Positions 1 through 64,000 of a stretch of 64,000 nucleotides of DNA are shown here, piece after piece. The first letter of the stretch is position 1; each line of letters opens with the position of its first letter. Source of the DNA: Nitrososphaerota archaeon (lineage in GTDB: Archaea > Thermoproteota > Nitrososphaeria > Nitrososphaerales > Nitrosopumilaceae). The stretch spans positions 30,027-94,026 of the forward strand of contig DAHUYT010000002.1 of NCBI GenBank assembly GCA_027315065.1, read 5' to 3'. Below the pieces are notes generated by a model that saw only the letters and a list, made by a program, of their open reading frames with translations, had not been told where the DNA came from and did no database searches. A program made the position numbers and the translations under genes.

Positions 1-2
1 AC

Positions 3-881
3 GAGGTAGAGATTGAGACAGGAACCAACAGCATATCGATTACCCTGACTGGAAGCAGCAGGGTACCAAAGGAGGTTGTGATACAATACCCCGTATCAAA
101 GGAGGAAAACATCAGTGCAGACATTACAGGTGCCTATCTTCTGGGATACGATATAATTAAGATAAAAGGAAAATCTGCAATCTCAGTTGGCGACCGAGAA
201 AAAATCCGTGGCCTTATGCGTAGGCTAGTCGGCATGGAAATTGTTGACGAAGATGCTACAAATGTTAACGTGCAATTTCTCTTGGATGCTACAACCCTCA
301 GCCCTGACAAAATCCTAAAGAGAATGAGCTCAATTGCGCTTGGCCTGTTTCGGGATACAATAAATTCTCTCATGTCAGACGACAAGACAGTATTACAGAC
401 AATTCCAAGCAGGGATGATGAAATCGACAGGCAATATTTTTTACTTGTCAGGCTGATTCGCAGCGCAATGGTGGACAAGAAGCTTGCAACTGCATTCAAT
501 CTCGGAAACATTGACATCTTGGATTATAGAATTGCAGCAAATCTAATGGAGAGTGCAGGTGACACAATTGTAGAGCTTGCAAACTCCATCCCGGAATTGG
601 GTGGATCAAAAATAGAGGCAAAGAAGCTCCATATTTTGGCAGTAGAGATTGAAAACATACATGAAAAAGCCATTACATCATTTATCGAAAATAACCGGTT
701 GCTTGCAATCGAGGCCATCAAGTCATTTAGAAACTATCAAAAGAAAATTGCTGATATACGTTCATCGCTTGAACCCAAGAAACAAGTATCGATACAATTT
801 CTGGATTTGGTATATACCCTTGAAAAACTTGCAAGATGCTGGGCTGATATTGCAGATTTGGTAAAACCAGTCTATACGTAG
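3..881 (+). CDS. PhoU-domain phosphate uptake regulator with AbrB-like N-terminus (5' truncated by window edge)
   Basis: Frame is open upstream of the listed start to the window edge (EVEIETGTNSISITLTGSSRVPKEVVIQYPVSKEEN, AbrB-like), followed by PhoU-like helical repeats. Confidence 0.75.
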   Translation, partial: EVEIETGTNSISITLTGSSRVPKEVVIQYPVSKEENISADITGAYLLGYDIIKIKGKSAISVGDREKIRGLMRRLVGMEIVDEDATNVNVQFLLDATTLSPDKILKRMSSIALGLFRDTINSLMSDDKTVLQTIPSRDDEIDRQYFLLVRLIRSAMVDKKLATAFNLGNIDILDYRIAANLMESAGDTIVELANSIPELGGSKIEAKKLHILAVEIENIHEKAITSFIENNRLLAIEAIKSFRNYQKKIADIRSSLEPKKQVSIQFLDLVYTLEKLARCWADIADLVKPVYT

Positions 882-1384
882 ATCTTCTTTTTCATTGCAT
901 ATGTCAGCACTGCACAAATTGTTTTAGAGTCAACAATCTTTCCTGATAAGATCATATTCAACACTTTTCTAAAATCAATCTTTACTACTGATATTATCTC
1001 ATCCTCATCAAGTTCTAATTCTGATACCTTTTTGATTCCAGAAGCCACAAAGCAGTGAATTACTTCTGTGTTGTACCCAATTGAAGGGTAATACTTGACA
1101 AGTGGGGTCATCTTCTTTGCCTCATAACCAGTCTCTTCCTTTAGCTCCCGAAAAGCGCATTTCCTTGGACTTTCATTCTTGTTTAGTGTTCCAGCAGGAA
1201 TTTCAAGCACAACCCCGTGAGGAAACCTATGCTGTCTCACAAGCAACAACTTTCCATTTTCTATTGCAAGCATGGCAGCAGCACCTGGATGTTCAATTAC
1301 CTCTCTTGTCACCTTGCGTCCTCCAAGTAATAATTTGTAGACGCTAAGAGAAAGGATCTTTCCCTTGAAAACTTTCTTTCGCAT
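872..1384 (-). CDS. NUDIX hydrolase, ADP-ribose pyrophosphatase-like
   Basis: Nudix box read as GTLNKNESPRKCAFRELKEETGYEA. Confidence 0.9.
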   Translation of the reverse strand: MRKKVFKGKILSLSVYKLLLGGRKVTREVIEHPGAAAMLAIENGKLLLVRQHRFPHGVVLEIPAGTLNKNESPRKCAFRELKEETGYEAKKMTPLVKYYPSIGYNTEVIHCFVASGIKKVSELELDEDEIISVVKIDFRKVLNMILSGKIVDSKTICAVLTYAMKKKIYV

Positions 1385-1408
1385 TGAATAAAATTACAAT
1401 TGAATATT

Positions 1409-2314
1409 TTATGAACGTATCTCGGGAATCAGATGAAGTCTCTTTGATTTCTTTGTATGTATTATGGAATTTTTGATCCATTTCTGTACAAAGTTAATCT
1501 TTTTTGGAATGAAAAGATCAATTGATTGTATGCCATCAACTTCGTGAACCTTCTGGCTAATCTCATCAATTTTGTAGATGTTATCGCTATAAAGAAACAT
1601 TACTATCTTATCTAGATGAACAAAAGGCTTTTGTAAAAATGATCTTTCAAACTTTTTTTCTAATTTGGATAAAACCTCTCTAATATCTCCATTAACTGTA
1701 ACGAGAATTGCAAATGGAATATATTTTCCCATTTTTCTTGGATTGTAAATCAAAGTAAATACAATTGCCTCGTCATTTTGTAGCTTGTCAAGTGATCTTG
1801 CTACTGTTTTTGTGGAAAAGCCTGAGATCTTGGCAATCGCCTCTATTTTTAACCGTGGATCCTTTAACAATATATCAATTATCTCAATGTCAGTCTTTGT
1901 CAAGTCAGATCTTATCTCTGGATTTTTTGCTTCAAATATGCTAAGGACTCTGACATCTCTTAGAATATTTTTTGCAATCTCCATTGCATGCTCAGGATTT
2001 TCTCTTACAACAATACTGCATACAGTAACCCCACCTACACATGGAACAACAAAGAATGGTTCACCAACAAGTCGTATCTTGTCTAAAATATAGCCAATCT
2101 CTTTTCCTATTACTACAAAATATAATACACTGTAACCAAAAACTGGCGGCTCAATTTTTAGTGTGAATTCCTCTATGACTTTCTGCTCCATCATTTTCTG
2201 AATTCTAGATTTTACAGCTACTCCTGAAACTCCAATTTCCTTGCCTATCTGACTGTCAGGTGTCCTGCAGTTATTCAGTAAACGTGACAGGATCTCTATA
2301 TCCAATTTGTCCAT
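1409..2314 (-). CDS. Lrp/AsnC-family transcriptional regulator with two winged-HTH segments
   Basis: N-terminal LDIEILSRLLNNCRTPDSQIGKEIGVSGVAVKSRIQKM and a second HTH TDIEIIDILLKDPRLKIEAIAKISGFSTKTVARSLDKL. Confidence 0.8.
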   Translation of the reverse strand: MDKLDIEILSRLLNNCRTPDSQIGKEIGVSGVAVKSRIQKMMEQKVIEEFTLKIEPPVFGYSVLYFVVIGKEIGYILDKIRLVGEPFFVVPCVGGVTVCSIVVRENPEHAMEIAKNILRDVRVLSIFEAKNPEIRSDLTKTDIEIIDILLKDPRLKIEAIAKISGFSTKTVARSLDKLQNDEAIVFTLIYNPRKMGKYIPFAILVTVNGDIREVLSKLEKKFERSFLQKPFVHLDKIVMFLYSDNIYKIDEISQKVHEVDGIQSIDLFIPKKINFVQKWIKNSIIHTKKSKRLHLIPEIRS

Positions 2315-2431
2315 TCTATGTATCGTTGCCTCATTATTCTTAAAATTTAGAACATCTTGTATATATAATTGTCTTATTATTTAATAAAACTACGACAAAA
2401 TATTAAATATGAGACTAATTCTTGATCTTTC

Positions 2432-3631
2432 GTGGATTATAGAGCCCAGATAGGAATTAGATTCATCACCAGGCGCAAGGGCAGCCTTATTGCAGCAAGC
2501 CTTGCAGTAGCAATCGCAATCCTAGTGGTTCAGGTTAATTCTGTCATTTTCCAGGGTCTTTACAACGCAATCGTAAGAGATCTAACAAATTATAGATTTG
2601 GGAATGTCTTCATCTCAAAACAGGGAGACTTTATCACAAGATCAGATTTTATGTTGGTAAACTGGCTTGACAGAATTCCATATGTTCAGGCAGCTGCTCC
2701 AAGGCTTGAATATTCCGCACTATCAATCAACTCAACCGTAAATGGTCAGCTAATCCAAGATATCAATGCACCTGTTCCTGTACTTGGCGTAAAACCAGAA
2801 TGGGACATGAAGGCATCTACACTGTACCAAACTGTACAAGGTCAGTATGTCTCATACCGAGACTCAATAGTTTTGGGTGCATTAGTTGACAGGGATCTTG
2901 GATATCCACAAATTGGTGATACTGTAAAAATAAAATTCAAAGATCAATTTGGTAATGATGTACTAAAAAGATTTGTAATTGTTGGAATTTCCAAAACTGC
3001 AGGCAGTCAGGGATTTGACAACGGCGTAATCATCAACATTGATACGTTACGGGAAATAATGGCTAGACCTGGTCAAAGCTCAGAAATCATTGTTAGGCTA
3101 AATGATCCATCAAAGGCAAATTATGTTAAGGCACTCTTCCTTAGTGCATTCCCATCAAGTGCTGATAAATTCAAAGCTCAAACGATAGAAGAAGCAGCAG
3201 AAGTACAGCTTGCTGGTTTCAGATCAGGCATTGCACTAATTAACTTAGTTGGTTACTTTGGAATGATGTCATCGGCATTTGCCGTTGTTACTATACAAAT
3301 GATGCAGGTATCAAGCAAGACTCGAGATATAGGTGTAATGCGCGCAATTGGAGCAAAGAGAAAGGACGTACTATTGATATTCATATTTCAAGGAATGGTA
3401 ATAGGTGCAATCGGTGCAGGTCTTGGAACTGTAATGGGAGTTGGATATACTGTATATGCAAAGGAGACTCATATGACATTCCAAGGAAGCCTTGCATTAG
3501 ATGTACAATACAACTGGATAGGAATTGCTCAAACAGATGTCATGGCATTTGTGCTTGCAATTATTGCATCAATTTATCCAGCATTCAAGGCTACAAAGCT
3601 AGAACCAGTAGAGGCCATGAGATTTGCCTGA
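2432..3631 (+). CDS. ABC transporter permease, FtsX/MacB-like
   Basis: N-terminal TM, periplasmic-type domain, C-terminal TM block with RDIGVMRAIGAKRKDVLLIFIFQ; followed by an ABC ATPase. Confidence 0.85.
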   Translation: MDYRAQIGIRFITRRKGSLIAASLAVAIAILVVQVNSVIFQGLYNAIVRDLTNYRFGNVFISKQGDFITRSDFMLVNWLDRIPYVQAAAPRLEYSALSINSTVNGQLIQDINAPVPVLGVKPEWDMKASTLYQTVQGQYVSYRDSIVLGALVDRDLGYPQIGDTVKIKFKDQFGNDVLKRFVIVGISKTAGSQGFDNGVIINIDTLREIMARPGQSSEIIVRLNDPSKANYVKALFLSAFPSSADKFKAQTIEEAAEVQLAGFRSGIALINLVGYFGMMSSAFAVVTIQMMQVSSKTRDIGVMRAIGAKRKDVLLIFIFQGMVIGAIGAGLGTVMGVGYTVYAKETHMTFQGSLALDVQYNWIGIAQTDVMAFVLAIIASIYPAFKATKLEPVEAMRFA

Positions 3632-4322
3632 TAGTGTGCTAAAAATATGTAATATTGAAAAGATATACGGCGAAGGTGATACTGCAGTAAAGGCATTGCA
3701 AAACATTAATTTCACTGTTAAAAGAGGCGAGTTCATCCTGATAGTAGGAAGCTCCGGATCTGGAAAATCAACATTACTGAACATGATAGGTCTGCTTGAC
3801 AGACCAACGAAGGGAAACATACTAGTTGACGGTATTGACACATCTACTCTGGATGATAATCATCTTTCTTCTTTTAGAAATTCAAAGCTGGGGTTCATAT
3901 TCCAATTTTCAAATCTATTGTCAGACCTGACAGTTTTGGAGAATGTCCTTCTTCCAAGGAAAATTCAAGGAACAATGGGTGGTGCAATAGAAGAAGCAAG
4001 AATACTTCTTAAAACCGTGGGACTGGAAACCCAGATGAGCAAATTTGCAAATAAGGTTTCGGGCGGTCAGGCCCAAAGGGTGGCCATTACAAGAGCCTTG
4101 ATAAACAAGCCAACAATAGTTTTGGCAGACGAACCTACCGGAAACTTGGATTCGATATCAGCAGAGACTACAGTTCATCTCTTAAAATCATTAAACAGAA
4201 AACTCAACCAGACTTTCATAATTGTGACACATGACAGACCCCAGTTTGGTGAAGTCGACAAAATAATAACAATAAAAGATGGCAGGATTGTCGAAGGAGA
4301 ATTGGAGACAAGCATGATATGA
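3624..4322 (+). CDS. ABC transporter ATP-binding protein, LolD/MacB-type
   Basis: Walker A GSSGSGKST, signature VSGGQAQR, Walker B IVLADEPTGNLD. Confidence 0.93.
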   Translation: MPDSVLKICNIEKIYGEGDTAVKALQNINFTVKRGEFILIVGSSGSGKSTLLNMIGLLDRPTKGNILVDGIDTSTLDDNHLSSFRNSKLGFIFQFSNLLSDLTVLENVLLPRKIQGTMGGAIEEARILLKTVGLETQMSKFANKVSGGQAQRVAITRALINKPTIVLADEPTGNLDSISAETTVHLLKSLNRKLNQTFIIVTHDRPQFGEVDKIITIKDGRIVEGELETSMI

Positions 4323-5971
4323 TTTACAAAACTATTTTGCTAACAACAATAATTCTCATGGGTTATCTGGTAGTTCCAATCTATGCACAAAGTGCACCAG
4401 AACAGCCTCCACCCGGGGCATCACCATTTACGCATGGATTCACCGATATCAAACTTCTTGACGCATACTTTGGGTATCCAAACCAAAAGATTGAGGTTCA
4501 ACCAGGAGACAAAAATGTCCCATTTACAATGGTGTTTGCAAACGTAGGTACGGGGGATATTACTGGGATTAATGGATTCCTAGACTTGCCTATACAATTT
4601 TCTCCTGCCACTTCAGCAGGGGGGGTAATTGAGGCTGACAATACTCAATCTGCTACGGCTGGTAGTTCATTCACACTCACATTCTATCTGAATGTAGGCA
4701 AGTCGTTACCCATACACGACTATTCTGGAACCGCCAAACTAACTTATTCACGAGTTAGAGAAAATGGGCTCCGCCAAGTCTTCTTTGACTTTAATTTCAA
4801 GCTAACAGGAAAAGGACTTCTTAACATGAAGGCCGATAATCCATTCTTACAACCCGCATCAAATAACCAGGTTACAATTCAAGTCTCGGATTCAGGTACT
4901 GCCAGTCTCAATGATGTGGACATTACACTGAATTCCCAATCAAATGCTTCCAATGTAGGATCTAACTTGCAGAATGTCGTAATAGATCAGCACCATTGGA
5001 ATATAGGTACTGTATCTACAGGATCATCAAATTCATACTCATTTAATATATTTGTGCCACAGGATCTGGCAGACCAAACATTGCATCTACCATTTACATT
5101 GACTTACTTTGACAGTCAAGGAAACCACATATCAGATATGAGAACTGTTGATCTCATTGTAGGGCCTGCTAGCTCTACTACAACAATCAAGCTATCAACA
5201 CCATCTTATATCATGATGGGAGTCATGCAAAATCTTACTTTGGGATTGCAGAACATGTCTCCATCAAAAATTTCTGACATATCAATTAGCATAACACCAA
5301 ACTCTCCAGACTTTAAAATTCTTCAAGATAACAAGTGGTTTATCCATGCAATAAATCCATTGGAGAGTAGCACCATACAAATTCCAGTCTTTGCAGATCA
5401 AAATATTCAAGACCAGGCCGTCAACTTTGTTATGAATATACAGTATACCAAGGATGGTTCTACAGTTATAGAAACGCAAAACTTCGCCACATATATCCGA
5501 CCGGTGATAGATGTATCAGTATATGGTGTTCAAGTATCAGAGATTGCAGGACAACAAATGATAATTGGAAATGTTCTCAATCAAGGAAATGTTAATGGTC
5601 AGTTTGCAATAGTAACAATTGATCCGTTGGAAGGTTCAACAATTAAAACAGCAACCCAGTATATTGGTGATATCGATATTGACGCACCAACCCCCTTTAA
5701 TGTGCCAGTCCAATCAACAACAGGGAAATTATCAGGAGACCAAAAGATTCTAGTTACGCTAACATACAAAGATACACTTCTAGAATCTCACACAATCACT
5801 CAAATAGATACTGTATCGTTTGGAATGCCAGCACCACAATCCAATGGAAGTTTTTCACAATTACAGCTGGTGATTCTTATTGCCATCGCAGCAGGAATTG
5901 GTGGAATTGTCTTTAAAATAAAGAAAAAACCTAAGGTTCCTGTAGAGGAAAAGACACAAAAAATAAGCTAA
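4319..5971 (+). CDS. Secreted/membrane-anchored protein with CARDB/NEW3-like Ig-type repeats (COG1361-like)
   Basis: Signal peptide, beta-rich repeats, C-terminal TM (LVILIAIAAGIGGIVF); start overlaps the ABC ATPase stop. Confidence 0.65.
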   Translation: MIYKTILLTTIILMGYLVVPIYAQSAPEQPPPGASPFTHGFTDIKLLDAYFGYPNQKIEVQPGDKNVPFTMVFANVGTGDITGINGFLDLPIQFSPATSAGGVIEADNTQSATAGSSFTLTFYLNVGKSLPIHDYSGTAKLTYSRVRENGLRQVFFDFNFKLTGKGLLNMKADNPFLQPASNNQVTIQVSDSGTASLNDVDITLNSQSNASNVGSNLQNVVIDQHHWNIGTVSTGSSNSYSFNIFVPQDLADQTLHLPFTLTYFDSQGNHISDMRTVDLIVGPASSTTTIKLSTPSYIMMGVMQNLTLGLQNMSPSKISDISISITPNSPDFKILQDNKWFIHAINPLESSTIQIPVFADQNIQDQAVNFVMNIQYTKDGSTVIETQNFATYIRPVIDVSVYGVQVSEIAGQQMIIGNVLNQGNVNGQFAIVTIDPLEGSTIKTATQYIGDIDIDAPTPFNVPVQSTTGKLSGDQKILVTLTYKDTLLESHTITQIDTVSFGMPAPQSNGSFSQLQLVILIAIAAGIGGIVFKIKKKPKVPVEEKTQKIS

Positions 5972-5997
5972 AGTTATTATTTAGAGAATACCATTTT

Positions 5998-6396
5998 TTG
6001 AACATGACTTCGTATGAAATCGAAGTCCCAAAAGAAATTCGCCCTTTCATGCTAGAGAGTGCTGAGGAAACAAAGTTGGGTCAAAAAAATGGGGCCATAA
6101 GACAATTTCGGTATGGCAATCTACACATTCGAGAATATGAAGACAAGTATCTTGTCCACGTGGATAAGGTAGATCCTAGAAATGATCCACTGGGACATCT
6201 AATACATGATGCACCTGAATTTTTAATAGGTATTGCAAGTGCTTATTGGGGAGGAAAAAAAGTAGCTTCCGAAGTCTACAAATTACAAAAGAACAAGCCC
6301 TTTGCAGAAATTACAGCTGGTATCACAGGGATGCTAACCTCCGTTGTAATAGGATATGTGGGATATTCAATAGTAAAGAAACTAAAGGATTTCTAG
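5998..6396 (+). CDS. Conserved hypothetical membrane-associated protein
   Basis: Open frame with C-terminal TM; upstream neighbour of UbiB-like kinase. Confidence 0.5.
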   Translation: MNMTSYEIEVPKEIRPFMLESAEETKLGQKNGAIRQFRYGNLHIREYEDKYLVHVDKVDPRNDPLGHLIHDAPEFLIGIASAYWGGKKVASEVYKLQKNKPFAEITAGITGMLTSVVIGYVGYSIVKKLKDF

Positions 6397-6448
6397 GAGG
6401 GAATCTAACATTTCAAAATCTCGAACACTTGGAACCTTCATCAAGCTT

Positions 6449-7960
6449 TTGCCCCTTGTCATATCTTTGCGAAAGGACAGAAGAGAGTGGGTAAGAAGAG
6501 AGGGAAAAAATGTAGACCTGGAAAGATACCAAAAAAATGCACGCAAAGCTCTCAAAACATTTGTTTCACTCGGTCCTGTATATATTAAACTTGGGCAATG
6601 GCTTTCATCAAGAGCTGATATACTTCCACAACCATACTTGGAAGAGCTTGCGAAGCTTCAGGATGAAGTGCCGGCAACTTCATTTGAGCAAGTAAAACCA
6701 ATTATAGAAAATGATCTAGGTCCAATTGAGAGAAGCTTTGACCATATTGACAAAAATGCAATCTCTGGAGCATCACTTGGTCAGGTATATCGTGCAAAAA
6801 TAAAAGGACAAGATGTTATTGTCAAAGTAAGACGACCGGGTATAGAAAAAGTAGTAGAAGAAGACCTTAAGGTCCTCAAGAAAATCATTCCCTTTGCAAT
6901 GAGATTTGTCGATTCAAATCTACGTTATTCAGCAGAGGCAATGCTCTCACAATTCATAGAAACAATACATGAGGAAATGGATTATCAAATAGAATTACAA
7001 AATCTAAAGATAATCAAAAGGAATTTTCATAGCTATCCCAAAGTAATAATTCCTTCAGTCATGGAAGATTATTCAAGCAAAAATGTCCTTACCATGGACT
7101 ATATTCCAGGAATAAAAATAACCAATATAGAGGCACTAGATGAGGCTGGAATCAATAGGGAACAGCTAGTGGTGCGTGCACATAAGGTCTTTTTTACTAT
7201 GCTTCTCCGTCATGAGATATTTCATGCAGACCCACATCCTGGAAATATCTCGGTCGCAAATGACGGCTCTCTGATATTATATGATTTTGGAATGGTAGGA
7301 AGGCTTGATAGTAAAACCCGCCTAAAATTAATACGGCTGTATCTTGCGCTTGTTGAAAAAGATCCCACAAGGACGGTAAATGCTATGGATGATCTTGGAA
7401 TGCTGATGCCGGGATATGATAGGGGAATAATAGAGCAGGGAATTGGCATGTCCATTCAAGCAATGTATGGAACCAAAGTTGACAGGATGGAAGTCAAGGC
7501 ACTAATGGAGCTTGCAAATAAAACAATGAGCAGGTTTCCATTCAAGCTCCCAAAACACTTGGCACTTTACATGAGGATGGCATCAATTCTTGAAGGCATA
7601 TATCTTACACACAAGGTCAATTTCAGATTCATTAATGTCTTGCAAAATATTCTAGAAGAAGAAAACATTGTAAAAGATGCTTACGTCGAAGAGATCAAAC
7701 TTGCGTTTAACAGATTTGTAAAGTCTGTTGATTCTGCAATATCCGTTGTTCCAGAGATCAGAAAGTTCTTGGAAGATACAAAAAGAATGCGAGAAAATCC
7801 ACCAAAATCAAAAAATATATTACTTGCAGGAAGTATTTTATCAGCGGCCATCTTTGTTGGATCTACAATTCTCTATACGACAAACCATCTAGTAGGAGAA
7901 ATGAGTATGATAGGTTCTGTAGTTATTATGGGAATCACTATTGCGATTAAAGAACACTAA
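6449..7960 (+). CDS. ABC1/AarF/UbiB-family atypical kinase (true start probably upstream, about 6410)
   Basis: YIKLGQWLSSRADILP, KxGQ-like motif, GASLGQVYRAKIKGQDVIVKVRRPGI, HADPHPGNISV and LYDFGMVG motifs; two C-terminal TM segments. Confidence 0.9.
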   Translation: MPLVISLRKDRREWVRREGKNVDLERYQKNARKALKTFVSLGPVYIKLGQWLSSRADILPQPYLEELAKLQDEVPATSFEQVKPIIENDLGPIERSFDHIDKNAISGASLGQVYRAKIKGQDVIVKVRRPGIEKVVEEDLKVLKKIIPFAMRFVDSNLRYSAEAMLSQFIETIHEEMDYQIELQNLKIIKRNFHSYPKVIIPSVMEDYSSKNVLTMDYIPGIKITNIEALDEAGINREQLVVRAHKVFFTMLLRHEIFHADPHPGNISVANDGSLILYDFGMVGRLDSKTRLKLIRLYLALVEKDPTRTVNAMDDLGMLMPGYDRGIIEQGIGMSIQAMYGTKVDRMEVKALMELANKTMSRFPFKLPKHLALYMRMASILEGIYLTHKVNFRFINVLQNILEEENIVKDAYVEEIKLAFNRFVKSVDSAISVVPEIRKFLEDTKRMRENPPKSKNILLAGSILSAAIFVGSTILYTTNHLVGEMSMIGSVVIMGITIAIKEH

Positions 7961-8344
7961 TTATTCTATCATTATATTTTTTCCGGTCTTTATTGGAATT
8001 GTTAAAGTAAGCACACCATCATGATATTTTGCAGACGCGCCAAGGTCTTCCTCATCTTTTACCATCATGGGTAACCTAATTTTTTTATCTACTATATTGG
8101 GTCTCTGACGCCACACTACTGTGCCTTCATCAACTATTTCTCTTTTTGCATTTATGGATAGTATGTGCCCATGAATTCTGAGCTTGATCTCTTTTTTATC
8201 AAATCCAGGCATGTCTATTGTCACAATAAGACTATCATTTTGTATGACAATATCTACTGGAGGAAGTATAAACTCATAGAATTCCCTTGACTTGTTTCCT
8301 ATCTCTCTCATTACTTCTTTTACCATGTAGTAACCCAGACCCAT
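7961..8344 (-). CDS. Hsp20/alpha-crystallin family small heat-shock protein
   Basis: VTIDMPGFDKKEIKLRIHGHILSINAKRE and YHDGVLTLTIP match the alpha-crystallin domain. Confidence 0.85.
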   Translation of the reverse strand: MGLGYYMVKEVMREIGNKSREFYEFILPPVDIVIQNDSLIVTIDMPGFDKKEIKLRIHGHILSINAKREIVDEGTVVWRQRPNIVDKKIRLPMMVKDEEDLGASAKYHDGVLTLTIPIKTGKNIMIE

Positions 8345-8465
8345 TTGTTATTTCTAGAGCTTTTTTGGTTATTAAACGTTAACGGTTCGGGAAGATGCAC
8401 ATGCATTAGGGCAGGACATTGGGGGCTTTAAAACCTATCCCAAAGCTTTTTTTAAAATTATCGGT

Positions 8466-8693
8466 TTGTTGCTTTTTGGCATAGAAATTATCATTCCATC
8501 AGCATATTATATGTGGACAAATTATCAACTAGAAATTCGTAATAAAACTTGTGGTAGTAATCCTGAAAGCATGTTATTCATGGTTACGTATGGCGTGCTC
8601 TTCTACAATTATGTTATAGCTGGATTAACATTTATTGTGAGTGGAAGTATTATTTTGTGTATTCAATTCTTAAATTCTTACTTTAAAAAATAA
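8466..8693 (+). CDS. Small hypothetical membrane protein
   Basis: 75-aa frame with two hydrophobic segments. Confidence 0.4.
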   Translation: MLLFGIEIIIPSAYYMWTNYQLEIRNKTCGSNPESMLFMVTYGVLFYNYVIAGLTFIVSGSIILCIQFLNSYFKK

Positions 8694-8709
8694 AAAGTGG
8701 GTGTAAAGG

Positions 8710-10329
8710 TCATGCAGACAGCCACGCGTTGGCTATTGCCTGATCTTTTGCAACCTTGGCTGTTCCGTCAAGATTATCTTTGGTAACATCCGCTTGAGCA
8801 TATGCCTTGTCCATTACAACCGTATCTTGTCCAAAGGAATTATCCGCTACTACGTTTGCATTCTCGATTGCCTTGTCTCTAGTGGCTGCCTTTGAGTTAT
8901 TTTTGGCATTATCTGTTGCCACGTTATAATCTCCCCAAGCAGTGTCAACTTCCGCCTGTGTGCCGGCATTTTGCGAGTCGATTGACTCTCGTGCATTCCA
9001 GATTGATGTGTCTTTAGCGGCTTGTGCATCAGATACGGCTTGATCCCTTGTGGCAAATGCAGTCCATAATGCAGATTGGTTCCCTCCTGCCTCGTCTCTT
9101 GCCACATTTGCATTTTCGTTGGCTACATCAACTGACACCGCAAATTGTTCTTGAGCAGTATCAATTAGTATTTGTGACTGGCCATTTGCATTATCCTTTG
9201 CTATCGTGGCACTTTCGATTGATTGGTCCCTTGTTACCGCAAGAGTGTTGTTGTCTGCATTGTCCTTTGCCTGGTCAAGTGTTCCCGTTGCAGTGTCTAT
9301 TGATACCTGGGTGCCTGTGTTTTCTTGGTCTATCTTTGCTTGAAGACCCCAGTATGCATTATCCTTGTTTTGTGCAATAGATGCAAAAGTTTGCTCCCTT
9401 GTTACCTCGGCATTTATTATTAGAGTTTTATTTCCCATTGCATTATCTGCTGACAAGTTATAATTCATCTCTGCGCCATCAATTGATATTGTTGCATTAG
9501 AGTTTGCCTGTATGACTCCAGTCTCAAAGCCCCCGTTTGTATTTTCTTGATCAATCTTTGTAGAAGTGACAGAGACATCATATGCCAAGAGTGCAGTCTC
9601 CATAGCCTGGTCTCTTTGTGCATTTTTGTTCCCTACTACATTGTCATAAGATACCAATGCGTCACCATTTGACTTGTCTTTTGCAGCTTGCGCATCTTCA
9701 ATAGTCTGTATCTTTTGATCTAATGCTTGTGTGTATGCATCCTGTTTTGTTGCATCAGCCTGACCTATTGCACTATCAAATACAATCTTTGCGTTTCCAA
9801 CAGTGGTGTCACGTGCTACCGCAGCAGCTGCTAGTGCAGACTTGTTGCCGTCGGCTTGCTCTTCGGCCTGTTCATACGCATTCCATGCAGATTGGAGTAC
9901 GTCATGGAATGTTCCTCTGGCATTTGCTATTGTCTGTTGTTCTGCATTATCTGCAGACTCCATTGCTTGATTGTATGTGTTTATTGCCACAGATACAGCC
10001 GAACTGTAAATGACTTCGTTTTGGCGAAGTGCATTTTGATAGTCTTCCCAAGCCTTGTCCTTGTCATTTACACTATTTGCCGTGTTTGGATTGATGTTAC
10101 CTCGTTGGCTGTAGTTTACGCTCGCATTTGTATTGGCATTAACATATATGCCATTGGTGCTAGCGTTTACGCTTGCCCCTGCACTGGCATTGATTGATTG
10201 ACCGTTGTCTGCCCATGCAAGATTCTCAAGGTATTGTCCCGCGAATCCAAACAGCAGTAAAAAGATTGTAGTTGCTGCAATTGTTGTTGTGTTTTTTTTG
10301 GATGTATGTTTTTTGTTGTGGTGTAACAT
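8710..10329 (-). CDS. Secreted Ala/Asp/Asn-rich repeat protein
   Basis: Signal peptide (TTTIAATTIFLLLFGFAGQYLENLAWA); internal repeats around A-DNAxxN..A.TRDxAIExA; many N-x-S/T sequons. Confidence 0.8.
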   Translation of the reverse strand: MLHHNKKHTSKKNTTTIAATTIFLLLFGFAGQYLENLAWADNGQSINASAGASVNASTNGIYVNANTNASVNYSQRGNINPNTANSVNDKDKAWEDYQNALRQNEVIYSSAVSVAINTYNQAMESADNAEQQTIANARGTFHDVLQSAWNAYEQAEEQADGNKSALAAAAVARDTTVGNAKIVFDSAIGQADATKQDAYTQALDQKIQTIEDAQAAKDKSNGDALVSYDNVVGNKNAQRDQAMETALLAYDVSVTSTKIDQENTNGGFETGVIQANSNATISIDGAEMNYNLSADNAMGNKTLIINAEVTREQTFASIAQNKDNAYWGLQAKIDQENTGTQVSIDTATGTLDQAKDNADNNTLAVTRDQSIESATIAKDNANGQSQILIDTAQEQFAVSVDVANENANVARDEAGGNQSALWTAFATRDQAVSDAQAAKDTSIWNARESIDSQNAGTQAEVDTAWGDYNVATDNAKNNSKAATRDKAIENANVVADNSFGQDTVVMDKAYAQADVTKDNLDGTAKVAKDQAIANAWLSA

Positions 10330-10486
10330 GTTTATTCTTTCTTGTAATGATACAGGAATTCTATTTTTAAAGAATTACTACACATTGTTCGTTAACAAGG
10401 TTAGTGAACCCATGCCATGAGAAATTCTTAAGTAGCATAGCACAGCTTTCGTTTCAAGATGTGATCAAACAGACCTAACTGTAACT

Positions 10487-10693
10487 ATGAAAAACAATGA
10501 AAAGATCTTGTTTTCTGGCACTTTCTATGCATCACGACTTCATACTGAAATGAATAACATTCCAAACACTCCACACATAATAGAAATGGCAATTCAAAAC
10601 GCAATCTATGGAACATTGCATGCGTCAATCTATGTCCCACCAAATATCCAAAATTCAACGATATTAGGAATATTTACAAACTCTACCGGATAG
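10487..10693 (+). CDS. Short hypothetical protein
   Basis: 68-aa frame only; no recognised domain. Confidence 0.25.
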   Translation: MKNNEKILFSGTFYASRLHTEMNNIPNTPHIIEMAIQNAIYGTLHASIYVPPNIQNSTILGIFTNSTG

Positions 10694-10964
10694 GCCCTAT
10701 GCCACAAAGAGACGCATTTTGAGAAACTGTCATTTTGGAGAATAATTTAAAAAATGTATGATATAGGCCAGGAATTCTTTCCTAGTCCTTTTCCTTTTTG
10801 AGTTCTATTACGGTTTTATGTGATTATTACATCTGGACTGTAACTTCTACACATCTACTCTGAATCAGCGGCCGCACGTATGTCGGAGTCCTGCCAAATG
10901 GAAAAGTGATAGCGTAGAACCGTTAAATTTACAATTTATCTATAGGTCCATTCAATAAGATTTC

Positions 10965-11546
10965 ATGATTGTAGTTGTGGAGGGTTTTGACCAAGCGGGA
11001 AAGAAAACCCAATCAAAACTTCTGGCAAACTTTTTGAAGACCAAAAACATGAAATCAAAAATATTTAGCTTTCCAGACTATGCAACACCTATTGGTAAAG
11101 AGATTAGGCGTTATCTTGGAGGGAAGCGATCATTTTCTCCCCAAGTGATCCATTGTCTTCTTGCTGCAAACAGATGGGAAAAAGCAAAGGAAATAGAAGA
11201 AGCATTATCAGAAAATTATGTTGTGATCATGAATCGATATTATCAATCAAATCTAGTGTATGGAACAGTAAATGGGCTTGACATGAAATGGCTTGAAAAT
11301 TTGGATAACGGACTGCCAAAAGAAGATCTCGTAATTCTTCTTGATGTAAATGTAACTGATTCATTTTCTCGCAAAAAAGAAAGGAGGGACAAATTTGAAG
11401 ATGACATGGAGTTTGCCCAAAAGATCACCGAAACATACAGAAAATTAGCAAAGCAATTTGGCTGGTACATTGTAAATGCGTCTTATCACAAACAAGCAGT
11501 TCATCAGGACATCAAACAAATTATTTTGAAACATATCATCAAATAA
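10965..11546 (+). CDS. tmk: Thymidylate kinase
   Basis: MIVVVEGFDQAGKKTQSKLLANFL P-loop, FSFPDYATPIGKEIRRYL and NRYYQSNLVYG motifs. Confidence 0.85.
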   Translation: MIVVVEGFDQAGKKTQSKLLANFLKTKNMKSKIFSFPDYATPIGKEIRRYLGGKRSFSPQVIHCLLAANRWEKAKEIEEALSENYVVIMNRYYQSNLVYGTVNGLDMKWLENLDNGLPKEDLVILLDVNVTDSFSRKKERRDKFEDDMEFAQKITETYRKLAKQFGWYIVNASYHKQAVHQDIKQIILKHIIK

Positions 11547-11547
11547 T

Positions 11548-12795
11548 ATGGAAAAAAAATATCTTCAGGTTGTAGATCCAATACATGGATTCATCAGTGT
11601 TTACAGGCATGAAACTGATGTTATTGATAATCCAATTTTTCAACGGCTTCGTAGGATAAGACAACTTGCAGGTGCACATCTTGTTTACCCAGGGGCGCAG
11701 CATTCAAGATTTGAGCACTCACTTGGTACCATGCATATAGCAAGTCAAGCAGCATCGATACTGGAAGAAAAAGGCTACCTTAGTCCTGACAACATGAAAA
11801 ATCTTCGGCTAGCAGCTCTCTTACATGACATAGGTCACGGACCATTTTCACACCTATTTGAAGAAGTGCTGGAAAAAAAGAAAAAAATTTCTCATGAAAA
11901 AATAGGCGAGAATCTAATCTTAAAGTCTGAAATTGGTGATCATATATCAAAAAATGGTTTTGATAAGATATTCATCAGTAAGTTGGCATTTGGAAATTCA
12001 AAATATCAATTTATGAACGAGATTATCTCTGGTGGTCTGAGTGCAGACATGATGGATTACCTCCTTCGAGACAGCTATTTTACAGGAGCAGAACACGCAA
12101 GAATTGACTTTAAGAGAATCATAAATTCATTCGATGTTTATGAAAAGAAGCTTTCCCTTAACAAATCTGCTCTTAATTCATTTGAGTCAATGATGATTTC
12201 CCGGTATCAGATGTTCAGATCTGTCTATTTTCACAAGACTGTGAGAGCGGCAGAAGTAATGCTGCTTGAATCAATGCTGCTTGCATATGATGAGCTTGGA
12301 CTTACTACAGATGACTTGCAAAAATATGTACAATTCACTGATGAATTTATCATCTCAAAGCTAATTTCTTTACCCAAGACAAACTCTGAACTTAAAAGAG
12401 CAAGCCAGCTAGCACTAGACTATCAGGAACGAAGGCTGCTAAAATGTGTCTATGAAAAAATTTTCATGAAACCAAGAATGGGCAACGTTAATTCATACGA
12501 ACTACAGCATGACATATCAAGAAGAGCCAAGGTCAATGAGGCAGAAGTTTTTGTTGACATATCAAAGACACCATCAATTCCGCTTACGCCTTCGAAAAAA
12601 GAGTCCCAGTCAATCATTCTTACATCAACTAGAGGCACAGGTCCAAAGGAAGCATACGAGCTCCCAATCTCAGAGATCCCATTGGTGTCAGCCATCTCGG
12701 GATTTATGGATATTCTACGAATCTATACAAGACAGCAATTTAGAAAAAAGGTTGAAATGGCAGCACAAATCATCCTTGGTGAAAACGGACAATGA
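11548..12795 (+). CDS. HD-domain phosphohydrolase (dNTPase/SAMHD1-like)
   Basis: [37 protein letters not shown] and [15 protein letters not shown]. Confidence 0.9.
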
Positions 12796-13469
12796 GAAAA
12801 AGAATTGTTATAAAATTATCAGGTAGTCTATTTGGTTTCGAAGATACAAAAACATTGAAGCAATTTGCCGAGTTTTTTGTCAAGTCAAGCAAGATCTGCC
12901 AGCCAATCATAATTGCAGGCGGAGGTAAAATAGCGCGACATTACATCTCACATGCAAGATCATCAGGTGCAGATGAATCCACACTTGACGAGCTAGGCAT
13001 TGAGGTATCTCGACTCAATGCGAGATTGTTAATTTTTGCACTACAAGAAAAGGCATATCCTCATCCTCCTACTAATTTGAAGGAAGTAGCCAATGCGGCA
13101 GACAGCGGTCTGATAGTAGTTACAGGTGGTCTCCATCCAGGACAGAGTACAAATGCCACTGCGGCACTAATTGCAGAAAAGGTAAGGGCAAATGCATTCC
13201 TTAATGCAACTGATGTGGATGGTGTCTATGATTCTGATCCACGCAAAAACACACATGCAAAAAAATTCAAAAAAATCCCACTCAAAAATCTTCGAAGCAT
13301 GCTTGTACATCAAGATTCTATTGCAGGTGGATATGACTTGATGGATATAGTAGCCCTGAAGGTAATTGAACGCTCCAAGATCAAAACAAGAATTCTCAAA
13401 GCTGATATCAAGACACTGGAAAAAGCCATCAAGGGAAGTCCAGAAGGTACAGAGATTACACTAGCTTAA
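12792..13469 (+). CDS. pyrH: UMP kinase, archaeal type
   Basis: [46 protein letters not shown]; 4-nt overlap with HD gene. Confidence 0.88.
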
Positions 13470-13809
13470 CGGCGCCAGTATATTCTGGAATCTCAGCAGT
13501 AATTGCTTTTTGCAAAATCTCTCTAGCTTGTTCTTCAGACAAAGCCTTTGACTGTGCCTTGGCATATCCTTCTTCGTCTACTATGATAACAATCCAGCCT
13601 TCTGGCTTTTGAGCTATGGATACAAATTCTTTTTCTCCCACTGGTGTAAACGTCCCTTGGGATTTTTTCACTGTAAGAGTAAGCATTGCAAAACCAGCAT
13701 GTTCAAACAGAGTCATCTGTGATTTCCTTGCTCTGTCCTGACCAATTCTTACTGCTTGGTGATATTGCATAACTTTAGAGTTTGAAACTTTTACTATAAG
13801 GGTTTTCAA
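13456..13809 (-). CDS. Conserved hypothetical protein
   Basis: 117-aa frame overlapping pyrH tail-to-tail by 14 nt. Confidence 0.5.
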
Positions 13810-13955
13810 CTCAAAGCGCCCACGATTTTGCTATTTTAATGAAGCTTTTCCATTTTTAGTCTCGCTGGTAAAGCTTCGTAGTCGTATATGAGACCGCAAG
13901 AGGATTAGATTCTCTCATCAATGACACGCAAAGATTTTTAATCTAAATGTAGTAA

Positions 13956-13971
13956 TTTAGACTAGTCTAAA
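13956..13971. promoter_or_regulatory. Perfect 16-bp palindrome TTTAGACTAGTCTAAA, candidate operator
   Basis: Self-reverse-complementary; ends 11 nt before the ATG at 13983; a related imperfect arm ATCTAAAT/ATTTAGAC lies just upstream. Confidence 0.6.
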
Positions 13972-13982
13972 GGGGAAAAGCT

Positions 13983-14087
13983 ATGCAAGAAGAAAAGAAA
14001 ATTATGAAAAAAGAGGAAATTGTAGAACTTGTAGCAATGGCTCTAAAAGACCACAAAGTCATTTTTAAACGATTAGACGAACTTTGA
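13983..14087 (+). CDS. 34-aa ORF, possible antitoxin or detached N-terminus of the Fic/Doc gene
   Basis: Manual translation MQEEKKIMKKEEIVELVAMALKDHKVIFKRLDEL*; purine-rich aaaggggaaaag upstream; precedes Fic/Doc ORF. Confidence 0.4.
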   Translation: MQEEKKIMKKEEIVELVAMALKDHKVIFKRLDEL

Positions 14088-14772
14088 TTTTTGACATTAC
14101 AGAAGAGAACATAAGAGCGATCCCATAGAATTAGAAAACAAGTTTCCCCTTATGCAAAAGGGTGTGGAAAAAGACGGTATGATTCAAGCATTAATCGAAA
14201 AACAGAACAGAATTCTTTTTGGATCTGAGAATCCATACGATACCATATATTTGAAAGCAGCTGTATTGCTGGAAGGTCTGATAAGATGGCATATTTTCAC
14301 AGATGGTAACAAGCGTACTGCGTTAATGTCCACTTTTATCTATCTCCGTGGCAATAAGCATTATCTTGCTATTCCGATAGACTCGGTAAGATTTCTGATC
14401 AAAATAGCTGATACAAGAGAAAACGACGAGGACTCGACGAACAAACTGATTAAAGAAATTGCAGATTGGTTACATGAGTATAGCGCCACAGAAGAATGGG
14501 AATTCTTTGGAAAAGTTGGCAAATACAATACTCTGCCAGCTTTAAAGGTGAACCTACTATACTTCTTTGGTTTCAGAAAGAAAGCCAAGAAAATAACAGA
14601 TTATTGGTATGCCGTAGATACTGGTCATACTGATTACATACAAGAAGCCCAAGAAACGTCAAAACTCATCAGAGATGTCATGACGGGTACTGTAACTCAA
14701 CTCTATCATACACTACGAATGAAGAAAAAGAACAAACCTCGAAAGTTACCAGATGGAACAAAAAGTGTTTAA
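14084..14772 (+). pseudogene. Fic/Doc-family protein, apparently frameshifted near the N-terminus (intact remainder 14152-14772)
   Basis: Doc-type motif IRWHIFTDGNKRTAL in the 14152 frame; upstream another frame reads LIFDITEENIRAIP* and joins by a frame change. Confidence 0.6.
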
Positions 14773-14910
14773 ACCATACATGACGTGGGATCAAACAAAT
14801 TTGAACTTGATTCAAGGTTGTACTGAAAAATCATTAAAGTCTGTAAATGTTTCACAAGAATCTTCATTTTGTGTCTGATGTGAAACGTTTGATTAAACTC
14901 AAAGGTTTAA

Positions 14911-15498
14911 TTGAAGAACAATAGATTGAGTATGTACTTGGATGCAAAAATCATACTTTATGCGGTAGTTGGAATAATTATTGTAGTTGTTGTTGCATTT
15001 GCCGTTCTACCGGGTTCAGGCATGATAAAAAATCTTATACCGCAGGGCCCAAACGTTCCTACCTCACTTACGGCAGTTTCAGCTCAGATCAAACCTCTTT
15101 CTATAAGTTATAACGGTACATCTGTTATCACAACTAGTGAAAGAAGTGCAACATTGCAAACCAATTTTTATATTACAAATCCAAACAATACTACGGTAAT
15201 TCTTGAATACATAACTTATACCATATCTGATAATGGAACAGTGATTGGATATGGTCAGATAGGACAATCATATGAAAACAGTGTGGAAGGTTCCAATTAC
15301 TATCCACTCATAGCAGGAACCTCAACGAATATTGGTAATAATGCAGTAATCGAAAATACTGGAAACTATCCAAATATCTGGTCTGAATTGGAAAAAGGAA
15401 CAGCAAATATTACCATTTTGGGAGTAGCCCACTACGCAGTAAAGGATGCGTTTAGTGGCAGTGACTTTACACAAAACTTTAACTTTACAAAAGTCTAG
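14911..15498 (+). CDS. Membrane-anchored extracellular hypothetical protein
   Basis: N-terminal TM (IILYAVVGIIIVVVVAFAVLPG) then Thr/Asn-rich beta-type region with sequons. Confidence 0.5.
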   Translation: MKNNRLSMYLDAKIILYAVVGIIIVVVVAFAVLPGSGMIKNLIPQGPNVPTSLTAVSAQIKPLSISYNGTSVITTSERSATLQTNFYITNPNNTTVILEYITYTISDNGTVIGYGQIGQSYENSVEGSNYYPLIAGTSTNIGNNAVIENTGNYPNIWSELEKGTANITILGVAHYAVKDAFSGSDFTQNFNFTKV

Positions 15499-15499
15499 A

Positions 15500-16078
15500 T
15501 TATTGTAATGCGGGGTTGTACCTAGATCGCATGAATTTTATCAAATAGACAAAGCCAAGAATTATCCATGCTAGTATCATTAACCCCCAAACGAACACGA
15601 TAATCTGTTCTAAACTGAGGTTATACTGCTCCATAATTGTGGTAACCTGTGGTGGTATTATCATCTTTAACTGATACAGAGGAAAGAGATATGGATTAAC
15701 ACTTTGATTATTGCCAGGTAAGTTATAGCCAGTTAGTTGTACTACTGCATGCCAACCAAAGAAGAATGTAACAAAAAAGAAAACGGCCTTTCTGCCAATT
15801 GCCTTTTTGTATCCGCGCTTTTCATATCTTTCAAGTCTTTGTTTCACCCTTGCAAGTTCTGTTTTCAGTTCTTCAACAGACTGTTGGCGTACAACTTTTC
15901 TTTTATATGGTTCTATGTACATCGAGATTAATGATTCAAGATATTTTCTGTCAGAGATGTATAGCGGTCTGTCTTCTTGAAGCATACTTAGAATATAGGT
16001 TAATCTACCATTGTCCCCTTTCTTTGCATTAATCAAATGCAATACATGTTCAATTAATTCATCGTACGTTGTATTCAC
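15500..16078 (-). CDS. Hypothetical protein with coiled coil and two TM segments
   Basis: VEELKTELARVKQRLERYEKRG followed by two hydrophobic segments. Confidence 0.45.
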   Translation of the reverse strand: MNTTYDELIEHVLHLINAKKGDNGRLTYILSMLQEDRPLYISDRKYLESLISMYIEPYKRKVVRQQSVEELKTELARVKQRLERYEKRGYKKAIGRKAVFFFVTFFFGWHAVVQLTGYNLPGNNQSVNPYLFPLYQLKMIIPPQVTTIMEQYNLSLEQIIVFVWGLMILAWIILGFVYLIKFMRSRYNPALQ

Positions 16079-16166
16079 CTATATACCTCAATACAAATTA
16101 AATCACTAGGTTCAGTTTTAGATAACCTTATCAACATTATCGAACTCCTTTGGAAAAGGATTTTGA

Positions 16167-16859
16167 TTATTCGTGAGAATGGCCCACTTTCTTTAAGAAG
16201 TTTATGATTGGTTCTCTGTCTATGTCTGACAATGATGAAAACCCCTCCAATAGCTCACGTTGAACTCTCAACGATTCATCTAACGTCTTCTTTACACTAT
16301 CACTATCAAATGGAACCAATCTGTCTATTTTCCCCTCACTGTATGATTCAACATATCTTCTCAATAGCAAGGAGACAAAATTTGGAGCAATATCGAGTAA
16401 TGTAAGAATTGACTTTTTTAGATCCTTATCTTTTGAATTAGAATTTTTTTCAAAGAATTCATTCATAATCCTTGTTCGCTCATATCCTATCTCTGACAAA
16501 GATGCAGCAACCAACAGACCTCCTTCCGTTAACCTGTAATATGGTACTCCCTGTTCTTGAAGTGCCTTAGGCCCTCGTTTTATCGGAAGCCTACCGGACT
16601 CTTCAACAATGCCTAATGGTAAAAGGATCTCATCCAGATCCCTGAAGATCCCAGAATAGATATTCTGCCAGGTAGTTCCATTCCTTTCTGCGAGTTTATG
16701 TGCTATGGCAGTTCTGGTTTTTTTTGTTGGTAGGGTCTCTACCACCAGATGCATGATTATTCCACGTTGGCGCATGGCTTCACCTGTGAACTCTTTATTT
16801 TTTGTCTTGAAGGTCTGAAAAACGGATAACTTTGGAGTGAGTGTTTCTGATTTTATCAT
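16167..16859 (-). CDS. Putative winged-helix transcriptional regulator
   Basis: AIAHKLAERNGTTWQNIYSGIFRDLDEILLPLGIVEESGR and YYRLTEGGLLVAASLSEIG, wHTH-like layout. Confidence 0.45.
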   Translation of the reverse strand: MIKSETLTPKLSVFQTFKTKNKEFTGEAMRQRGIIMHLVVETLPTKKTRTAIAHKLAERNGTTWQNIYSGIFRDLDEILLPLGIVEESGRLPIKRGPKALQEQGVPYYRLTEGGLLVAASLSEIGYERTRIMNEFFEKNSNSKDKDLKKSILTLLDIAPNFVSLLLRRYVESYSEGKIDRLVPFDSDSVKKTLDESLRVQRELLEGFSSLSDIDREPIINFLKKVGHSHE

Positions 16860-16928
16860 ATTGCTAATCGTTTTCCATTAATTTTGTATTTCGTGTAAAT
16901 CTTGAATTAATATATTTGTGATTTAAGA

Positions 16929-16945
16929 TTATCATTTTATGATAA
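16929..16945. promoter_or_regulatory. Inverted repeat TTATCAT-TTT-ATGATAA, candidate operator
   Basis: Perfect 7-bp arms with 3-nt spacer, about 70 bp upstream of the 16859 start of the putative regulator. Confidence 0.45.
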
Positions 16946-17142
16946 TATCATATTTTGCATAGATATAAGAATTTACAACATTGAAAGAATTGTAACAAAT
17001 AATGACTTTTTCAGTGACAACACATAATATGATTACATAGAAATTTCAAGAAATATGATAAAATTTCCATACATTGCCGGTCTTGTCTGTGTTAGTTGAT
17101 ATAGGATTGTGAAATTAATTTACATGAGTGTAGAAAACTTTC

Positions 17143-17919
17143 ATGTTAAAGTCTCCAGAAGAACTTGTTGAAATTATACGAAAATCCAACTTGATTATAG
17201 TTGATTGTAGATCTTACAAAGAATATTCAGCAGGGCACATTCCTGGAGCAATTAATGTTGATTTGTTTTATTACCACTGGCTTGACACGACACAGAATGG
17301 CATAAAGTCATTTGAGAGTCAGATGAAAAATCTCTTTTCGTTCATGGGTGTAACAAAACAAAAGACTGTGGTGTTTTATGATGATGTTGCAGGTATGAGT
17401 GCAGCTAGAGGGGTATGGCTCTTACTGTATTTTTCACATCCACATGTATTCATGTTAAATGGTGGATTCAAGAAATGGCAAAGTCTTAGATTGCCCATTG
17501 AGACAAAGACAAATGGTTTCAGACCAGCCAAATTCTATGGTAAAACTAACAAGAAAATCCTAGTCGGTTTTGAATACATCAAGAAAAATCTTGGCAAGGC
17601 AAAACTAATTGATGCAAGAACAAAAGAAGAATATGAAGGTAAGGTCGTACGTGCAGCAAGAAAGGGTCACATACCAAATTCTGTTAGTATCGATTGGACA
17701 TTGAATATTAACAAAGATGGTACTATGAAATCGCTAGAAGAACTTACAAAACTATATCAATTTTCAAAAAATGATGAGATTATAACTTATTGTCAGGGAG
17801 GTTATAGAGCGGCAAACTCATTTGTGGCATTAAAAATGCTTGGCTTCAAAAACGTAAAGGTATATCTTGGTTCTTGGGGTGAATGGGGAAACAGATTAGA
17901 TCTTCCTATTGAACATTAG
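17143..17919 (+). CDS. Sulfurtransferase with tandem rhodanese domains
   Basis: VDCRSYKEYSAGHIPGAINVD, second domain LIDARTKEEYEGK and active-site loop CQGGYRAA. Confidence 0.9.
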   Translation: MLKSPEELVEIIRKSNLIIVDCRSYKEYSAGHIPGAINVDLFYYHWLDTTQNGIKSFESQMKNLFSFMGVTKQKTVVFYDDVAGMSAARGVWLLLYFSHPHVFMLNGGFKKWQSLRLPIETKTNGFRPAKFYGKTNKKILVGFEYIKKNLGKAKLIDARTKEEYEGKVVRAARKGHIPNSVSIDWTLNINKDGTMKSLEELTKLYQFSKNDEIITYCQGGYRAANSFVALKMLGFKNVKVYLGSWGEWGNRLDLPIEH

Positions 17920-18052
17920 ACGATTCTAGATATTACAATGCAGTACATATGACGACGATGATCGCACCAAAAGTTTTCCTATTTTTTGAAAAAATGTAGT
18001 ACGGCTTTGTAAGAATTAGATTAATATATCGTCTGTAAATGAGCCTTAACTA

Positions 18053-18397
18053 ATGATGCTGAACAAGCGTTCAAAATTATCTCTCATTATCATAATTGCT
18101 GGATTGACGATCGGATTGTCGACCTTCTTTACAACTCATTCTGCATTTGCTGCAGGTACTAGTGTTACAAGTAGTGGTTTAACTAAACCATTGCTTGCAA
18201 TAGCTGCAGCTATTGCAATTGCAGGTGGTCTGATAGGTACAGGTAATGCACAACAAGGTATTGGTGCTGCCGGTATGGGCATAATTGCAGAGAAACCAGA
18301 GAAGTTTGGCCAGGTACTATTCTTCTTCGTCATTCCAGAAACATTATGGATCATTGGATTCGTATTGGGAATAATATTACTGCTAGGTATCCTGTAG
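18053..18397 (+). CDS. atpK: A-type ATP synthase subunit K (c-ring proteolipid) with N-terminal signal-like extension
   Basis: GLIGTGNAQQGIGAAGMGIIAEKPEKFGQVLFFFVIPETLWIIGFV with ion-binding PET; operon context. Confidence 0.9.
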   Translation: MMLNKRSKLSLIIIIAGLTIGLSTFFTTHSAFAAGTSVTSSGLTKPLLAIAAAIAIAGGLIGTGNAQQGIGAAGMGIIAEKPEKFGQVLFFFVIPETLWIIGFVLGIILLLGIL

Positions 18398-18408
18398 TGG
18401 TTTCAGTA

Positions 18409-18963
18409 ATGAGCATAGAGACTTTCCTTCTTGAGATAGAGAATAGAAAGAAAAGGGAGATTGACAGTCTTGATAAGGATCTAGCAGAAAAGAAATCTAA
18501 GCTTCAGGCAGAATTGAATATCTCTATTAAAGAGATTCAAGAAAAATTTGTAAATGAAGCAAAGGTCAAGTCAGAAAGAGAATATGCTAGAATAATTGAG
18601 GCTGGAAAACTTCATGCAAAAAAGATCATGTTTGATGCTATCAATGCAAACATGCAATTGGCATTTGATGTTATAAAAAAAGAAGTCGAAGATTATACCA
18701 AGAGCTCTCAATACCAAAAAGCTTTCGAAACTATGGTTAACAGCTCAAAGAAAAAACTTGGACAAAATATTGTTGTTCACTGCCGTGATGAGGATAAACC
18801 GATATTGATTGGTATGGGTGTAACAATTGGGAAGTCCATTAAAACTCTAGGCGGCATAGTTGCAGAAAACAAGGAAGGAACAAAAGAACTTGATCTTACT
18901 TTTGAAGAATTACTGCGAACCGGAGAAGACCAGATCAAAAGTTTCCTTTCGGAGAGGATGTAA
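18409..18963 (+). CDS. atpE: A-type ATP synthase subunit E
   Basis: Start at ATG 18409 (MSIETFLLEIENRKK) rather than 18346; charged coiled coil; operon position. Confidence 0.85.
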   Translation: MSIETFLLEIENRKKREIDSLDKDLAEKKSKLQAELNISIKEIQEKFVNEAKVKSEREYARIIEAGKLHAKKIMFDAINANMQLAFDVIKKEVEDYTKSSQYQKAFETMVNSSKKKLGQNIVVHCRDEDKPILIGMGVTIGKSIKTLGGIVAENKEGTKELDLTFEELLRTGEDQIKSFLSERM

Positions 18964-20030
18964 TGCCAACATCACAATATGCATCATCCTTTGGCAGGCT
19001 ACAAGCATTTTCCATGAATCTTCTCTCAAAAGAAGTAATACAAAACCTGATGAAAGCAAAAGATGAAGGAGAGATGGTGAAAATTCTTGAGTCAACTTGG
19101 TATGGTCCAGAAATTGAAAAAGCAGCAACTTTATTCAAAGACACGGATCTTTTAGAGGTTGCACTGAACAGGCACCTTGTTCTTGTAAACAAAATTGCAC
19201 TAGAGGCTACGCCATTTAATGGCAAGTCTGCAGTACGTGCATATCTATCAAAATGGGATATTTACAATATAGAATTAATTTTGTCTTCTAAAAGCATGGG
19301 TAGGACAATAACCGAGGTAGAATCATTTCTAGTATCCAGTAGAAATGTTCCAGCCGGAATCTCGGCCGGAAATATTCCTCATGATGATATGAAAGTCATA
19401 CTTTCGCAGAACAACGTAGATGGAGTTGTAAATCAACTAGTCAAGTATCACTATGGTACTATCCTGATGCAGCACCTTGAGACCTATCAAAAGACAGGAA
19501 ACCAAGGACCAATGATGTCTGCGCTACAGACTTATTACTACCAGAATCTACTGGAATCACTCAAGTTCTTCCAAGGCGACGAGGGCATGATTCGTGATCT
19601 CTTCAGAACAGAAATAGACAAAAAGAATGTACTAGTCCTTCTAAAGGCAAAAGAATCCAACCTTGACAAAGACATACTGGGAAAGCATATTGTAGATGGA
19701 GGAAAGATCACAAAAAATGAACTCTTGGAGATCTATAACGCAAAAGATGTTCCAGAAATAATAGGCAGAATCGAGAATCGCTTTATGCTAGTTAATGCGT
19801 TGGCTCAATACAAAAAATCAAAAAGCCTAATTGATTTTGAAATTGCTTTGGATAAATTCATAAATTCCGAATATGTGAACAAATTGAAAAATATTGCATT
19901 GTCTATTGGAACCATATTCTATTTTATTCTTAAAATGGAACAGGAACGTGAAAACATTAAAAGAATTGCATATGGCAAACACTATAACCTTTCAACAGAG
20001 CATATCAATTCGTTATTGCTAATAGAGTGA
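18963..20030 (+). CDS. atpC: A-type ATP synthase subunit C
   Basis: AC39-like; YVNKLKNIALSIGTIFYFILKMEQERENIKRIAYGKHYNL. Confidence 0.88.
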   Translation: MPTSQYASSFGRLQAFSMNLLSKEVIQNLMKAKDEGEMVKILESTWYGPEIEKAATLFKDTDLLEVALNRHLVLVNKIALEATPFNGKSAVRAYLSKWDIYNIELILSSKSMGRTITEVESFLVSSRNVPAGISAGNIPHDDMKVILSQNNVDGVVNQLVKYHYGTILMQHLETYQKTGNQGPMMSALQTYYYQNLLESLKFFQGDEGMIRDLFRTEIDKKNVLVLLKAKESNLDKDILGKHIVDGGKITKNELLEIYNAKDVPEIIGRIENRFMLVNALAQYKKSKSLIDFEIALDKFINSEYVNKLKNIALSIGTIFYFILKMEQERENIKRIAYGKHYNLSTEHINSLLLIE

Positions 20031-20035
20031 GATAA

Positions 20036-20374
20036 ATGTCTACACAAAAAACTCAATCAAGTGGCAAGATCGCGGTTGCGGGAGAGCGCGAGCTTGTGAT
20101 AGGATACAGACTTCTTGGAATAGAAGATACGTTTGTAGTACGTGGTGAAGAAGCAAGCAAAACTATACAAGACTTGTATTACTCAGGAAAATTTGGTCTT
20201 ATTATTGCAAGCGATGCTGTAAGGAACTCCCTACCAGCAATCTTTAGGAAAAAGATCGAGGCATCAATAGAGCCACTAGTTCTATTCATGCCAGCCATGG
20301 AAGGAAGCATTCAAGAGGAGTCAATTGCAACGCTTGCAAAGAGAGTGTTAGGAATAAGTATCCCTACAAGTTGA
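20036..20374 (+). CDS. atpF: A-type ATP synthase subunit F
   Basis: Size, operon position and sequence IAVAGERELVIGYRLLGIEDTFVV. Confidence 0.85.
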   Translation: MSTQKTQSSGKIAVAGERELVIGYRLLGIEDTFVVRGEEASKTIQDLYYSGKFGLIIASDAVRNSLPAIFRKKIEASIEPLVLFMPAMEGSIQEESIATLAKRVLGISIPTS

Positions 20375-20383
20375 TGATAACAA

Positions 20384-22147
20384 ATGGTTGATGGAATAAT
20401 TTCAAGAATTTCGGGTCCGGTAGTTATCGCTAGTGGACTCGAGGGAGCCCAGATGTTCGATGTTGTCCGTATAGGTGAGATGGGGCTGGTAGGTGAAATA
20501 ATTAGGTTAGAGGGCAACAAGGCAACAGTACAGGTTTATGAAGATACTACAGGTTTGCGCCCCGGGGAGAAAGTAACAAACACAAAAAGACCACTTTCAA
20601 TGCAGCTTGGTCCGGGTCTTCTTACTTCAATTTATGATGGAATTCAAAGACCACTTGATGTTCTAAGAGAACAAAGTGGAGACTTTATCAGTAGAGGAAA
20701 GGTTATCCCCGCTCTTGATCAAACCAAAAAATGGGACTTTGTCCCGCTTAAGAAAAAGGGAGATACTGTATCACCTGGCGAAATAATTGGTGAAGTTCAA
20801 GAAACTCCACTTATCATGCACAAAATCATGGTGCCCTACAATATTAAGGGCCAATTGTCAGAAATTTTCGAGGGCAAATTTACAGTTAACGAGATTGTTG
20901 CAACTGTGCAAAACAATGTCAAAACAGATATCGGTCTTTCAAGCTGGTGGACTGTAAGAACTCCAAGACCAGTTCTCAGGAAACTACCACCAGAAGAACC
21001 ACTACTTACCGGTCAAAGAGTACTTGATACCTTCTTTCCTGTCGCAAAGGGTGGAACGGCTGCAATTCCAGGCCCATTTGGAAGCGGAAAGACAGTAACT
21101 CAACAGCAGCTCGCAAAGTGGGCAGACAGCAATGTTATCGTGTATGTAGGCTGTGGTGAGAGAGGAAACGAAATGACAGAAGTTCTTTCAACTTTTCCAA
21201 AACTCGAGGATCCGAAATCAAAAAGGCCTTTAATGGAACGTACCATTCTTGTAGCTAATACTTCTAACATGCCAGTCGCAGCAAGGGAGGCAAGTATCTA
21301 CACCGGAATCACAATGGGCGAATACTATCGTGATATGGGTTATGGTGTTGCCTTGATGGCAGATAGTACTTCCAGATGGGCAGAGGCATTAAGAGAAATT
21401 TCAGGTAGGTTAGAAGAGATGCCAGGCGAAGAAGGGTATCCAGCTTATCTTGGTAGAAGACTTGCAGAATTTTATGAAAGAGGAGGCAAGGCGATTGTCA
21501 TCTCTCCAGAAGAGCGTGTTGGTTCTCTTACTCTTGTAGGTGCAGTATCACCTCCTGGTGGAGACTTTTCAGAACCCGTTTCTCAGAACACACTTAGAGT
21601 AACTCGAGTTTTCTGGGCACTTGATGCAAGCTTGGCATCAAGAAGACATTTTCCGTCAATTAATTGGCTTACAAGTTATTCATTGTATGTAGATGACATG
21701 GGTGAGTGGTACAAGAAGAATATAGCAGCTGAATGGACAGCACTAAGAAAGGAAGCGCTTGAAATCTTACAGAAAGAATCAGAGTTACAAGAAATTGTTC
21801 AACTTGTAGGTTATGATGCATTACCAGAACCAGAAAAGGGAGTTCTTGATACGGCACGAACAATCAGAGAAGACTATCTACAACAAAGTGCGTATGATGA
21901 TGTGGATACGTACACATCAATTAGAAAACAATTCCTGATGCTAGATGCAATTATAGAATTTGGTAAAATGGAAGCAGAAGCAATCAAGAGAGGAATTCCA
22001 TCTACAAAAATAGGAACATTAGAATCAAGAAAGATGATATCAAAAATAAAATGGACAAAAGAAGATCAAGTTGAACAACTAGTTAAGGATTTTAAAAGCA
22101 AAATGCACCAAGAGTTTGACAGTCTTTTAGTGGAGGTTACACATTAG
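20384..22147 (+). CDS. atpA: A-type ATP synthase catalytic subunit A
   Basis: P-loop GPFGSGKTV, long non-homologous insert, ALMADSTSRWAEALREISGRLEEMPGEEGYPAYL. Confidence 0.97.
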   Translation: MVDGIISRISGPVVIASGLEGAQMFDVVRIGEMGLVGEIIRLEGNKATVQVYEDTTGLRPGEKVTNTKRPLSMQLGPGLLTSIYDGIQRPLDVLREQSGDFISRGKVIPALDQTKKWDFVPLKKKGDTVSPGEIIGEVQETPLIMHKIMVPYNIKGQLSEIFEGKFTVNEIVATVQNNVKTDIGLSSWWTVRTPRPVLRKLPPEEPLLTGQRVLDTFFPVAKGGTAAIPGPFGSGKTVTQQQLAKWADSNVIVYVGCGERGNEMTEVLSTFPKLEDPKSKRPLMERTILVANTSNMPVAAREASIYTGITMGEYYRDMGYGVALMADSTSRWAEALREISGRLEEMPGEEGYPAYLGRRLAEFYERGGKAIVISPEERVGSLTLVGAVSPPGGDFSEPVSQNTLRVTRVFWALDASLASRRHFPSINWLTSYSLYVDDMGEWYKKNIAAEWTALRKEALEILQKESELQEIVQLVGYDALPEPEKGVLDTARTIREDYLQQSAYDDVDTYTSIRKQFLMLDAIIEFGKMEAEAIKRGIPSTKIGTLESRKMISKIKWTKEDQVEQLVKDFKSKMHQEFDSLLVEVTH

Positions 22148-23539
22148 ATGTCTGCTATATCATACAAAACAATCGACAAGATTGCAGGTCCACTGATGTT
22201 TGTACAGGGAGTAGATAATGCCGCTTATGGTGAAATGGTAGAAATAAAACTCATAAATGGAGAAAGAAGACAAGGACAGGTTCTTGATACAAGACAAGGA
22301 CTTGCAGTAGTTCAGGTATTTGGTTCAACTATGGGATTGAACACCGCTGGAACTTCAGTCAAGTTCCTTGGAGAGACTGCACAGATTTCAGTATCTGATG
22401 ATATGCTTGGCAGAGTCTTTGATGGACTAGGAAATCCAAGAGACAATGGTCCAAAGATCGTCTCAAAACACAAAGTTGACTTGGTAGGATCTGGTATCAA
22501 CCCATATTCAAGGGAAGAACCGTCTGAGTTCATTCAAACCGGTATGTCCAACATAGATGCAATGAATACTCTTGTAAGGGGTCAGAAGCTTCCAGTTTTC
22601 TCTGGCGCAGGTCTTCCTCACAACCTACTTGCATCACAAATTGCAAGGCAGGCCAAAGTTCTTAGCGCTTCTGAGAATTTCTCAGTAGTCTTTGCAGCGA
22701 TGGGAATTACAAGTGAGGAAGCAAACTTCTTTGTAAAGCAATTCGAAGAAAGCGGTGCACTTGGAAGAACTTCGCTTTTCTTGAACTTGTCATCAGATCC
22801 ATCAATGGAGCGTTTGCTTACTCCAAGACTTGCATTAACTACAGCAGAATATCTGGCATATGAAAGAGACATGCATGTGTTGGTAATAATGACTGATATG
22901 ACAAACTATTGTGAAGCATTAAGAGAAATTTCAGCCGCAAGAGAAGAAGTTCCTGGTAGAAGAGGATATCCAGGTTACATGTATACTGACTTGGCCTCTT
23001 TATATGAAAGAGCGGGCAAGATTAAGGGCAGACACGGTTCCGTTACACAGATTCCAATTCTAACCATGCCAGCTGATGATATCACTCATCCTATTCCAGA
23101 TCTTACTGGTTACATTACCGAGGGACAGATTGTCATGAGCAGAGATCTTCATAGAGGAGACATTCATCCTCCAGTAGATGTCTTGACCAGCCTTTCACGT
23201 TTGATGAATCAGGGCATTGGAAAGGGAAGGACAAGAGAAGATCATCGAAGTCTTGCCGACCAACTCTATTCTACCTATGCACAAGGTAAGGATGCAAGGT
23301 CACTTGCAGCTATTGTGGGTGAAGAGGCATTAAGTGATCTTGACAGAAAATTCTTAAAGGTAGCTAATAGCTTTGAAAGAAAGTTTGTCAATCAGGGAAT
23401 GGATGAAAACCGTTCCATTGAACAGACTTTGGATATTGGATGGGAATTACTTGATGAACTTTCAGACTCTGAATTGAACCGTATCAAGCCTGAGTTTATA
23501 GCGAAATACAGAAAGAAGACCAGTCCAGGTGGAAAGTAG
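22148..23539 (+). CDS. atpB: A-type ATP synthase subunit B
   Basis: [46 protein letters not shown]. Confidence 0.97.
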
Positions 23540-23541
23540 GA

Positions 23542-24210
23542 TTGCCATCAGTAACTAACATTCGACCTACTCGTCTTGAATACATTCGCACAAAAAGAAG
23601 AATAAAGATAGCGCAAAAGGGTCTAAAGTTACTAAAACTAAAAAGACAGGCCCTAATTTTAGAATTTTTCAATACCAGCAAAACTGCAGCCTCTCTGAGA
23701 AGTGCCTTGCAAGCAGAGCTTATCAAGGGCTATCAAAGTATAATGATGGCAGAGATGTTAGCCGGTTCCATGAGGCTGGAAAATGAGGCAATGAAGATTC
23801 CTCAGCTTAACAAATTACAAATCACTTCAAAAAATGTAATGGGTGTTAAAATTCCAAAGATTGGCGGGGGGCAGAATGAGCATTCTCTTACAGAACATTT
23901 ACTAGAGTTACCGCCATCTATTAACGAAGCAATAAAGGCTTATCAAAATGTACACAAGATGGTACTTGAGGTTGCAGAGAAGGAGACAGCATTGCGCAAA
24001 CTTTTACTAGAAATAGAAAAAACAAAGCGCAAATCAAATGCAATCGAGAATGTATTCATACCTAGATTGCAATCTGCTGTAAAATTCATCACTTTTAGAT
24101 TAGATGAAATGGAGCGTGATACTTTCATAATGCTAAAGACGGTCAAGCGAAAGATGGGAGAAAGAGAACAGGAAGCCCGACTTAAAAAGGAGAAAGAGAT
24201 AGTTGCCTAG
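23542..24210 (+). CDS. atpD: A-type ATP synthase subunit D
   Basis: PTRLEYIRTKRRIKIAQKGLKLLKLKRQALILEF. Confidence 0.92.
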   Translation: MPSVTNIRPTRLEYIRTKRRIKIAQKGLKLLKLKRQALILEFFNTSKTAASLRSALQAELIKGYQSIMMAEMLAGSMRLENEAMKIPQLNKLQITSKNVMGVKIPKIGGGQNEHSLTEHLLELPPSINEAIKAYQNVHKMVLEVAEKETALRKLLLEIEKTKRKSNAIENVFIPRLQSAVKFITFRLDEMERDTFIMLKTVKRKMGEREQEARLKKEKEIVA

Positions 24211-24328
24211 CTTCAAGAATGCACAACAGAGAAGGTTCTATTTGATAATGAGAGTCTTCAAGTTAGGAAATATCTTTGGAACAGTTGCTCTAGTATTGTA
24301 TGCAGGAAGGCATTTTCTAGGAGTTTAA
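24203..24328 (+). CDS. 41-aa single-TM small protein inside ATP synthase operon
   Basis: Manual read from TTG 24203: MPSFKNAQQRRFYLIMRVFKLGNIFGTVALVLYAGRHFLGV*; start overlaps atpD 3' end, stop is 1 nt before atpH ATG; alternative ATG at 24248. Confidence 0.55.
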   Translation: MPSFKNAQQRRFYLIMRVFKLGNIFGTVALVLYAGRHFLGV

Positions 24329-24329
24329 A

Positions 24330-24653
24330 ATGTCAACTACGGAAAAATATGTTCATTCACTCAAGCAGATAAAAGAAGCAGAAGATAAAATACAAATACA
24401 AATAGACGAACACAAGAAAAAAGTTTTAGAGGAATTTAGAAATTTTGAAAGTTATGTATCTAAAACAATTATAACTGCAAAAAGTGATGGTGAAAAACTA
24501 GTGGAATCAAATGTGGAGCAGTCCAGAAAAAAGGCCACAACCGAAACAGAAAAGATAATCGTCGATGCAACTAACAAATCAAAAACAGTCTCTGCTAGAA
24601 TTGATGCACAAACTATGCAAGAAATAATCGATATTTTGTTAAAAGAGGTATAG
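24330..24653 (+). CDS. atpH: A-type ATP synthase subunit H (peripheral-stalk coiled coil)
   Basis: About 107-aa coiled coil directly before subunit I. Confidence 0.75.
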   Translation: MSTTEKYVHSLKQIKEAEDKIQIQIDEHKKKVLEEFRNFESYVSKTIITAKSDGEKLVESNVEQSRKKATTETEKIIVDATNKSKTVSARIDAQTMQEIIDILLKEV

Positions 24654-24655
24654 TT

Positions 24656-26671
24656 TTGGTTCTAAAACCTACGCCAATGACTCGTATTGCAGTGCTTGGA
24701 TTAAGAAAAGATAGGCAGACTGTAGTCTCGATTCTTCATGATCTAAATGCAGTTCAACTCGAACCCCTCTCAAAAGACATTGCGTCATTGTTGCGAAATG
24801 AGCGTGATGATGATACGTACAGGCAAGTTTCAGACAATCTTTTAAGAATGAAGGCTTTGAGGACTGTCTTGCCTCCAATGTTGGTCACACAATGTCAGAG
24901 ATTTGGTTCTATAGGACAACTCTTGGAGGGAGCAAAATCTATTGACATAGATGCCAAAGTTGCATCATTGGAACGAGAAAAGGAAACCCTCATAACTCAA
25001 CTCAAAGAAACCGGAAACAACTTAAAGTTGGTTGAAGAGTTCTCATTTTTCTCTGAAGATTTTAATGTATTGCAACTTTCATCCGCCCATTCTTATTTTG
25101 GCAGAGTAGATCAAAAAAACTCGACTGGTTTTAAACAAGCATTAGGAGTGCACAGCCAAGATGTATTTTTGTATTCAAAGGAAGAAAAAGGTGCAACACG
25201 AATTATTCTGGTGACTTTTCCAAACTTTCCTCCACACGCATTATCTACTGTAGTTCAAGAATACAATGTAAAACTTGAGGTTGTGCCTAAACTAGAAGGA
25301 AAGGCAGCAGAGCTGAGTCAGAGTCTAAAGAACAAGCAAAATGAAATTACTCAAAAAATAAATGAAATTGATAAACAATTAGCAGAAATTTCAAAGGATC
25401 ATTATGTAAATATTGTATGTCTAGAAGAACAATTAGAAATTGAGAACAAGAAACTCGAAGTCATAGATAACCTTGGTGTTACTTCCGATTCCTTTGCTTT
25501 GGAGGGATGGATACCAAAGTCAAAGGTAAGTGAACTAAAGGATAGATTTGACCACTATTCAAAGGGAACATTACTTTTTGAATTAGAAACCAAGGAGAAT
25601 CCACCTACTTTATTTGACAATCCAAAGAGATTCAAACTGTTTGAGGCCTTTATTCGATTTTACTCTTTACCGTCAGGAAAAGAATTCGATCCTACTCTGA
25701 TCTTTGGCCTGATCTTCCCTGTCTTCTATGGTATGATGGTAGGAGACTTGGGTTATGGTCTTGTTATCTTGCTTGTCTGTAGATGGGTAATTCGAAGAGT
25801 AGAGGGAGGAAAGAAGAACTTTAACATAATGCCCACACCACTGCGTAAGTTTGCCTTGACTATATTGAAACCACGACAAATGGTAAAGCTAGCAAAGGCC
25901 ATGACACCTGGTGCAATTATTGCAATAATTTTGGGATTCTTGTTTAACCTGTACTTTGGATTCCACCTTAATGGTTACCTGTTTAGCTATCTAAACAATA
26001 CATTTGGAATGCACTTGCCAGCAGACGGGGCAATATTCAATCCAATTACTGGTTTGAAGAAATTATTGTTGATTTCTGGATATATTGGATTGGGCATGGT
26101 TACATTTGGGTTAATTCTTGGTATTCTCAACACCTTAAGAGAGGGAGAGAAAAAACATGCAATAAGCAAGGGTGGATGGTTACTCTTTGGATGGGGTGTT
26201 GTTCTTACTGGATTGGCATTGTTGCATCACCAGCATATCAATCCAATTCATCATGTAGCGGGGATTGGCTATGTTGGTCTGATGCTTGCCGGAATTGGCC
26301 TTATGTTCTATGGTGAGGGTGTAAGAGCGGTCATGGAGTTACCCTCCATAATAAGTCATATTCTCTCATATACGAGAATTATCGGGATCTTGCTCGCATC
26401 CGTCATTTTAGCTGACGTAATTGATTTTATTTTCATGAAGGCACTGCATCACACAATACCTTTCATAATACTTGGTACTGTCATACTCTTAATTGGACAC
26501 CTATTCAATATCATCATTGGTGTCTTTGAGCCAGGTATACAGGGAGCGAGATTGATTTATGTGGAATTTTTCTCTAAATTCTACCACGGCAATGGAAGAT
26601 CATTCAGGCCATTTGGAACCACAAGAAAATACACTTATGATCAATACGAACTAAAGGCCAAAGAAAAATAG
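24656..26671 (+). CDS. atpI: A-type ATP synthase subunit I (a subunit)
   Basis: 671 aa; FPVFYGMMVGDLGYGL, SHILSYTRIIGILLASVILA, GHLFNIIIGVFEPGIQGARLIYVEFFSKFYHGNGRSFRPF. Confidence 0.96.
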   Translation: MVLKPTPMTRIAVLGLRKDRQTVVSILHDLNAVQLEPLSKDIASLLRNERDDDTYRQVSDNLLRMKALRTVLPPMLVTQCQRFGSIGQLLEGAKSIDIDAKVASLEREKETLITQLKETGNNLKLVEEFSFFSEDFNVLQLSSAHSYFGRVDQKNSTGFKQALGVHSQDVFLYSKEEKGATRIILVTFPNFPPHALSTVVQEYNVKLEVVPKLEGKAAELSQSLKNKQNEITQKINEIDKQLAEISKDHYVNIVCLEEQLEIENKKLEVIDNLGVTSDSFALEGWIPKSKVSELKDRFDHYSKGTLLFELETKENPPTLFDNPKRFKLFEAFIRFYSLPSGKEFDPTLIFGLIFPVFYGMMVGDLGYGLVILLVCRWVIRRVEGGKKNFNIMPTPLRKFALTILKPRQMVKLAKAMTPGAIIAIILGFLFNLYFGFHLNGYLFSYLNNTFGMHLPADGAIFNPITGLKKLLLISGYIGLGMVTFGLILGILNTLREGEKKHAISKGGWLLFGWGVVLTGLALLHHQHINPIHHVAGIGYVGLMLAGIGLMFYGEGVRAVMELPSIISHILSYTRIIGILLASVILADVIDFIFMKALHHTIPFIILGTVILLIGHLFNIIIGVFEPGIQGARLIYVEFFSKFYHGNGRSFRPFGTTRKYTYDQYELKAKEK

Positions 26672-26679
26672 TTCTGAAG

Positions 26680-27141
26680 TTAGTAGTATTTTAATTCGTT
26701 AACATCCAATATTCTAGTACAGAACCTGCATCTTAGAACAAGTCCAGTCTTATCTATCACATCCATCACAGGTTCGATATCTTCATCACTATTTGAGATA
26801 CAATCAGGATTTGAGCATTTGAAAATCCTCTCTATCTCATTTGGCAACGTTACGCGCCTTTTTTCGACCAATTTGTATTCCTTGATTATGTTTACAGTTG
26901 CCTTTGGTGCAATGAGTGCAAGCTTGTTAGTATCAGAATCTTGCAGAAATCTATTTTCTACCTTTATGATATCTTTTTTCGCAACCTTTGAGCTGGGAAC
27001 GTTGAGTGCTATTGTAATTACATTGCCATCCTTTCCATCTATCCCAAGTGCATTGAGTACCTTGATACCCTTTCCAGATTCAATATGATCAATCACTGTG
27101 CCATTTTTGATTTTTCGAACAATTAAGTCTGATTCTGACAT
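26680..27141 (-). CDS. pyrI: Aspartate carbamoyltransferase regulatory chain
   Basis: VRKIKNGTVIDHIESGKGIKVLNALG; C4 zinc motif CSNPDCISN...CRFC. Start 27141 chosen from homology pattern; 27165 possible. Confidence 0.93.
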   Translation of the reverse strand: MSESDLIVRKIKNGTVIDHIESGKGIKVLNALGIDGKDGNVITIALNVPSSKVAKKDIIKVENRFLQDSDTNKLALIAPKATVNIIKEYKLVEKRRVTLPNEIERIFKCSNPDCISNSDEDIEPVMDVIDKTGLVLRCRFCTRILDVNELKYY

Positions 27142-27162
27142 TGGAATAGTTTTTGTACTACT

Positions 27163-27172
27163 CATATATAAC
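27163..27172. promoter_or_regulatory. Candidate shared TATA element between divergent pyrI and pyrB
   Basis: CATATATAAC lies in the short divergent gap, 11-20 nt before the pyrB ATG (27184) and 22-31 nt before the pyrI start at 27141. Confidence 0.4.
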
Positions 27173-27183
27173 AATGAACTACG

Positions 27184-28116
27184 ATGAGCAATACTTTTTT
27201 CCAAAAAGATATTGTCTCTGTACGTGATTTTGATAAATACAAGTTTGAAGAGATTTTCCAAGCTACCGACAAAATAATTGACATGAATCCAAACGAGAGA
27301 AGAGAACTTGCACGAGGAAAAACCCTTGGCTATTTATTCTTTGAACCAAGTACCAGAACGCGATTGAGCTTCGAAGCTGCAATGGCATCCCTTGGAGGTG
27401 TTTCTCTTGGTATATCTGACGCTTCTTCTTCTTCTGCAAAAAAGGGTGAAAGTCTCGCGGATACTGTTAGAATAATGTCGCTATATTCCGATGTAGTTAT
27501 TTTACGACATCAACTTGATGGGTCTAGCAGATTTGCTGCTGAAGTATCAGAAAAGCCACTGATTAATGCTGGTAGTGGAACAGAAGAACATCCAACGCAG
27601 GCAATACTTGACCTTTATACAATTAGAAAGGAAAAAAAACACATTGACGGTCTTAAAATTGGAATCGTTGGAGACCTAAAATATGGAAGAACAGTCTACT
27701 CACTTTTGTATGCTTTGAGTAACTACGAGGTAGATGTTCGATTAATATCTCCACTGGCCTTGAAGATACGTTCAGATTCTACATATGAGATAAGAAAAAG
27801 ACTTTCGTACACGGAAACAACAGATCTGGAAGAAAATCTTGGTGACTTGGACGTGATATATGTAACAAGAATCCAAAAGGAACGATTTGCTGATGTGGAA
27901 GAGTATGTCAAAGTGAAGGGCAGTTACAAGATTGGATTAGAGTTGATGAAAAAAATGAAAGAGGATGCAATAGTAATGCATCCATTACCACGCTTGGACG
28001 AGATCTCCCACAAACTTGATTCAACCAATCAGGCAAAATACTTCAAACAAGCTCAATATGGCAAGGAAACGCGTGCAGCACTACTTGCGCTGATTCTCAA
28101 CGAAAAAGGAATATAG
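27184..28116 (+). CDS. pyrB: Aspartate carbamoyltransferase catalytic chain
   Basis: FFEPSTRTRLSFEAAM, INAGSGTEEHPTQAILDLYTI, MHPLPRLDEI. Confidence 0.96.
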   Translation: MSNTFFQKDIVSVRDFDKYKFEEIFQATDKIIDMNPNERRELARGKTLGYLFFEPSTRTRLSFEAAMASLGGVSLGISDASSSSAKKGESLADTVRIMSLYSDVVILRHQLDGSSRFAAEVSEKPLINAGSGTEEHPTQAILDLYTIRKEKKHIDGLKIGIVGDLKYGRTVYSLLYALSNYEVDVRLISPLALKIRSDSTYEIRKRLSYTETTDLEENLGDLDVIYVTRIQKERFADVEEYVKVKGSYKIGLELMKKMKEDAIVMHPLPRLDEISHKLDSTNQAKYFKQAQYGKETRAALLALILNEKGI

Positions 28117-29292
28117 TTATTTCACTATTCCATCATGCTTTAGATATTTTATTTCATTAACAACATCATCTGCAGGAACATTATTGTATATCATATAACT
28201 GACAGTGTTTTTTACCCATGGTGGAATAAAATTGCCGTGAATTCCAAGTATATCTAGCAGTTTGGAATCCGATATAGTAAACGTTGAAAAGCCAGCCCAA
28301 GCTATCAATGCAGATTTTTCATCAAGAAAAAAGTATTCATCAGTGTTTGGAACATAATTTGGATCAAAACCTGAGATCACTACTTTATGCTGTCCATAGT
28401 TTACGTTGAATGCAACATGCCAATTTTGTGTATCATTATCTTTACTAATCAGGGGGGTAACTTGATTGCCATCTATGAATACCTTAAACTCTCCATCACT
28501 GGAACCACTAGGAAACATAAAATTAGCATAATATGGTATTTGCCAAGGATTAGAGGCGTCAAAATACATTGAATTATTATTTTCGTCAAATTTTTGGTTA
28601 GTAAAATAGACTATTGAGAGGACGCTAAAATAGAATGTTTTACCTTTCCACTGTGTTGACATTTCTATAGCATTATCGGCTCCAGGAATAAAACAACTGT
28701 AATAAGCCACTTGTTTTGCAATGCTTTGATCAGGATACATTACAAATTCTGCCTTATCTCCAGGATTTATCTTTGGTATGGTCCAAGTGTTTTCTACTTC
28801 ATCAAGATATTGATTATTTTTGTTATGTACTAACGCATATACATCAATGTTATTTACCGTGTAATTGCCAGTATTTGTAATAAAACCAGTCAGATGACCA
28901 TCAGGATATTTCACCAGGGTTCTGTCGTAGTTCACTTCTATGTTCAAGGGATTACTGTTGGTGAGAATAAATGAAACTTTAGGTTTTTGCAGAACTGGTT
29001 CTCCACTGATTATTTGTGGAAACTTGAATTTGAAAGGCATATCCTTTAATGAATAGATCACAGGAAGTATGCGAGATTCTGAAAATGTAGTTCCTTCATC
29101 GTTTACCGTAACCTGAACTTTTGCAATAACAGTCTGATTCTCCGTATTCCTTACTGAACCGTACATAACATAGATCCCATCGTGATCAAAATATCCTGCA
29201 TATTCACCATTAGGTACGTATACTTTAGCGCTTGCAAGATGAAACAAAACGCCAAGCAATACAAATATGGGTATTATGTAAAAAACTTTCAT
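28117..29292 (-). CDS. Secreted protein with degenerate C-terminal WVKN-type motif
   Basis: Signal peptide MKVFYIIPIFVLLGVLFHLASA; C-terminus IPPWVKNTVSYMIYNNVPADDVVNEIKYLKHDGIVK. Confidence 0.6.
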   Translation of the reverse strand: MKVFYIIPIFVLLGVLFHLASAKVYVPNGEYAGYFDHDGIYVMYGSVRNTENQTVIAKVQVTVNDEGTTFSESRILPVIYSLKDMPFKFKFPQIISGEPVLQKPKVSFILTNSNPLNIEVNYDRTLVKYPDGHLTGFITNTGNYTVNNIDVYALVHNKNNQYLDEVENTWTIPKINPGDKAEFVMYPDQSIAKQVAYYSCFIPGADNAIEMSTQWKGKTFYFSVLSIVYFTNQKFDENNNSMYFDASNPWQIPYYANFMFPSGSSDGEFKVFIDGNQVTPLISKDNDTQNWHVAFNVNYGQHKVVISGFDPNYVPNTDEYFFLDEKSALIAWAGFSTFTISDSKLLDILGIHGNFIPPWVKNTVSYMIYNNVPADDVVNEIKYLKHDGIVK

Positions 29293-29330
29293 TCTAATAT
29301 TGCACTGGTCTCATATAATTTGTACCTAGC

Positions 29331-29714
29331 TCACATTGCCACAAGCTTGACGTTTTCCATTTTTCTGTTTGTCTTAAAGTCCTTTGTCATGATGCCAATC
29401 TTTTCTGCATCTCCATGTAGCAAGAAGAGTTCCATGCACTTGTTCCTGTCGACCTTGCTGTGAAGATGAGTACCAATTAGATTCTCGTGATTGTGTTTTA
29501 TGCCAGTAACTATCTGCTCCGACTCTTCATCATGAATGATCATTAGAATAGCATGAATTTGGCCAGAAAGGTTTTCCCTCTGTTTCTCTTCTGATACCAG
29601 ATTTCTAATTCCAGCACGAATAATTTCTGACCTTCCGGAAAATCCCATGGTCTTTTGTAACTTGTCTATCTCTGAGAGGATCTCATTGTTTAGAGAGATT
29701 GATACAATTGGCAT
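29331..29714 (-). CDS. CopG/NikR-like ribbon-helix-helix metal-responsive regulator
   Basis: ISLNNEILSEIDKLQKTMGFSGRSEIIRAGIRNLVSEEK RHH domain followed by NikR-like C-terminal domain with His/Cys residues. Confidence 0.8.
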   Translation of the reverse strand: MPIVSISLNNEILSEIDKLQKTMGFSGRSEIIRAGIRNLVSEEKQRENLSGQIHAILMIIHDEESEQIVTGIKHNHENLIGTHLHSKVDRNKCMELFLLHGDAEKIGIMTKDFKTNRKMENVKLVAM

Positions 29715-29824
29715 GGCCTAGATATTATTAACTATCTTATAAGTTTAGCAATAATTATTATTAGCATTTTATGGATTAATTCCTAAACTAATTGTGTCAA
29801 TGATTGGAATTCTTCTGTTAGGTA

Positions 29825-29910
29825 CTACATGGCAACAAATTCTACCGTATCCATCTTTTGGTTTATTTTAAATTTTTTATCATCAAGCCAATCTTTTCTG
29901 TACCATATTA
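29825..29910 (-). pseudogene. Decayed 3' fragment of a paralogue of the adjacent CopG/NikR-like regulator
   Basis: Minus-strand reading gives YGTEKIGLM (frameshift) KKFKINQKMDTVEFVAM*, matching HGDAEKIGIMTKDFKTNRKMENVKLVAM* of 29331-29714. Confidence 0.6.
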
Positions 29911-30170
29911 AGCATCTCAGGAATCCAAACTTGATGAATATGAAATTGATGAGATATTGGAGATTAGCAGTATACAAACAAGATATTATCAAGGTGGTTT
30001 GCTGTAAATACTGGAAAGTCAGTTCTTGAAGTTTTGGAAATCATGTCCCGAGAACTACTCTTATCCACTGACGAAACGCTATCTTGAGGTTTAACACACG
30101 AGATAAGCTCAGAATTATTTGAAGAGCATTATGAATTGATTTCTAGTCAGGAATGACGATCCGGTTTTTT

Positions 30171-30234
30171 ATTATTAATTATTTTATAAATATAACATTA
30201 AAAATTATTAATTTATTCAAGATTTATTAATAAC
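30171..30234. promoter_or_regulatory. Cluster of TTATTAAT-type AT-rich elements upstream of the metal ABC transporter
   Basis: ATTATTAATT, AAATTATTAATTTA and GATTTATTAATAAC within 64 bp before the substrate-binding protein start. Confidence 0.4.
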
Positions 30235-30252
30235 TCAAAGGGCAGGAATGTA

Positions 30253-31254
30253 TTGAAGTCTGGGCAAAAAGTGGCCATTGGCGGAGGGATTGCATCTGCA
30301 ATCATCATAACTGTAGTTGTCATGTCAAGCGCAAATATCTTTGTTCATAATAATGCAAACCTTCCAATCCAGAATAACACAAGTCCTGTGGCTCAGAGTG
30401 GTACAATGTCGACCAATCAAATCCCAACATCAAAGGTGCAAATAGTAGCCGCTGAAAATTTTTGGGGTAGTTTAGTATCCCAGCTTGGTGGAATACATGC
30501 GCAAGTGTTGAGTATTGTTACGGATCCGAATGCAGATCCACATGAATACGAAAGCAACACTGCTGATGCTCAATCAATTGCAAATGCAAACTATGTAATT
30601 GTCAATGGTGCCGGATATGATGACTGGGCAATAAAAATTATTGGGGCAAGCAATAATCAAAATCAAAAAGTTTTGAATGTGGCAGATCTTCTCGGTAAAA
30701 AAGAAGGTACCAATCCTCATTTTTGGTACAATCCTGTTTATGTGAATCAAACCGTGGCACGAATGTATTCAGACCTTGTTTCTATCGATCCTACTAATAC
30801 AGCATATTACAAACAGCAGTATGCTGATTTGAATGCGTCACTTGGACAATATAACACTAGAATCGACAAGATCAAGCAGCAGTTTGCGGGCACACGAGTG
30901 GCAGCAACTGAGGATGTCTTTGCATATGTTGCAAACGCTACAGGTCTTGACTTGATATCTCCTCCTGAATTTATGGAAGCTGTTGCAGAAGGAAACGACC
31001 CCCCTGCACAGAGTATTGTACAATTTCAGCAACAGCTTCAGGGTCAAGGAGGAAATGTGGCGGTGTTGGTATACAATAAACAAACGGTGACACCACTCAC
31101 ACAAAGTATCAAGGCACTGGCAGCCCAAAAAGATATTCCGATTGTTGGGGTAACGGAAACCATACAACCACCTGACGTCTCATTCCAAGATTGGATGAAT
31201 GCAGAATTGATCTCTTTGCAAAATGCTCTCAATACAAAGGCTTTAGGTCAATGA
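30253..31254 (+). CDS. Zn/Mn-type ABC transporter substrate-binding lipoprotein (ZnuA/cluster A-I)
   Basis: VAAENFWGSLVSQLGG, DPNADPHEYE, NPHFWYNPVYVNQTVARM. Confidence 0.9.
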   Translation: MKSGQKVAIGGGIASAIIITVVVMSSANIFVHNNANLPIQNNTSPVAQSGTMSTNQIPTSKVQIVAAENFWGSLVSQLGGIHAQVLSIVTDPNADPHEYESNTADAQSIANANYVIVNGAGYDDWAIKIIGASNNQNQKVLNVADLLGKKEGTNPHFWYNPVYVNQTVARMYSDLVSIDPTNTAYYKQQYADLNASLGQYNTRIDKIKQQFAGTRVAATEDVFAYVANATGLDLISPPEFMEAVAEGNDPPAQSIVQFQQQLQGQGGNVAVLVYNKQTVTPLTQSIKALAAQKDIPIVGVTETIQPPDVSFQDWMNAELISLQNALNTKALGQ

Positions 31255-31260
31255 GAATAG

Positions 31261-32079
31261 ATGAACACAGTAGATAAGATGATCACTGATGCAGTGCAGC
31301 AGGAAATTGTTAGAGCTGAAAATCTAGCAGCGGGTTACCCTGGAAAAACTGTTTGGCAAGGCGCAAATTTTAGTTTTGTTCGTGGTGAGTTTGTAGCAAT
31401 TATTGGTCCTAATGGAGCTGGCAAGACATTGCTGATGCGTTTACTTCTTGGACTACAACAACCTGTTAAGGGAACAATCAAGTTATTCAATTCGCAGCCC
31501 AAGCGTGGTAATCCCAAGATTGGATACGTACCTCAACGTCATCTTATTGATAATGATACCAACATTGAGTGTATTGAACTAGTGCGATTAGCATTTTCCG
31601 GGACCCGATGGGGCTTTGGCTTATCCTCCAAAAGCGAACGAAAAACCGCCTTTGAGGCACTCGAAGCAGTTGGGGCAGCAGAGTTGGCTTATCAACCCCT
31701 CAGTGCTTTATCAGGTGGGGAATTGCAGAGGATATTTTTAGCAGAGGCATTAGTAAGTAATCCTGAAATATTATTACTCGATGAACCATTGTCAAATCTT
31801 GATATCAGGCGCGCGAAGGAACTAGTGCAACTTGTCAATAAAGTGGTTCGCTTGCGTAACGTTACGGCATTGCTTGTGGCTCATGACATTAATCCTCTCC
31901 TGCCATTTCTTGATAAAGTGGTTTACATAGCCAACGGCAAGGCAGCAACAGGAAAACCAAAAGATGTCTTGACATCAGAATCTCTCACGGCATTGTACGG
32001 CGTTAACATAGAGGTTATGCGTGATTCTAGAGGAAACGTAGCAATCATAGGAATTGAGGATCATCATGGTGACGAATAG
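31261..32079 (+). CDS. Metal ABC transporter ATP-binding protein
   Basis: Walker A GPNGAGKTLLMR, signature LSGGELQR, Walker B EILLLDEPLSNLD. Confidence 0.92.
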   Translation: MNTVDKMITDAVQQEIVRAENLAAGYPGKTVWQGANFSFVRGEFVAIIGPNGAGKTLLMRLLLGLQQPVKGTIKLFNSQPKRGNPKIGYVPQRHLIDNDTNIECIELVRLAFSGTRWGFGLSSKSERKTAFEALEAVGAAELAYQPLSALSGGELQRIFLAEALVSNPEILLLDEPLSNLDIRRAKELVQLVNKVVRLRNVTALLVAHDINPLLPFLDKVVYIANGKAATGKPKDVLTSESLTALYGVNIEVMRDSRGNVAIIGIEDHHGDE

Positions 32080-32983
32080 TTACATCTTCAATGCCAATTT
32101 GTTGATCGATGTACAACAAATGTTTCAATATCAATTCATGCAACATGCCTTTGAGGCTGGAACAGCAGTAGCAATCATCGCAGGAATCGTCGGCTATTTT
32201 GTAGTGTTACGTCGCTCTGCATTTGCATCTCATGCACTTTCCCATATTGGTTTTGCTGGTGCAGCAGGTGCCGTGTTATTAGGAATTAACCCTATTTTTG
32301 GTCTGTTAACGTTTACTTGCGGCGGTGGAGTTGGTATGGCAGTACTTGGCCCACGAGCTGTCAATCGAGATGTCCAAATTGGTACAGTTCTTGCATTCAT
32401 GCTTGGATTGGGCGTGTTATTCATTAGTCTCTATACTGGTTATGCTACAGAAGCATACTCTATTTTGTTTGGAGAAATACTCGGCATAAGCAGCAGCGAT
32501 GTTCTTATAACAGTTACTGCTAGTTTGATAATCCTGGCTGCAGTAGGTATTATGTATAGACCGCTTTTGTTTGCATCACTTGATGAAGATGTGGCAGAAG
32601 CAAAGGGATTGTCCATGCCTTTGCTTGGCATAATTTTTATGCTTTTAGTTGCAGTTGCGGTATCTATCGCTGTTCAAGTTGTTGGTGTTCTTCTTATCTT
32701 TTCATTAATGGTCACACCAGCTGCAATGGCACGACGATTGGCAAAACAACCTAGGAATGCCATGATCATCTCTGTTCTTATTTCTCTAATGGCAACATGG
32801 TCAAGCCTCTTTATTGCTTTTTATGAACCGTATCCTGTAAGCTTTTTCATAACTAGTATGGTGTTTGTTTCTTACTTGTTTGTCAGGTACATTTATCCAA
32901 GCAGGATCTGTTTGGAATGCCGCGAAAAGTTCAGTAGCTTGTCTTTAGCGAAGCACTTGCAGAAAACACATCCCAATATATGA
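32054..32983 (+). CDS. Metal ABC transporter permease (ZnuB/MntB-like)
   Basis: Multi-TM; FVVLRRSAFASHALSHIGFAGAAGAVLLG; C-terminal CLECREKFSSLSLAKHLQKTHP zinc-finger-like tail. Confidence 0.9.
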   Translation: MRIIMVTNSYIFNANLLIDVQQMFQYQFMQHAFEAGTAVAIIAGIVGYFVVLRRSAFASHALSHIGFAGAAGAVLLGINPIFGLLTFTCGGGVGMAVLGPRAVNRDVQIGTVLAFMLGLGVLFISLYTGYATEAYSILFGEILGISSSDVLITVTASLIILAAVGIMYRPLLFASLDEDVAEAKGLSMPLLGIIFMLLVAVAVSIAVQVVGVLLIFSLMVTPAAMARRLAKQPRNAMIISVLISLMATWSSLFIAFYEPYPVSFFITSMVFVSYLFVRYIYPSRICLECREKFSSLSLAKHLQKTHPNI

Positions 32984-33889
32984 TCAGGAAACTAGTTGTG
33001 GTCTTACTGCACTAAGCGATATTGCATGATCATCAATTAACACACCAACTCCAACATTAATGCTCGCTATTCTTACCACAACTTTTGGCAGATCATCATT
33101 GGTAAGATTGTATTGTTTGGCAAGAATTTCCTTTACTTTATCTTCTGTATTGGATAGTTGGTTGAGAGTTGAGGGAATGGAAATATCCAGTGGTTGTCTT
33201 ATCATGCTTGATGGGATCTTGCCGGTTCCGTCTTGTATTATGTAAAACAAGATCTTGTCTACAATAATCTCATGAGGTAGTGTGTCTAGAGCATTTGCAG
33301 TATAGAAGACCTGTACCTCTAAAGGATCATTATCATAGTTTGAACTTGATATTATGGTACCTTTTGAAGGCTGTAATATTGAATTAAATGGTACATTAAT
33401 TATAATGAATCCTTCTACAAAATTTTCATTATAGTTATCAAGAACCCTTCTTATGTCTAGACACGTAATACTAGTAGCATTCTCTGAACCCAAATTTACT
33501 AGTACTGCATTAGAACTAGGTCCATTATTTACTACAACATTCCAAAACATGGTTGATTCAGATCTGTCTTTATTGAAAATACTTACATCTGTATCATAAT
33601 GACCTGGTCTGAGGGGACCCTCGCCAGCAAAAATAGAGCCACATTCAAATTTTGCAGTATACATTACCCCAGTTGGATTTTCAGTTGAATTAGTTTTTCC
33701 AGTGTTTGAATATGAGGATGTGATGGAATTAGTTGTTGGAATAATTCCAGATAATTTGTTTGTATTTGATCCAGTAGATGGACTCTGGGCCAAGACTAGG
33801 TTGTATTCTTGAACTATGACGCTAATGACAATAAAAAAAATGATCCCTGTGATAATCGAAACTGTGGAGGATCTTTTCCAGTTTTTCAC
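32984..33889 (-). CDS. Secreted hypothetical protein
   Basis: Signal/TM N-terminus and Ser/Thr/Asn-rich mature region. Confidence 0.5.
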   Translation of the reverse strand: MKNWKRSSTVSIITGIIFFIVISVIVQEYNLVLAQSPSTGSNTNKLSGIIPTTNSITSSYSNTGKTNSTENPTGVMYTAKFECGSIFAGEGPLRPGHYDTDVSIFNKDRSESTMFWNVVVNNGPSSNAVLVNLGSENATSITCLDIRRVLDNYNENFVEGFIIINVPFNSILQPSKGTIISSSNYDNDPLEVQVFYTANALDTLPHEIIVDKILFYIIQDGTGKIPSSMIRQPLDISIPSTLNQLSNTEDKVKEILAKQYNLTNDDLPKVVVRIASINVGVGVLIDDHAISLSAVRPQLVS

Positions 33890-33984
33890 AAAATCAATTA
33901 AATTCTTCTAATAATATAATGTTAGTGAGAATATGGGTAACATTAAATATGAAGCGAGCAATATCGAAAATTAGGTACTGTTAA

Positions 33985-35715
33985 TTGCAAAAAACTTTGA
34001 GATTTTCGCTGTTTGCGTTTTTGCTCATTTCCATCGTATTCTCCTCATTACCACGTAGCGCTTTTGGGGACGGCTTTGCAATGGAAAATCTCCCGCCTGC
34101 ATCAGTTGGAAATAGGCAAGTACAGCTATTCATCAAACTTAACCCCACAATACTATATTCTAATTCTGGCGTACAACCATCAATATTTTTTAGGTGGTTT
34201 GACGCAAACAATAACCAGACACTACAACATATATCATTTTTCCTCACCATTACAAAGCACCACCAACTATTGTTTAGAGAACTTCTCCATACCCATACTG
34301 GCATACTCAACATGGATATTACTCCAACTAACAGTAGTACTTGGACCGTTTATGCAGACAGAGAACCAGTTCTAAATGGGTGGGTGCCTGATAATGACGA
34401 TGATCCAATTGATGTGATAGGTCCAATTTTTAATGAAGGAGGGTTATATCACTTTAACATGCAAATGTTTTCTATAGATACTGACAACAACATATTTGAT
34501 ACAACCGATAATCCACAGAGTGTACCTAGCTTCGATGCATATCTTAGTGTTGGTGATGTCTCTAACCACGATCTTGTCTATAAAGGGAATACTTACAACT
34601 CTACCATTATCTCTTACTATGATAAGATCAATAATGATTTTAAATTTGACCCGTCAAAGCTACAGCTTTCGTACTCTATGCCTTTTGACTGGAACATGAC
34701 AAGAATATCTAACCAACCAATCTTTGTGCACGAAGAAATCCATATGCCAAAAGCTTTCAAGGAACTGACAAACTCACCAACATACTTGGCAACAATGAAT
34801 GGTTACAAAATTACAGGACGCAGACTTATTATCGATCCGTATACATCAGGATCCAGCGTAATTGCTCACATATTACTAAACAAGATAGACATACAGACCA
34901 TGTCAAAACAAATGCCACCCGGAGCTGATACAATGAACTTTACTCTTGCACCAGCCACGCCCGACGTAAAGACAGCAAACAGTGCCCTCACAGATTTTGG
35001 TGGGTGGGGAGTCAAATTGGGATGGAATCCGACTCAGATTACGCCAAACTCCGTAAATAATTTGAAACTTTCCTTCTTTGACGCGTTTACTGAACAACCA
35101 GTTAATGGAGATGTAAATTATGATCTGAAACTACTGGACAATACTGGTGGCACTATTCTTTCCAAAGTAGGTTTGACTGCAAAGGGAGGAGTAGATACGC
35201 AAGCTTTGAATCTACCAGGTAATGGAATATACAGTATACTACTGAACATAACGTCTATACAAAGCCCAACCGGACTGCTTGATACGTCTAGGATTGGTGT
35301 TGCAAGAGGCAACTTGGTTATTCCATCCACGGTTACTCCAGATGAAGGGGTTGTTGCTTTATCACAGGGAAACCAGTCTGTAACTCAGACTACACAGCCA
35401 ACTAGCAATCAAACTGCTAGTAACCAAATCACTACGACTAGCCAGATCTCAATTCCAGCATGGGTGAAGAACAATGCCAAGTGGTGGTCAGAAAACTCTA
35501 TAGATGATTCCACTTTTGCTTCCGGAATTCAATATCTGATAAAGCAGGGAATAATTCAGATACCGGCAACAACTCAGGGTCAGGCTTCTCCAGGTGTCCA
35601 GATACCTCAATGGGTCAAAACGAATGCGGGTTGGTGGTCTAGTGGACAGATAGATGATCAAACATTTGTGGCTGGAATTCAATATCTTATCAAAATTGGA
35701 ATAATTACAGTCTAG
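33985..35715 (+). CDS. Secreted protein with two C-terminal WVKxNAxWW repeats
   Basis: Signal peptide; IPAWVKNNAKWWSENSIDDSTFASGIQYLIKQGIIQIP and IPQWVKTNAGWWSSGQIDDQTFVAGIQYLIKIGIITV. Confidence 0.75.
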   Translation: MQKTLRFSLFAFLLISIVFSSLPRSAFGDGFAMENLPPASVGNRQVQLFIKLNPTILYSNSGVQPSIFFRWFDANNNQTLQHISFFLTITKHHQLLFRELLHTHTGILNMDITPTNSSTWTVYADREPVLNGWVPDNDDDPIDVIGPIFNEGGLYHFNMQMFSIDTDNNIFDTTDNPQSVPSFDAYLSVGDVSNHDLVYKGNTYNSTIISYYDKINNDFKFDPSKLQLSYSMPFDWNMTRISNQPIFVHEEIHMPKAFKELTNSPTYLATMNGYKITGRRLIIDPYTSGSSVIAHILLNKIDIQTMSKQMPPGADTMNFTLAPATPDVKTANSALTDFGGWGVKLGWNPTQITPNSVNNLKLSFFDAFTEQPVNGDVNYDLKLLDNTGGTILSKVGLTAKGGVDTQALNLPGNGIYSILLNITSIQSPTGLLDTSRIGVARGNLVIPSTVTPDEGVVALSQGNQSVTQTTQPTSNQTASNQITTTSQISIPAWVKNNAKWWSENSIDDSTFASGIQYLIKQGIIQIPATTQGQASPGVQIPQWVKTNAGWWSSGQIDDQTFVAGIQYLIKIGIITV

Positions 35716-35813
35716 TCCACAAGTAAAGTAAAAAATATACCTAAAACTTCAAATCTAAAATCGTAATCTAACAATTCCCAAGAAATAAATCTCATAAATT
35801 TAACAAAAATAAC

Positions 35814-35990
35814 ATGCCACTGATAACTATCTCTATGTATCCTGGCAGAGATGAAAAACAAAAAGAGGAATTTGCAAAAGCAGTTACAAAATCTGCAGTA
35901 GAAATTCTCAAAACTAAGGAGGGTCACGTAATTGTAGTTTTCGAAGAGAATCCAAAAGAAAACTGGTATATGGCAGGGAATCCTCTTTAA
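35814..35990 (+). CDS. 4-oxalocrotonate tautomerase-family small protein
   Basis: Manual translation MPLITISMYPGRDEKQKEEFAKAVTKSAVEILKTKEGHVIVVFEENPKENWYMAGNPL*; Pro at position 2, 58 aa; absent from ORF track. Confidence 0.8.
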   Translation: MPLITISMYPGRDEKQKEEFAKAVTKSAVEILKTKEGHVIVVFEENPKENWYMAGNPL

Positions 35991-36024
35991 ACACATTTTT
36001 ATTTTATACAAAATTACAAAGTTT

Positions 36025-36834
36025 GTGACAAAAATTGCAGTAATACAGATGAAAGCTTATACAGAGAAGGAAAAAAACCTTAAAAAAATTCTTGATTATA
36101 TTGTAAAGGCGGCAAAAAGAAAATCTGCACTATGTGTATTTCCAGAATTCATGATGTTTTATACCACATCTCACCAATCTGCTTCAGAACTTGCAAGCTT
36201 GGCAGAAAAAATAACTGGAGAATTTGTCACTTCGATATTGGAAGTAGCAAGAAAAAATTCGGTTCAAGTTGTAGGAACATTTTATGAAAAAAGCCCAAAG
36301 GCAAATAGAGTCTATGACACTTCATTTCTAACTGATAGAAATGGAAGAATAGTATCAAAATATAGAAAAATTCATCTCTACGATGCACTTGGTTTCAAAG
36401 AATCAACAAAACTTTATCCAGGTTCTTCACTTGCAAGACCAATTAAAACAAATGTTGGTAAGGTTGGTATGCTGATTTGTTATGATTTGAGATTTCCTGA
36501 GATGTCGCGTATGTTAGCGTCTTCTGGTTCTGAGATTCTAGTTGCTCCTTCCGCATGGGTACAAGGAAAAATGAAAGAAGAACATTGGATAACCATTAAC
36601 AAGACAAGAGCAATAGAGAACGGATGCTACGTTGTTGCGCCAGACCAGGTGGGAAACATTTACTGCGGAAGAAGCTTGGTAGTGGATCCGTTTGGCAAAA
36701 TACTTCTAGACATGAAAAAAAGGGAGGGTATTGGTATAGTTGATATCTCATTAGATCAAGTAAAACAAGTGCGAAAAATATTACCTCTTTTGAAAAACCG
36801 GCGAACTGATATATACACTGATCTTAAGATTTGA
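36025..36834 (+). CDS. Carbon-nitrogen hydrolase (nitrilase superfamily)
   Basis: CVFPEFMM (Glu), YRKIHLYDA (Lys), VGMLICYDLRFPEM (Cys). Confidence 0.92.
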   Translation: MTKIAVIQMKAYTEKEKNLKKILDYIVKAAKRKSALCVFPEFMMFYTTSHQSASELASLAEKITGEFVTSILEVARKNSVQVVGTFYEKSPKANRVYDTSFLTDRNGRIVSKYRKIHLYDALGFKESTKLYPGSSLARPIKTNVGKVGMLICYDLRFPEMSRMLASSGSEILVAPSAWVQGKMKEEHWITINKTRAIENGCYVVAPDQVGNIYCGRSLVVDPFGKILLDMKKREGIGIVDISLDQVKQVRKILPLLKNRRTDIYTDLKI

Positions 36835-37318
36835 TGATTCTACTTGAGCATCGTATGTTACAGCATTGTCTTGTCCATTTTTGTTTCATTGAATATCTAA
36901 ATACAATCATAGGCCAACAGCAACTCTTACACGGAATCCTTGTTGCATACATCATTCCTTTCTGGATTAACGGAGAAGATGCTCTACAGCCATTATGATA
37001 ATTAGAGCATCCCATGAAGCGTTTTCTTGTCTGCCTAGAACGTATGACTAGAATCTTCCCAATCCTGCATTCTGGGCACTTGACTAGTCCATTTGGAGGC
37101 GTATTTGTACCAAGAATGACGTATTTCTTCTTTCTTCCTGACCAAGAAAGATAGCCGTTATTGTCATAGTATTGATGTATCTCTTCTCTTATTCTTACAA
37201 CTTTTTTATTCGTAATTCGAACAAAATTTCTCAAACCTGATCTTTTTTTAAGTACAATTACTTGGGAAATATTTTCTTTCATTGATGTAATCTGATCTAA
37301 CTGATTAAAGAATAGCAA
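36824..37318 (-). CDS. Topoisomerase-type C4 zinc-finger protein
   Basis: CPECRIGKILVIRSRQTRKRFMGCSNYHNGCRASSPLIQKGMMYATRIPCKSCCWP resembles TopA C4 zinc-finger repeats. Confidence 0.65.
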   Translation of the reverse strand: MLFFNQLDQITSMKENISQVIVLKKRSGLRNFVRITNKKVVRIREEIHQYYDNNGYLSWSGRKKKYVILGTNTPPNGLVKCPECRIGKILVIRSRQTRKRFMGCSNYHNGCRASSPLIQKGMMYATRIPCKSCCWPMIVFRYSMKQKWTRQCCNIRCSSRIIKS

Positions 37319-37354
37319 TGAAGAATTTTTATATGGAATCTAGTCAGCAAATTT

Positions 37355-38509
37355 GTGGAAAAAGTCTGTGTTATTGGTGCTGGTAGCACAAAATATGGAA
37401 AACTGCAAGATAGCATTATCGACATTGCACTTCAAGCATCAGTAGAAGCAATAGAAAGTGCCGGGATAGGACCAAAGCAGATCCAAGCTGGATACATATC
37501 AAATGTATTTGGTATTGCAGACAAGCAAGTTCACCTAGGTCCAGTGATAATGAGTAACCTTGGTATTCCAGAAGTTCCATCATTATCAATCGAGTCTGCA
37601 TGTGGAAGCGGATCTGTATCATTTCGGGAAGCATATGCAAATGTAGCTGCAGGATTTTATGATGTAGTTTTAGCAACTGGCATTGAAAAAGTAACTCATA
37701 CCGGTACTGAATGGACCACTACATACTTTTCTTATTGTTCTGATTTTTTTTATGAAGGAGGTGCAGGAGCATCATTTCCGGGATTATTTGCATCCATGGC
37801 AAGAGCATATCTTGCAGAGTTTAAAGCAACTGAAGAAGATCTTGCAATGGTTGCAGTAAAAAACCATGATAATGGTTATCTCAATCCGAAAGCTCACCTT
37901 CGCAAAAAAATTACTATTGATGATGTATTAAACTCAGCAGTAGTTGCAAGCCCTCTAAAACTATATGACTGTTGTCCATTTTCGGATGGAGCAAGTGCTG
38001 TAATTTTATGTAGCGAAAAATTTGCAAAGGCTCATTCAAAAAATTATATTGAAGTGATTGGATCAGGAAGAGGCGGTTCACCAGCTGCACTACAAGGAAG
38101 AGAACATATTACTACAATCCCCAGCACAAAAATTGCAGCTCAAGCTGCATACAAGATGGCTGGAATAACCCCAAAAGATGTTGATTTTGCTGAAGTCCAC
38201 GATTGTTTTACAATTGCTGAACTAGTTGACACTGAAGATCTCGGGTTCTTCGAAAAGGGAAAAGCTGTACAAGCCGTACGAGAAGGAAGAACAAGACTCA
38301 ACGGCGATATTTCTATAAATCCATCAGGGGGACTAAAGTCAAAGGGGCACCCAATAGGAGCAACCGGGATAGGACAGGTAGTTGAAGTCTTCGATCAATT
38401 AACAGGAAAAGCAGGAGAAAGAACTGTTAAAGATGCAAAAATCGGACTAACACACAATTTTGGTGCAACTGGTGCAAGCTGTGCAGTTCATATTTTTAAA
38501 AGTGTATAA
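37355..38509 (+). CDS. Thiolase-family acetyl-CoA C-acyltransferase
   Basis: SIESACGSGSVSFREA, AEVHDCFTIAE, NPSGGLKSKGHPIGATGIGQ, THNFGATGASCAVHIF. Confidence 0.92.
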   Translation: MEKVCVIGAGSTKYGKLQDSIIDIALQASVEAIESAGIGPKQIQAGYISNVFGIADKQVHLGPVIMSNLGIPEVPSLSIESACGSGSVSFREAYANVAAGFYDVVLATGIEKVTHTGTEWTTTYFSYCSDFFYEGGAGASFPGLFASMARAYLAEFKATEEDLAMVAVKNHDNGYLNPKAHLRKKITIDDVLNSAVVASPLKLYDCCPFSDGASAVILCSEKFAKAHSKNYIEVIGSGRGGSPAALQGREHITTIPSTKIAAQAAYKMAGITPKDVDFAEVHDCFTIAELVDTEDLGFFEKGKAVQAVREGRTRLNGDISINPSGGLKSKGHPIGATGIGQVVEVFDQLTGKAGERTVKDAKIGLTHNFGATGASCAVHIFKSV

Positions 38510-38511
38510 TT

Positions 38512-38877
38512 TTGCTGTCAAAAGAGGAATTTATCAATAATGCAAAGGTAGGAAAGATATTGACAAGAAAATGTACTAAATGTGGGCATCTTCATCTGGT
38601 TACTACATATTTTTGCCAAAATTGTGGAAACGCGGGGTTTGAGAATGTAATAATTGAGGGCAAGGGCACAGTAGCTACCTATACCATAATAACTGTACCA
38701 CCAGAAGGTTATGAGAAAGATGTTCCATATGCTTGGATTGTTATGAATGTGGATAATTCTGAATTAAGAATTTCCGGCTTTATGGCAAACATAAAATCAC
38801 CAGTAGATCTGCCTTTGGGTATAAAAGTAAAGATAACAGGTTATGATGAGCACGGAATAATAATCGAAAAACAGTAA
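38512..38877 (+). CDS. DUF35/OB-fold acyl-CoA-associated protein with zinc ribbon
   Basis: CTKCGHLHLVTTYFCQNCG then OB-fold-like region; immediately follows thiolase. Confidence 0.85.
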   Translation: MLSKEEFINNAKVGKILTRKCTKCGHLHLVTTYFCQNCGNAGFENVIIEGKGTVATYTIITVPPEGYEKDVPYAWIVMNVDNSELRISGFMANIKSPVDLPLGIKVKITGYDEHGIIIEKQ

Positions 38878-38948
38878 ATCAAATTTAGTAAGTTAATTAA
38901 AAAAAACTAGAGCATTTCTTTTATAACATTATCTGGAATCTACTTTTA

Positions 38949-39110
38949 ATGTCAGTAGATGTTGTATGTGATAAATGTGGATCTAAAATAGCAAATATGC
39001 GTATGTTAAAGTCGATCAAGGATGTAATGCGACCATATGATAGTAAATGTCCATCATGCGGTCAAACACTGCTATCGTCAGAATTTACTGTAGATGTTCA
39101 AAAGAACTGA
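38949..39110 (+). CDS. 53-aa zinc-ribbon protein
   Basis: Manual translation MSVDVVCDKCGSKIANMRMLKSIKDVMRPYDSKCPSCGQTLLSSEFTVDVQKN*; absent from ORF track. Confidence 0.65.
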   Translation: MSVDVVCDKCGSKIANMRMLKSIKDVMRPYDSKCPSCGQTLLSSEFTVDVQKN

Positions 39111-39178
39111 TCTAAAAAGTTTGTGCATCGATCAAACTAGTCACAAATCTTATTTACCGATATCAAGTAGACTTTCTT

Positions 39179-41278
39179 ATGGAACTGAGTGAAGACTTTA
39201 GTGGTGATCAAAAGCGTGGAGGAATCTTACAGTCTGCATCTAAGCGAGTAAGAATGATCTTTTCTGTCATGGCAAGCCCTAACAGAATTGATATTTTGAG
39301 AATCTTAAACTCAAAAGGTCCACTTACATATTCAGAACTAAAGTCACTTGCTGGATTCAAATCAAAGAAAGAAAGCGGCAAGTTTGCATATCATCTTCGA
39401 AAATTATTACGTCAGTCTCTTGTGGCTCTAAACAAGTCTGAGAGAAGATACACCATTACAAATTTGGGTAAATTAGTCCTAAGTCTTGCTAGGCAGATTG
39501 AGGAACGCTCTATTATAGAAAGTGGTAAGATGTATGTGCGTACATCGCACGAATCTATAGAGGAATTTAACTCTCATAAAATAATTCAGTCTCTTGTTCG
39601 GGAAGGAAGTCTACCTCTTGAACTTGCACAGAAGATAACAGAGGAGGTTGAAAATCGCATATATAAATTCCAGACATCATACCTCACTTCTTCATTAATA
39701 CGCGAGATGGTTAATTCCGTCCTTTTGGAACAGGGTCATGAGGACTATAGGCATAAACTAGCACGATTTGGTCTTCCTGGATATGATATACATGAAATGC
39801 TGACTAATGTAGATGGCATCCATAACGGAGTAGAAGGCATGCTATTTAAGACAGGTCAAACCGTTTTTGGAGAGTATCTGGTATTAAACACATTGCCTAA
39901 AGATGTTGCTGATTCTCATCTTTCGGGAGATATTCATATTACAAACGCTGGTTTGTGGTCACTTCTTCCTGACACCGTATTTGTGAATATCAAGGAGTTG
40001 ATAGAAGACGGTATTGACCTAAGAGGCAAATTCTTGGGAGTAACAAGAAGGTCTGCTCTAAACTCTCTTGACGACTTGACCACTTCTCTTTCTATTATGA
40101 CATCACTTCTTATCAAGGAAGCCTCTCAGGAGGTTGTTATTGATGGATTGGTGGGATTATTACAAAAATATTCTAAAAATATGTCTGAAATTGAAGAAAA
40201 AATTACCAATTCTTTTGGTAACATATCAACTGCGCCTAAATATGGAAAGAGCGAAGCACTAGCATCGTTTAGAATCTCAATAGGCACAGAACCGAAAGTT
40301 GTTGGCTCTATTCTTGCTGCCTATAAAAAATATGTAAAATCTACACCTTTGCCATCTGTAGGCATCATTATAGATTATGAAAAAGGAAAGATTAACGAGT
40401 TCTCCGATATATTGTCTGGTATTATTGCACTAGGAGGGCGTATAATGTTCTCAAAGGGGCTGGCATCAAGCAAAGGCTTCTTTAAGATAGATGCAAAGAA
40501 CACTTCTATCACATCAATTAACTTACAATCTTTGTCAATCAATATGCCACGACTTGCATTTGAATCAAACAAAGACGAAACCTACTTTAGAGCAAGATTA
40601 GCGCTGTTAATGAAACCTGCTCTGGCAGCAATGTCAATACGAAAAAAGGAGATATCTGATCTCACTCGTAGAGGACTCAACCCAATACTTGCAAATAATA
40701 CGCAGTATATGCAAAAGGGTTCAGTTACACTAGTTGTTAATTTGCTAGGGCTCAAAGAAGCAGTTTATGGAATACTTGGTTATGAGAATAACAAGGCTGG
40801 ACAGGAAATTCTGGCAAAAGTTATAACTACCGCTATTGAGGTTGCGGCCAAGAAAGGAAAAGAGATGGGTGACAACGTTACAATTTCTATAACTGAAAGT
40901 GATGCATCTGCTCGCTTTTCTTCATTGGATGGTGAAAAGTACGGTAAAATGTCAATCCATACACACATAGAAGGTGAATCTTATTCGGAAGGAATTACTA
41001 TTGATGCTTCAGAAATTGATGGAATGACTCCCAAAAGTGAAAAAATAATTGAATCTACCAATTTCTCAAAGATGCTTAATGGCGGATTGCTAGTTCAACT
41101 CAAGATTCCAGACACGATGGATTCCTCAGGAATTAAGAAGGCAATAGAAAAAGCCGGAGAATTATTAGGTTCGTTCAGGCCAATCAAGAAGGTACCTATT
41201 TGTACCAATTGTGGGCTCAAAGAAGAAAAGATTACAGAAAAGTGTCCTGTCTGCAAGTCACCTTATATCATAGTATAG
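39179..41278 (+). CDS. HTH (ArsR-like) + ATP-cone + NrdD-like domain + C-terminal zinc-ribbon protein; putative nucleotide-sensing regulator
   Basis: N-terminal RIDILRILNSKGPLTYSELKSLAGF...FAYHLRKLLRQSLVAL wHTH; ATP-cone-like SHKIIQSLVREGSLPLELAQKITEEVENRI; NrdD-like SHLSGDIHITNAGLWSLLPD; C-terminal CTNCGLKEEKITEKCPVC with no RxxGY-type glycyl-radical motif. Confidence 0.7.
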   Translation: MELSEDFSGDQKRGGILQSASKRVRMIFSVMASPNRIDILRILNSKGPLTYSELKSLAGFKSKKESGKFAYHLRKLLRQSLVALNKSERRYTITNLGKLVLSLARQIEERSIIESGKMYVRTSHESIEEFNSHKIIQSLVREGSLPLELAQKITEEVENRIYKFQTSYLTSSLIREMVNSVLLEQGHEDYRHKLARFGLPGYDIHEMLTNVDGIHNGVEGMLFKTGQTVFGEYLVLNTLPKDVADSHLSGDIHITNAGLWSLLPDTVFVNIKELIEDGIDLRGKFLGVTRRSALNSLDDLTTSLSIMTSLLIKEASQEVVIDGLVGLLQKYSKNMSEIEEKITNSFGNISTAPKYGKSEALASFRISIGTEPKVVGSILAAYKKYVKSTPLPSVGIIIDYEKGKINEFSDILSGIIALGGRIMFSKGLASSKGFFKIDAKNTSITSINLQSLSINMPRLAFESNKDETYFRARLALLMKPALAAMSIRKKEISDLTRRGLNPILANNTQYMQKGSVTLVVNLLGLKEAVYGILGYENNKAGQEILAKVITTAIEVAAKKGKEMGDNVTISITESDASARFSSLDGEKYGKMSIHTHIEGESYSEGITIDASEIDGMTPKSEKIIESTNFSKMLNGGLLVQLKIPDTMDSSGIKKAIEKAGELLGSFRPIKKVPICTNCGLKEEKITEKCPVCKSPYIIV

Positions 41279-41502
41279 TCAGCATATACCAACAAATTCT
41301 TAATAAAAAATTAGAAAATATTGTTGAATTTGTTCACAATTTTTTACAGAATTCTTTTACGATTATATTAGTGCTTGATGATCTATTACCATGAAAATCA
41401 TAACGGTGTCAACAAAATTGATGCAAAGCTCAGTAATGGAAAAAAAAATTTTGCCGCAGACTTTATTTAACTCTCATTTGATACTGATACGGGGAGTATG
41501 AA

Positions 41503-44160
41503 ATGACAGATTTTTCACAAATAGAGAATTCGATCATTAATGTAAAGAAGCGTGACGGTCGAGTATCTTCGTTCCAGAAGGATAAAATTTCAAATGCGAT
41601 CTATAAAGCATTAGTAGCTCGTGGTAGACCAGATCATGGATCAGCAGATAAACTAGCAAATCGTGTTATCGAAAAACTTGTAACGCATGGTTATTCATCC
41701 TCAGAGTTACCAAGCGTAGAAGATGTTCAAGATATGGTAGAATCAACCCTAATTGATGAAGGATTAGGAGAGATCGCTAAAGCATACATATTGTATAGAC
41801 ATGAACGCAGAAGGGTACGAGAGGAAAAGACAAAGGTACTCGAATCTAAGACTCTTGATTCTGTTGCCAAGAAATTTGATCTTAACTGTCTCAGGGTTCT
41901 CGCATCTAGATATCTACTTAGAAATAACAAGGGTCAGATAACTGAAAGTCCAAGTGAGATGTTTGAAAGAGTTGCAATACTTGTTGGAATCTCTGATGTT
42001 CTAAAAGATCCATCTATCTTTAGTGTGGAGAGAGGTAGTGTTCAGAATACAGAGGAAGCAGAAAAATATCTAGACAAGCTGGATGACTTTAACTGCAAAT
42101 TCAAAATAGGAAAATATTACCTCAGTAAATATCACTTTAGGTCGCTCATACAACATTATATTGATCTAGCCAAACGGGGCCAGATGAAGGTTAATGTCAA
42201 AGAATTCCTCACAATGCTAGCAGCAAACAAATTCGAACAACATGCTGAGCGGATAGATGAATACTATGAAATGATGGCCTCTCAAGACTTTCTACCCAAT
42301 TCTCCTACAATGATGAATGCAGGAGCACGACTTGGACAACTCTCTGCCTGTTTTGTGCTTGCAATGCCAGATGACATGGAAAAAATAATGAAGTCATCTT
42401 CTGATGCTGCTTTGATATTCAAATCAGGAGGTGGTGTTGGCATCAATTACTCTGATTTAAGACCAGAAGGAGATATGGTTGCATCTACATCGGGAGTCGC
42501 ATCAGGCCCAGTTTCTTTCATGAATATAATTAATACTGTTACAGAAGTGGTCAAGCAGGGAGGCAAACGAAGGGGGGCAAACATGGGAATTATAGAATCG
42601 TGGCATCCAGATATTGAGAAATTCATCACTGCTAAAACAAAGCCAGGTGTACTGGAGAACTTTAATGTAAGTGTGGGAGTCTGGGAAGACTTTTGGGAAG
42701 CGCTGGTAAATTCACAAGATGGTAAATACACACTACTAAGTCCTCTGAGCAAGGCACCAGTCAGAGAAGTGAATGCGCATCATATCATTGATTTGATAGC
42801 ACTCTCTGCATGGAAGAGTGCTGAACCTGGATTGATATTCTTTGATATAATCAACAAATACAATGTATTTGCAAAGGCTCGTGGTACACCGCTGCGTGCA
42901 ACAAATCCTTGTGGGGAACAAAGCTTATATCCATACGAGTCCTGCAATCTGGGATCAATTAATCTCTCTAACTTTGTAAAGAGAAAGGCAGACGGACAAT
43001 ACGAATTTGACTGGCAAAGATATGAGGAAGCAATTAGAAAAACAACCAGATTTCTAGATAATATAATTGATGTCAACAACTATCCGATTTCAGAAATAGA
43101 TCAGGCATCTAAGGACTCGAGAAGAATAGGACTTGGAGTAATGGGAGTTGCTGACCTATTATTCAAACTAAGGATTCCATACAACTCGCAAGAAGGATAT
43201 GAATTTCAGGAGAAATTAGCCGAGGCATTGACCTATTATTCTATGGAAGAAAGCATTGCGCTTGCAAAAACACGAGGACAGTTTCCATTATGTTCAAAAA
43301 CAGAATATCCAGAAGGAAAGATTCCAGTAGCAGGTTATTATGAAAAACCAAAGAATACTAGTACTTATGACTGGGATGCGTTGATAGCAAAGATCCAAAA
43401 GCATGGAATCAGAAACGTTCTAACTACCACAGTAGCACCTACTGGAACCTTGTCCATGATCGCAGATTGTTCCAATGGAATGGAACCAATGTTTGCACTT
43501 GTCTTTGAGAAACGAGTAACTGTGGGAAGATTCTTCTATACAAACAAGATATTTGAATCAGTTCTCAAGGAACATGGTCTATACAACGATCAGTTACTGG
43601 AAAAGATTGCAAATAACTATGGCTCAATAAAAGGAATACCAGAGATCCCAGAATGGATGCAGAAAATATTTGTTACAGCAATGGATATTCACTGGACAGA
43701 TCATCTAATGGCACAGTGTGTATGGCAAAGATGGATTGGAAATGCTATAGCAAAGACAATCAATATGCCAAACGATGTATCATCTGATGATGTAAAGGCG
43801 GCATATCTGTTAGCACATGAACTTGGACTAAAGGGAATAACTGTATACAGAGACGGTTCAAGACATGAACAGGTGCTTCACATGACAGGCGATAATATAC
43901 AAAAGACATTTCAAGTTACCCCGAGCATGTATGTAACTGATTACATTTCGAAAAATATAACAAATGCTTATTTGAGAAGCCAAGTGGAAAGAGCGCTCCA
44001 GATCAAGATCCCAGAAAACGGAGTCATACAATCACAACCAAAACTTACGGCCGAACAAATTGAAGAGATACTATGTCCGACATGTAAAAATGCACTTGTG
44101 TTTGCAGAAGGTTGCAACATCTGCATTGAATGTGGGTATAGCGGATGTACATCTGGTTAG
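41503..44160 (+). CDS. nrdJ: Adenosylcobalamin-dependent (class II) ribonucleotide reductase with ATP-cone
   Basis: N-terminal ATP-cone INVKKRDGRVSSFQKDKISNAIYKAL; LPNSPTMMNAGARLGQLSACFVL, NPCGEQSLYPYESCNLGSINLS, TTVAPTGTLSMIADCSNGMEPMFAL; C-terminal Cys-rich tail. Confidence 0.95.
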   Translation: MTDFSQIENSIINVKKRDGRVSSFQKDKISNAIYKALVARGRPDHGSADKLANRVIEKLVTHGYSSSELPSVEDVQDMVESTLIDEGLGEIAKAYILYRHERRRVREEKTKVLESKTLDSVAKKFDLNCLRVLASRYLLRNNKGQITESPSEMFERVAILVGISDVLKDPSIFSVERGSVQNTEEAEKYLDKLDDFNCKFKIGKYYLSKYHFRSLIQHYIDLAKRGQMKVNVKEFLTMLAANKFEQHAERIDEYYEMMASQDFLPNSPTMMNAGARLGQLSACFVLAMPDDMEKIMKSSSDAALIFKSGGGVGINYSDLRPEGDMVASTSGVASGPVSFMNIINTVTEVVKQGGKRRGANMGIIESWHPDIEKFITAKTKPGVLENFNVSVGVWEDFWEALVNSQDGKYTLLSPLSKAPVREVNAHHIIDLIALSAWKSAEPGLIFFDIINKYNVFAKARGTPLRATNPCGEQSLYPYESCNLGSINLSNFVKRKADGQYEFDWQRYEEAIRKTTRFLDNIIDVNNYPISEIDQASKDSRRIGLGVMGVADLLFKLRIPYNSQEGYEFQEKLAEALTYYSMEESIALAKTRGQFPLCSKTEYPEGKIPVAGYYEKPKNTSTYDWDALIAKIQKHGIRNVLTTTVAPTGTLSMIADCSNGMEPMFALVFEKRVTVGRFFYTNKIFESVLKEHGLYNDQLLEKIANNYGSIKGIPEIPEWMQKIFVTAMDIHWTDHLMAQCVWQRWIGNAIAKTINMPNDVSSDDVKAAYLLAHELGLKGITVYRDGSRHEQVLHMTGDNIQKTFQVTPSMYVTDYISKNITNAYLRSQVERALQIKIPENGVIQSQPKLTAEQIEEILCPTCKNALVFAEGCNICIECGYSGCTSG

Positions 44161-44214
44161 ATCATATCTTTCTCAAATCAAAACTCTTTTAGTAATCATC
44201 AATTACTGAAAACA

Positions 44215-45330
44215 GTGTTGCAGAGGAAAACTATAGGGATTGTTATAGGTATAGCAGCTGTTGCAATTGCTGTTACATTATTATATATTGTTCTACTACC
44301 TCAAATGCAAATATCACATCAGACTCAAGTGACACCAAATCCAAAACTTGGTCTGGTTATCATGCCGCTAACTGAGAGGCCAACCTTTGATGAGGTACAT
44401 AATACCTACATCCAGGCTGCATCTACGGGCATAGGCCGAAGTAATGTCTACATGCTGTGGCCAATCATAGAACCACAAAAGGGAGTCTTCAATTGGCAAA
44501 CCTATGATATTCTCATGGGCCTAAATAGAGAACAACACCTACACGTTACACTCTACTTTTCTATAGTAAACAACGAGCAGCTTGGACCATTCCCAAATTG
44601 GGTGAACCACCCAAATTTTGATCAAAAACTAGCAAACGAGACAGCGACCGCGCTTGATACAATTTTGTCAAGGTACTATATAGTGGATTATGTAATCATA
44701 GGTGGGGATCTGGACATATACTTTAGATCTCATCCAAATGACATTCCAAAATATGTGGATTTTTTCAACTCTGTTTATGCCGATCTTAAGACAAAACATC
44801 CCAACGTCAAGTTTGGAAACTGGTTTTCATTAAATGATCTGATAAACCACTCTGATTCTGATATGGTAAAAAAACTCAATCAAGGAGATTTTGTAGCATA
44901 TTCTTATGCCCCCGTTGATCTGGTATTCTATCAAACCCAGAGTCCTTATGAAGCGGGGCAAAATCTTCAGAAGATGATAGATTTTGCAGGCGGGAAGAAG
45001 ATTGCATTAATGGAGATTGGATGGAGTACAGATAAGGCAATTAACGGAACAGCGGCAGATCAGGTAAAATTTATGAAAACTGCATTTGACTTTTACAGAA
45101 AAAATGAATCTCAATTTGAGTTTATGACATGGTACAGACAATATGACAGACCATTTGATACATGTTATAACGGCCTGAATACAAACATACAAACTGCATT
45201 TAGTAACAGCATTCTCTTGAATAATACAGCAGCATATCTTTGTAATACGGGGTTGATCGATGATAACAATAACACAAAGCCGGCTTGGGATGAATTCAAG
45301 AATCAAATACAAATGAGTCATAATTCTTAA
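44215..45330 (+). CDS. Membrane-anchored TIM-barrel, glycoside-hydrolase-like protein
   Basis: N-terminal TM; WPIIEPQKGVFNWQTYDILM and KKIALMEIGWSTD resemble clan GH-A acid/base and nucleophile contexts. Confidence 0.55.
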   Translation: MLQRKTIGIVIGIAAVAIAVTLLYIVLLPQMQISHQTQVTPNPKLGLVIMPLTERPTFDEVHNTYIQAASTGIGRSNVYMLWPIIEPQKGVFNWQTYDILMGLNREQHLHVTLYFSIVNNEQLGPFPNWVNHPNFDQKLANETATALDTILSRYYIVDYVIIGGDLDIYFRSHPNDIPKYVDFFNSVYADLKTKHPNVKFGNWFSLNDLINHSDSDMVKKLNQGDFVAYSYAPVDLVFYQTQSPYEAGQNLQKMIDFAGGKKIALMEIGWSTDKAINGTAADQVKFMKTAFDFYRKNESQFEFMTWYRQYDRPFDTCYNGLNTNIQTAFSNSILLNNTAAYLCNTGLIDDNNNTKPAWDEFKNQIQMSHNS

Positions 45331-45354
45331 CTGCAAAAAAGTGAATTTGTTAGT

Positions 45355-46503
45355 TTGAAAAATCTATATATCGCAATTATTATTCTAATTTTTACAACTT
45401 TTGTCTCAGCGCATGCAACTTACGAGCCTCCAACAACACAAGAGAAAAATCTTTTCAGCCAATTACTTGCTCAACTTGAAAATACCACTGTTCCCAAGAA
45501 AGACATAACAGACGTAATTCAGACATTTGAAAGGCCGTTGATAATAAGTTTTCCATGCAATTCTAATGATACTAATAATTTTGTAGTATCTGTAATCACT
45601 ACTAAACTAGCTAAATTTGATGAAAATAATTCTCATAAAGACGTAGTCACAGGTGGAACTTATTCGTGGAACTGTCTTGTTACAACAGAAGCGGACAAGG
45701 TCACGCTTCAATGTAACAACGAGCTGCGACTAAATCCAGAAATTTTGTTAAATGGAACAGGTGTCAACCCTACAGTTCATCAGATAGAAAATCAAGTAAT
45801 TTTGTATCATGAATTGCTTCATGGCCAATTAATGATTGATGCAATAAAATCCCCTGGCACTTGGAGGCATGAGATTTGTAACAAGACTCCTCAGCAAACG
45901 GTGGATTATTCGTATGTCGATCCTGATCATAAAATAATCAATCCTCTGCAAACACAATTTGCATCTGAACTAATGAAAATGCAAGGCGGGGAAGTAATTG
46001 CTAAAAATATAATGCCCAATGATACACAAAATGGAAGTTTTGCAATCAGGGTTTTCAATATCAATGATTATCCTCAGTTTGTAAATGGAGGTGAGGCAAC
46101 TCTTATGGCAGTTAACATAGGTGATACTAAATTTGGCTCTTTTAATAATACTGTCTTTTTAGAAGGATCTCTTATCAATAAGACAAAATCTGGCATAGCG
46201 TGGTTATATCTTTTTGATAACCAAACCAGCAAAGAATCCAAGCCTGATTATGCTGGTATTGTGTGGGCAAAAAGAGTGGCAGGCCTGTGGGCAAATGGAA
46301 AAGCAAGCGATTCTGATTTTTATAACGTGATACAATATTTGATCCGACAAAACATCATAGCATCAAATAATAAAGAATCCGGTGCAAGTGCAATTCCTTA
46401 TTGGTTAAAGAACAATGCTAATTGGTGGTTTGAAGGAAAAATAGATGACACAACGTTTCTAAATTCAATTCAATATCTCATATCTAATAAAATAATTTCG
46501 TAA
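45355..46503 (+). CDS. Secreted putative zinc metalloprotease (HExxH) with C-terminal WW repeats
   Basis: Signal peptide; VILYHELLHGQLMIDAIKSPGTWRHEICN; C-terminal IPYWLKNNANWWFEGKIDDTTFLNSIQYLISNKIIS. Confidence 0.5.
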   Translation: MKNLYIAIIILIFTTFVSAHATYEPPTTQEKNLFSQLLAQLENTTVPKKDITDVIQTFERPLIISFPCNSNDTNNFVVSVITTKLAKFDENNSHKDVVTGGTYSWNCLVTTEADKVTLQCNNELRLNPEILLNGTGVNPTVHQIENQVILYHELLHGQLMIDAIKSPGTWRHEICNKTPQQTVDYSYVDPDHKIINPLQTQFASELMKMQGGEVIAKNIMPNDTQNGSFAIRVFNINDYPQFVNGGEATLMAVNIGDTKFGSFNNTVFLEGSLINKTKSGIAWLYLFDNQTSKESKPDYAGIVWAKRVAGLWANGKASDSDFYNVIQYLIRQNIIASNNKESGASAIPYWLKNNANWWFEGKIDDTTFLNSIQYLISNKIIS

Positions 46504-46514
46504 AAACAGAACAA

Positions 46515-46588
46515 TGCGGTCGCCGGGATTTGAACCCGGGTAACGGGCTTGGAAGGCCAGTGTACTGACCAAACTATACTACGACCGC
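46515..46588 (-). tRNA. tRNA-Gly (anticodon TCC)
   Basis: GCGGTCG/CGACCGC acceptor, GTAT/GTAC D-stem, loop CTTCCAA, CCGGG-TTCAAAT-CCCGG T-arm, discriminator A. Confidence 0.95.
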
Positions 46589-46609
46589 ATCACTCTGCCA
46601 ATCTTACAC

Positions 46610-47278
46610 CTACATAATAATTCTTTTTTCATACTCGTATAATACACGTGAAATAATTATGTGAGCTTCAAGTGGGTTCTTGTCAACTGATCTTGTTTTG
46701 TCAAAGTATTTCTTGATGCTATCAGAAAATTGCCCCTTTGCAAAACCTCCTACTATCATGCACGTATCGTCGTCTATTTCTTCTGAAACCTGTTGATATG
46801 AAGAGGAATCGCCTTTGCTTGAAAGTCCTATTATCTTATTGGGGCTGATATTTTTTATTAGATCACCAAAATTCATTTTTTTTATTTCTAGTAACTTTTT
46901 GCCGTTGTCTTCAATCACACCTTCAGAATATAATTTCTCAATTAGGCCCGCAAATCTGTGATATGACTTTGGTAATCTTACTGATTTGTCAAAGAATATC
47001 ACCCTGTCATCAATCGTGTGTATAAATACTTGGAGTCTGTTTTCAAAATAGAGGGGTATACTACAAGCCTCAAGAAGGCAAAAATGTATCAAATCTGGTC
47101 TGCCTCTTTTTATCTCATTTTTCATCTTCTTCATAGCAGCAAAATGCCATGATACATCAAGGAGAATTTCAGATGGTTTTTTGTTAAATTTCCTAGATGA
47201 CGCAAGAACGGAATTATGATTTTGAAGCTCTTTAGGTACTAACTCCAACGCTGATTCTGCTATTACTAGTGAAAGCAA
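46610..47278 (-). CDS. Ribosome biogenesis/16S rRNA pseudouridine methyltransferase Nep1 (Emg1)
   Basis: RGRPDLIHFCLLEACSIPLYFENRLQVFIHTIDDRVIFFDKSVRLPKSYHRFAGLIEKLY. Confidence 0.9.
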   Translation of the reverse strand: MLSLVIAESALELVPKELQNHNSVLASSRKFNKKPSEILLDVSWHFAAMKKMKNEIKRGRPDLIHFCLLEACSIPLYFENRLQVFIHTIDDRVIFFDKSVRLPKSYHRFAGLIEKLYSEGVIEDNGKKLLEIKKMNFGDLIKNISPNKIIGLSSKGDSSSYQQVSEEIDDDTCMIVGGFAKGQFSDSIKKYFDKTRSVDKNPLEAHIIISRVLYEYEKRIIM

Positions 47279-47313
47279 GATTGTATTTTAAGGGTAGGCA
47301 TTATTTAATTAAC

Positions 47314-47631
47314 ATGAAGGCAGGTTTACGAGATCTTATAATGGAGAGAATGCAAATCTTGATTCAAAATGCGACATCAAACGCAAGACACGATCCCGAA
47401 ACGGCTGAAAGACAAGCAAACCTAGCGAAGAGGCTGAGCACAAAATATCGTGTCAGAATGTCTTATGAGATGAGAATGCACTTTTGTAAGAAATGCAAGA
47501 AATTTATCATTCCTGGACTTACAGCAAGAATTCGATTGGGAAGATCAGATGTAAAATCAATACGTATAACCTGTAAGTTTTGTAATCATACGTACAGAAA
47601 AATAATAAAAAAACAAATCACTAAAGAATGA
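47314..47631 (+). CDS. rnp4: Ribonuclease P protein component 4 (Rpr2/Rpp21)
   Basis: LAKRLSTKYRVRMSYEMRMHFCKKCKKFIIPGLTARIRL...ITCKFCNH; start 47314 preferred. Confidence 0.88.
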   Translation: MKAGLRDLIMERMQILIQNATSNARHDPETAERQANLAKRLSTKYRVRMSYEMRMHFCKKCKKFIIPGLTARIRLGRSDVKSIRITCKFCNHTYRKIIKKQITKE

Positions 47632-47811
47632 TGGTTGGTCTACTGGTAGAATACATGATATAAATTTGCTAGTTTAACATTCACCTGCATTCTATCCGTC
47701 ATCTTTGAGTTGGCATTTCTGCTTTACATTTTATTATCTGCAGACTCGTCTGTATTATTGGTCATGTAGTTAAGCATTTTATAAACCCCGTCTTCTGCAC
47801 AAAACCATCAG

Positions 47812-49050
47812 ATGACAAGAAACTATGACTATGACGTTATTGTGGTTGGGGGAGGGCCTGCAGGTCTTTCTGCTGGATGGAGTGCCGCAAAAAAGGGGGC
47901 AAAAGTAGCAATACTTGAAAGAGATGAGGCAATAGGACAGAGTGTCAGAACAAGCGGAGTCACATGGATAAAAGAAGCAAGATCGTTTGGTATTCCTCCA
48001 GAATATTATAATACCATACAAAATTATGCGTTTTACTCACCAAATAATGTCATACTAAAAAAAAGCAGGGAACCAGAAGTAGCAGTACTAGATGTTAGAA
48101 AGACATACCAGTTTCTTGCATATCAGACTGCAGATGCTGGTGCAGACATATTTCTGAGAACTAGTGTTACTGATGTTATACTTGAAGACAAAAAATTATG
48201 CGGAGTCAAAGCAACATCACTAAAAGAAGATCTTGTATTTCGCTCAAAGATAGTCATAGATGCAAGCGGATTCTATTCTGTAGTGGCAAAATCTACTGGA
48301 TTGGTATCTCAGTGGAAGAGGTTTGGTGCCGGAGCAGAATATGAGGCCTATGTGGAAAAGATAGACCCACAGACATGGTATCTTATGGTTGGACAGAATT
48401 ATTCTCCTGCTGGATATGCTTGGGTCTTTCCACTGGGAGGAAATAAGGCTCGTATAGGAGTCGGTGTCGGCAAACCAGAGTCTAAAGCAGATGCGACACA
48501 ACGACTTTTGGAATTGCTTGAGAAAAGACCAAAGCCGCTCGGTGAACTTGGTAGAATAGTTCCTATTGAATTTCATTATGGTCTGATCCCAAACGAGGGA
48601 CTTCGATCTTCTACCATTGATGATAATCTCATACTTGTAGGAGATTCTGCAGGTCAGGCAAATCCACTTGTTCTGGAGGGAATAAGGTATGCAATAGAAT
48701 TTGGAAGAAAGGCAGGAGAGGTAGCTGCAAATGCCGTCTTCTCTGGGGACACATCCAAAAAATCTTTAAAACCATACGAAGATTCCATGAAAAAAGCAAT
48801 TGGCTCCAAGATTGCCTCTGCAATAAAGGTGCAGTACAGATGGCTTGGTCTAAGTGACGAGGAATGGGATCGTGAGATTGAAATAATTGATGATCTTTCT
48901 GCAGAAGAATTCTTGGATTTTATCAAAGCCGAGTTTGGGCTGGCAAACATGATAAAGCTTGCTGCAAATCATCCCAAGTTAGCAATACGCCAGCTCTTTG
49001 GTTTAATAAAAGACAACGCTAGCAATACTTTTCAATCACAAGAAAATTGA
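47812..49050 (+). CDS. Geranylgeranyl reductase family FAD-dependent oxidoreductase
   Basis: YDVIVVGGGPAGLSAGWSAAKKGAKVAILERDEAIG; WVFPLGGNKARIGVGV; LVGDSAGQANPLVLEGIRYAIEFG. Confidence 0.9.
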   Translation: MTRNYDYDVIVVGGGPAGLSAGWSAAKKGAKVAILERDEAIGQSVRTSGVTWIKEARSFGIPPEYYNTIQNYAFYSPNNVILKKSREPEVAVLDVRKTYQFLAYQTADAGADIFLRTSVTDVILEDKKLCGVKATSLKEDLVFRSKIVIDASGFYSVVAKSTGLVSQWKRFGAGAEYEAYVEKIDPQTWYLMVGQNYSPAGYAWVFPLGGNKARIGVGVGKPESKADATQRLLELLEKRPKPLGELGRIVPIEFHYGLIPNEGLRSSTIDDNLILVGDSAGQANPLVLEGIRYAIEFGRKAGEVAANAVFSGDTSKKSLKPYEDSMKKAIGSKIASAIKVQYRWLGLSDEEWDREIEIIDDLSAEEFLDFIKAEFGLANMIKLAANHPKLAIRQLFGLIKDNASNTFQSQEN

Positions 49051-49088
49051 ATACTGGCTTTAATCAAGGTTCAAGCAGGAGATGAAAG

Positions 49089-50444
49089 TTGAAGATACCT
49101 AGAATAGTTCTTTCTGGTACAAGCAGCGGCGTTGGCAAAACAACAATTGCTGCCGCAATAATCCATGGTATGAAAAAACATGGGTATTCGGTGCAACCCT
49201 TCAAAGTAGGACCTGATTTTATTGACCCAACATACCTCTCTGCAGTAGCAAAGAGGCCTGCACGAAATCTTGATGCGTGGCTCATGGGAAAGCATGGAGT
49301 GATCAAGGACTTTGTTCAAAACTCGCATGATGATATATCCGTGATAGAAGGTGTCATGGGATACTATGATGGGTTTTCTGGCGGCTCTAATTTTGCAAGC
49401 ACCCATCATATATCTAATATTATAAAATCTCCAGTTGTTCTAGTGCTTGATGCAAGCAAGGTTGCTCGCTCAATTGCGGCAACGGCACTGGGATTTGTAA
49501 AGTTTCACAAAAATTCCAGAATTACAGGTTTCATACTAAACAAGATTGGAAGCAAGAGGCACGAGGATCTTTGCAGGCAAGCATTATCAAAACTAGGGAT
49601 CCCAATTGTTGGTGCGATCCCGCGCGATGCCAGCCTAAATCTAGAATCAAGACACCTTGGATTAATTCCAGTAAATGAAATAAAAACACTTGAACAAAAA
49701 ATAAGATCTATTGCCAAATCATATTCAGATTACATTGATATTGAAAAAATCATTGAGGCATGCAGCAAAGCATCAAGCCTACCATCTATGCCAAAAGATG
49801 ACAAGATAAAACAAAGAGCAAAGATTGCAGTTGCACTTGACGAATCATTCAACTTTTACTATCAAGAGAACTTGGATTCACTACGCAGGGCTGGGGCGTC
49901 TCTTGAATTTTTCAGTCCCATTCATGATAAAAAAATTCCGTCATGTGATGGTCTCTATATCGGAGGGGGATTTCCAGAAGTCAAAGGCGAACTTCTTGAA
50001 AGAAATAGTTCAATAAAAAAGGAGATAAAGGAAAAAGCAGAAGATGGCTTGCCAATATATGCAGAATGTGGAGGATTGATGTATCTGACAAGATCAATTA
50101 GGTACAAGGAGAAAAAATACAAGATGGTTGGGCTATATGAGGCAGATACCACCATGCAGAAAAAACTAAAGCTAAACTATACCAAGGCAAGAGTGTCAAG
50201 ACCCTGTGTTATATCTGGGATAAATTCCAGTCTACGGGGACATGAGTTTCATTTCTCTGAACTAGAGTCAGTATCAAAAGATTCCAAGTTTTCCTACGAG
50301 ATGGATATTGGAATAGGCATGGGAAAAAACAAGGATGGCATAGTACAATATAACACACTTGCATCTTACATGCACATGCATTTTGCTATGCCAAACATTG
50401 CAAAGACCTTTGTTGATAACTGTACCAACCTATCAAGAAGATAA
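49089..50444 (+). CDS. cbiA: Cobyrinate a,c-diamide synthase
   Basis: RIVLSGTSSGVGKTTIAAAIIHGMKKHGYSVQPFKVGPDFIDPTYLS; glutaminase YAECGGLMYL. Confidence 0.93.
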   Translation: MKIPRIVLSGTSSGVGKTTIAAAIIHGMKKHGYSVQPFKVGPDFIDPTYLSAVAKRPARNLDAWLMGKHGVIKDFVQNSHDDISVIEGVMGYYDGFSGGSNFASTHHISNIIKSPVVLVLDASKVARSIAATALGFVKFHKNSRITGFILNKIGSKRHEDLCRQALSKLGIPIVGAIPRDASLNLESRHLGLIPVNEIKTLEQKIRSIAKSYSDYIDIEKIIEACSKASSLPSMPKDDKIKQRAKIAVALDESFNFYYQENLDSLRRAGASLEFFSPIHDKKIPSCDGLYIGGGFPEVKGELLERNSSIKKEIKEKAEDGLPIYAECGGLMYLTRSIRYKEKKYKMVGLYEADTTMQKKLKLNYTKARVSRPCVISGINSSLRGHEFHFSELESVSKDSKFSYEMDIGIGMGKNKDGIVQYNTLASYMHMHFAMPNIAKTFVDNCTNLSRR

Positions 50445-51071
50445 TTTTTGTTTCAAGATGATATATAATGCATTTAAGACGGCAGATGCGCAAGGGCTGC
50501 CTCCTTTGCGACCAAGATTTGTTATGTGTACAATATTAGACAGACGAAGCTTCTCCTTTGACTCTTCGGCACAGACAAATCCAACAGGTATACCGATAAC
50601 AAGGGCAGGTTTTGTCAATCCCTCCTGTATCATCTGTATTACCTCCTGAAGTGCAGTAGGGGCATTTCCTATTGCCACTATTCCACCATCCATGTCTTTT
50701 GCAGCCATTTGCATTGCAGTCTGAGCCCGTGTCTTATTGAGTCTCTTTGCCTCCTCTACTACTACCGAGTCTGATATACCGCAAATTACATTGTTTCCAA
50801 ATTTGCTCAGATTATCTTTGTTTAACAGTCCAACAACCCCATTTACGTCTACAATTATGTTGCACCCTTTCTTGAGTGCAGCTGTTCCATCCTCTATTGC
50901 TTGCTTGTGAAAAATTATCTTGTTATCTCTTGCAAAGTCAAAGTCTGCTGTAGAGTGTATTACTCGTTTCACTATTGTCCACTCATCTAAGCTGTAAGGG
51001 TGAATGCCTATCTCGCTCTCTATTATTTCCATACTCTTGTCCTCTATTGACTGACCCTTTTGGGTGATCAT
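50433..51071 (-). CDS. cbiC: Precorrin-8X / cobalt-precorrin-8 methylmutase
   Basis: GIHPYSLDEWTIVKRVIHSTADFDFA; AIGNAPTALQEV; GIPVGFVCAEESKE. Confidence 0.93.
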   Translation of the reverse strand: MITQKGQSIEDKSMEIIESEIGIHPYSLDEWTIVKRVIHSTADFDFARDNKIIFHKQAIEDGTAALKKGCNIIVDVNGVVGLLNKDNLSKFGNNVICGISDSVVVEEAKRLNKTRAQTAMQMAAKDMDGGIVAIGNAPTALQEVIQMIQEGLTKPALVIGIPVGFVCAEESKEKLRLSNIVHITNLGRKGGSPCASAVLNALYIILKQKLSS

Positions 51072-51814
51072 GTCTCTACCTCCTTTGCTCTCTCAAGCAC
51101 CAAGTCAACCATCTTGTCATCTATTCCTAGATGCTCGGAGAAAAATATTTTCTTTATGCCGGAATTTGCAATTGCAGGATTGAGATCTTCGTAAATATCA
51201 TACTTTACATGAGCTCCCTTGTGCAAAAAATATGGTACCACAACAAGAAACTCTGGATTGTTTTTTGTACATGTATCTATGCCTTGCTGTATGTTTGGCT
51301 CTTCAATCTCTAGAAAACAATAGTTTACGTTTCTATACAATGGTTCAAGCCCATCTGCAACATACTTTAGAGACGATCTTGCATTTGGGTCCTTACTTCC
51401 ATGTCCAATTATCAACACATCTACACTGTTTCTTGTGGCGGTAACCTTGTTTTTCTCAAGAACACTCTGTATCTTTTCATCTACAAGTATTATCAATGAC
51501 TTGTGCAAGCTCATGGGTTTTGATATGGTTAATTTCACTTTGGTCTTTGACTGGTATCTTATTGCAGTATTGACAGCAGCCTTTACCTTTCTTCCCGGGT
51601 ACAGAAAATATGGTACTATGGTAAGTGAATCGATCTCTGCAGACAGGCAAGTATTGATGCCCTCTTCGATATATGGGGGAACTACCTCAAGAAAACAGTA
51701 ATCAGATACGTGATAGTTTCCCTTTTGCTTTACTTTGTCACATATGTATTGAAGCTCTTGCTTTACGTCATTTTCATGGCTACCTCTGTCAATTAACAAT
51801 AACCCCCGTTTCAT
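51068..51814 (-). CDS. cbiX: Sirohydrochlorin cobaltochelatase, two-domain CbiX
   Basis: Two tandem CbiX halves: LLLIDRGSHENDVKQEL...VPYFLYPGRKV and VLIIGHGSKDPNARSSL...VPYFLHKGAHVKYDI. Confidence 0.88.
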   Translation of the reverse strand: MKRGLLLIDRGSHENDVKQELQYICDKVKQKGNYHVSDYCFLEVVPPYIEEGINTCLSAEIDSLTIVPYFLYPGRKVKAAVNTAIRYQSKTKVKLTISKPMSLHKSLIILVDEKIQSVLEKNKVTATRNSVDVLIIGHGSKDPNARSSLKYVADGLEPLYRNVNYCFLEIEEPNIQQGIDTCTKNNPEFLVVVPYFLHKGAHVKYDIYEDLNPAIANSGIKKIFFSEHLGIDDKMVDLVLERAKEVET

Positions 51815-52875
51815 TTTGTTATCCTAGCGATTGCAATGGTAAGATTGGGGGGAAATTTCTGCTTTTCAACTACTAGTATGCCACCTGAACTCTTAATTGC
51901 TGAGGCCTCGGAAACACTTGGAGTTCCCTCAAAGGTATGAACAACCATCGAAGGATTAGGGATTACAATTCCTGCAAGCTCTTGCTTTTCAAAGTAATCT
52001 GTTGGAACCTTCATATCTTCTGCAATATCGCGTAGCCCCACAATCTGAGTTTCCTTTTTAATCGATGCAAATTTGGCGACTGATTTGAGACTGAGCTTGA
52101 ACTTTGACAGGCAAAATTCTAGTCCCTCTCTGATTGTATCCTTGCTTGTATCAAAATGTAAGCCGACACCTACCACCAGAGTCTTTGGTCTGTATATCAC
52201 TGAGCGCTCTAGTAACCGTCTGTCTTGTATTGTCTTATCTGAAATTATCAAAAATCCCCTGCAGTCTGACTCTGCCATATCTTCAAGACTTGGATATAGG
52301 TGAACATTTTTTGGAAGTTCTTTCTTTGGCATCCACCAATCTCTCTCACCAGCATCCTGAAAGACTCCTATTTTTTCTTCATTTACCATAAATGCGCTAA
52401 TTTTTGTTACCGTGGAATCATCGTCAATCTGCCACCCAAATTCCTTTCCTAACAAGTCTACTGCAATGGTCTTGTTAACATCTGCAGCTGTTGTAATCAC
52501 AGGAGTTGCACCAAGAATCTCTGCTATATCTTCTGCAAGCTTGTTAGCCCCACCCAGATGTCCTGATAATGTGCTTATAACAAACTTACCTGTGTCATCA
52601 ATTACAACTACTGCTGGGTCTATCTTTTTGTCTTTCATATGAGGAGCCACTAGACGTATTACGGCACCAAGCGAGAAGATGCAGACAAGGGAATCATATT
52701 TTTTGAACAACTCGCCAATCTTTTCTGTGGTAGAATCCTCAAACCAGTCAATCTTGGAATCATTATTTGAAAACTTGGAAGGTACAAAGACTTGCCAACT
52801 TGGAAACTTGTCCTTCAAGTTTATGGCTAACTTAATTCCATTTTTTGTAATGGCGATAATTGCTACTGTATCCAT
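51811..52875 (-). CDS. cbiG: Cobalt-precorrin-5A hydrolase
   Basis: CIFSLGAVIRLVAPHMKDKKIDPAVVVIDDTGKFVISTLSGHLGGANKLAEDIA and C-terminal VVGVGLHFDTS. Confidence 0.93.
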   Translation of the reverse strand: MDTVAIIAITKNGIKLAINLKDKFPSWQVFVPSKFSNNDSKIDWFEDSTTEKIGELFKKYDSLVCIFSLGAVIRLVAPHMKDKKIDPAVVVIDDTGKFVISTLSGHLGGANKLAEDIAEILGATPVITTAADVNKTIAVDLLGKEFGWQIDDDSTVTKISAFMVNEEKIGVFQDAGERDWWMPKKELPKNVHLYPSLEDMAESDCRGFLIISDKTIQDRRLLERSVIYRPKTLVVGVGLHFDTSKDTIREGLEFCLSKFKLSLKSVAKFASIKKETQIVGLRDIAEDMKVPTDYFEKQELAGIVIPNPSMVVHTFEGTPSVSEASAIKSSGGILVVEKQKFPPNLTIAIARITK

Positions 52876-53029
52876 AAACCGTCTTTTTTCAAAGCAAACA
52901 TATCTGTTACGGCTCTTAAACTCATGGTTTATGTCACATGACCCATTTACATCTATTTTCAGGTTAGTGATTTCTTACTTTCATGTACCTACTATCTTGA
53001 GGCTTCTACTACACCTATAGAGTAGATAT

Positions 53030-54181
53030 CTATCTTGGAAACTTGCCAATAGCATTGCCGTCAAAATCAAGCATGATTACATCGATATCAAATTTTTCTT
53101 CAGAATGCTTTCGTAATTGGTTGTATACTTTGGCACAGACAAGATCGAAATATCCTTCGAGGTTCTTGCCTAAAACTATCTCAAAGACATGTCTTGCGGT
53201 GTTTGCTTTTTTTATCTCCTGAACCATATCGCTTGATGCATTGCATTTCTGTGCAATCTCTGCGAGAAATTCCATATCTACCTTGGAGCCCTTTACATGG
53301 GTCTGCTTTACACCCATCCCCATCTTGGTTAGCTTGCCGATAAATCCTATAACGTATGCCTTTCTTATTCCTTTTTTTGCACATTGCTGTACTGTATACC
53401 CAGAAAAGTCTCCCATCTGTACAAAGCAATGATCAGGCAAAGTGATCATGTTTTTTGAAAAATCTTCACTTCTACCACCTGTTGTCAAGACTACTGTGTC
53501 ATTTCCCATTGCAATTGTAACATCAATGCTCTGCCTGATCGATGCAGCAAATGATGCAGTCGAATACGGAACAACAATACCGCTTGTACCAAGAATTGAT
53601 ATACCATCTAGGATGCCAAGTCGTGGGTTATCAGTCTTTGTCGCAAGCTCCTTTCCCTTTGGTACTGAGATCACTACTTTGATTCCATTTTTTTTAAGAA
53701 GACTCTGTGCAACTTCTGTGATGTTTTCTACAATCATCTTTTTTGGTGTGGGATTGATTGCAGCAAACCCCACCTCTAGGCCGAGGCCTGGCTTTGTCAC
53801 CCTGCCCACCCCATAACCACCATCTATCTCAATCTTGCCTATGTTATCTGTTATTGAGACATCTGTGTGTATCTCTGCACCGTGGGTAACATCCGGATCG
53901 TCGCCGCCATCTTTTATTACGTAACAGTGAGCAGACTGTTTATCAAATTCACATTTTTCAATCTTTATTTGGATCTTAGATTTTTTTGGTAGCGTAACAT
54001 CAATAAATCTTATATTTTCCTGATTTAAAATAGCAAGTATTCCTGCCTTTGCTCCCGCCGTTGCCGAAGTCCCTGTAGTATAGCCTGTTCTCATCTTTCC
54101 TTTTGGAATAGAGTCATATTCCATATGTGGGATTGTTTTTTTCTGTATTAATCCTATGTGGTTTAAAACACTGTTAATCAA
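53030..54181 (-). CDS. cbiD: Cobalt-precorrin-5B C1-methyltransferase
   Basis: MRTGYTTGTSATAGAKAGILAIL; GYGVGRVTKPGLGLEVGFAAINPTP. Confidence 0.93.
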   Translation of the reverse strand: MINSVLNHIGLIQKKTIPHMEYDSIPKGKMRTGYTTGTSATAGAKAGILAILNQENIRFIDVTLPKKSKIQIKIEKCEFDKQSAHCYVIKDGGDDPDVTHGAEIHTDVSITDNIGKIEIDGGYGVGRVTKPGLGLEVGFAAINPTPKKMIVENITEVAQSLLKKNGIKVVISVPKGKELATKTDNPRLGILDGISILGTSGIVVPYSTASFAASIRQSIDVTIAMGNDTVVLTTGGRSEDFSKNMITLPDHCFVQMGDFSGYTVQQCAKKGIRKAYVIGFIGKLTKMGMGVKQTHVKGSKVDMEFLAEIAQKCNASSDMVQEIKKANTARHVFEIVLGKNLEGYFDLVCAKVYNQLRKHSEEKFDIDVIMLDFDGNAIGKFPR

Positions 54182-54258
54182 CGTGTAAACTACATTTTTT
54201 CACTCAAAATTTGTTAAAATTATAGAAGGCTGAATTCTGATTTGATATGATATATTTT

Positions 54259-54696
54259 TTACTTGATTATGTTTGTCAGTATTATCCACAATGCAATCAG
54301 ACCAAGGCCACCATAAAGTATGACGTGGGTGATCTTAAAGGAAGATTCCTTTTCCCTGAAATGGTTATATTCTTCTTGGGTACTTGCCCCAAAGGGATTC
54401 TTGAATCCTGTAAAATTGGACTCAAAATTAAAATCGTCGTTCATCTTACTGCCGTCATACTTTTTCCAAAATTGCGTATATTTTGTCGCAACATCTGTCT
54501 CAGAAACCTTAGTCTTTGACTTTTCCTCGCGTCGAAGCAGTTGATAGGCCTCTGTAATCTGCTTGAATTTTTCTCCATCTGCATCACCTTTGTTCCTGTC
54601 TGGGTGATACTTGAGTGAGAGTTGTCTGTATGCATTCTTGATCTCCTTCTGTGATGCTCCCTTTTGTACGCCCAGGATATGGTAACAATCAGGCAA
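54259..54696 (-). CDS. J-domain (DnaJ-like) protein with C-terminal TM
   Basis: From TTG 54696: [54 protein letters not shown]-terminal [18 protein letters not shown]. Confidence 0.85.
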
Positions 54697-54763
54697 GTTC
54701 TTCAAGTATCTATAGATTGGACTAGCATCAAAATTAATTTGTCGGAGATCCTGTGGGTATATA

Positions 54764-55624
54764 ATGAATAAAATCGCCATTTCTGGGGCTAACGGATTTG
54801 TGGGAAAAAATGTGGGCAAGTTTCTTGCAAGAAATGGGTTTGAAATTGTATCACTAGTGAGAAAAGGCAGAACAAAGACAGTTGATTTTGGACGGACTAT
54901 CATATCGAAAAACCTTACAGAAAACTCTCTTATAGGTTCCGTGAAAGGGTCTGCAGCTTTTCTGCATTTTATTGGAAAAGGGAGACAAACTGTAAGCTCT
55001 GATTATGATACTGTAAATGTCAGTCTTACAAGAAATGCAATTATACTCTGCAAGAAAGCTGGAATCAAGAAAATAATTTACCTAAGCGGTCTTGGTGTTG
55101 ACCAAAAATCTACACTGGGGTATTTTATCTCAAAATTCAAAGCAGAGCAAGAGATTATACAATCTGGACTTGATTACACCATATTTCGACCCTCGTATAT
55201 CATAGGAAAAAATGATCCACTGTCGCAGATACTTTCAAGCCAACTAAGTAGAGATTCTGTTATCATTCCAGGCTCTGGGAGGTATAGGCTACAGCCTATC
55301 TTGGTATCCGACGTGGCAAAAGTTGTAATGAAAGCCATACATGGTAAACAGTTCTCAAGAAAGATAATTGATCTTGTAGGTCCACAGGCTGTGACGTATA
55401 ATCGCTTTGTAAGAGACTTGATAGGAGACAAGGCGCAAATAAAATATGTAGACTTTGAGAAGGCATATCATGATGCTCTTCATTCCAGCGTGTCACCGTT
55501 TGGTGTAGATGATCTTAGTATTCTAGTGAGTGATTATATTGGTGATTACGGAAAACTTGTCAGCATTTCAGGAATTAAATTTACAAAATATGGCGAAATG
55601 CTACAGGCCAGCTGCCTTTCTTAA
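54764..55624 (+). CDS. NAD(P)-dependent epimerase, complex I NDUFA9-like atypical SDR
   Basis: [59 protein letters not shown]. Confidence 0.85.
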
Positions 55625-56779
55625 TGTGTCACTCTTGTCAGTCTTTTCCCATGTAAACTCTGGCTCGTCTCTTCCAAAATGTCCATAAGCCGCAGTCTTT
55701 CTGTAAATTGGGTTCTTTAATTTCAGTTGAGATATGATTGAAGCAGGACGCATGTCAAAGTGTTTTCTAACTAGATTCTCAATTTGTTCTTCTGGGATCT
55801 TGCTTGTGCCAAACGTACTAACCATAAGAGAAACCGGTTGCGCCATTCCTATGGCATATGCAACTTGTACCTCGCAGCGTTCTGCAAGTCCTGCAGCTAC
55901 GATATTTTTTGCAATGTATCTGCACATGTAACATGCCGATCTATCTACCTTTGATGGATCTTTTCCAGAAAATGCACCTCCACCATGTCTTCCCATGCCA
56001 CCATACGTATCCACGATTATTTTTCTTCCTGTAAGTCCTGCATCTCCTGGAGGTCCGCCTATTACGAATCTTCCAGTCGGATTTACATGAACTTTGATTT
56101 TATCATTCCACAGCTTTCCACAGACTGGTTTGATCACCTTGTCAATAATTTCTTTCTTTATCTCTTCATTGGTAACATCAGGAGAATGTTGTGTTGAAAC
56201 AACTATGGCCTCGATTCTTTTTGGTACGCCGTCTTCATATTCTATGGTAACCTGTGATTTTCCATCAGGTCTTGCCCATGGAAGTTCCTTTTTCTTTCTT
56301 GCCTCTGCTAGGCGCTTCGTAAGTTTATGAGCAAGTAATATTGGCATAGGCATAAACTCTGCAGTCTCGTTTGTTGCATAGCCAAACATCAATCCTTGGT
56401 CTCCTGCTCCCTGCTCCTTGTTTTCATTAGCAGAGATTCCAATTGAGATATCGGGACTTTGGGAATGGATGGAAACTAGCACACTGCACGAGTCAGCATC
56501 AAAACCATATTGTGGGTCATTATAGCCTATTTCTTTGATTGTTTTTCTGACCACATCTTGAATGTCAAATCTTGCCTTTGATGTAACCTCACCTGCCACA
56601 ACAACAATTCCTGTAGTTGTCATGGTCTCAACTGCCACTCTTGAATCGGGGTCTTGTTTTAGGAACTCGTCCAAAATTGCGTCCGAAATTTGGTCACATA
56701 CCTTGTCTGGATGACCCTCGGTAACTGATTCTGAAGTAAATAGATAACTTCTACCTGCTTCTTTCATTGTCAGGGTCAT
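55601..56779 (-). CDS. metK: S-adenosylmethionine synthetase, bacterial/eukaryal type
   Basis: [73 protein letters not shown]. Confidence 0.96.
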
Positions 56780-57024
56780 TACAGCTCATTTTCTAATTTG
56801 ATAAAAAGTACGTTATTGCCTCTTACGATGACTCTGCCATAATTTGCAACTACCTTGCCACCACTTAGCTCTTCTGCATCTGTCATGATTAAATTCATGT
56901 ATGAATCAACATTGTTCATCTTTCCTTTGTATTCTATATCACTTTTGAGCCTGACTGTAACCTTTTTGTTAACACCTTTTTGCAGCGTTGTCAGAGGTCG
57001 TTTTTGAGTCGGTGGTTGCGACAA
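56779..57024 (-). CDS. Sm-like (Lsm) archaeal RNA-binding protein
   Basis: [35 protein letters not shown]...[13 protein letters not shown] Sm1/Sm2 motifs. Confidence 0.92.
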
Positions 57025-57123
57025 TCAATAATTCACTTGTCACCAGTGCTTGAAATCGTAAATAAAAGCCTTCCCGATCATCACTTATATCATTTAATTT
57101 CCGGTATTCTCTAGACAATCGAT

Positions 57124-57771
57124 TTGATCTCAACTGGTCTACCAAGTCTTGATAATTTATTGGGCGGGGGAATAATTGCTGGTGTCATAACTGACATCTT
57201 TGGACCCGGTGGAAGCGGAAAGACCCAACTTGTAATGCAGATTTGTACTAATGCTATCAATGAAAAAATAATTTATCAAGACACAAGTGGTAGCTTTCGA
57301 CCTGAAAGAATACTCCAGTTAATGCATGCCAAGCAACTTGCACCAGATCTTTTAGACAACATTATTGTTGCACGGGTGACAAATACTGCCGAGCAAATCA
57401 AATATCTAAAAAACATATCACAGGTAAATCCAAGGCTAGTTGTAATAGATAACATTACAGATCTTTTTTCGTTTGAGTACTCTAAAGAATCAAACTCACT
57501 TGAAAAACACGTGAAATTCATGGAATACATGCACTCGCTCAGTCTGCTTTGTATACAAAACAAGATCCCAGTTGTTGTAACCAACGTTGTCAGGAGGTCT
57601 GGGGAGCAAGACAGGGAAAACCTTGACAAATCAATTAGTATCTTTACCCACAAAAAGATTAGGCTATCAAAAGAGGGCAACAAGTTTTCTGCACAGGTAC
57701 TTCCCGCATTTGGCACAAAAAAAGATATTACCTACAAGATATCGTCAGAAGGCATCACAGAGATACCTTGA
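57124..57771 (+). CDS. radB: RadB-like RecA-superfamily ATPase
   Basis: STGLPSLDNLLGGGIIAGVITDIFGPGGSGKTQLVMQIC; Walker B LVVIDNIT; PVVVTNVVR. Confidence 0.82.
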   Translation: MISTGLPSLDNLLGGGIIAGVITDIFGPGGSGKTQLVMQICTNAINEKIIYQDTSGSFRPERILQLMHAKQLAPDLLDNIIVARVTNTAEQIKYLKNISQVNPRLVVIDNITDLFSFEYSKESNSLEKHVKFMEYMHSLSLLCIQNKIPVVVTNVVRRSGEQDRENLDKSISIFTHKKIRLSKEGNKFSAQVLPAFGTKKDITYKISSEGITEIP

Positions 57772-57941
57772 TTTATCTAGTCTTTGAGGAAAAGAATTAC
57801 TCAATTTCCGGATCTGTATGATAAGCCTGTATGGAAGAGATAACAAATCGTGGAACTAAATACGTAAAGCTCTGAAATATTATGACAAATATTTGTATGC
57901 AAGAGCCCAAGCTATTTATCACTGTGGTTGTAACGTAACTC

Positions 57942-58079
57942 ATGGCAGGCATTTTTGATCAAATACCAATTATCACTGTTATCTTATTTGGGGCTGGCAT
58001 AGTTGGTGCAATGGTATACGAGCGATCTAGAACAAGACAACCAAAAGAATCAGAATCATCTACATCCTCAACCGCTTGA
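57942..58079 (+). CDS. 45-aa single-TM small protein
   Basis: Manual translation MAGIFDQIPIITVILFGAGIVGAMVYERSRTRQPKESESSTSSTA*; ATG start; overlaps 5' end of helicase ORF in another frame; absent from ORF track. Confidence 0.6.
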   Translation: MAGIFDQIPIITVILFGAGIVGAMVYERSRTRQPKESESSTSSTA

Positions 58080-60774
58080 GTTAGAGAACAAGTTTGGTCA
58101 TCTTGGTTTTGAGCACCTAACCGAGATCCAGAAAAAAGCTGTTCCTGTAATATATCAAAAAATTGATTCGCTGGTTATTGCGCCAACAGGCTCTGGCAAG
58201 ACTGAAACTGCGGTGGTACCAATATTTGACAGAGTTGCCAAGTCAAAAAAACATGGAAAGATAAAGGCGCTATATGTCACTCCGCTTCGGGCGCTAAACC
58301 GGGATGTATTTAGAAGAATCATAAGATATGCGGAAAACGAGGGTCTTACAATTCAGGTTCGTCATGGAGATACGTCGCAGTCAGTTAGGAAAAAGATTGC
58401 ACTGGAACCACCAGATGTACTAATAACAACTCCTGAGACCATCATAATTTTACTGACACAGCCAGGAATGTTACAAGCGCTGAATGAGCTAGAGTGGATT
58501 GTAATAGATGAGGTACATGAGCTACTGGGAAATGAGCGTGGCGCACAGTTATCGCTGAGCCTTGAGAGGCTGCAGGAAAACACAAAATTTCCTGTAACAA
58601 GAGTTGGTCTTTCTGCAACAGTAGGAAATACCTCCGAAGCGGCCAAGTTTGTTGTAGGAACAAAAAGAAAATGCAAGATAATCGAGGACCGCTCCATTAG
58701 AAAGTATGACGTTGAAGTTAGGTATATTGACGGAACCATAACAGATGTTGTCGATTATATCGCAGATTACGTTACCAAACACTATGCACACTCACCAGTA
58801 CTCTTGTTTACAAATACCCGGGGCGAGTCAGAATATCTCGCATCGGTCCTAAAGGAAAGATCTAGTTTACGAATAGACATGCATCACGGATCTCTCTCAC
58901 AACAGGTACGGGAAGAGACAGAGGAGACGCTAAGGGAGGGAAGGCCGGGCATTGTAGTTTGTACATCATCACTTGAGCTCGGCCTTGATATTGGTTCTGT
59001 AGAACTTGTGATACACTATGGTTCGCCAAGGCAGGTATCAAAACTTGTGCAAAGAATTGGCAGAAGCAAGCACCGCAGGGGTTCGTCTGCAAAGGGATTG
59101 ATTGTAACAAACAATGCCGATGACGAGTTTGAGGCACTTGCCATACTGGAACGTGTCAGAGAAAAATCAATCGAGGATCAAATAGTGCATGATGGCGCAC
59201 TAGATGTACTGGCCCATCACTTGGTTGGTATGACAATGCAGTTTGGAACTGTTCCAATTTACTTTGCGCTAAAAATGATAAATCAGGCCTATTCGTTTAG
59301 AGAGACAACACTTGAAGACCTGTTTGGCGTGCTGGAGATTCTCCATAATGGCTCGATTGTATTTTTTGATAAAGAAGAGATGGCATTCAAAAAAAGGGGA
59401 CGCTCGTTTAGGTACTATTTTGAAAATCTGTCTACAATTCCTGACATTTTGAAATTCAAAGTACTCGATACCGTGTCCAAGAAAATAATCGGAAGCCTTG
59501 ATCAGAGATTTGTAGGCGATCATGGAGACCCAGGAAACGTCTTTGTGTTGCGCGGGATGCAATGGAGAATCTTAAACGTTGATGACAGTTCATTCCAGAT
59601 AAATGTAGAACCAGTCCAGGCTGCCGGAATAAATGTTCCATACTGGGAGGGTGAGAACATCCCGGTTGATTTTGCCACTGCAAGAACGGTGGGGCTATAT
59701 CGCACCAAGACAAAACACGAGCCACTTGCAAACAAGATGATTGAGAGTTTAAAGATGGGTGCAATTCCAGACGAGAAAACAATTGTTGTCGAGTCCCAGC
59801 GTTCCAGAAATAGTATAGTCATGCATGCGTGCTTTGGAACAAGAATTAATGCAACACTTGCCACGCTTCTTTCTGCAATGCTTTCTGCAAAGAGTGGATA
59901 TCTTGTAGATTCAAGATCTGATGCATATAGAATCATGATGTCATCAAATGGGAGAATCAATGAGGACTCGGTAGTCTCCGTACTAAAAGATAAGTATGAA
60001 TTAGAATCAATTGTGCGTGCATCACTGTCTGGAACACATAACGTAAACTGGAGAACTTGGTGTGTTGCAAAAAAATTTGGAATCGTGGGCAGGACTGCAG
60101 TATATGACAGAAAATCTGCAAGGTTTCTCTATGAACGATATTCAAACACAGTACTTGTAAAGGAATCCCTGCGGGAACTCTTTCACGACAAGTATGACTT
60201 GGAGGGAACAGTCACGACTCTTGAAAAGATACGAGATGGTGCCATCATGTGCAGGTGGTTTGAGGTTGATAGTTTCTCAAAACTTGCAGAGCCTATATTG
60301 GACCATACCACAAAATACTATTCGTCTCCTGCTAATCTTGACAGGGGAGTACTTGACTTGGTAAAAGCCAGACTTGTCAAAACAAAACATAGACTTGTCT
60401 GCATGCGCTGCGGCAAGTGGGAAAAAGTGGTAGAGACTCATGAAGTAAAGGTGGTACTTGCCTGCCCGCATTGCAGGTCAAGGCAGGTTTCTGCTACGTT
60501 TTACTCTGACTATGATCTATCAAAAATAGTACAAAAAAAGGCAGCAGGAAAAAAAATAACTGCGGAGGAGAACCACAAGTTCAACCGAGCATGGAAGGTT
60601 TCATCACTGTTAGAAAATTTTGGAAGTACTGCCCTTATCGTGTTGTCAGGATATGGTGTTGGTGCTGATACTGGGGCAAGAATACTGCGAAACATGGTAG
60701 GCGAGGAAGAACTTTACAGACAGATATATGAAGCAGAAAGGCAATATGTCACCACGCGCGGGTTTTGGGATTAG
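58003..60774 (+). CDS. Lhr-like DEAD/DEAH-box superfamily II helicase (start uncertain)
   Basis: LVIAPTGSGKTETAVVPIF, VIDEVHELLG, VGLSATVGN, HHGSLSQQVR, QRIGRSKHRRG; Cys motif CMRCGKW...CPHC. Confidence 0.92.
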   Translation: MVQWYTSDLEQDNQKNQNHLHPQPLELENKFGHLGFEHLTEIQKKAVPVIYQKIDSLVIAPTGSGKTETAVVPIFDRVAKSKKHGKIKALYVTPLRALNRDVFRRIIRYAENEGLTIQVRHGDTSQSVRKKIALEPPDVLITTPETIIILLTQPGMLQALNELEWIVIDEVHELLGNERGAQLSLSLERLQENTKFPVTRVGLSATVGNTSEAAKFVVGTKRKCKIIEDRSIRKYDVEVRYIDGTITDVVDYIADYVTKHYAHSPVLLFTNTRGESEYLASVLKERSSLRIDMHHGSLSQQVREETEETLREGRPGIVVCTSSLELGLDIGSVELVIHYGSPRQVSKLVQRIGRSKHRRGSSAKGLIVTNNADDEFEALAILERVREKSIEDQIVHDGALDVLAHHLVGMTMQFGTVPIYFALKMINQAYSFRETTLEDLFGVLEILHNGSIVFFDKEEMAFKKRGRSFRYYFENLSTIPDILKFKVLDTVSKKIIGSLDQRFVGDHGDPGNVFVLRGMQWRILNVDDSSFQINVEPVQAAGINVPYWEGENIPVDFATARTVGLYRTKTKHEPLANKMIESLKMGAIPDEKTIVVESQRSRNSIVMHACFGTRINATLATLLSAMLSAKSGYLVDSRSDAYRIMMSSNGRINEDSVVSVLKDKYELESIVRASLSGTHNVNWRTWCVAKKFGIVGRTAVYDRKSARFLYERYSNTVLVKESLRELFHDKYDLEGTVTTLEKIRDGAIMCRWFEVDSFSKLAEPILDHTTKYYSSPANLDRGVLDLVKARLVKTKHRLVCMRCGKWEKVVETHEVKVVLACPHCRSRQVSATFYSDYDLSKIVQKKAAGKKITAEENHKFNRAWKVSSLLENFGSTALIVLSGYGVGADTGARILRNMVGEEELYRQIYEAERQYVTTRGFWD

Positions 60775-60777
60775 GTT

Positions 60778-62175
60778 CTAGTTTTTTCTTGTAATGACTG
60801 AATATGCAGTGAGAAATATCTCGGTTCTTCCCTCAAGACCTGGCTTTGCAGTAACACCTGTAATGCTGATTATCTCGCCTTGGGTGTACTGCTCTAACAG
60901 TCTTGCCTGTACACGCCAGCCCTTGAGCCATATCTGGCCTGTATCATCCTCGATAAATGTCTCAGAAAGTGAAATGGACTCGCCTGTCTTGGTCTGTATC
61001 TCACGTTTTTGTGGGGCCTTCAGAATTATGGCTTCAACGCAATAGATTCCATCTGATGGTTTGATGTCTCTTATCTTTGTTCTGACATCTGATAATGTCG
61101 GTATCTTTTGATCATCAATTTTTTTTATAGGTGAATTTTGTTCAATCGTTATAGTATTTCCGTATATCTTTGATGGCAAGAGTTCAATAACATCGCCAGC
61201 ATTGAGGTCTGATGTAATTGAAGAAGCATCTGTGATATTTACTAGTTTCTTATCTTGTGCGGTTCCTACAAGCAGTCTACTTCCCGACTCACTTTTTGCA
61301 GCAGACAATATTCTTACAACAACTGACTGGATCTCTTTTGTTCCATCTATCTCTAGCACAGTCCCCTCATCTCCATGAAGCTCAAGGCCCATCTGACCCA
61401 TCTTTGTGTTCACCCCAATCAATCTTGCCTTTGCACCAGAAGAGATAACCTTTGGAATAGAGCTCTCGTCCTTGTTCCATAGTACAGCACGAATTATTGT
61501 ACCATCGCTACCCTTTAGTCTAAGCTGTAATGCCTTACTCTGTTCTCCTTTGAAATTAGTAAACTCTGTAATGCGTATGTTTCCATCTAGAATTCCTGAT
61601 ACCACTAGATTCTGCTGGTTCTCCTTTACGCTTGATACGTTATCTGTTATTGCATCAAGATCTGGTATCTTACTCTGCATGTTGTTTGGCTCTACCGTGG
61701 AGCCTGAACCTACATTAATTATCGGATTTCCCTTCATGTCCGATTTTACATAAGCCTTGATTATCTTGACGAGGTCTCCTGGCTTCAAGTTCTCGATACC
61801 GGGAAGGTTTGCCTTTTCATCCCATAGCTTTACCTTTGCTCTAGAATCTCCATCATATACTGTCATGTTGCGCAAAAGAAACTGGGAACCGTCCTTTCTT
61901 GAGAATTGTCTTGCTGGGTATACATTCATGACTCGTGTCTCAAGTGTAATCTCCTTTGCACCAACATAGAGGTCCTTGAGGCCCATCTCGACCTTTAGTG
62001 GCTCGCTCAATGATGCGCCAAGGTCGGATGCAATAAGAAAGAGGGCACCTTGGTCTGTAAGATAGCCCGCACCTATCTTCTCTTTCTTTTTTTGGATCAT
62101 TTCTTCTATATCCTTTCTTGATATCTCTGGCTTTTGTTCAAGAAGTTTATTCATTAATGAATCAAATTCGGACAA
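60778..62175 (-). CDS. Replication protein A-like multi-OB-fold ssDNA-binding protein
   Basis: Repeated OB-fold patterns (RVMNVYPARQFSRKDGSQFLLRNMTVYDGDSRAKVKLWDE...LKPGDLVKI; EAIILKAPQKREIQTKTGESISLSETFIEDDTGQIWLKGW). Confidence 0.85.
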   Translation of the reverse strand: MSEFDSLMNKLLEQKPEISRKDIEEMIQKKKEKIGAGYLTDQGALFLIASDLGASLSEPLKVEMGLKDLYVGAKEITLETRVMNVYPARQFSRKDGSQFLLRNMTVYDGDSRAKVKLWDEKANLPGIENLKPGDLVKIIKAYVKSDMKGNPIINVGSGSTVEPNNMQSKIPDLDAITDNVSSVKENQQNLVVSGILDGNIRITEFTNFKGEQSKALQLRLKGSDGTIIRAVLWNKDESSIPKVISSGAKARLIGVNTKMGQMGLELHGDEGTVLEIDGTKEIQSVVVRILSAAKSESGSRLLVGTAQDKKLVNITDASSITSDLNAGDVIELLPSKIYGNTITIEQNSPIKKIDDQKIPTLSDVRTKIRDIKPSDGIYCVEAIILKAPQKREIQTKTGESISLSETFIEDDTGQIWLKGWRVQARLLEQYTQGEIISITGVTAKPGLEGRTEIFLTAYSVITRKN

Positions 62176-62434
62176 ATCAAACTCAGTTAGGATACGTGTG
62201 TTAATAAGAATTTTCAGTGACAGCGATCTGCGACTTTGTTACATTTGTAGGGCAAACAAAATTATCAATATCGTAATTTCAACAACCTGATTTTACTAGT
62301 TCGGAAGAAGCCATAAACTTGATAAAATTGGTAGAACGAATCCTTACCAAAGTCAAAAATAAATTACAAAAATAGAGGCAAATTTTCTAAAAATCTAACA
62401 AAACTAGATTAGTGGGGGCAAGAGAAAACCATCC

Positions 62435-63385
62435 ATGCTTTGCATCGAAGCAAAATCTCTGTCAAGATCATATGGCAATGTAACCGTAGTTGATGGCATT
62501 GATCTATCAGTAGAGTCGGGCAAGATATTTGGATTTTTGGGGCCAAACGGTGCAGGCAAGACTACTACCATGAAACTTTTGACTACGTTGATTCCTCCAA
62601 GCAGTGGCAGTATCACCATTCTTGGAATTGATGCATCGCGACATCCTCTTGATGTACGAAAAAAGATTGGTGTGGTATTACAGCAGCCAAGCTACGAGCC
62701 AACACTTACTGTAGAAAAATCCCTTGAGAAATATGGTATGATGTGGGATGTTGATACAAAGTCAAGATGCGACAGGGCAGAGGAGCTTCTCACGGCTTTT
62801 GACCTTCAGGATATAAGAAAAAAGAAGAACGATGACATCTCTATTGGGCAGAGAAGACGGGTTCAGGTTGCACGAGAGTTTATGCATGACATGGACCTGT
62901 TGTTTTTAGACGAGCCAACGGCAGGACTTGATCCCTCTGCGCGAAGGGGGTTACTTGACTATATCAAGGGAAAGGTACGTGACGGACTGACGATATTTTT
63001 TACAACACACATACTTGAGGAGGCAGAATATCTCTGCGACGAGATTGCCATAATAAACCGGGGAAAAATTATTGCTGTTGATACACCGGACGAGCTCAAA
63101 AACAAGTTTGGAAGGGAAAAAACAATCAAGATTCGTATAGGACCGATGCAAGAGATCTCAGGTATATTGCAGGGGGTTGGAAACTATGAGGTTGTACATG
63201 ATGAAGGTACTGTCATTACAATATATTCTGCAGACTCGGAGCAGGTTCTAGTAAAAATATTGCAGGTATTACAATCAAACAACATTCCAATAGAGGATTT
63301 GAGTGTGGTTCCAACAAGTCTTGAGGAGATCTTTCTTACTGTGGTGAGAAATTCTAATGCATCCAATATTTCGTCTAGTAAATAG
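62435..63385 (+). CDS. ABC-2-type transporter ATP-binding protein (DrrA-like)
   Basis: GFLGPNGAGKTTTMKLLTTL, ISIGQRRRVQVAREFMHDMDLLFLDEPTAGLDPSARR. Confidence 0.94.
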   Translation: MLCIEAKSLSRSYGNVTVVDGIDLSVESGKIFGFLGPNGAGKTTTMKLLTTLIPPSSGSITILGIDASRHPLDVRKKIGVVLQQPSYEPTLTVEKSLEKYGMMWDVDTKSRCDRAEELLTAFDLQDIRKKKNDDISIGQRRRVQVAREFMHDMDLLFLDEPTAGLDPSARRGLLDYIKGKVRDGLTIFFTTHILEEAEYLCDEIAIINRGKIIAVDTPDELKNKFGREKTIKIRIGPMQEISGILQGVGNYEVVHDEGTVITIYSADSEQVLVKILQVLQSNNIPIEDLSVVPTSLEEIFLTVVRNSNASNISSSK

Positions 63386-64000
63386 AAATCTTACCATATC
63401 GCTCAACATGGGCTTTGTGATATGGCAGGTAATATTTCCTGTAATTTACATCTTCGTTGCAGGATTTGCATATACTGCATTGATTCATAACGTTCCGTTT
63501 GGCTCAAAGACCCTAAACTATCCTGCATTTATTGCGTCTGGCATGATTGGGTTTAACATCATGAACAGCACACTGATCTCTGGTATTATAATCTGGAATG
63601 ATAGAAGACATGGAATGTTTGAACAGATTCTAGTTGGTCCATTTACCCGCGCGCAATATATCTTATCAAATGTATATACAATTGGAATCATTGGACTTGT
63701 ATCTGCTGGATTGATAACAGCAATTGGGTATCCAATATTTTTCAAGTCGGTAGAGTTTAATGTACTGACCATACCTCTTGTTGTCTTTGCTTCAATTACT
63801 GGCGCCATACTTTTTGGCTCCATTGCATCAATCATTTCTACAAGGTTAAAATCAAGCGAGGGATTTAATGTAGTAATAAACACGGCATTCCTATTCTTTG
63901 CATTTGTGAGCACTGCATTTTATCCTGCACAGGGTGCTCCACCAATTCTTGCAACGGCGTTTTATCTCAACCCGCTGACATATCTTGTCGATGTGGTTCG
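63357..64000 (+). CDS. ABC-2-type transporter permease (3' truncated by window edge)
   Basis: Manual frame from ATG 63357: MHPIFRLVNRNLTISLNMGFVIWQVIFPVIYIFVAGFAYTALIHN..., open to the window end; overlaps the ATPase by 29 nt; multi-TM. Confidence 0.88.
   Translation, partial: MHPIFRLVNRNLTISLNMGFVIWQVIFPVIYIFVAGFAYTALIHNVPFGSKTLNYPAFIASGMIGFNIMNSTLISGIIIWNDRRHGMFEQILVGPFTRAQYILSNVYTIGIIGLVSAGLITAIGYPIFFKSVEFNVLTIPLVVFASITGAILFGSIASIISTRLKSSEGFNVVINTAFLFFAFVSTAFYPAQGAPPILATAFYLNPLTYLVDVV

Follow-up and report, generated by a model that had tools for sequence, protein, structure and literature searches.

The 64,000-nt stretch of archaeal DNA analysed here (the window, to whose positions all coordinates refer) encodes a 699-aa protein (39179..41278, + strand) that combines a winged helix-turn-helix (wHTH) domain, an ATP-cone, a core related to the class III anaerobic ribonucleotide reductase (RNR) NrdD and a C-terminal Zn ribbon. 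Its domain architecture, pattern of conservation and gene neighborhood suggest that this degenerate, wHTH-fused NrdD is likely to be a nucleotide-sensing transcription regulator of RNR genes, derived from a class III RNR. The next gene is nrdJ (41503..44160, + strand; 885 aa), which codes for a B12-dependent class II RNR with an ATP-cone of its own. The host is close to Candidatus Nitrosotalea, with 82-94% identity to the nearest named orthologues. In the host genome nrdJ, present in one copy, is the sole RNR found, and the NRDD family has no second match besides the regulator candidate.

The wHTH occupies residues 20-105 (39236..39493, + strand), with the recognition helix region KESGKFAYHLRKLL, and is recovered by the Pfam models DUF7347 (residues 27-101, 2.4e-10, 41 bits against a cut-off of 27.6) and HTH_20 (residues 31-83, 9e-8, 32.4 bits against a cut-off of 27). 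It is followed by the ATP-cone at residues 117-196 (39527..39766, + strand; conserved columns VRTSxxxIEEFNxxKI), which matches PF03477 over residues 118-190 with an E-value of 4.1e-10, above the curated cut-off. The KRDG of classical ATP-cones reads RTSx in this version, and its nucleotide preference may therefore differ. The cysteine-free NrdD-like core (residues 197-670; 39767..41188, + strand), in which NLPRLAxES-type and RFxxLDxEKYG-type motifs of NrdD survive, is supported by alignment, by structural similarity and by a Pfam NRDD match above the curated cut-off, which spans residues 418-694 with an E-value of 3.9e-25. The protein closes with a Zn ribbon of the form CxxC-x10-CxxC (41189..41275, + strand; Cys 675, 678, 689 and 692), after which the glycyl-radical loop is absent. 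In an NCBIfam scan the match to the NrdD model TIGR02487 reaches just 80.6 bits, far below the equivalog cut-off of 326 bits. The N-terminal wHTH, the ATP-cone-like segment, the NrdD-like region, the terminal ribbon and the ATP-cone-bearing nrdJ as the next gene, all read from the sequence in the original prediction, are borne out by these results. A defence role was considered and rejected, its signal being confined to weak Csa3 matches obtained via the HTH. Just 5' of the regulator lies a 54-aa ORF (38949-39110) with two CxxC pairs, a small zinc ribbon protein that is retained in Nitrosotalea-like relatives.

An AlphaFold model of the regulator built from 44 orthologues (mean pLDDT 83.6, pTM 0.71) contains both the HTH and the NrdD barrel expected from the original prediction. 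Most of the core is modeled at a pLDDT of 90 or above and the HTH at 85-90, with the ATP-cone weaker at about 58-86. The HTH comprises helices at residues 20-31, 34-46, 51-58 and 63-78 and wing strands at 82-85 and 90-93, and the core forms the 10-stranded barrel of RNRs and glycyl radical enzymes in the class III topology. In a Foldseek search against the PDB the first 36 matches are all class III RNRs (TM 0.56), the best being the S. thermophilus NrdD (E 1.1e-21); these are followed by class I and II RNRs and PFL-like glycyl radical enzymes.

The catalytic roles of C175, C384 and G681 in the E. coli NrdD are well established, the two cysteines corresponding to C79 and C290 of the T4 enzyme. 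We aligned 102 homologues of the window protein with the E. coli NrdD, one phage NrdD and four archaeal NrdDs as references. The window protein has four cysteines, all in the terminal ribbon, and Thr in the column of C175; its segment SHLSGDIHITN falls in register with GDIHYHD of the E. coli NrdD, which upholds the proposed alteration of DIHIHD to DIHITN. As had also been proposed, it stops where the glycyl-radical motif of NrdD would stand, ending 7 residues past the last ribbon Cys and before an RVCGY-type glycyl loop. The losses extend across the family: Cys occupies the C175 column in 0/102 homologues (Thr in 62/102), any Cys lies within 8 columns of C384 in only 9/102, and the G681 column has Gly in 2/102 and no residue at all in 78/102, the complete catalytic set being found in 0/102. 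The ribbon cysteines are retained in 92-93 of the 102, and the NrdD core motifs NLPRLAxES and RFxxLDxEKYG in many. The claim of catalytic deadness thus holds family-wide for both the catalytic Cys and the radical Gly; the identification of the window protein as an NrdD without catalytic capacity, fused to a wHTH, is almost certain, and, failing on these residues, the regulator is not a class III RNR. A tail past the ribbon occurs in none of the homologues from the order to which the window belongs, and a decayed one is kept in 12 of the 31 relatives outside it, as in FSRISAKYLPAPFWNPAQ compared with WSRVTGYYQAVSGWNKGK of its neighbor; together these sequences show a visible decay series. Five shortened homologues of 545-602 aa (L048, L049, L050, L061 and L065) have lost the ribbon and keep the wHTH and ATP-cone; their NrdD part is further reduced, and NrdJ is encoded elsewhere in their genomes.

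Homologues, mostly full-length and with the same architecture, are present in 139 of the 151 genomes of the order (103/106 of the good genomes), and the ORF is hence real and not a chance reading frame. In a sample of the phylum 219/300 genomes have a match, some of the weak ones possibly being ordinary NrdDs or ATP-cones. In a quick tree, which has several long branches, all 71 regulator-type sequences fall on one side of a branch with an SH-aLRT value of 99, next to true archaeal NrdD, indicating that the family has a single origin and is the sister group of the latter. Among 44 diverse sequences the mean pairwise identity is 0.64 in the wHTH and 0.67 in the ATP-cone, which has 15 invariant columns, versus 0.32-0.34 in the NrdD core, and the recognition helix is strongly conserved throughout the phylum. 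The parts under constraint are those expected to contact DNA and nucleotide, namely the wHTH and the ATP-cone. Several marine orthologues of the Nitrosopumilus type (L017, L019 and L110 among others) bear an Asp/Glu-rich N-terminal extension before the HTH, such as MKMSDEELELDLEGDLDADVDDDLD, which is possibly self-inhibitory or DNA-mimicking. The single remote match on a viral contig (L204; 31% identity over residues 120-292, the ATP-cone and the start of NrdD) is likely a viral NrdD, and a viral origin was rejected. We found no description of the family in the open-access papers searched; an earlier mention in subscription papers or preprints is possible.

Synteny with RNR genes, a check named in the original prediction, proved to be near-total in the order and to survive replacement of the RNR itself. 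The regulator lies directly upstream of an RNR on the same strand in 113 of the 122 copies from genomes with a listed RNR match. Among the order-wide regulator matches (n=136), 113 are directly 5' of an RNR match, 9 have the RNR on another contig (several of them at contig ends), 13 have no listed RNR match and 1 is further off. When copies without a listed RNR match were fetched with their flanks (L081-L090), NrdJ adjoined each of them. One genome (G082) is a clear exception to this adjacency, and another (G336) has only a shortened copy that does not adjoin NrdJ. The adjacent reductase is far from constant: the downstream NrdJs fall into PRK08332-, PRK08665- and PRK07562-like subfamilies that are mutually 26-36% identical, and at four loci outside the order (L043, L045, L047 and L070) the downstream gene is a true NrdD. 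Within a single family, L081 and L082 have regulators 49% identical and NrdJs only 29% identical; between L081 and L086 the corresponding values are 45% and 66%. Mapped by parsimony onto the regulator tree, the RNR type has switched about 9 times, a count that weakly supported branches could lower. This repeated replacement of the RNR beside a fixed regulator points to a functional tie between the two; hitch-hiking of an unrelated gene fails to explain synteny kept through such replacement. Two further features of these loci are a short ORF (101-108 aa) that separates the true nrdD from the regulator in L043, L045 and L047, and downstream nrdJ genes of 1090-1563 aa at L085, L090, L100, L102, L107, G061:C6 and G400:C122. 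These oversized genes probably carry inteins, and the NrdJ matches of G061 and G400 are split at the same site, at about residue 470.

The intergenic region upstream of nrdJ contains a candidate operator, a 50-bp element (41382..41431, + strand; consensus CCAnTATGAAnTTCATnGTAGCGGTGTCAAnATTATTGAACCAAA) that is conserved in Nitrosopumilaceae, where 34 non-redundant sites place it between -85 and -100 relative to nrdJ. It includes two imperfect inverted repeats, ATGAAAATCAT and GTGTCAA-N5-TTGANNC, and ends about 30 bp 5' of the TATA-like box of nrdJ (CTTTATTTA; 41461..41469, + strand), which aligns with TTATAT of other genera; a conserved Shine-Dalgarno-like GGGGAG (41491..41496, + strand) precedes the ATG. 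The window site scores 38.5 against the position weight matrix (PWM), its own score being partly built in as one of the 34, and the next best site in the window scores 9.9. Columns conserved at 90% number 22 upstream of nrdJ versus 14 in the control region upstream of the regulator, whose conservation is only moderately lower. The element was found only in Nitrosopumilaceae and was not seen in other families of the order. Given its position, which is what links the two, the regulator may bind this element. An alignment of 40 upstream regions from Nitrosopumilaceae yields the nearly invariant GTCACAAATCTTATTTA (39140..39156, + strand) before the regulator itself, which we take as its own BRE/TATA-like promoter or as an operator overlapping that promoter. 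The regulator having a promoter of its own and, in the PWM scan of the window, no upstream copy of the 50-bp element, autoregulation through the element is not expected. A 36-aa ORF (41391-41501; MKIITVSTKLMQ...RGV) overlaps the conserved element, ends at the nrdJ start and is open in all Nitrosotalea-like relatives. It was rejected as a gene, with its variable columns spread evenly over the codon positions (17/16/15 of 35) and the frame missing in other genera, and is a by-product of DNA conservation.

Among the other readings of the regulator, the one that survives best, though we regard it as unlikely, retains the same nucleotide input and assigns it a wider regulon in replication, the cell cycle or nucleotide metabolism, with nrdJ as one target among others. 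Outside the order, most of the fetched loci have no RNR next to the homologue, NrdD and/or NrdJ being encoded elsewhere in those genomes, and the phylum-wide conservation of the recognition helix is likewise compatible with targets beyond nrdJ. However, within the order the RNR neighbor is near-constant even as its type changes, and no second promoter in the genome carries a convincing copy of the nrdJ element: a genome-wide pattern search gave 8 matches versus 4 for the reversed control, the other 7 lying mostly inside genes, and further genomic targets of the element were accordingly rejected. Slightly less probable again is a role at the protein level, in which the regulator would serve the reductase as a pseudo-subunit, for instance as a partner of NrdJ or NrdD, and would have little or no affinity for DNA. 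Dead paralogues often control active relatives via protein contact, and both the retention of the whole RNR fold and the adjoining RNR genes would suit such a role; yet a constant interface is missing, as the neighboring RNR varies in class and subfamily (class II enzymes 26-36% identical, or class III), and the HTH is, together with the ATP-cone, the most conserved part of the protein. A still-active class III RNR using other residues has the NRDD match and fold in its favor but is scarcely credible, given cysteines confined to the ribbon, the absence of the glycyl loop, hosts that are aerobic ammonia oxidizers and the activase NrdG exceeding its cut-off in 0/101 genomes, which have just weak radical-SAM matches.

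For the preferred reading, a transcription regulator of RNR genes, a mechanism can be proposed in which both the binding of DNA at nrdJ and its control by ATP and dATP are inferred. The NrdD core dimerizes in all class III RNRs, and in the regulator it would form a dimer that pairs two wHTH domains. The ATP-cone, lying between wHTH and core, would take up ATP or dATP and thereby change the angle of the dimer or its oligomeric state. In one nucleotide state the protein would bind the element with the inverted repeats (41382-41431), and in the other it would release it, such that nrdJ transcription would track the dNTP pool. The parent enzyme family offers a precedent for such a switch, as the ATP-cone of the P. 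copri NrdD shifts the dimer-tetramer balance between ATP and dATP (PMC11226230). Activation at low dATP appears slightly more likely than repression at high dATP, since some 30 bp separate the element from the TATA-like box downstream of it. On a broader scale, it is in our estimation about as likely as not that the order and the Bathyarchaeia-like lineages of its phylum share a phylum-wide family of RNR regulators that arose from a dead class III RNR, senses nucleotides via up to three inherited pockets (the ATP-cone, the effector site and the pseudo-active site), sets the transcription of whichever reductase class is present and replaces NrdR in these archaea.

Should the regulatory role hold, this would be the first case known to us of an RNR turned transcription factor. 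The host group is among the most abundant archaea on Earth, and the exchange of one unrelated reductase for another while the regulator stays in place amounts to a rare natural experiment in regulator-target linkage. Ordered from true NrdD to homologues whose glycyl loop has decayed and on to those that lack it, these proteins would illustrate how a sensor can arise from the enzyme whose products it monitors. Few archaea have NrdR (PMC9110341), and it exceeded its cut-off in 1/101 of the genomes that we scanned; the regulator is a direct, testable candidate for the control of dNTP synthesis in archaea without it.

Among known systems the closest functional parallel is NrdR, the bacterial RNR-specific repressor (TIGR00244; PMC9110341, PMC12176259), which likewise joins an ATP-cone to a DNA-binding part, has a four-Cys ribbon, occurs in genomes with any RNR class and targets RNR promoters, as is inferred for the regulator. 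NrdR, however, measures about 150 aa, and its Zn ribbon, which binds DNA, is N-terminal and precedes the ATP-cone, whereas the regulator has a wHTH for its predicted DNA binding, a C-terminal ribbon inherited from NrdD and a dead RNR core of 500 residues that has been kept. The 699-aa protein has no match to TIGR00244 in the NCBIfam scan, and this, together with the difference in architecture, agrees with the earlier proposal of an NrdR analogue of different origin: the regulator would work like NrdR but is not a member of that family and is of separate origin. By tree and fold its nearest kin is the class III anaerobic RNR NrdD (PF13597, TIGR02487; P. copri NrdD, PMC11226230), with which it shares the ATP-cone, the 10-stranded barrel and the ribbon of the glycyl radical domain, and from which it differs in lacking the thiyl-radical Cys, the second Cys, the radical Gly and NrdG and in its additional N-terminal wHTH. 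The ArsR-like and DUF7347 archaeal wHTH regulators have the HTH in common with it, above the Pfam cut-offs, but are small, and none of the matched models combines this domain with an ATP-cone and an RNR core. A final parallel is provided by trigger enzymes and other enzyme-derived regulators such as PutA, NadR and BirA, in which, as predicted for the regulator, an enzyme fold serves both to sense the pathway it belongs to and to bind DNA; these retain catalysis, whereas in the regulator catalysis has been lost and the fold is that of an RNR.
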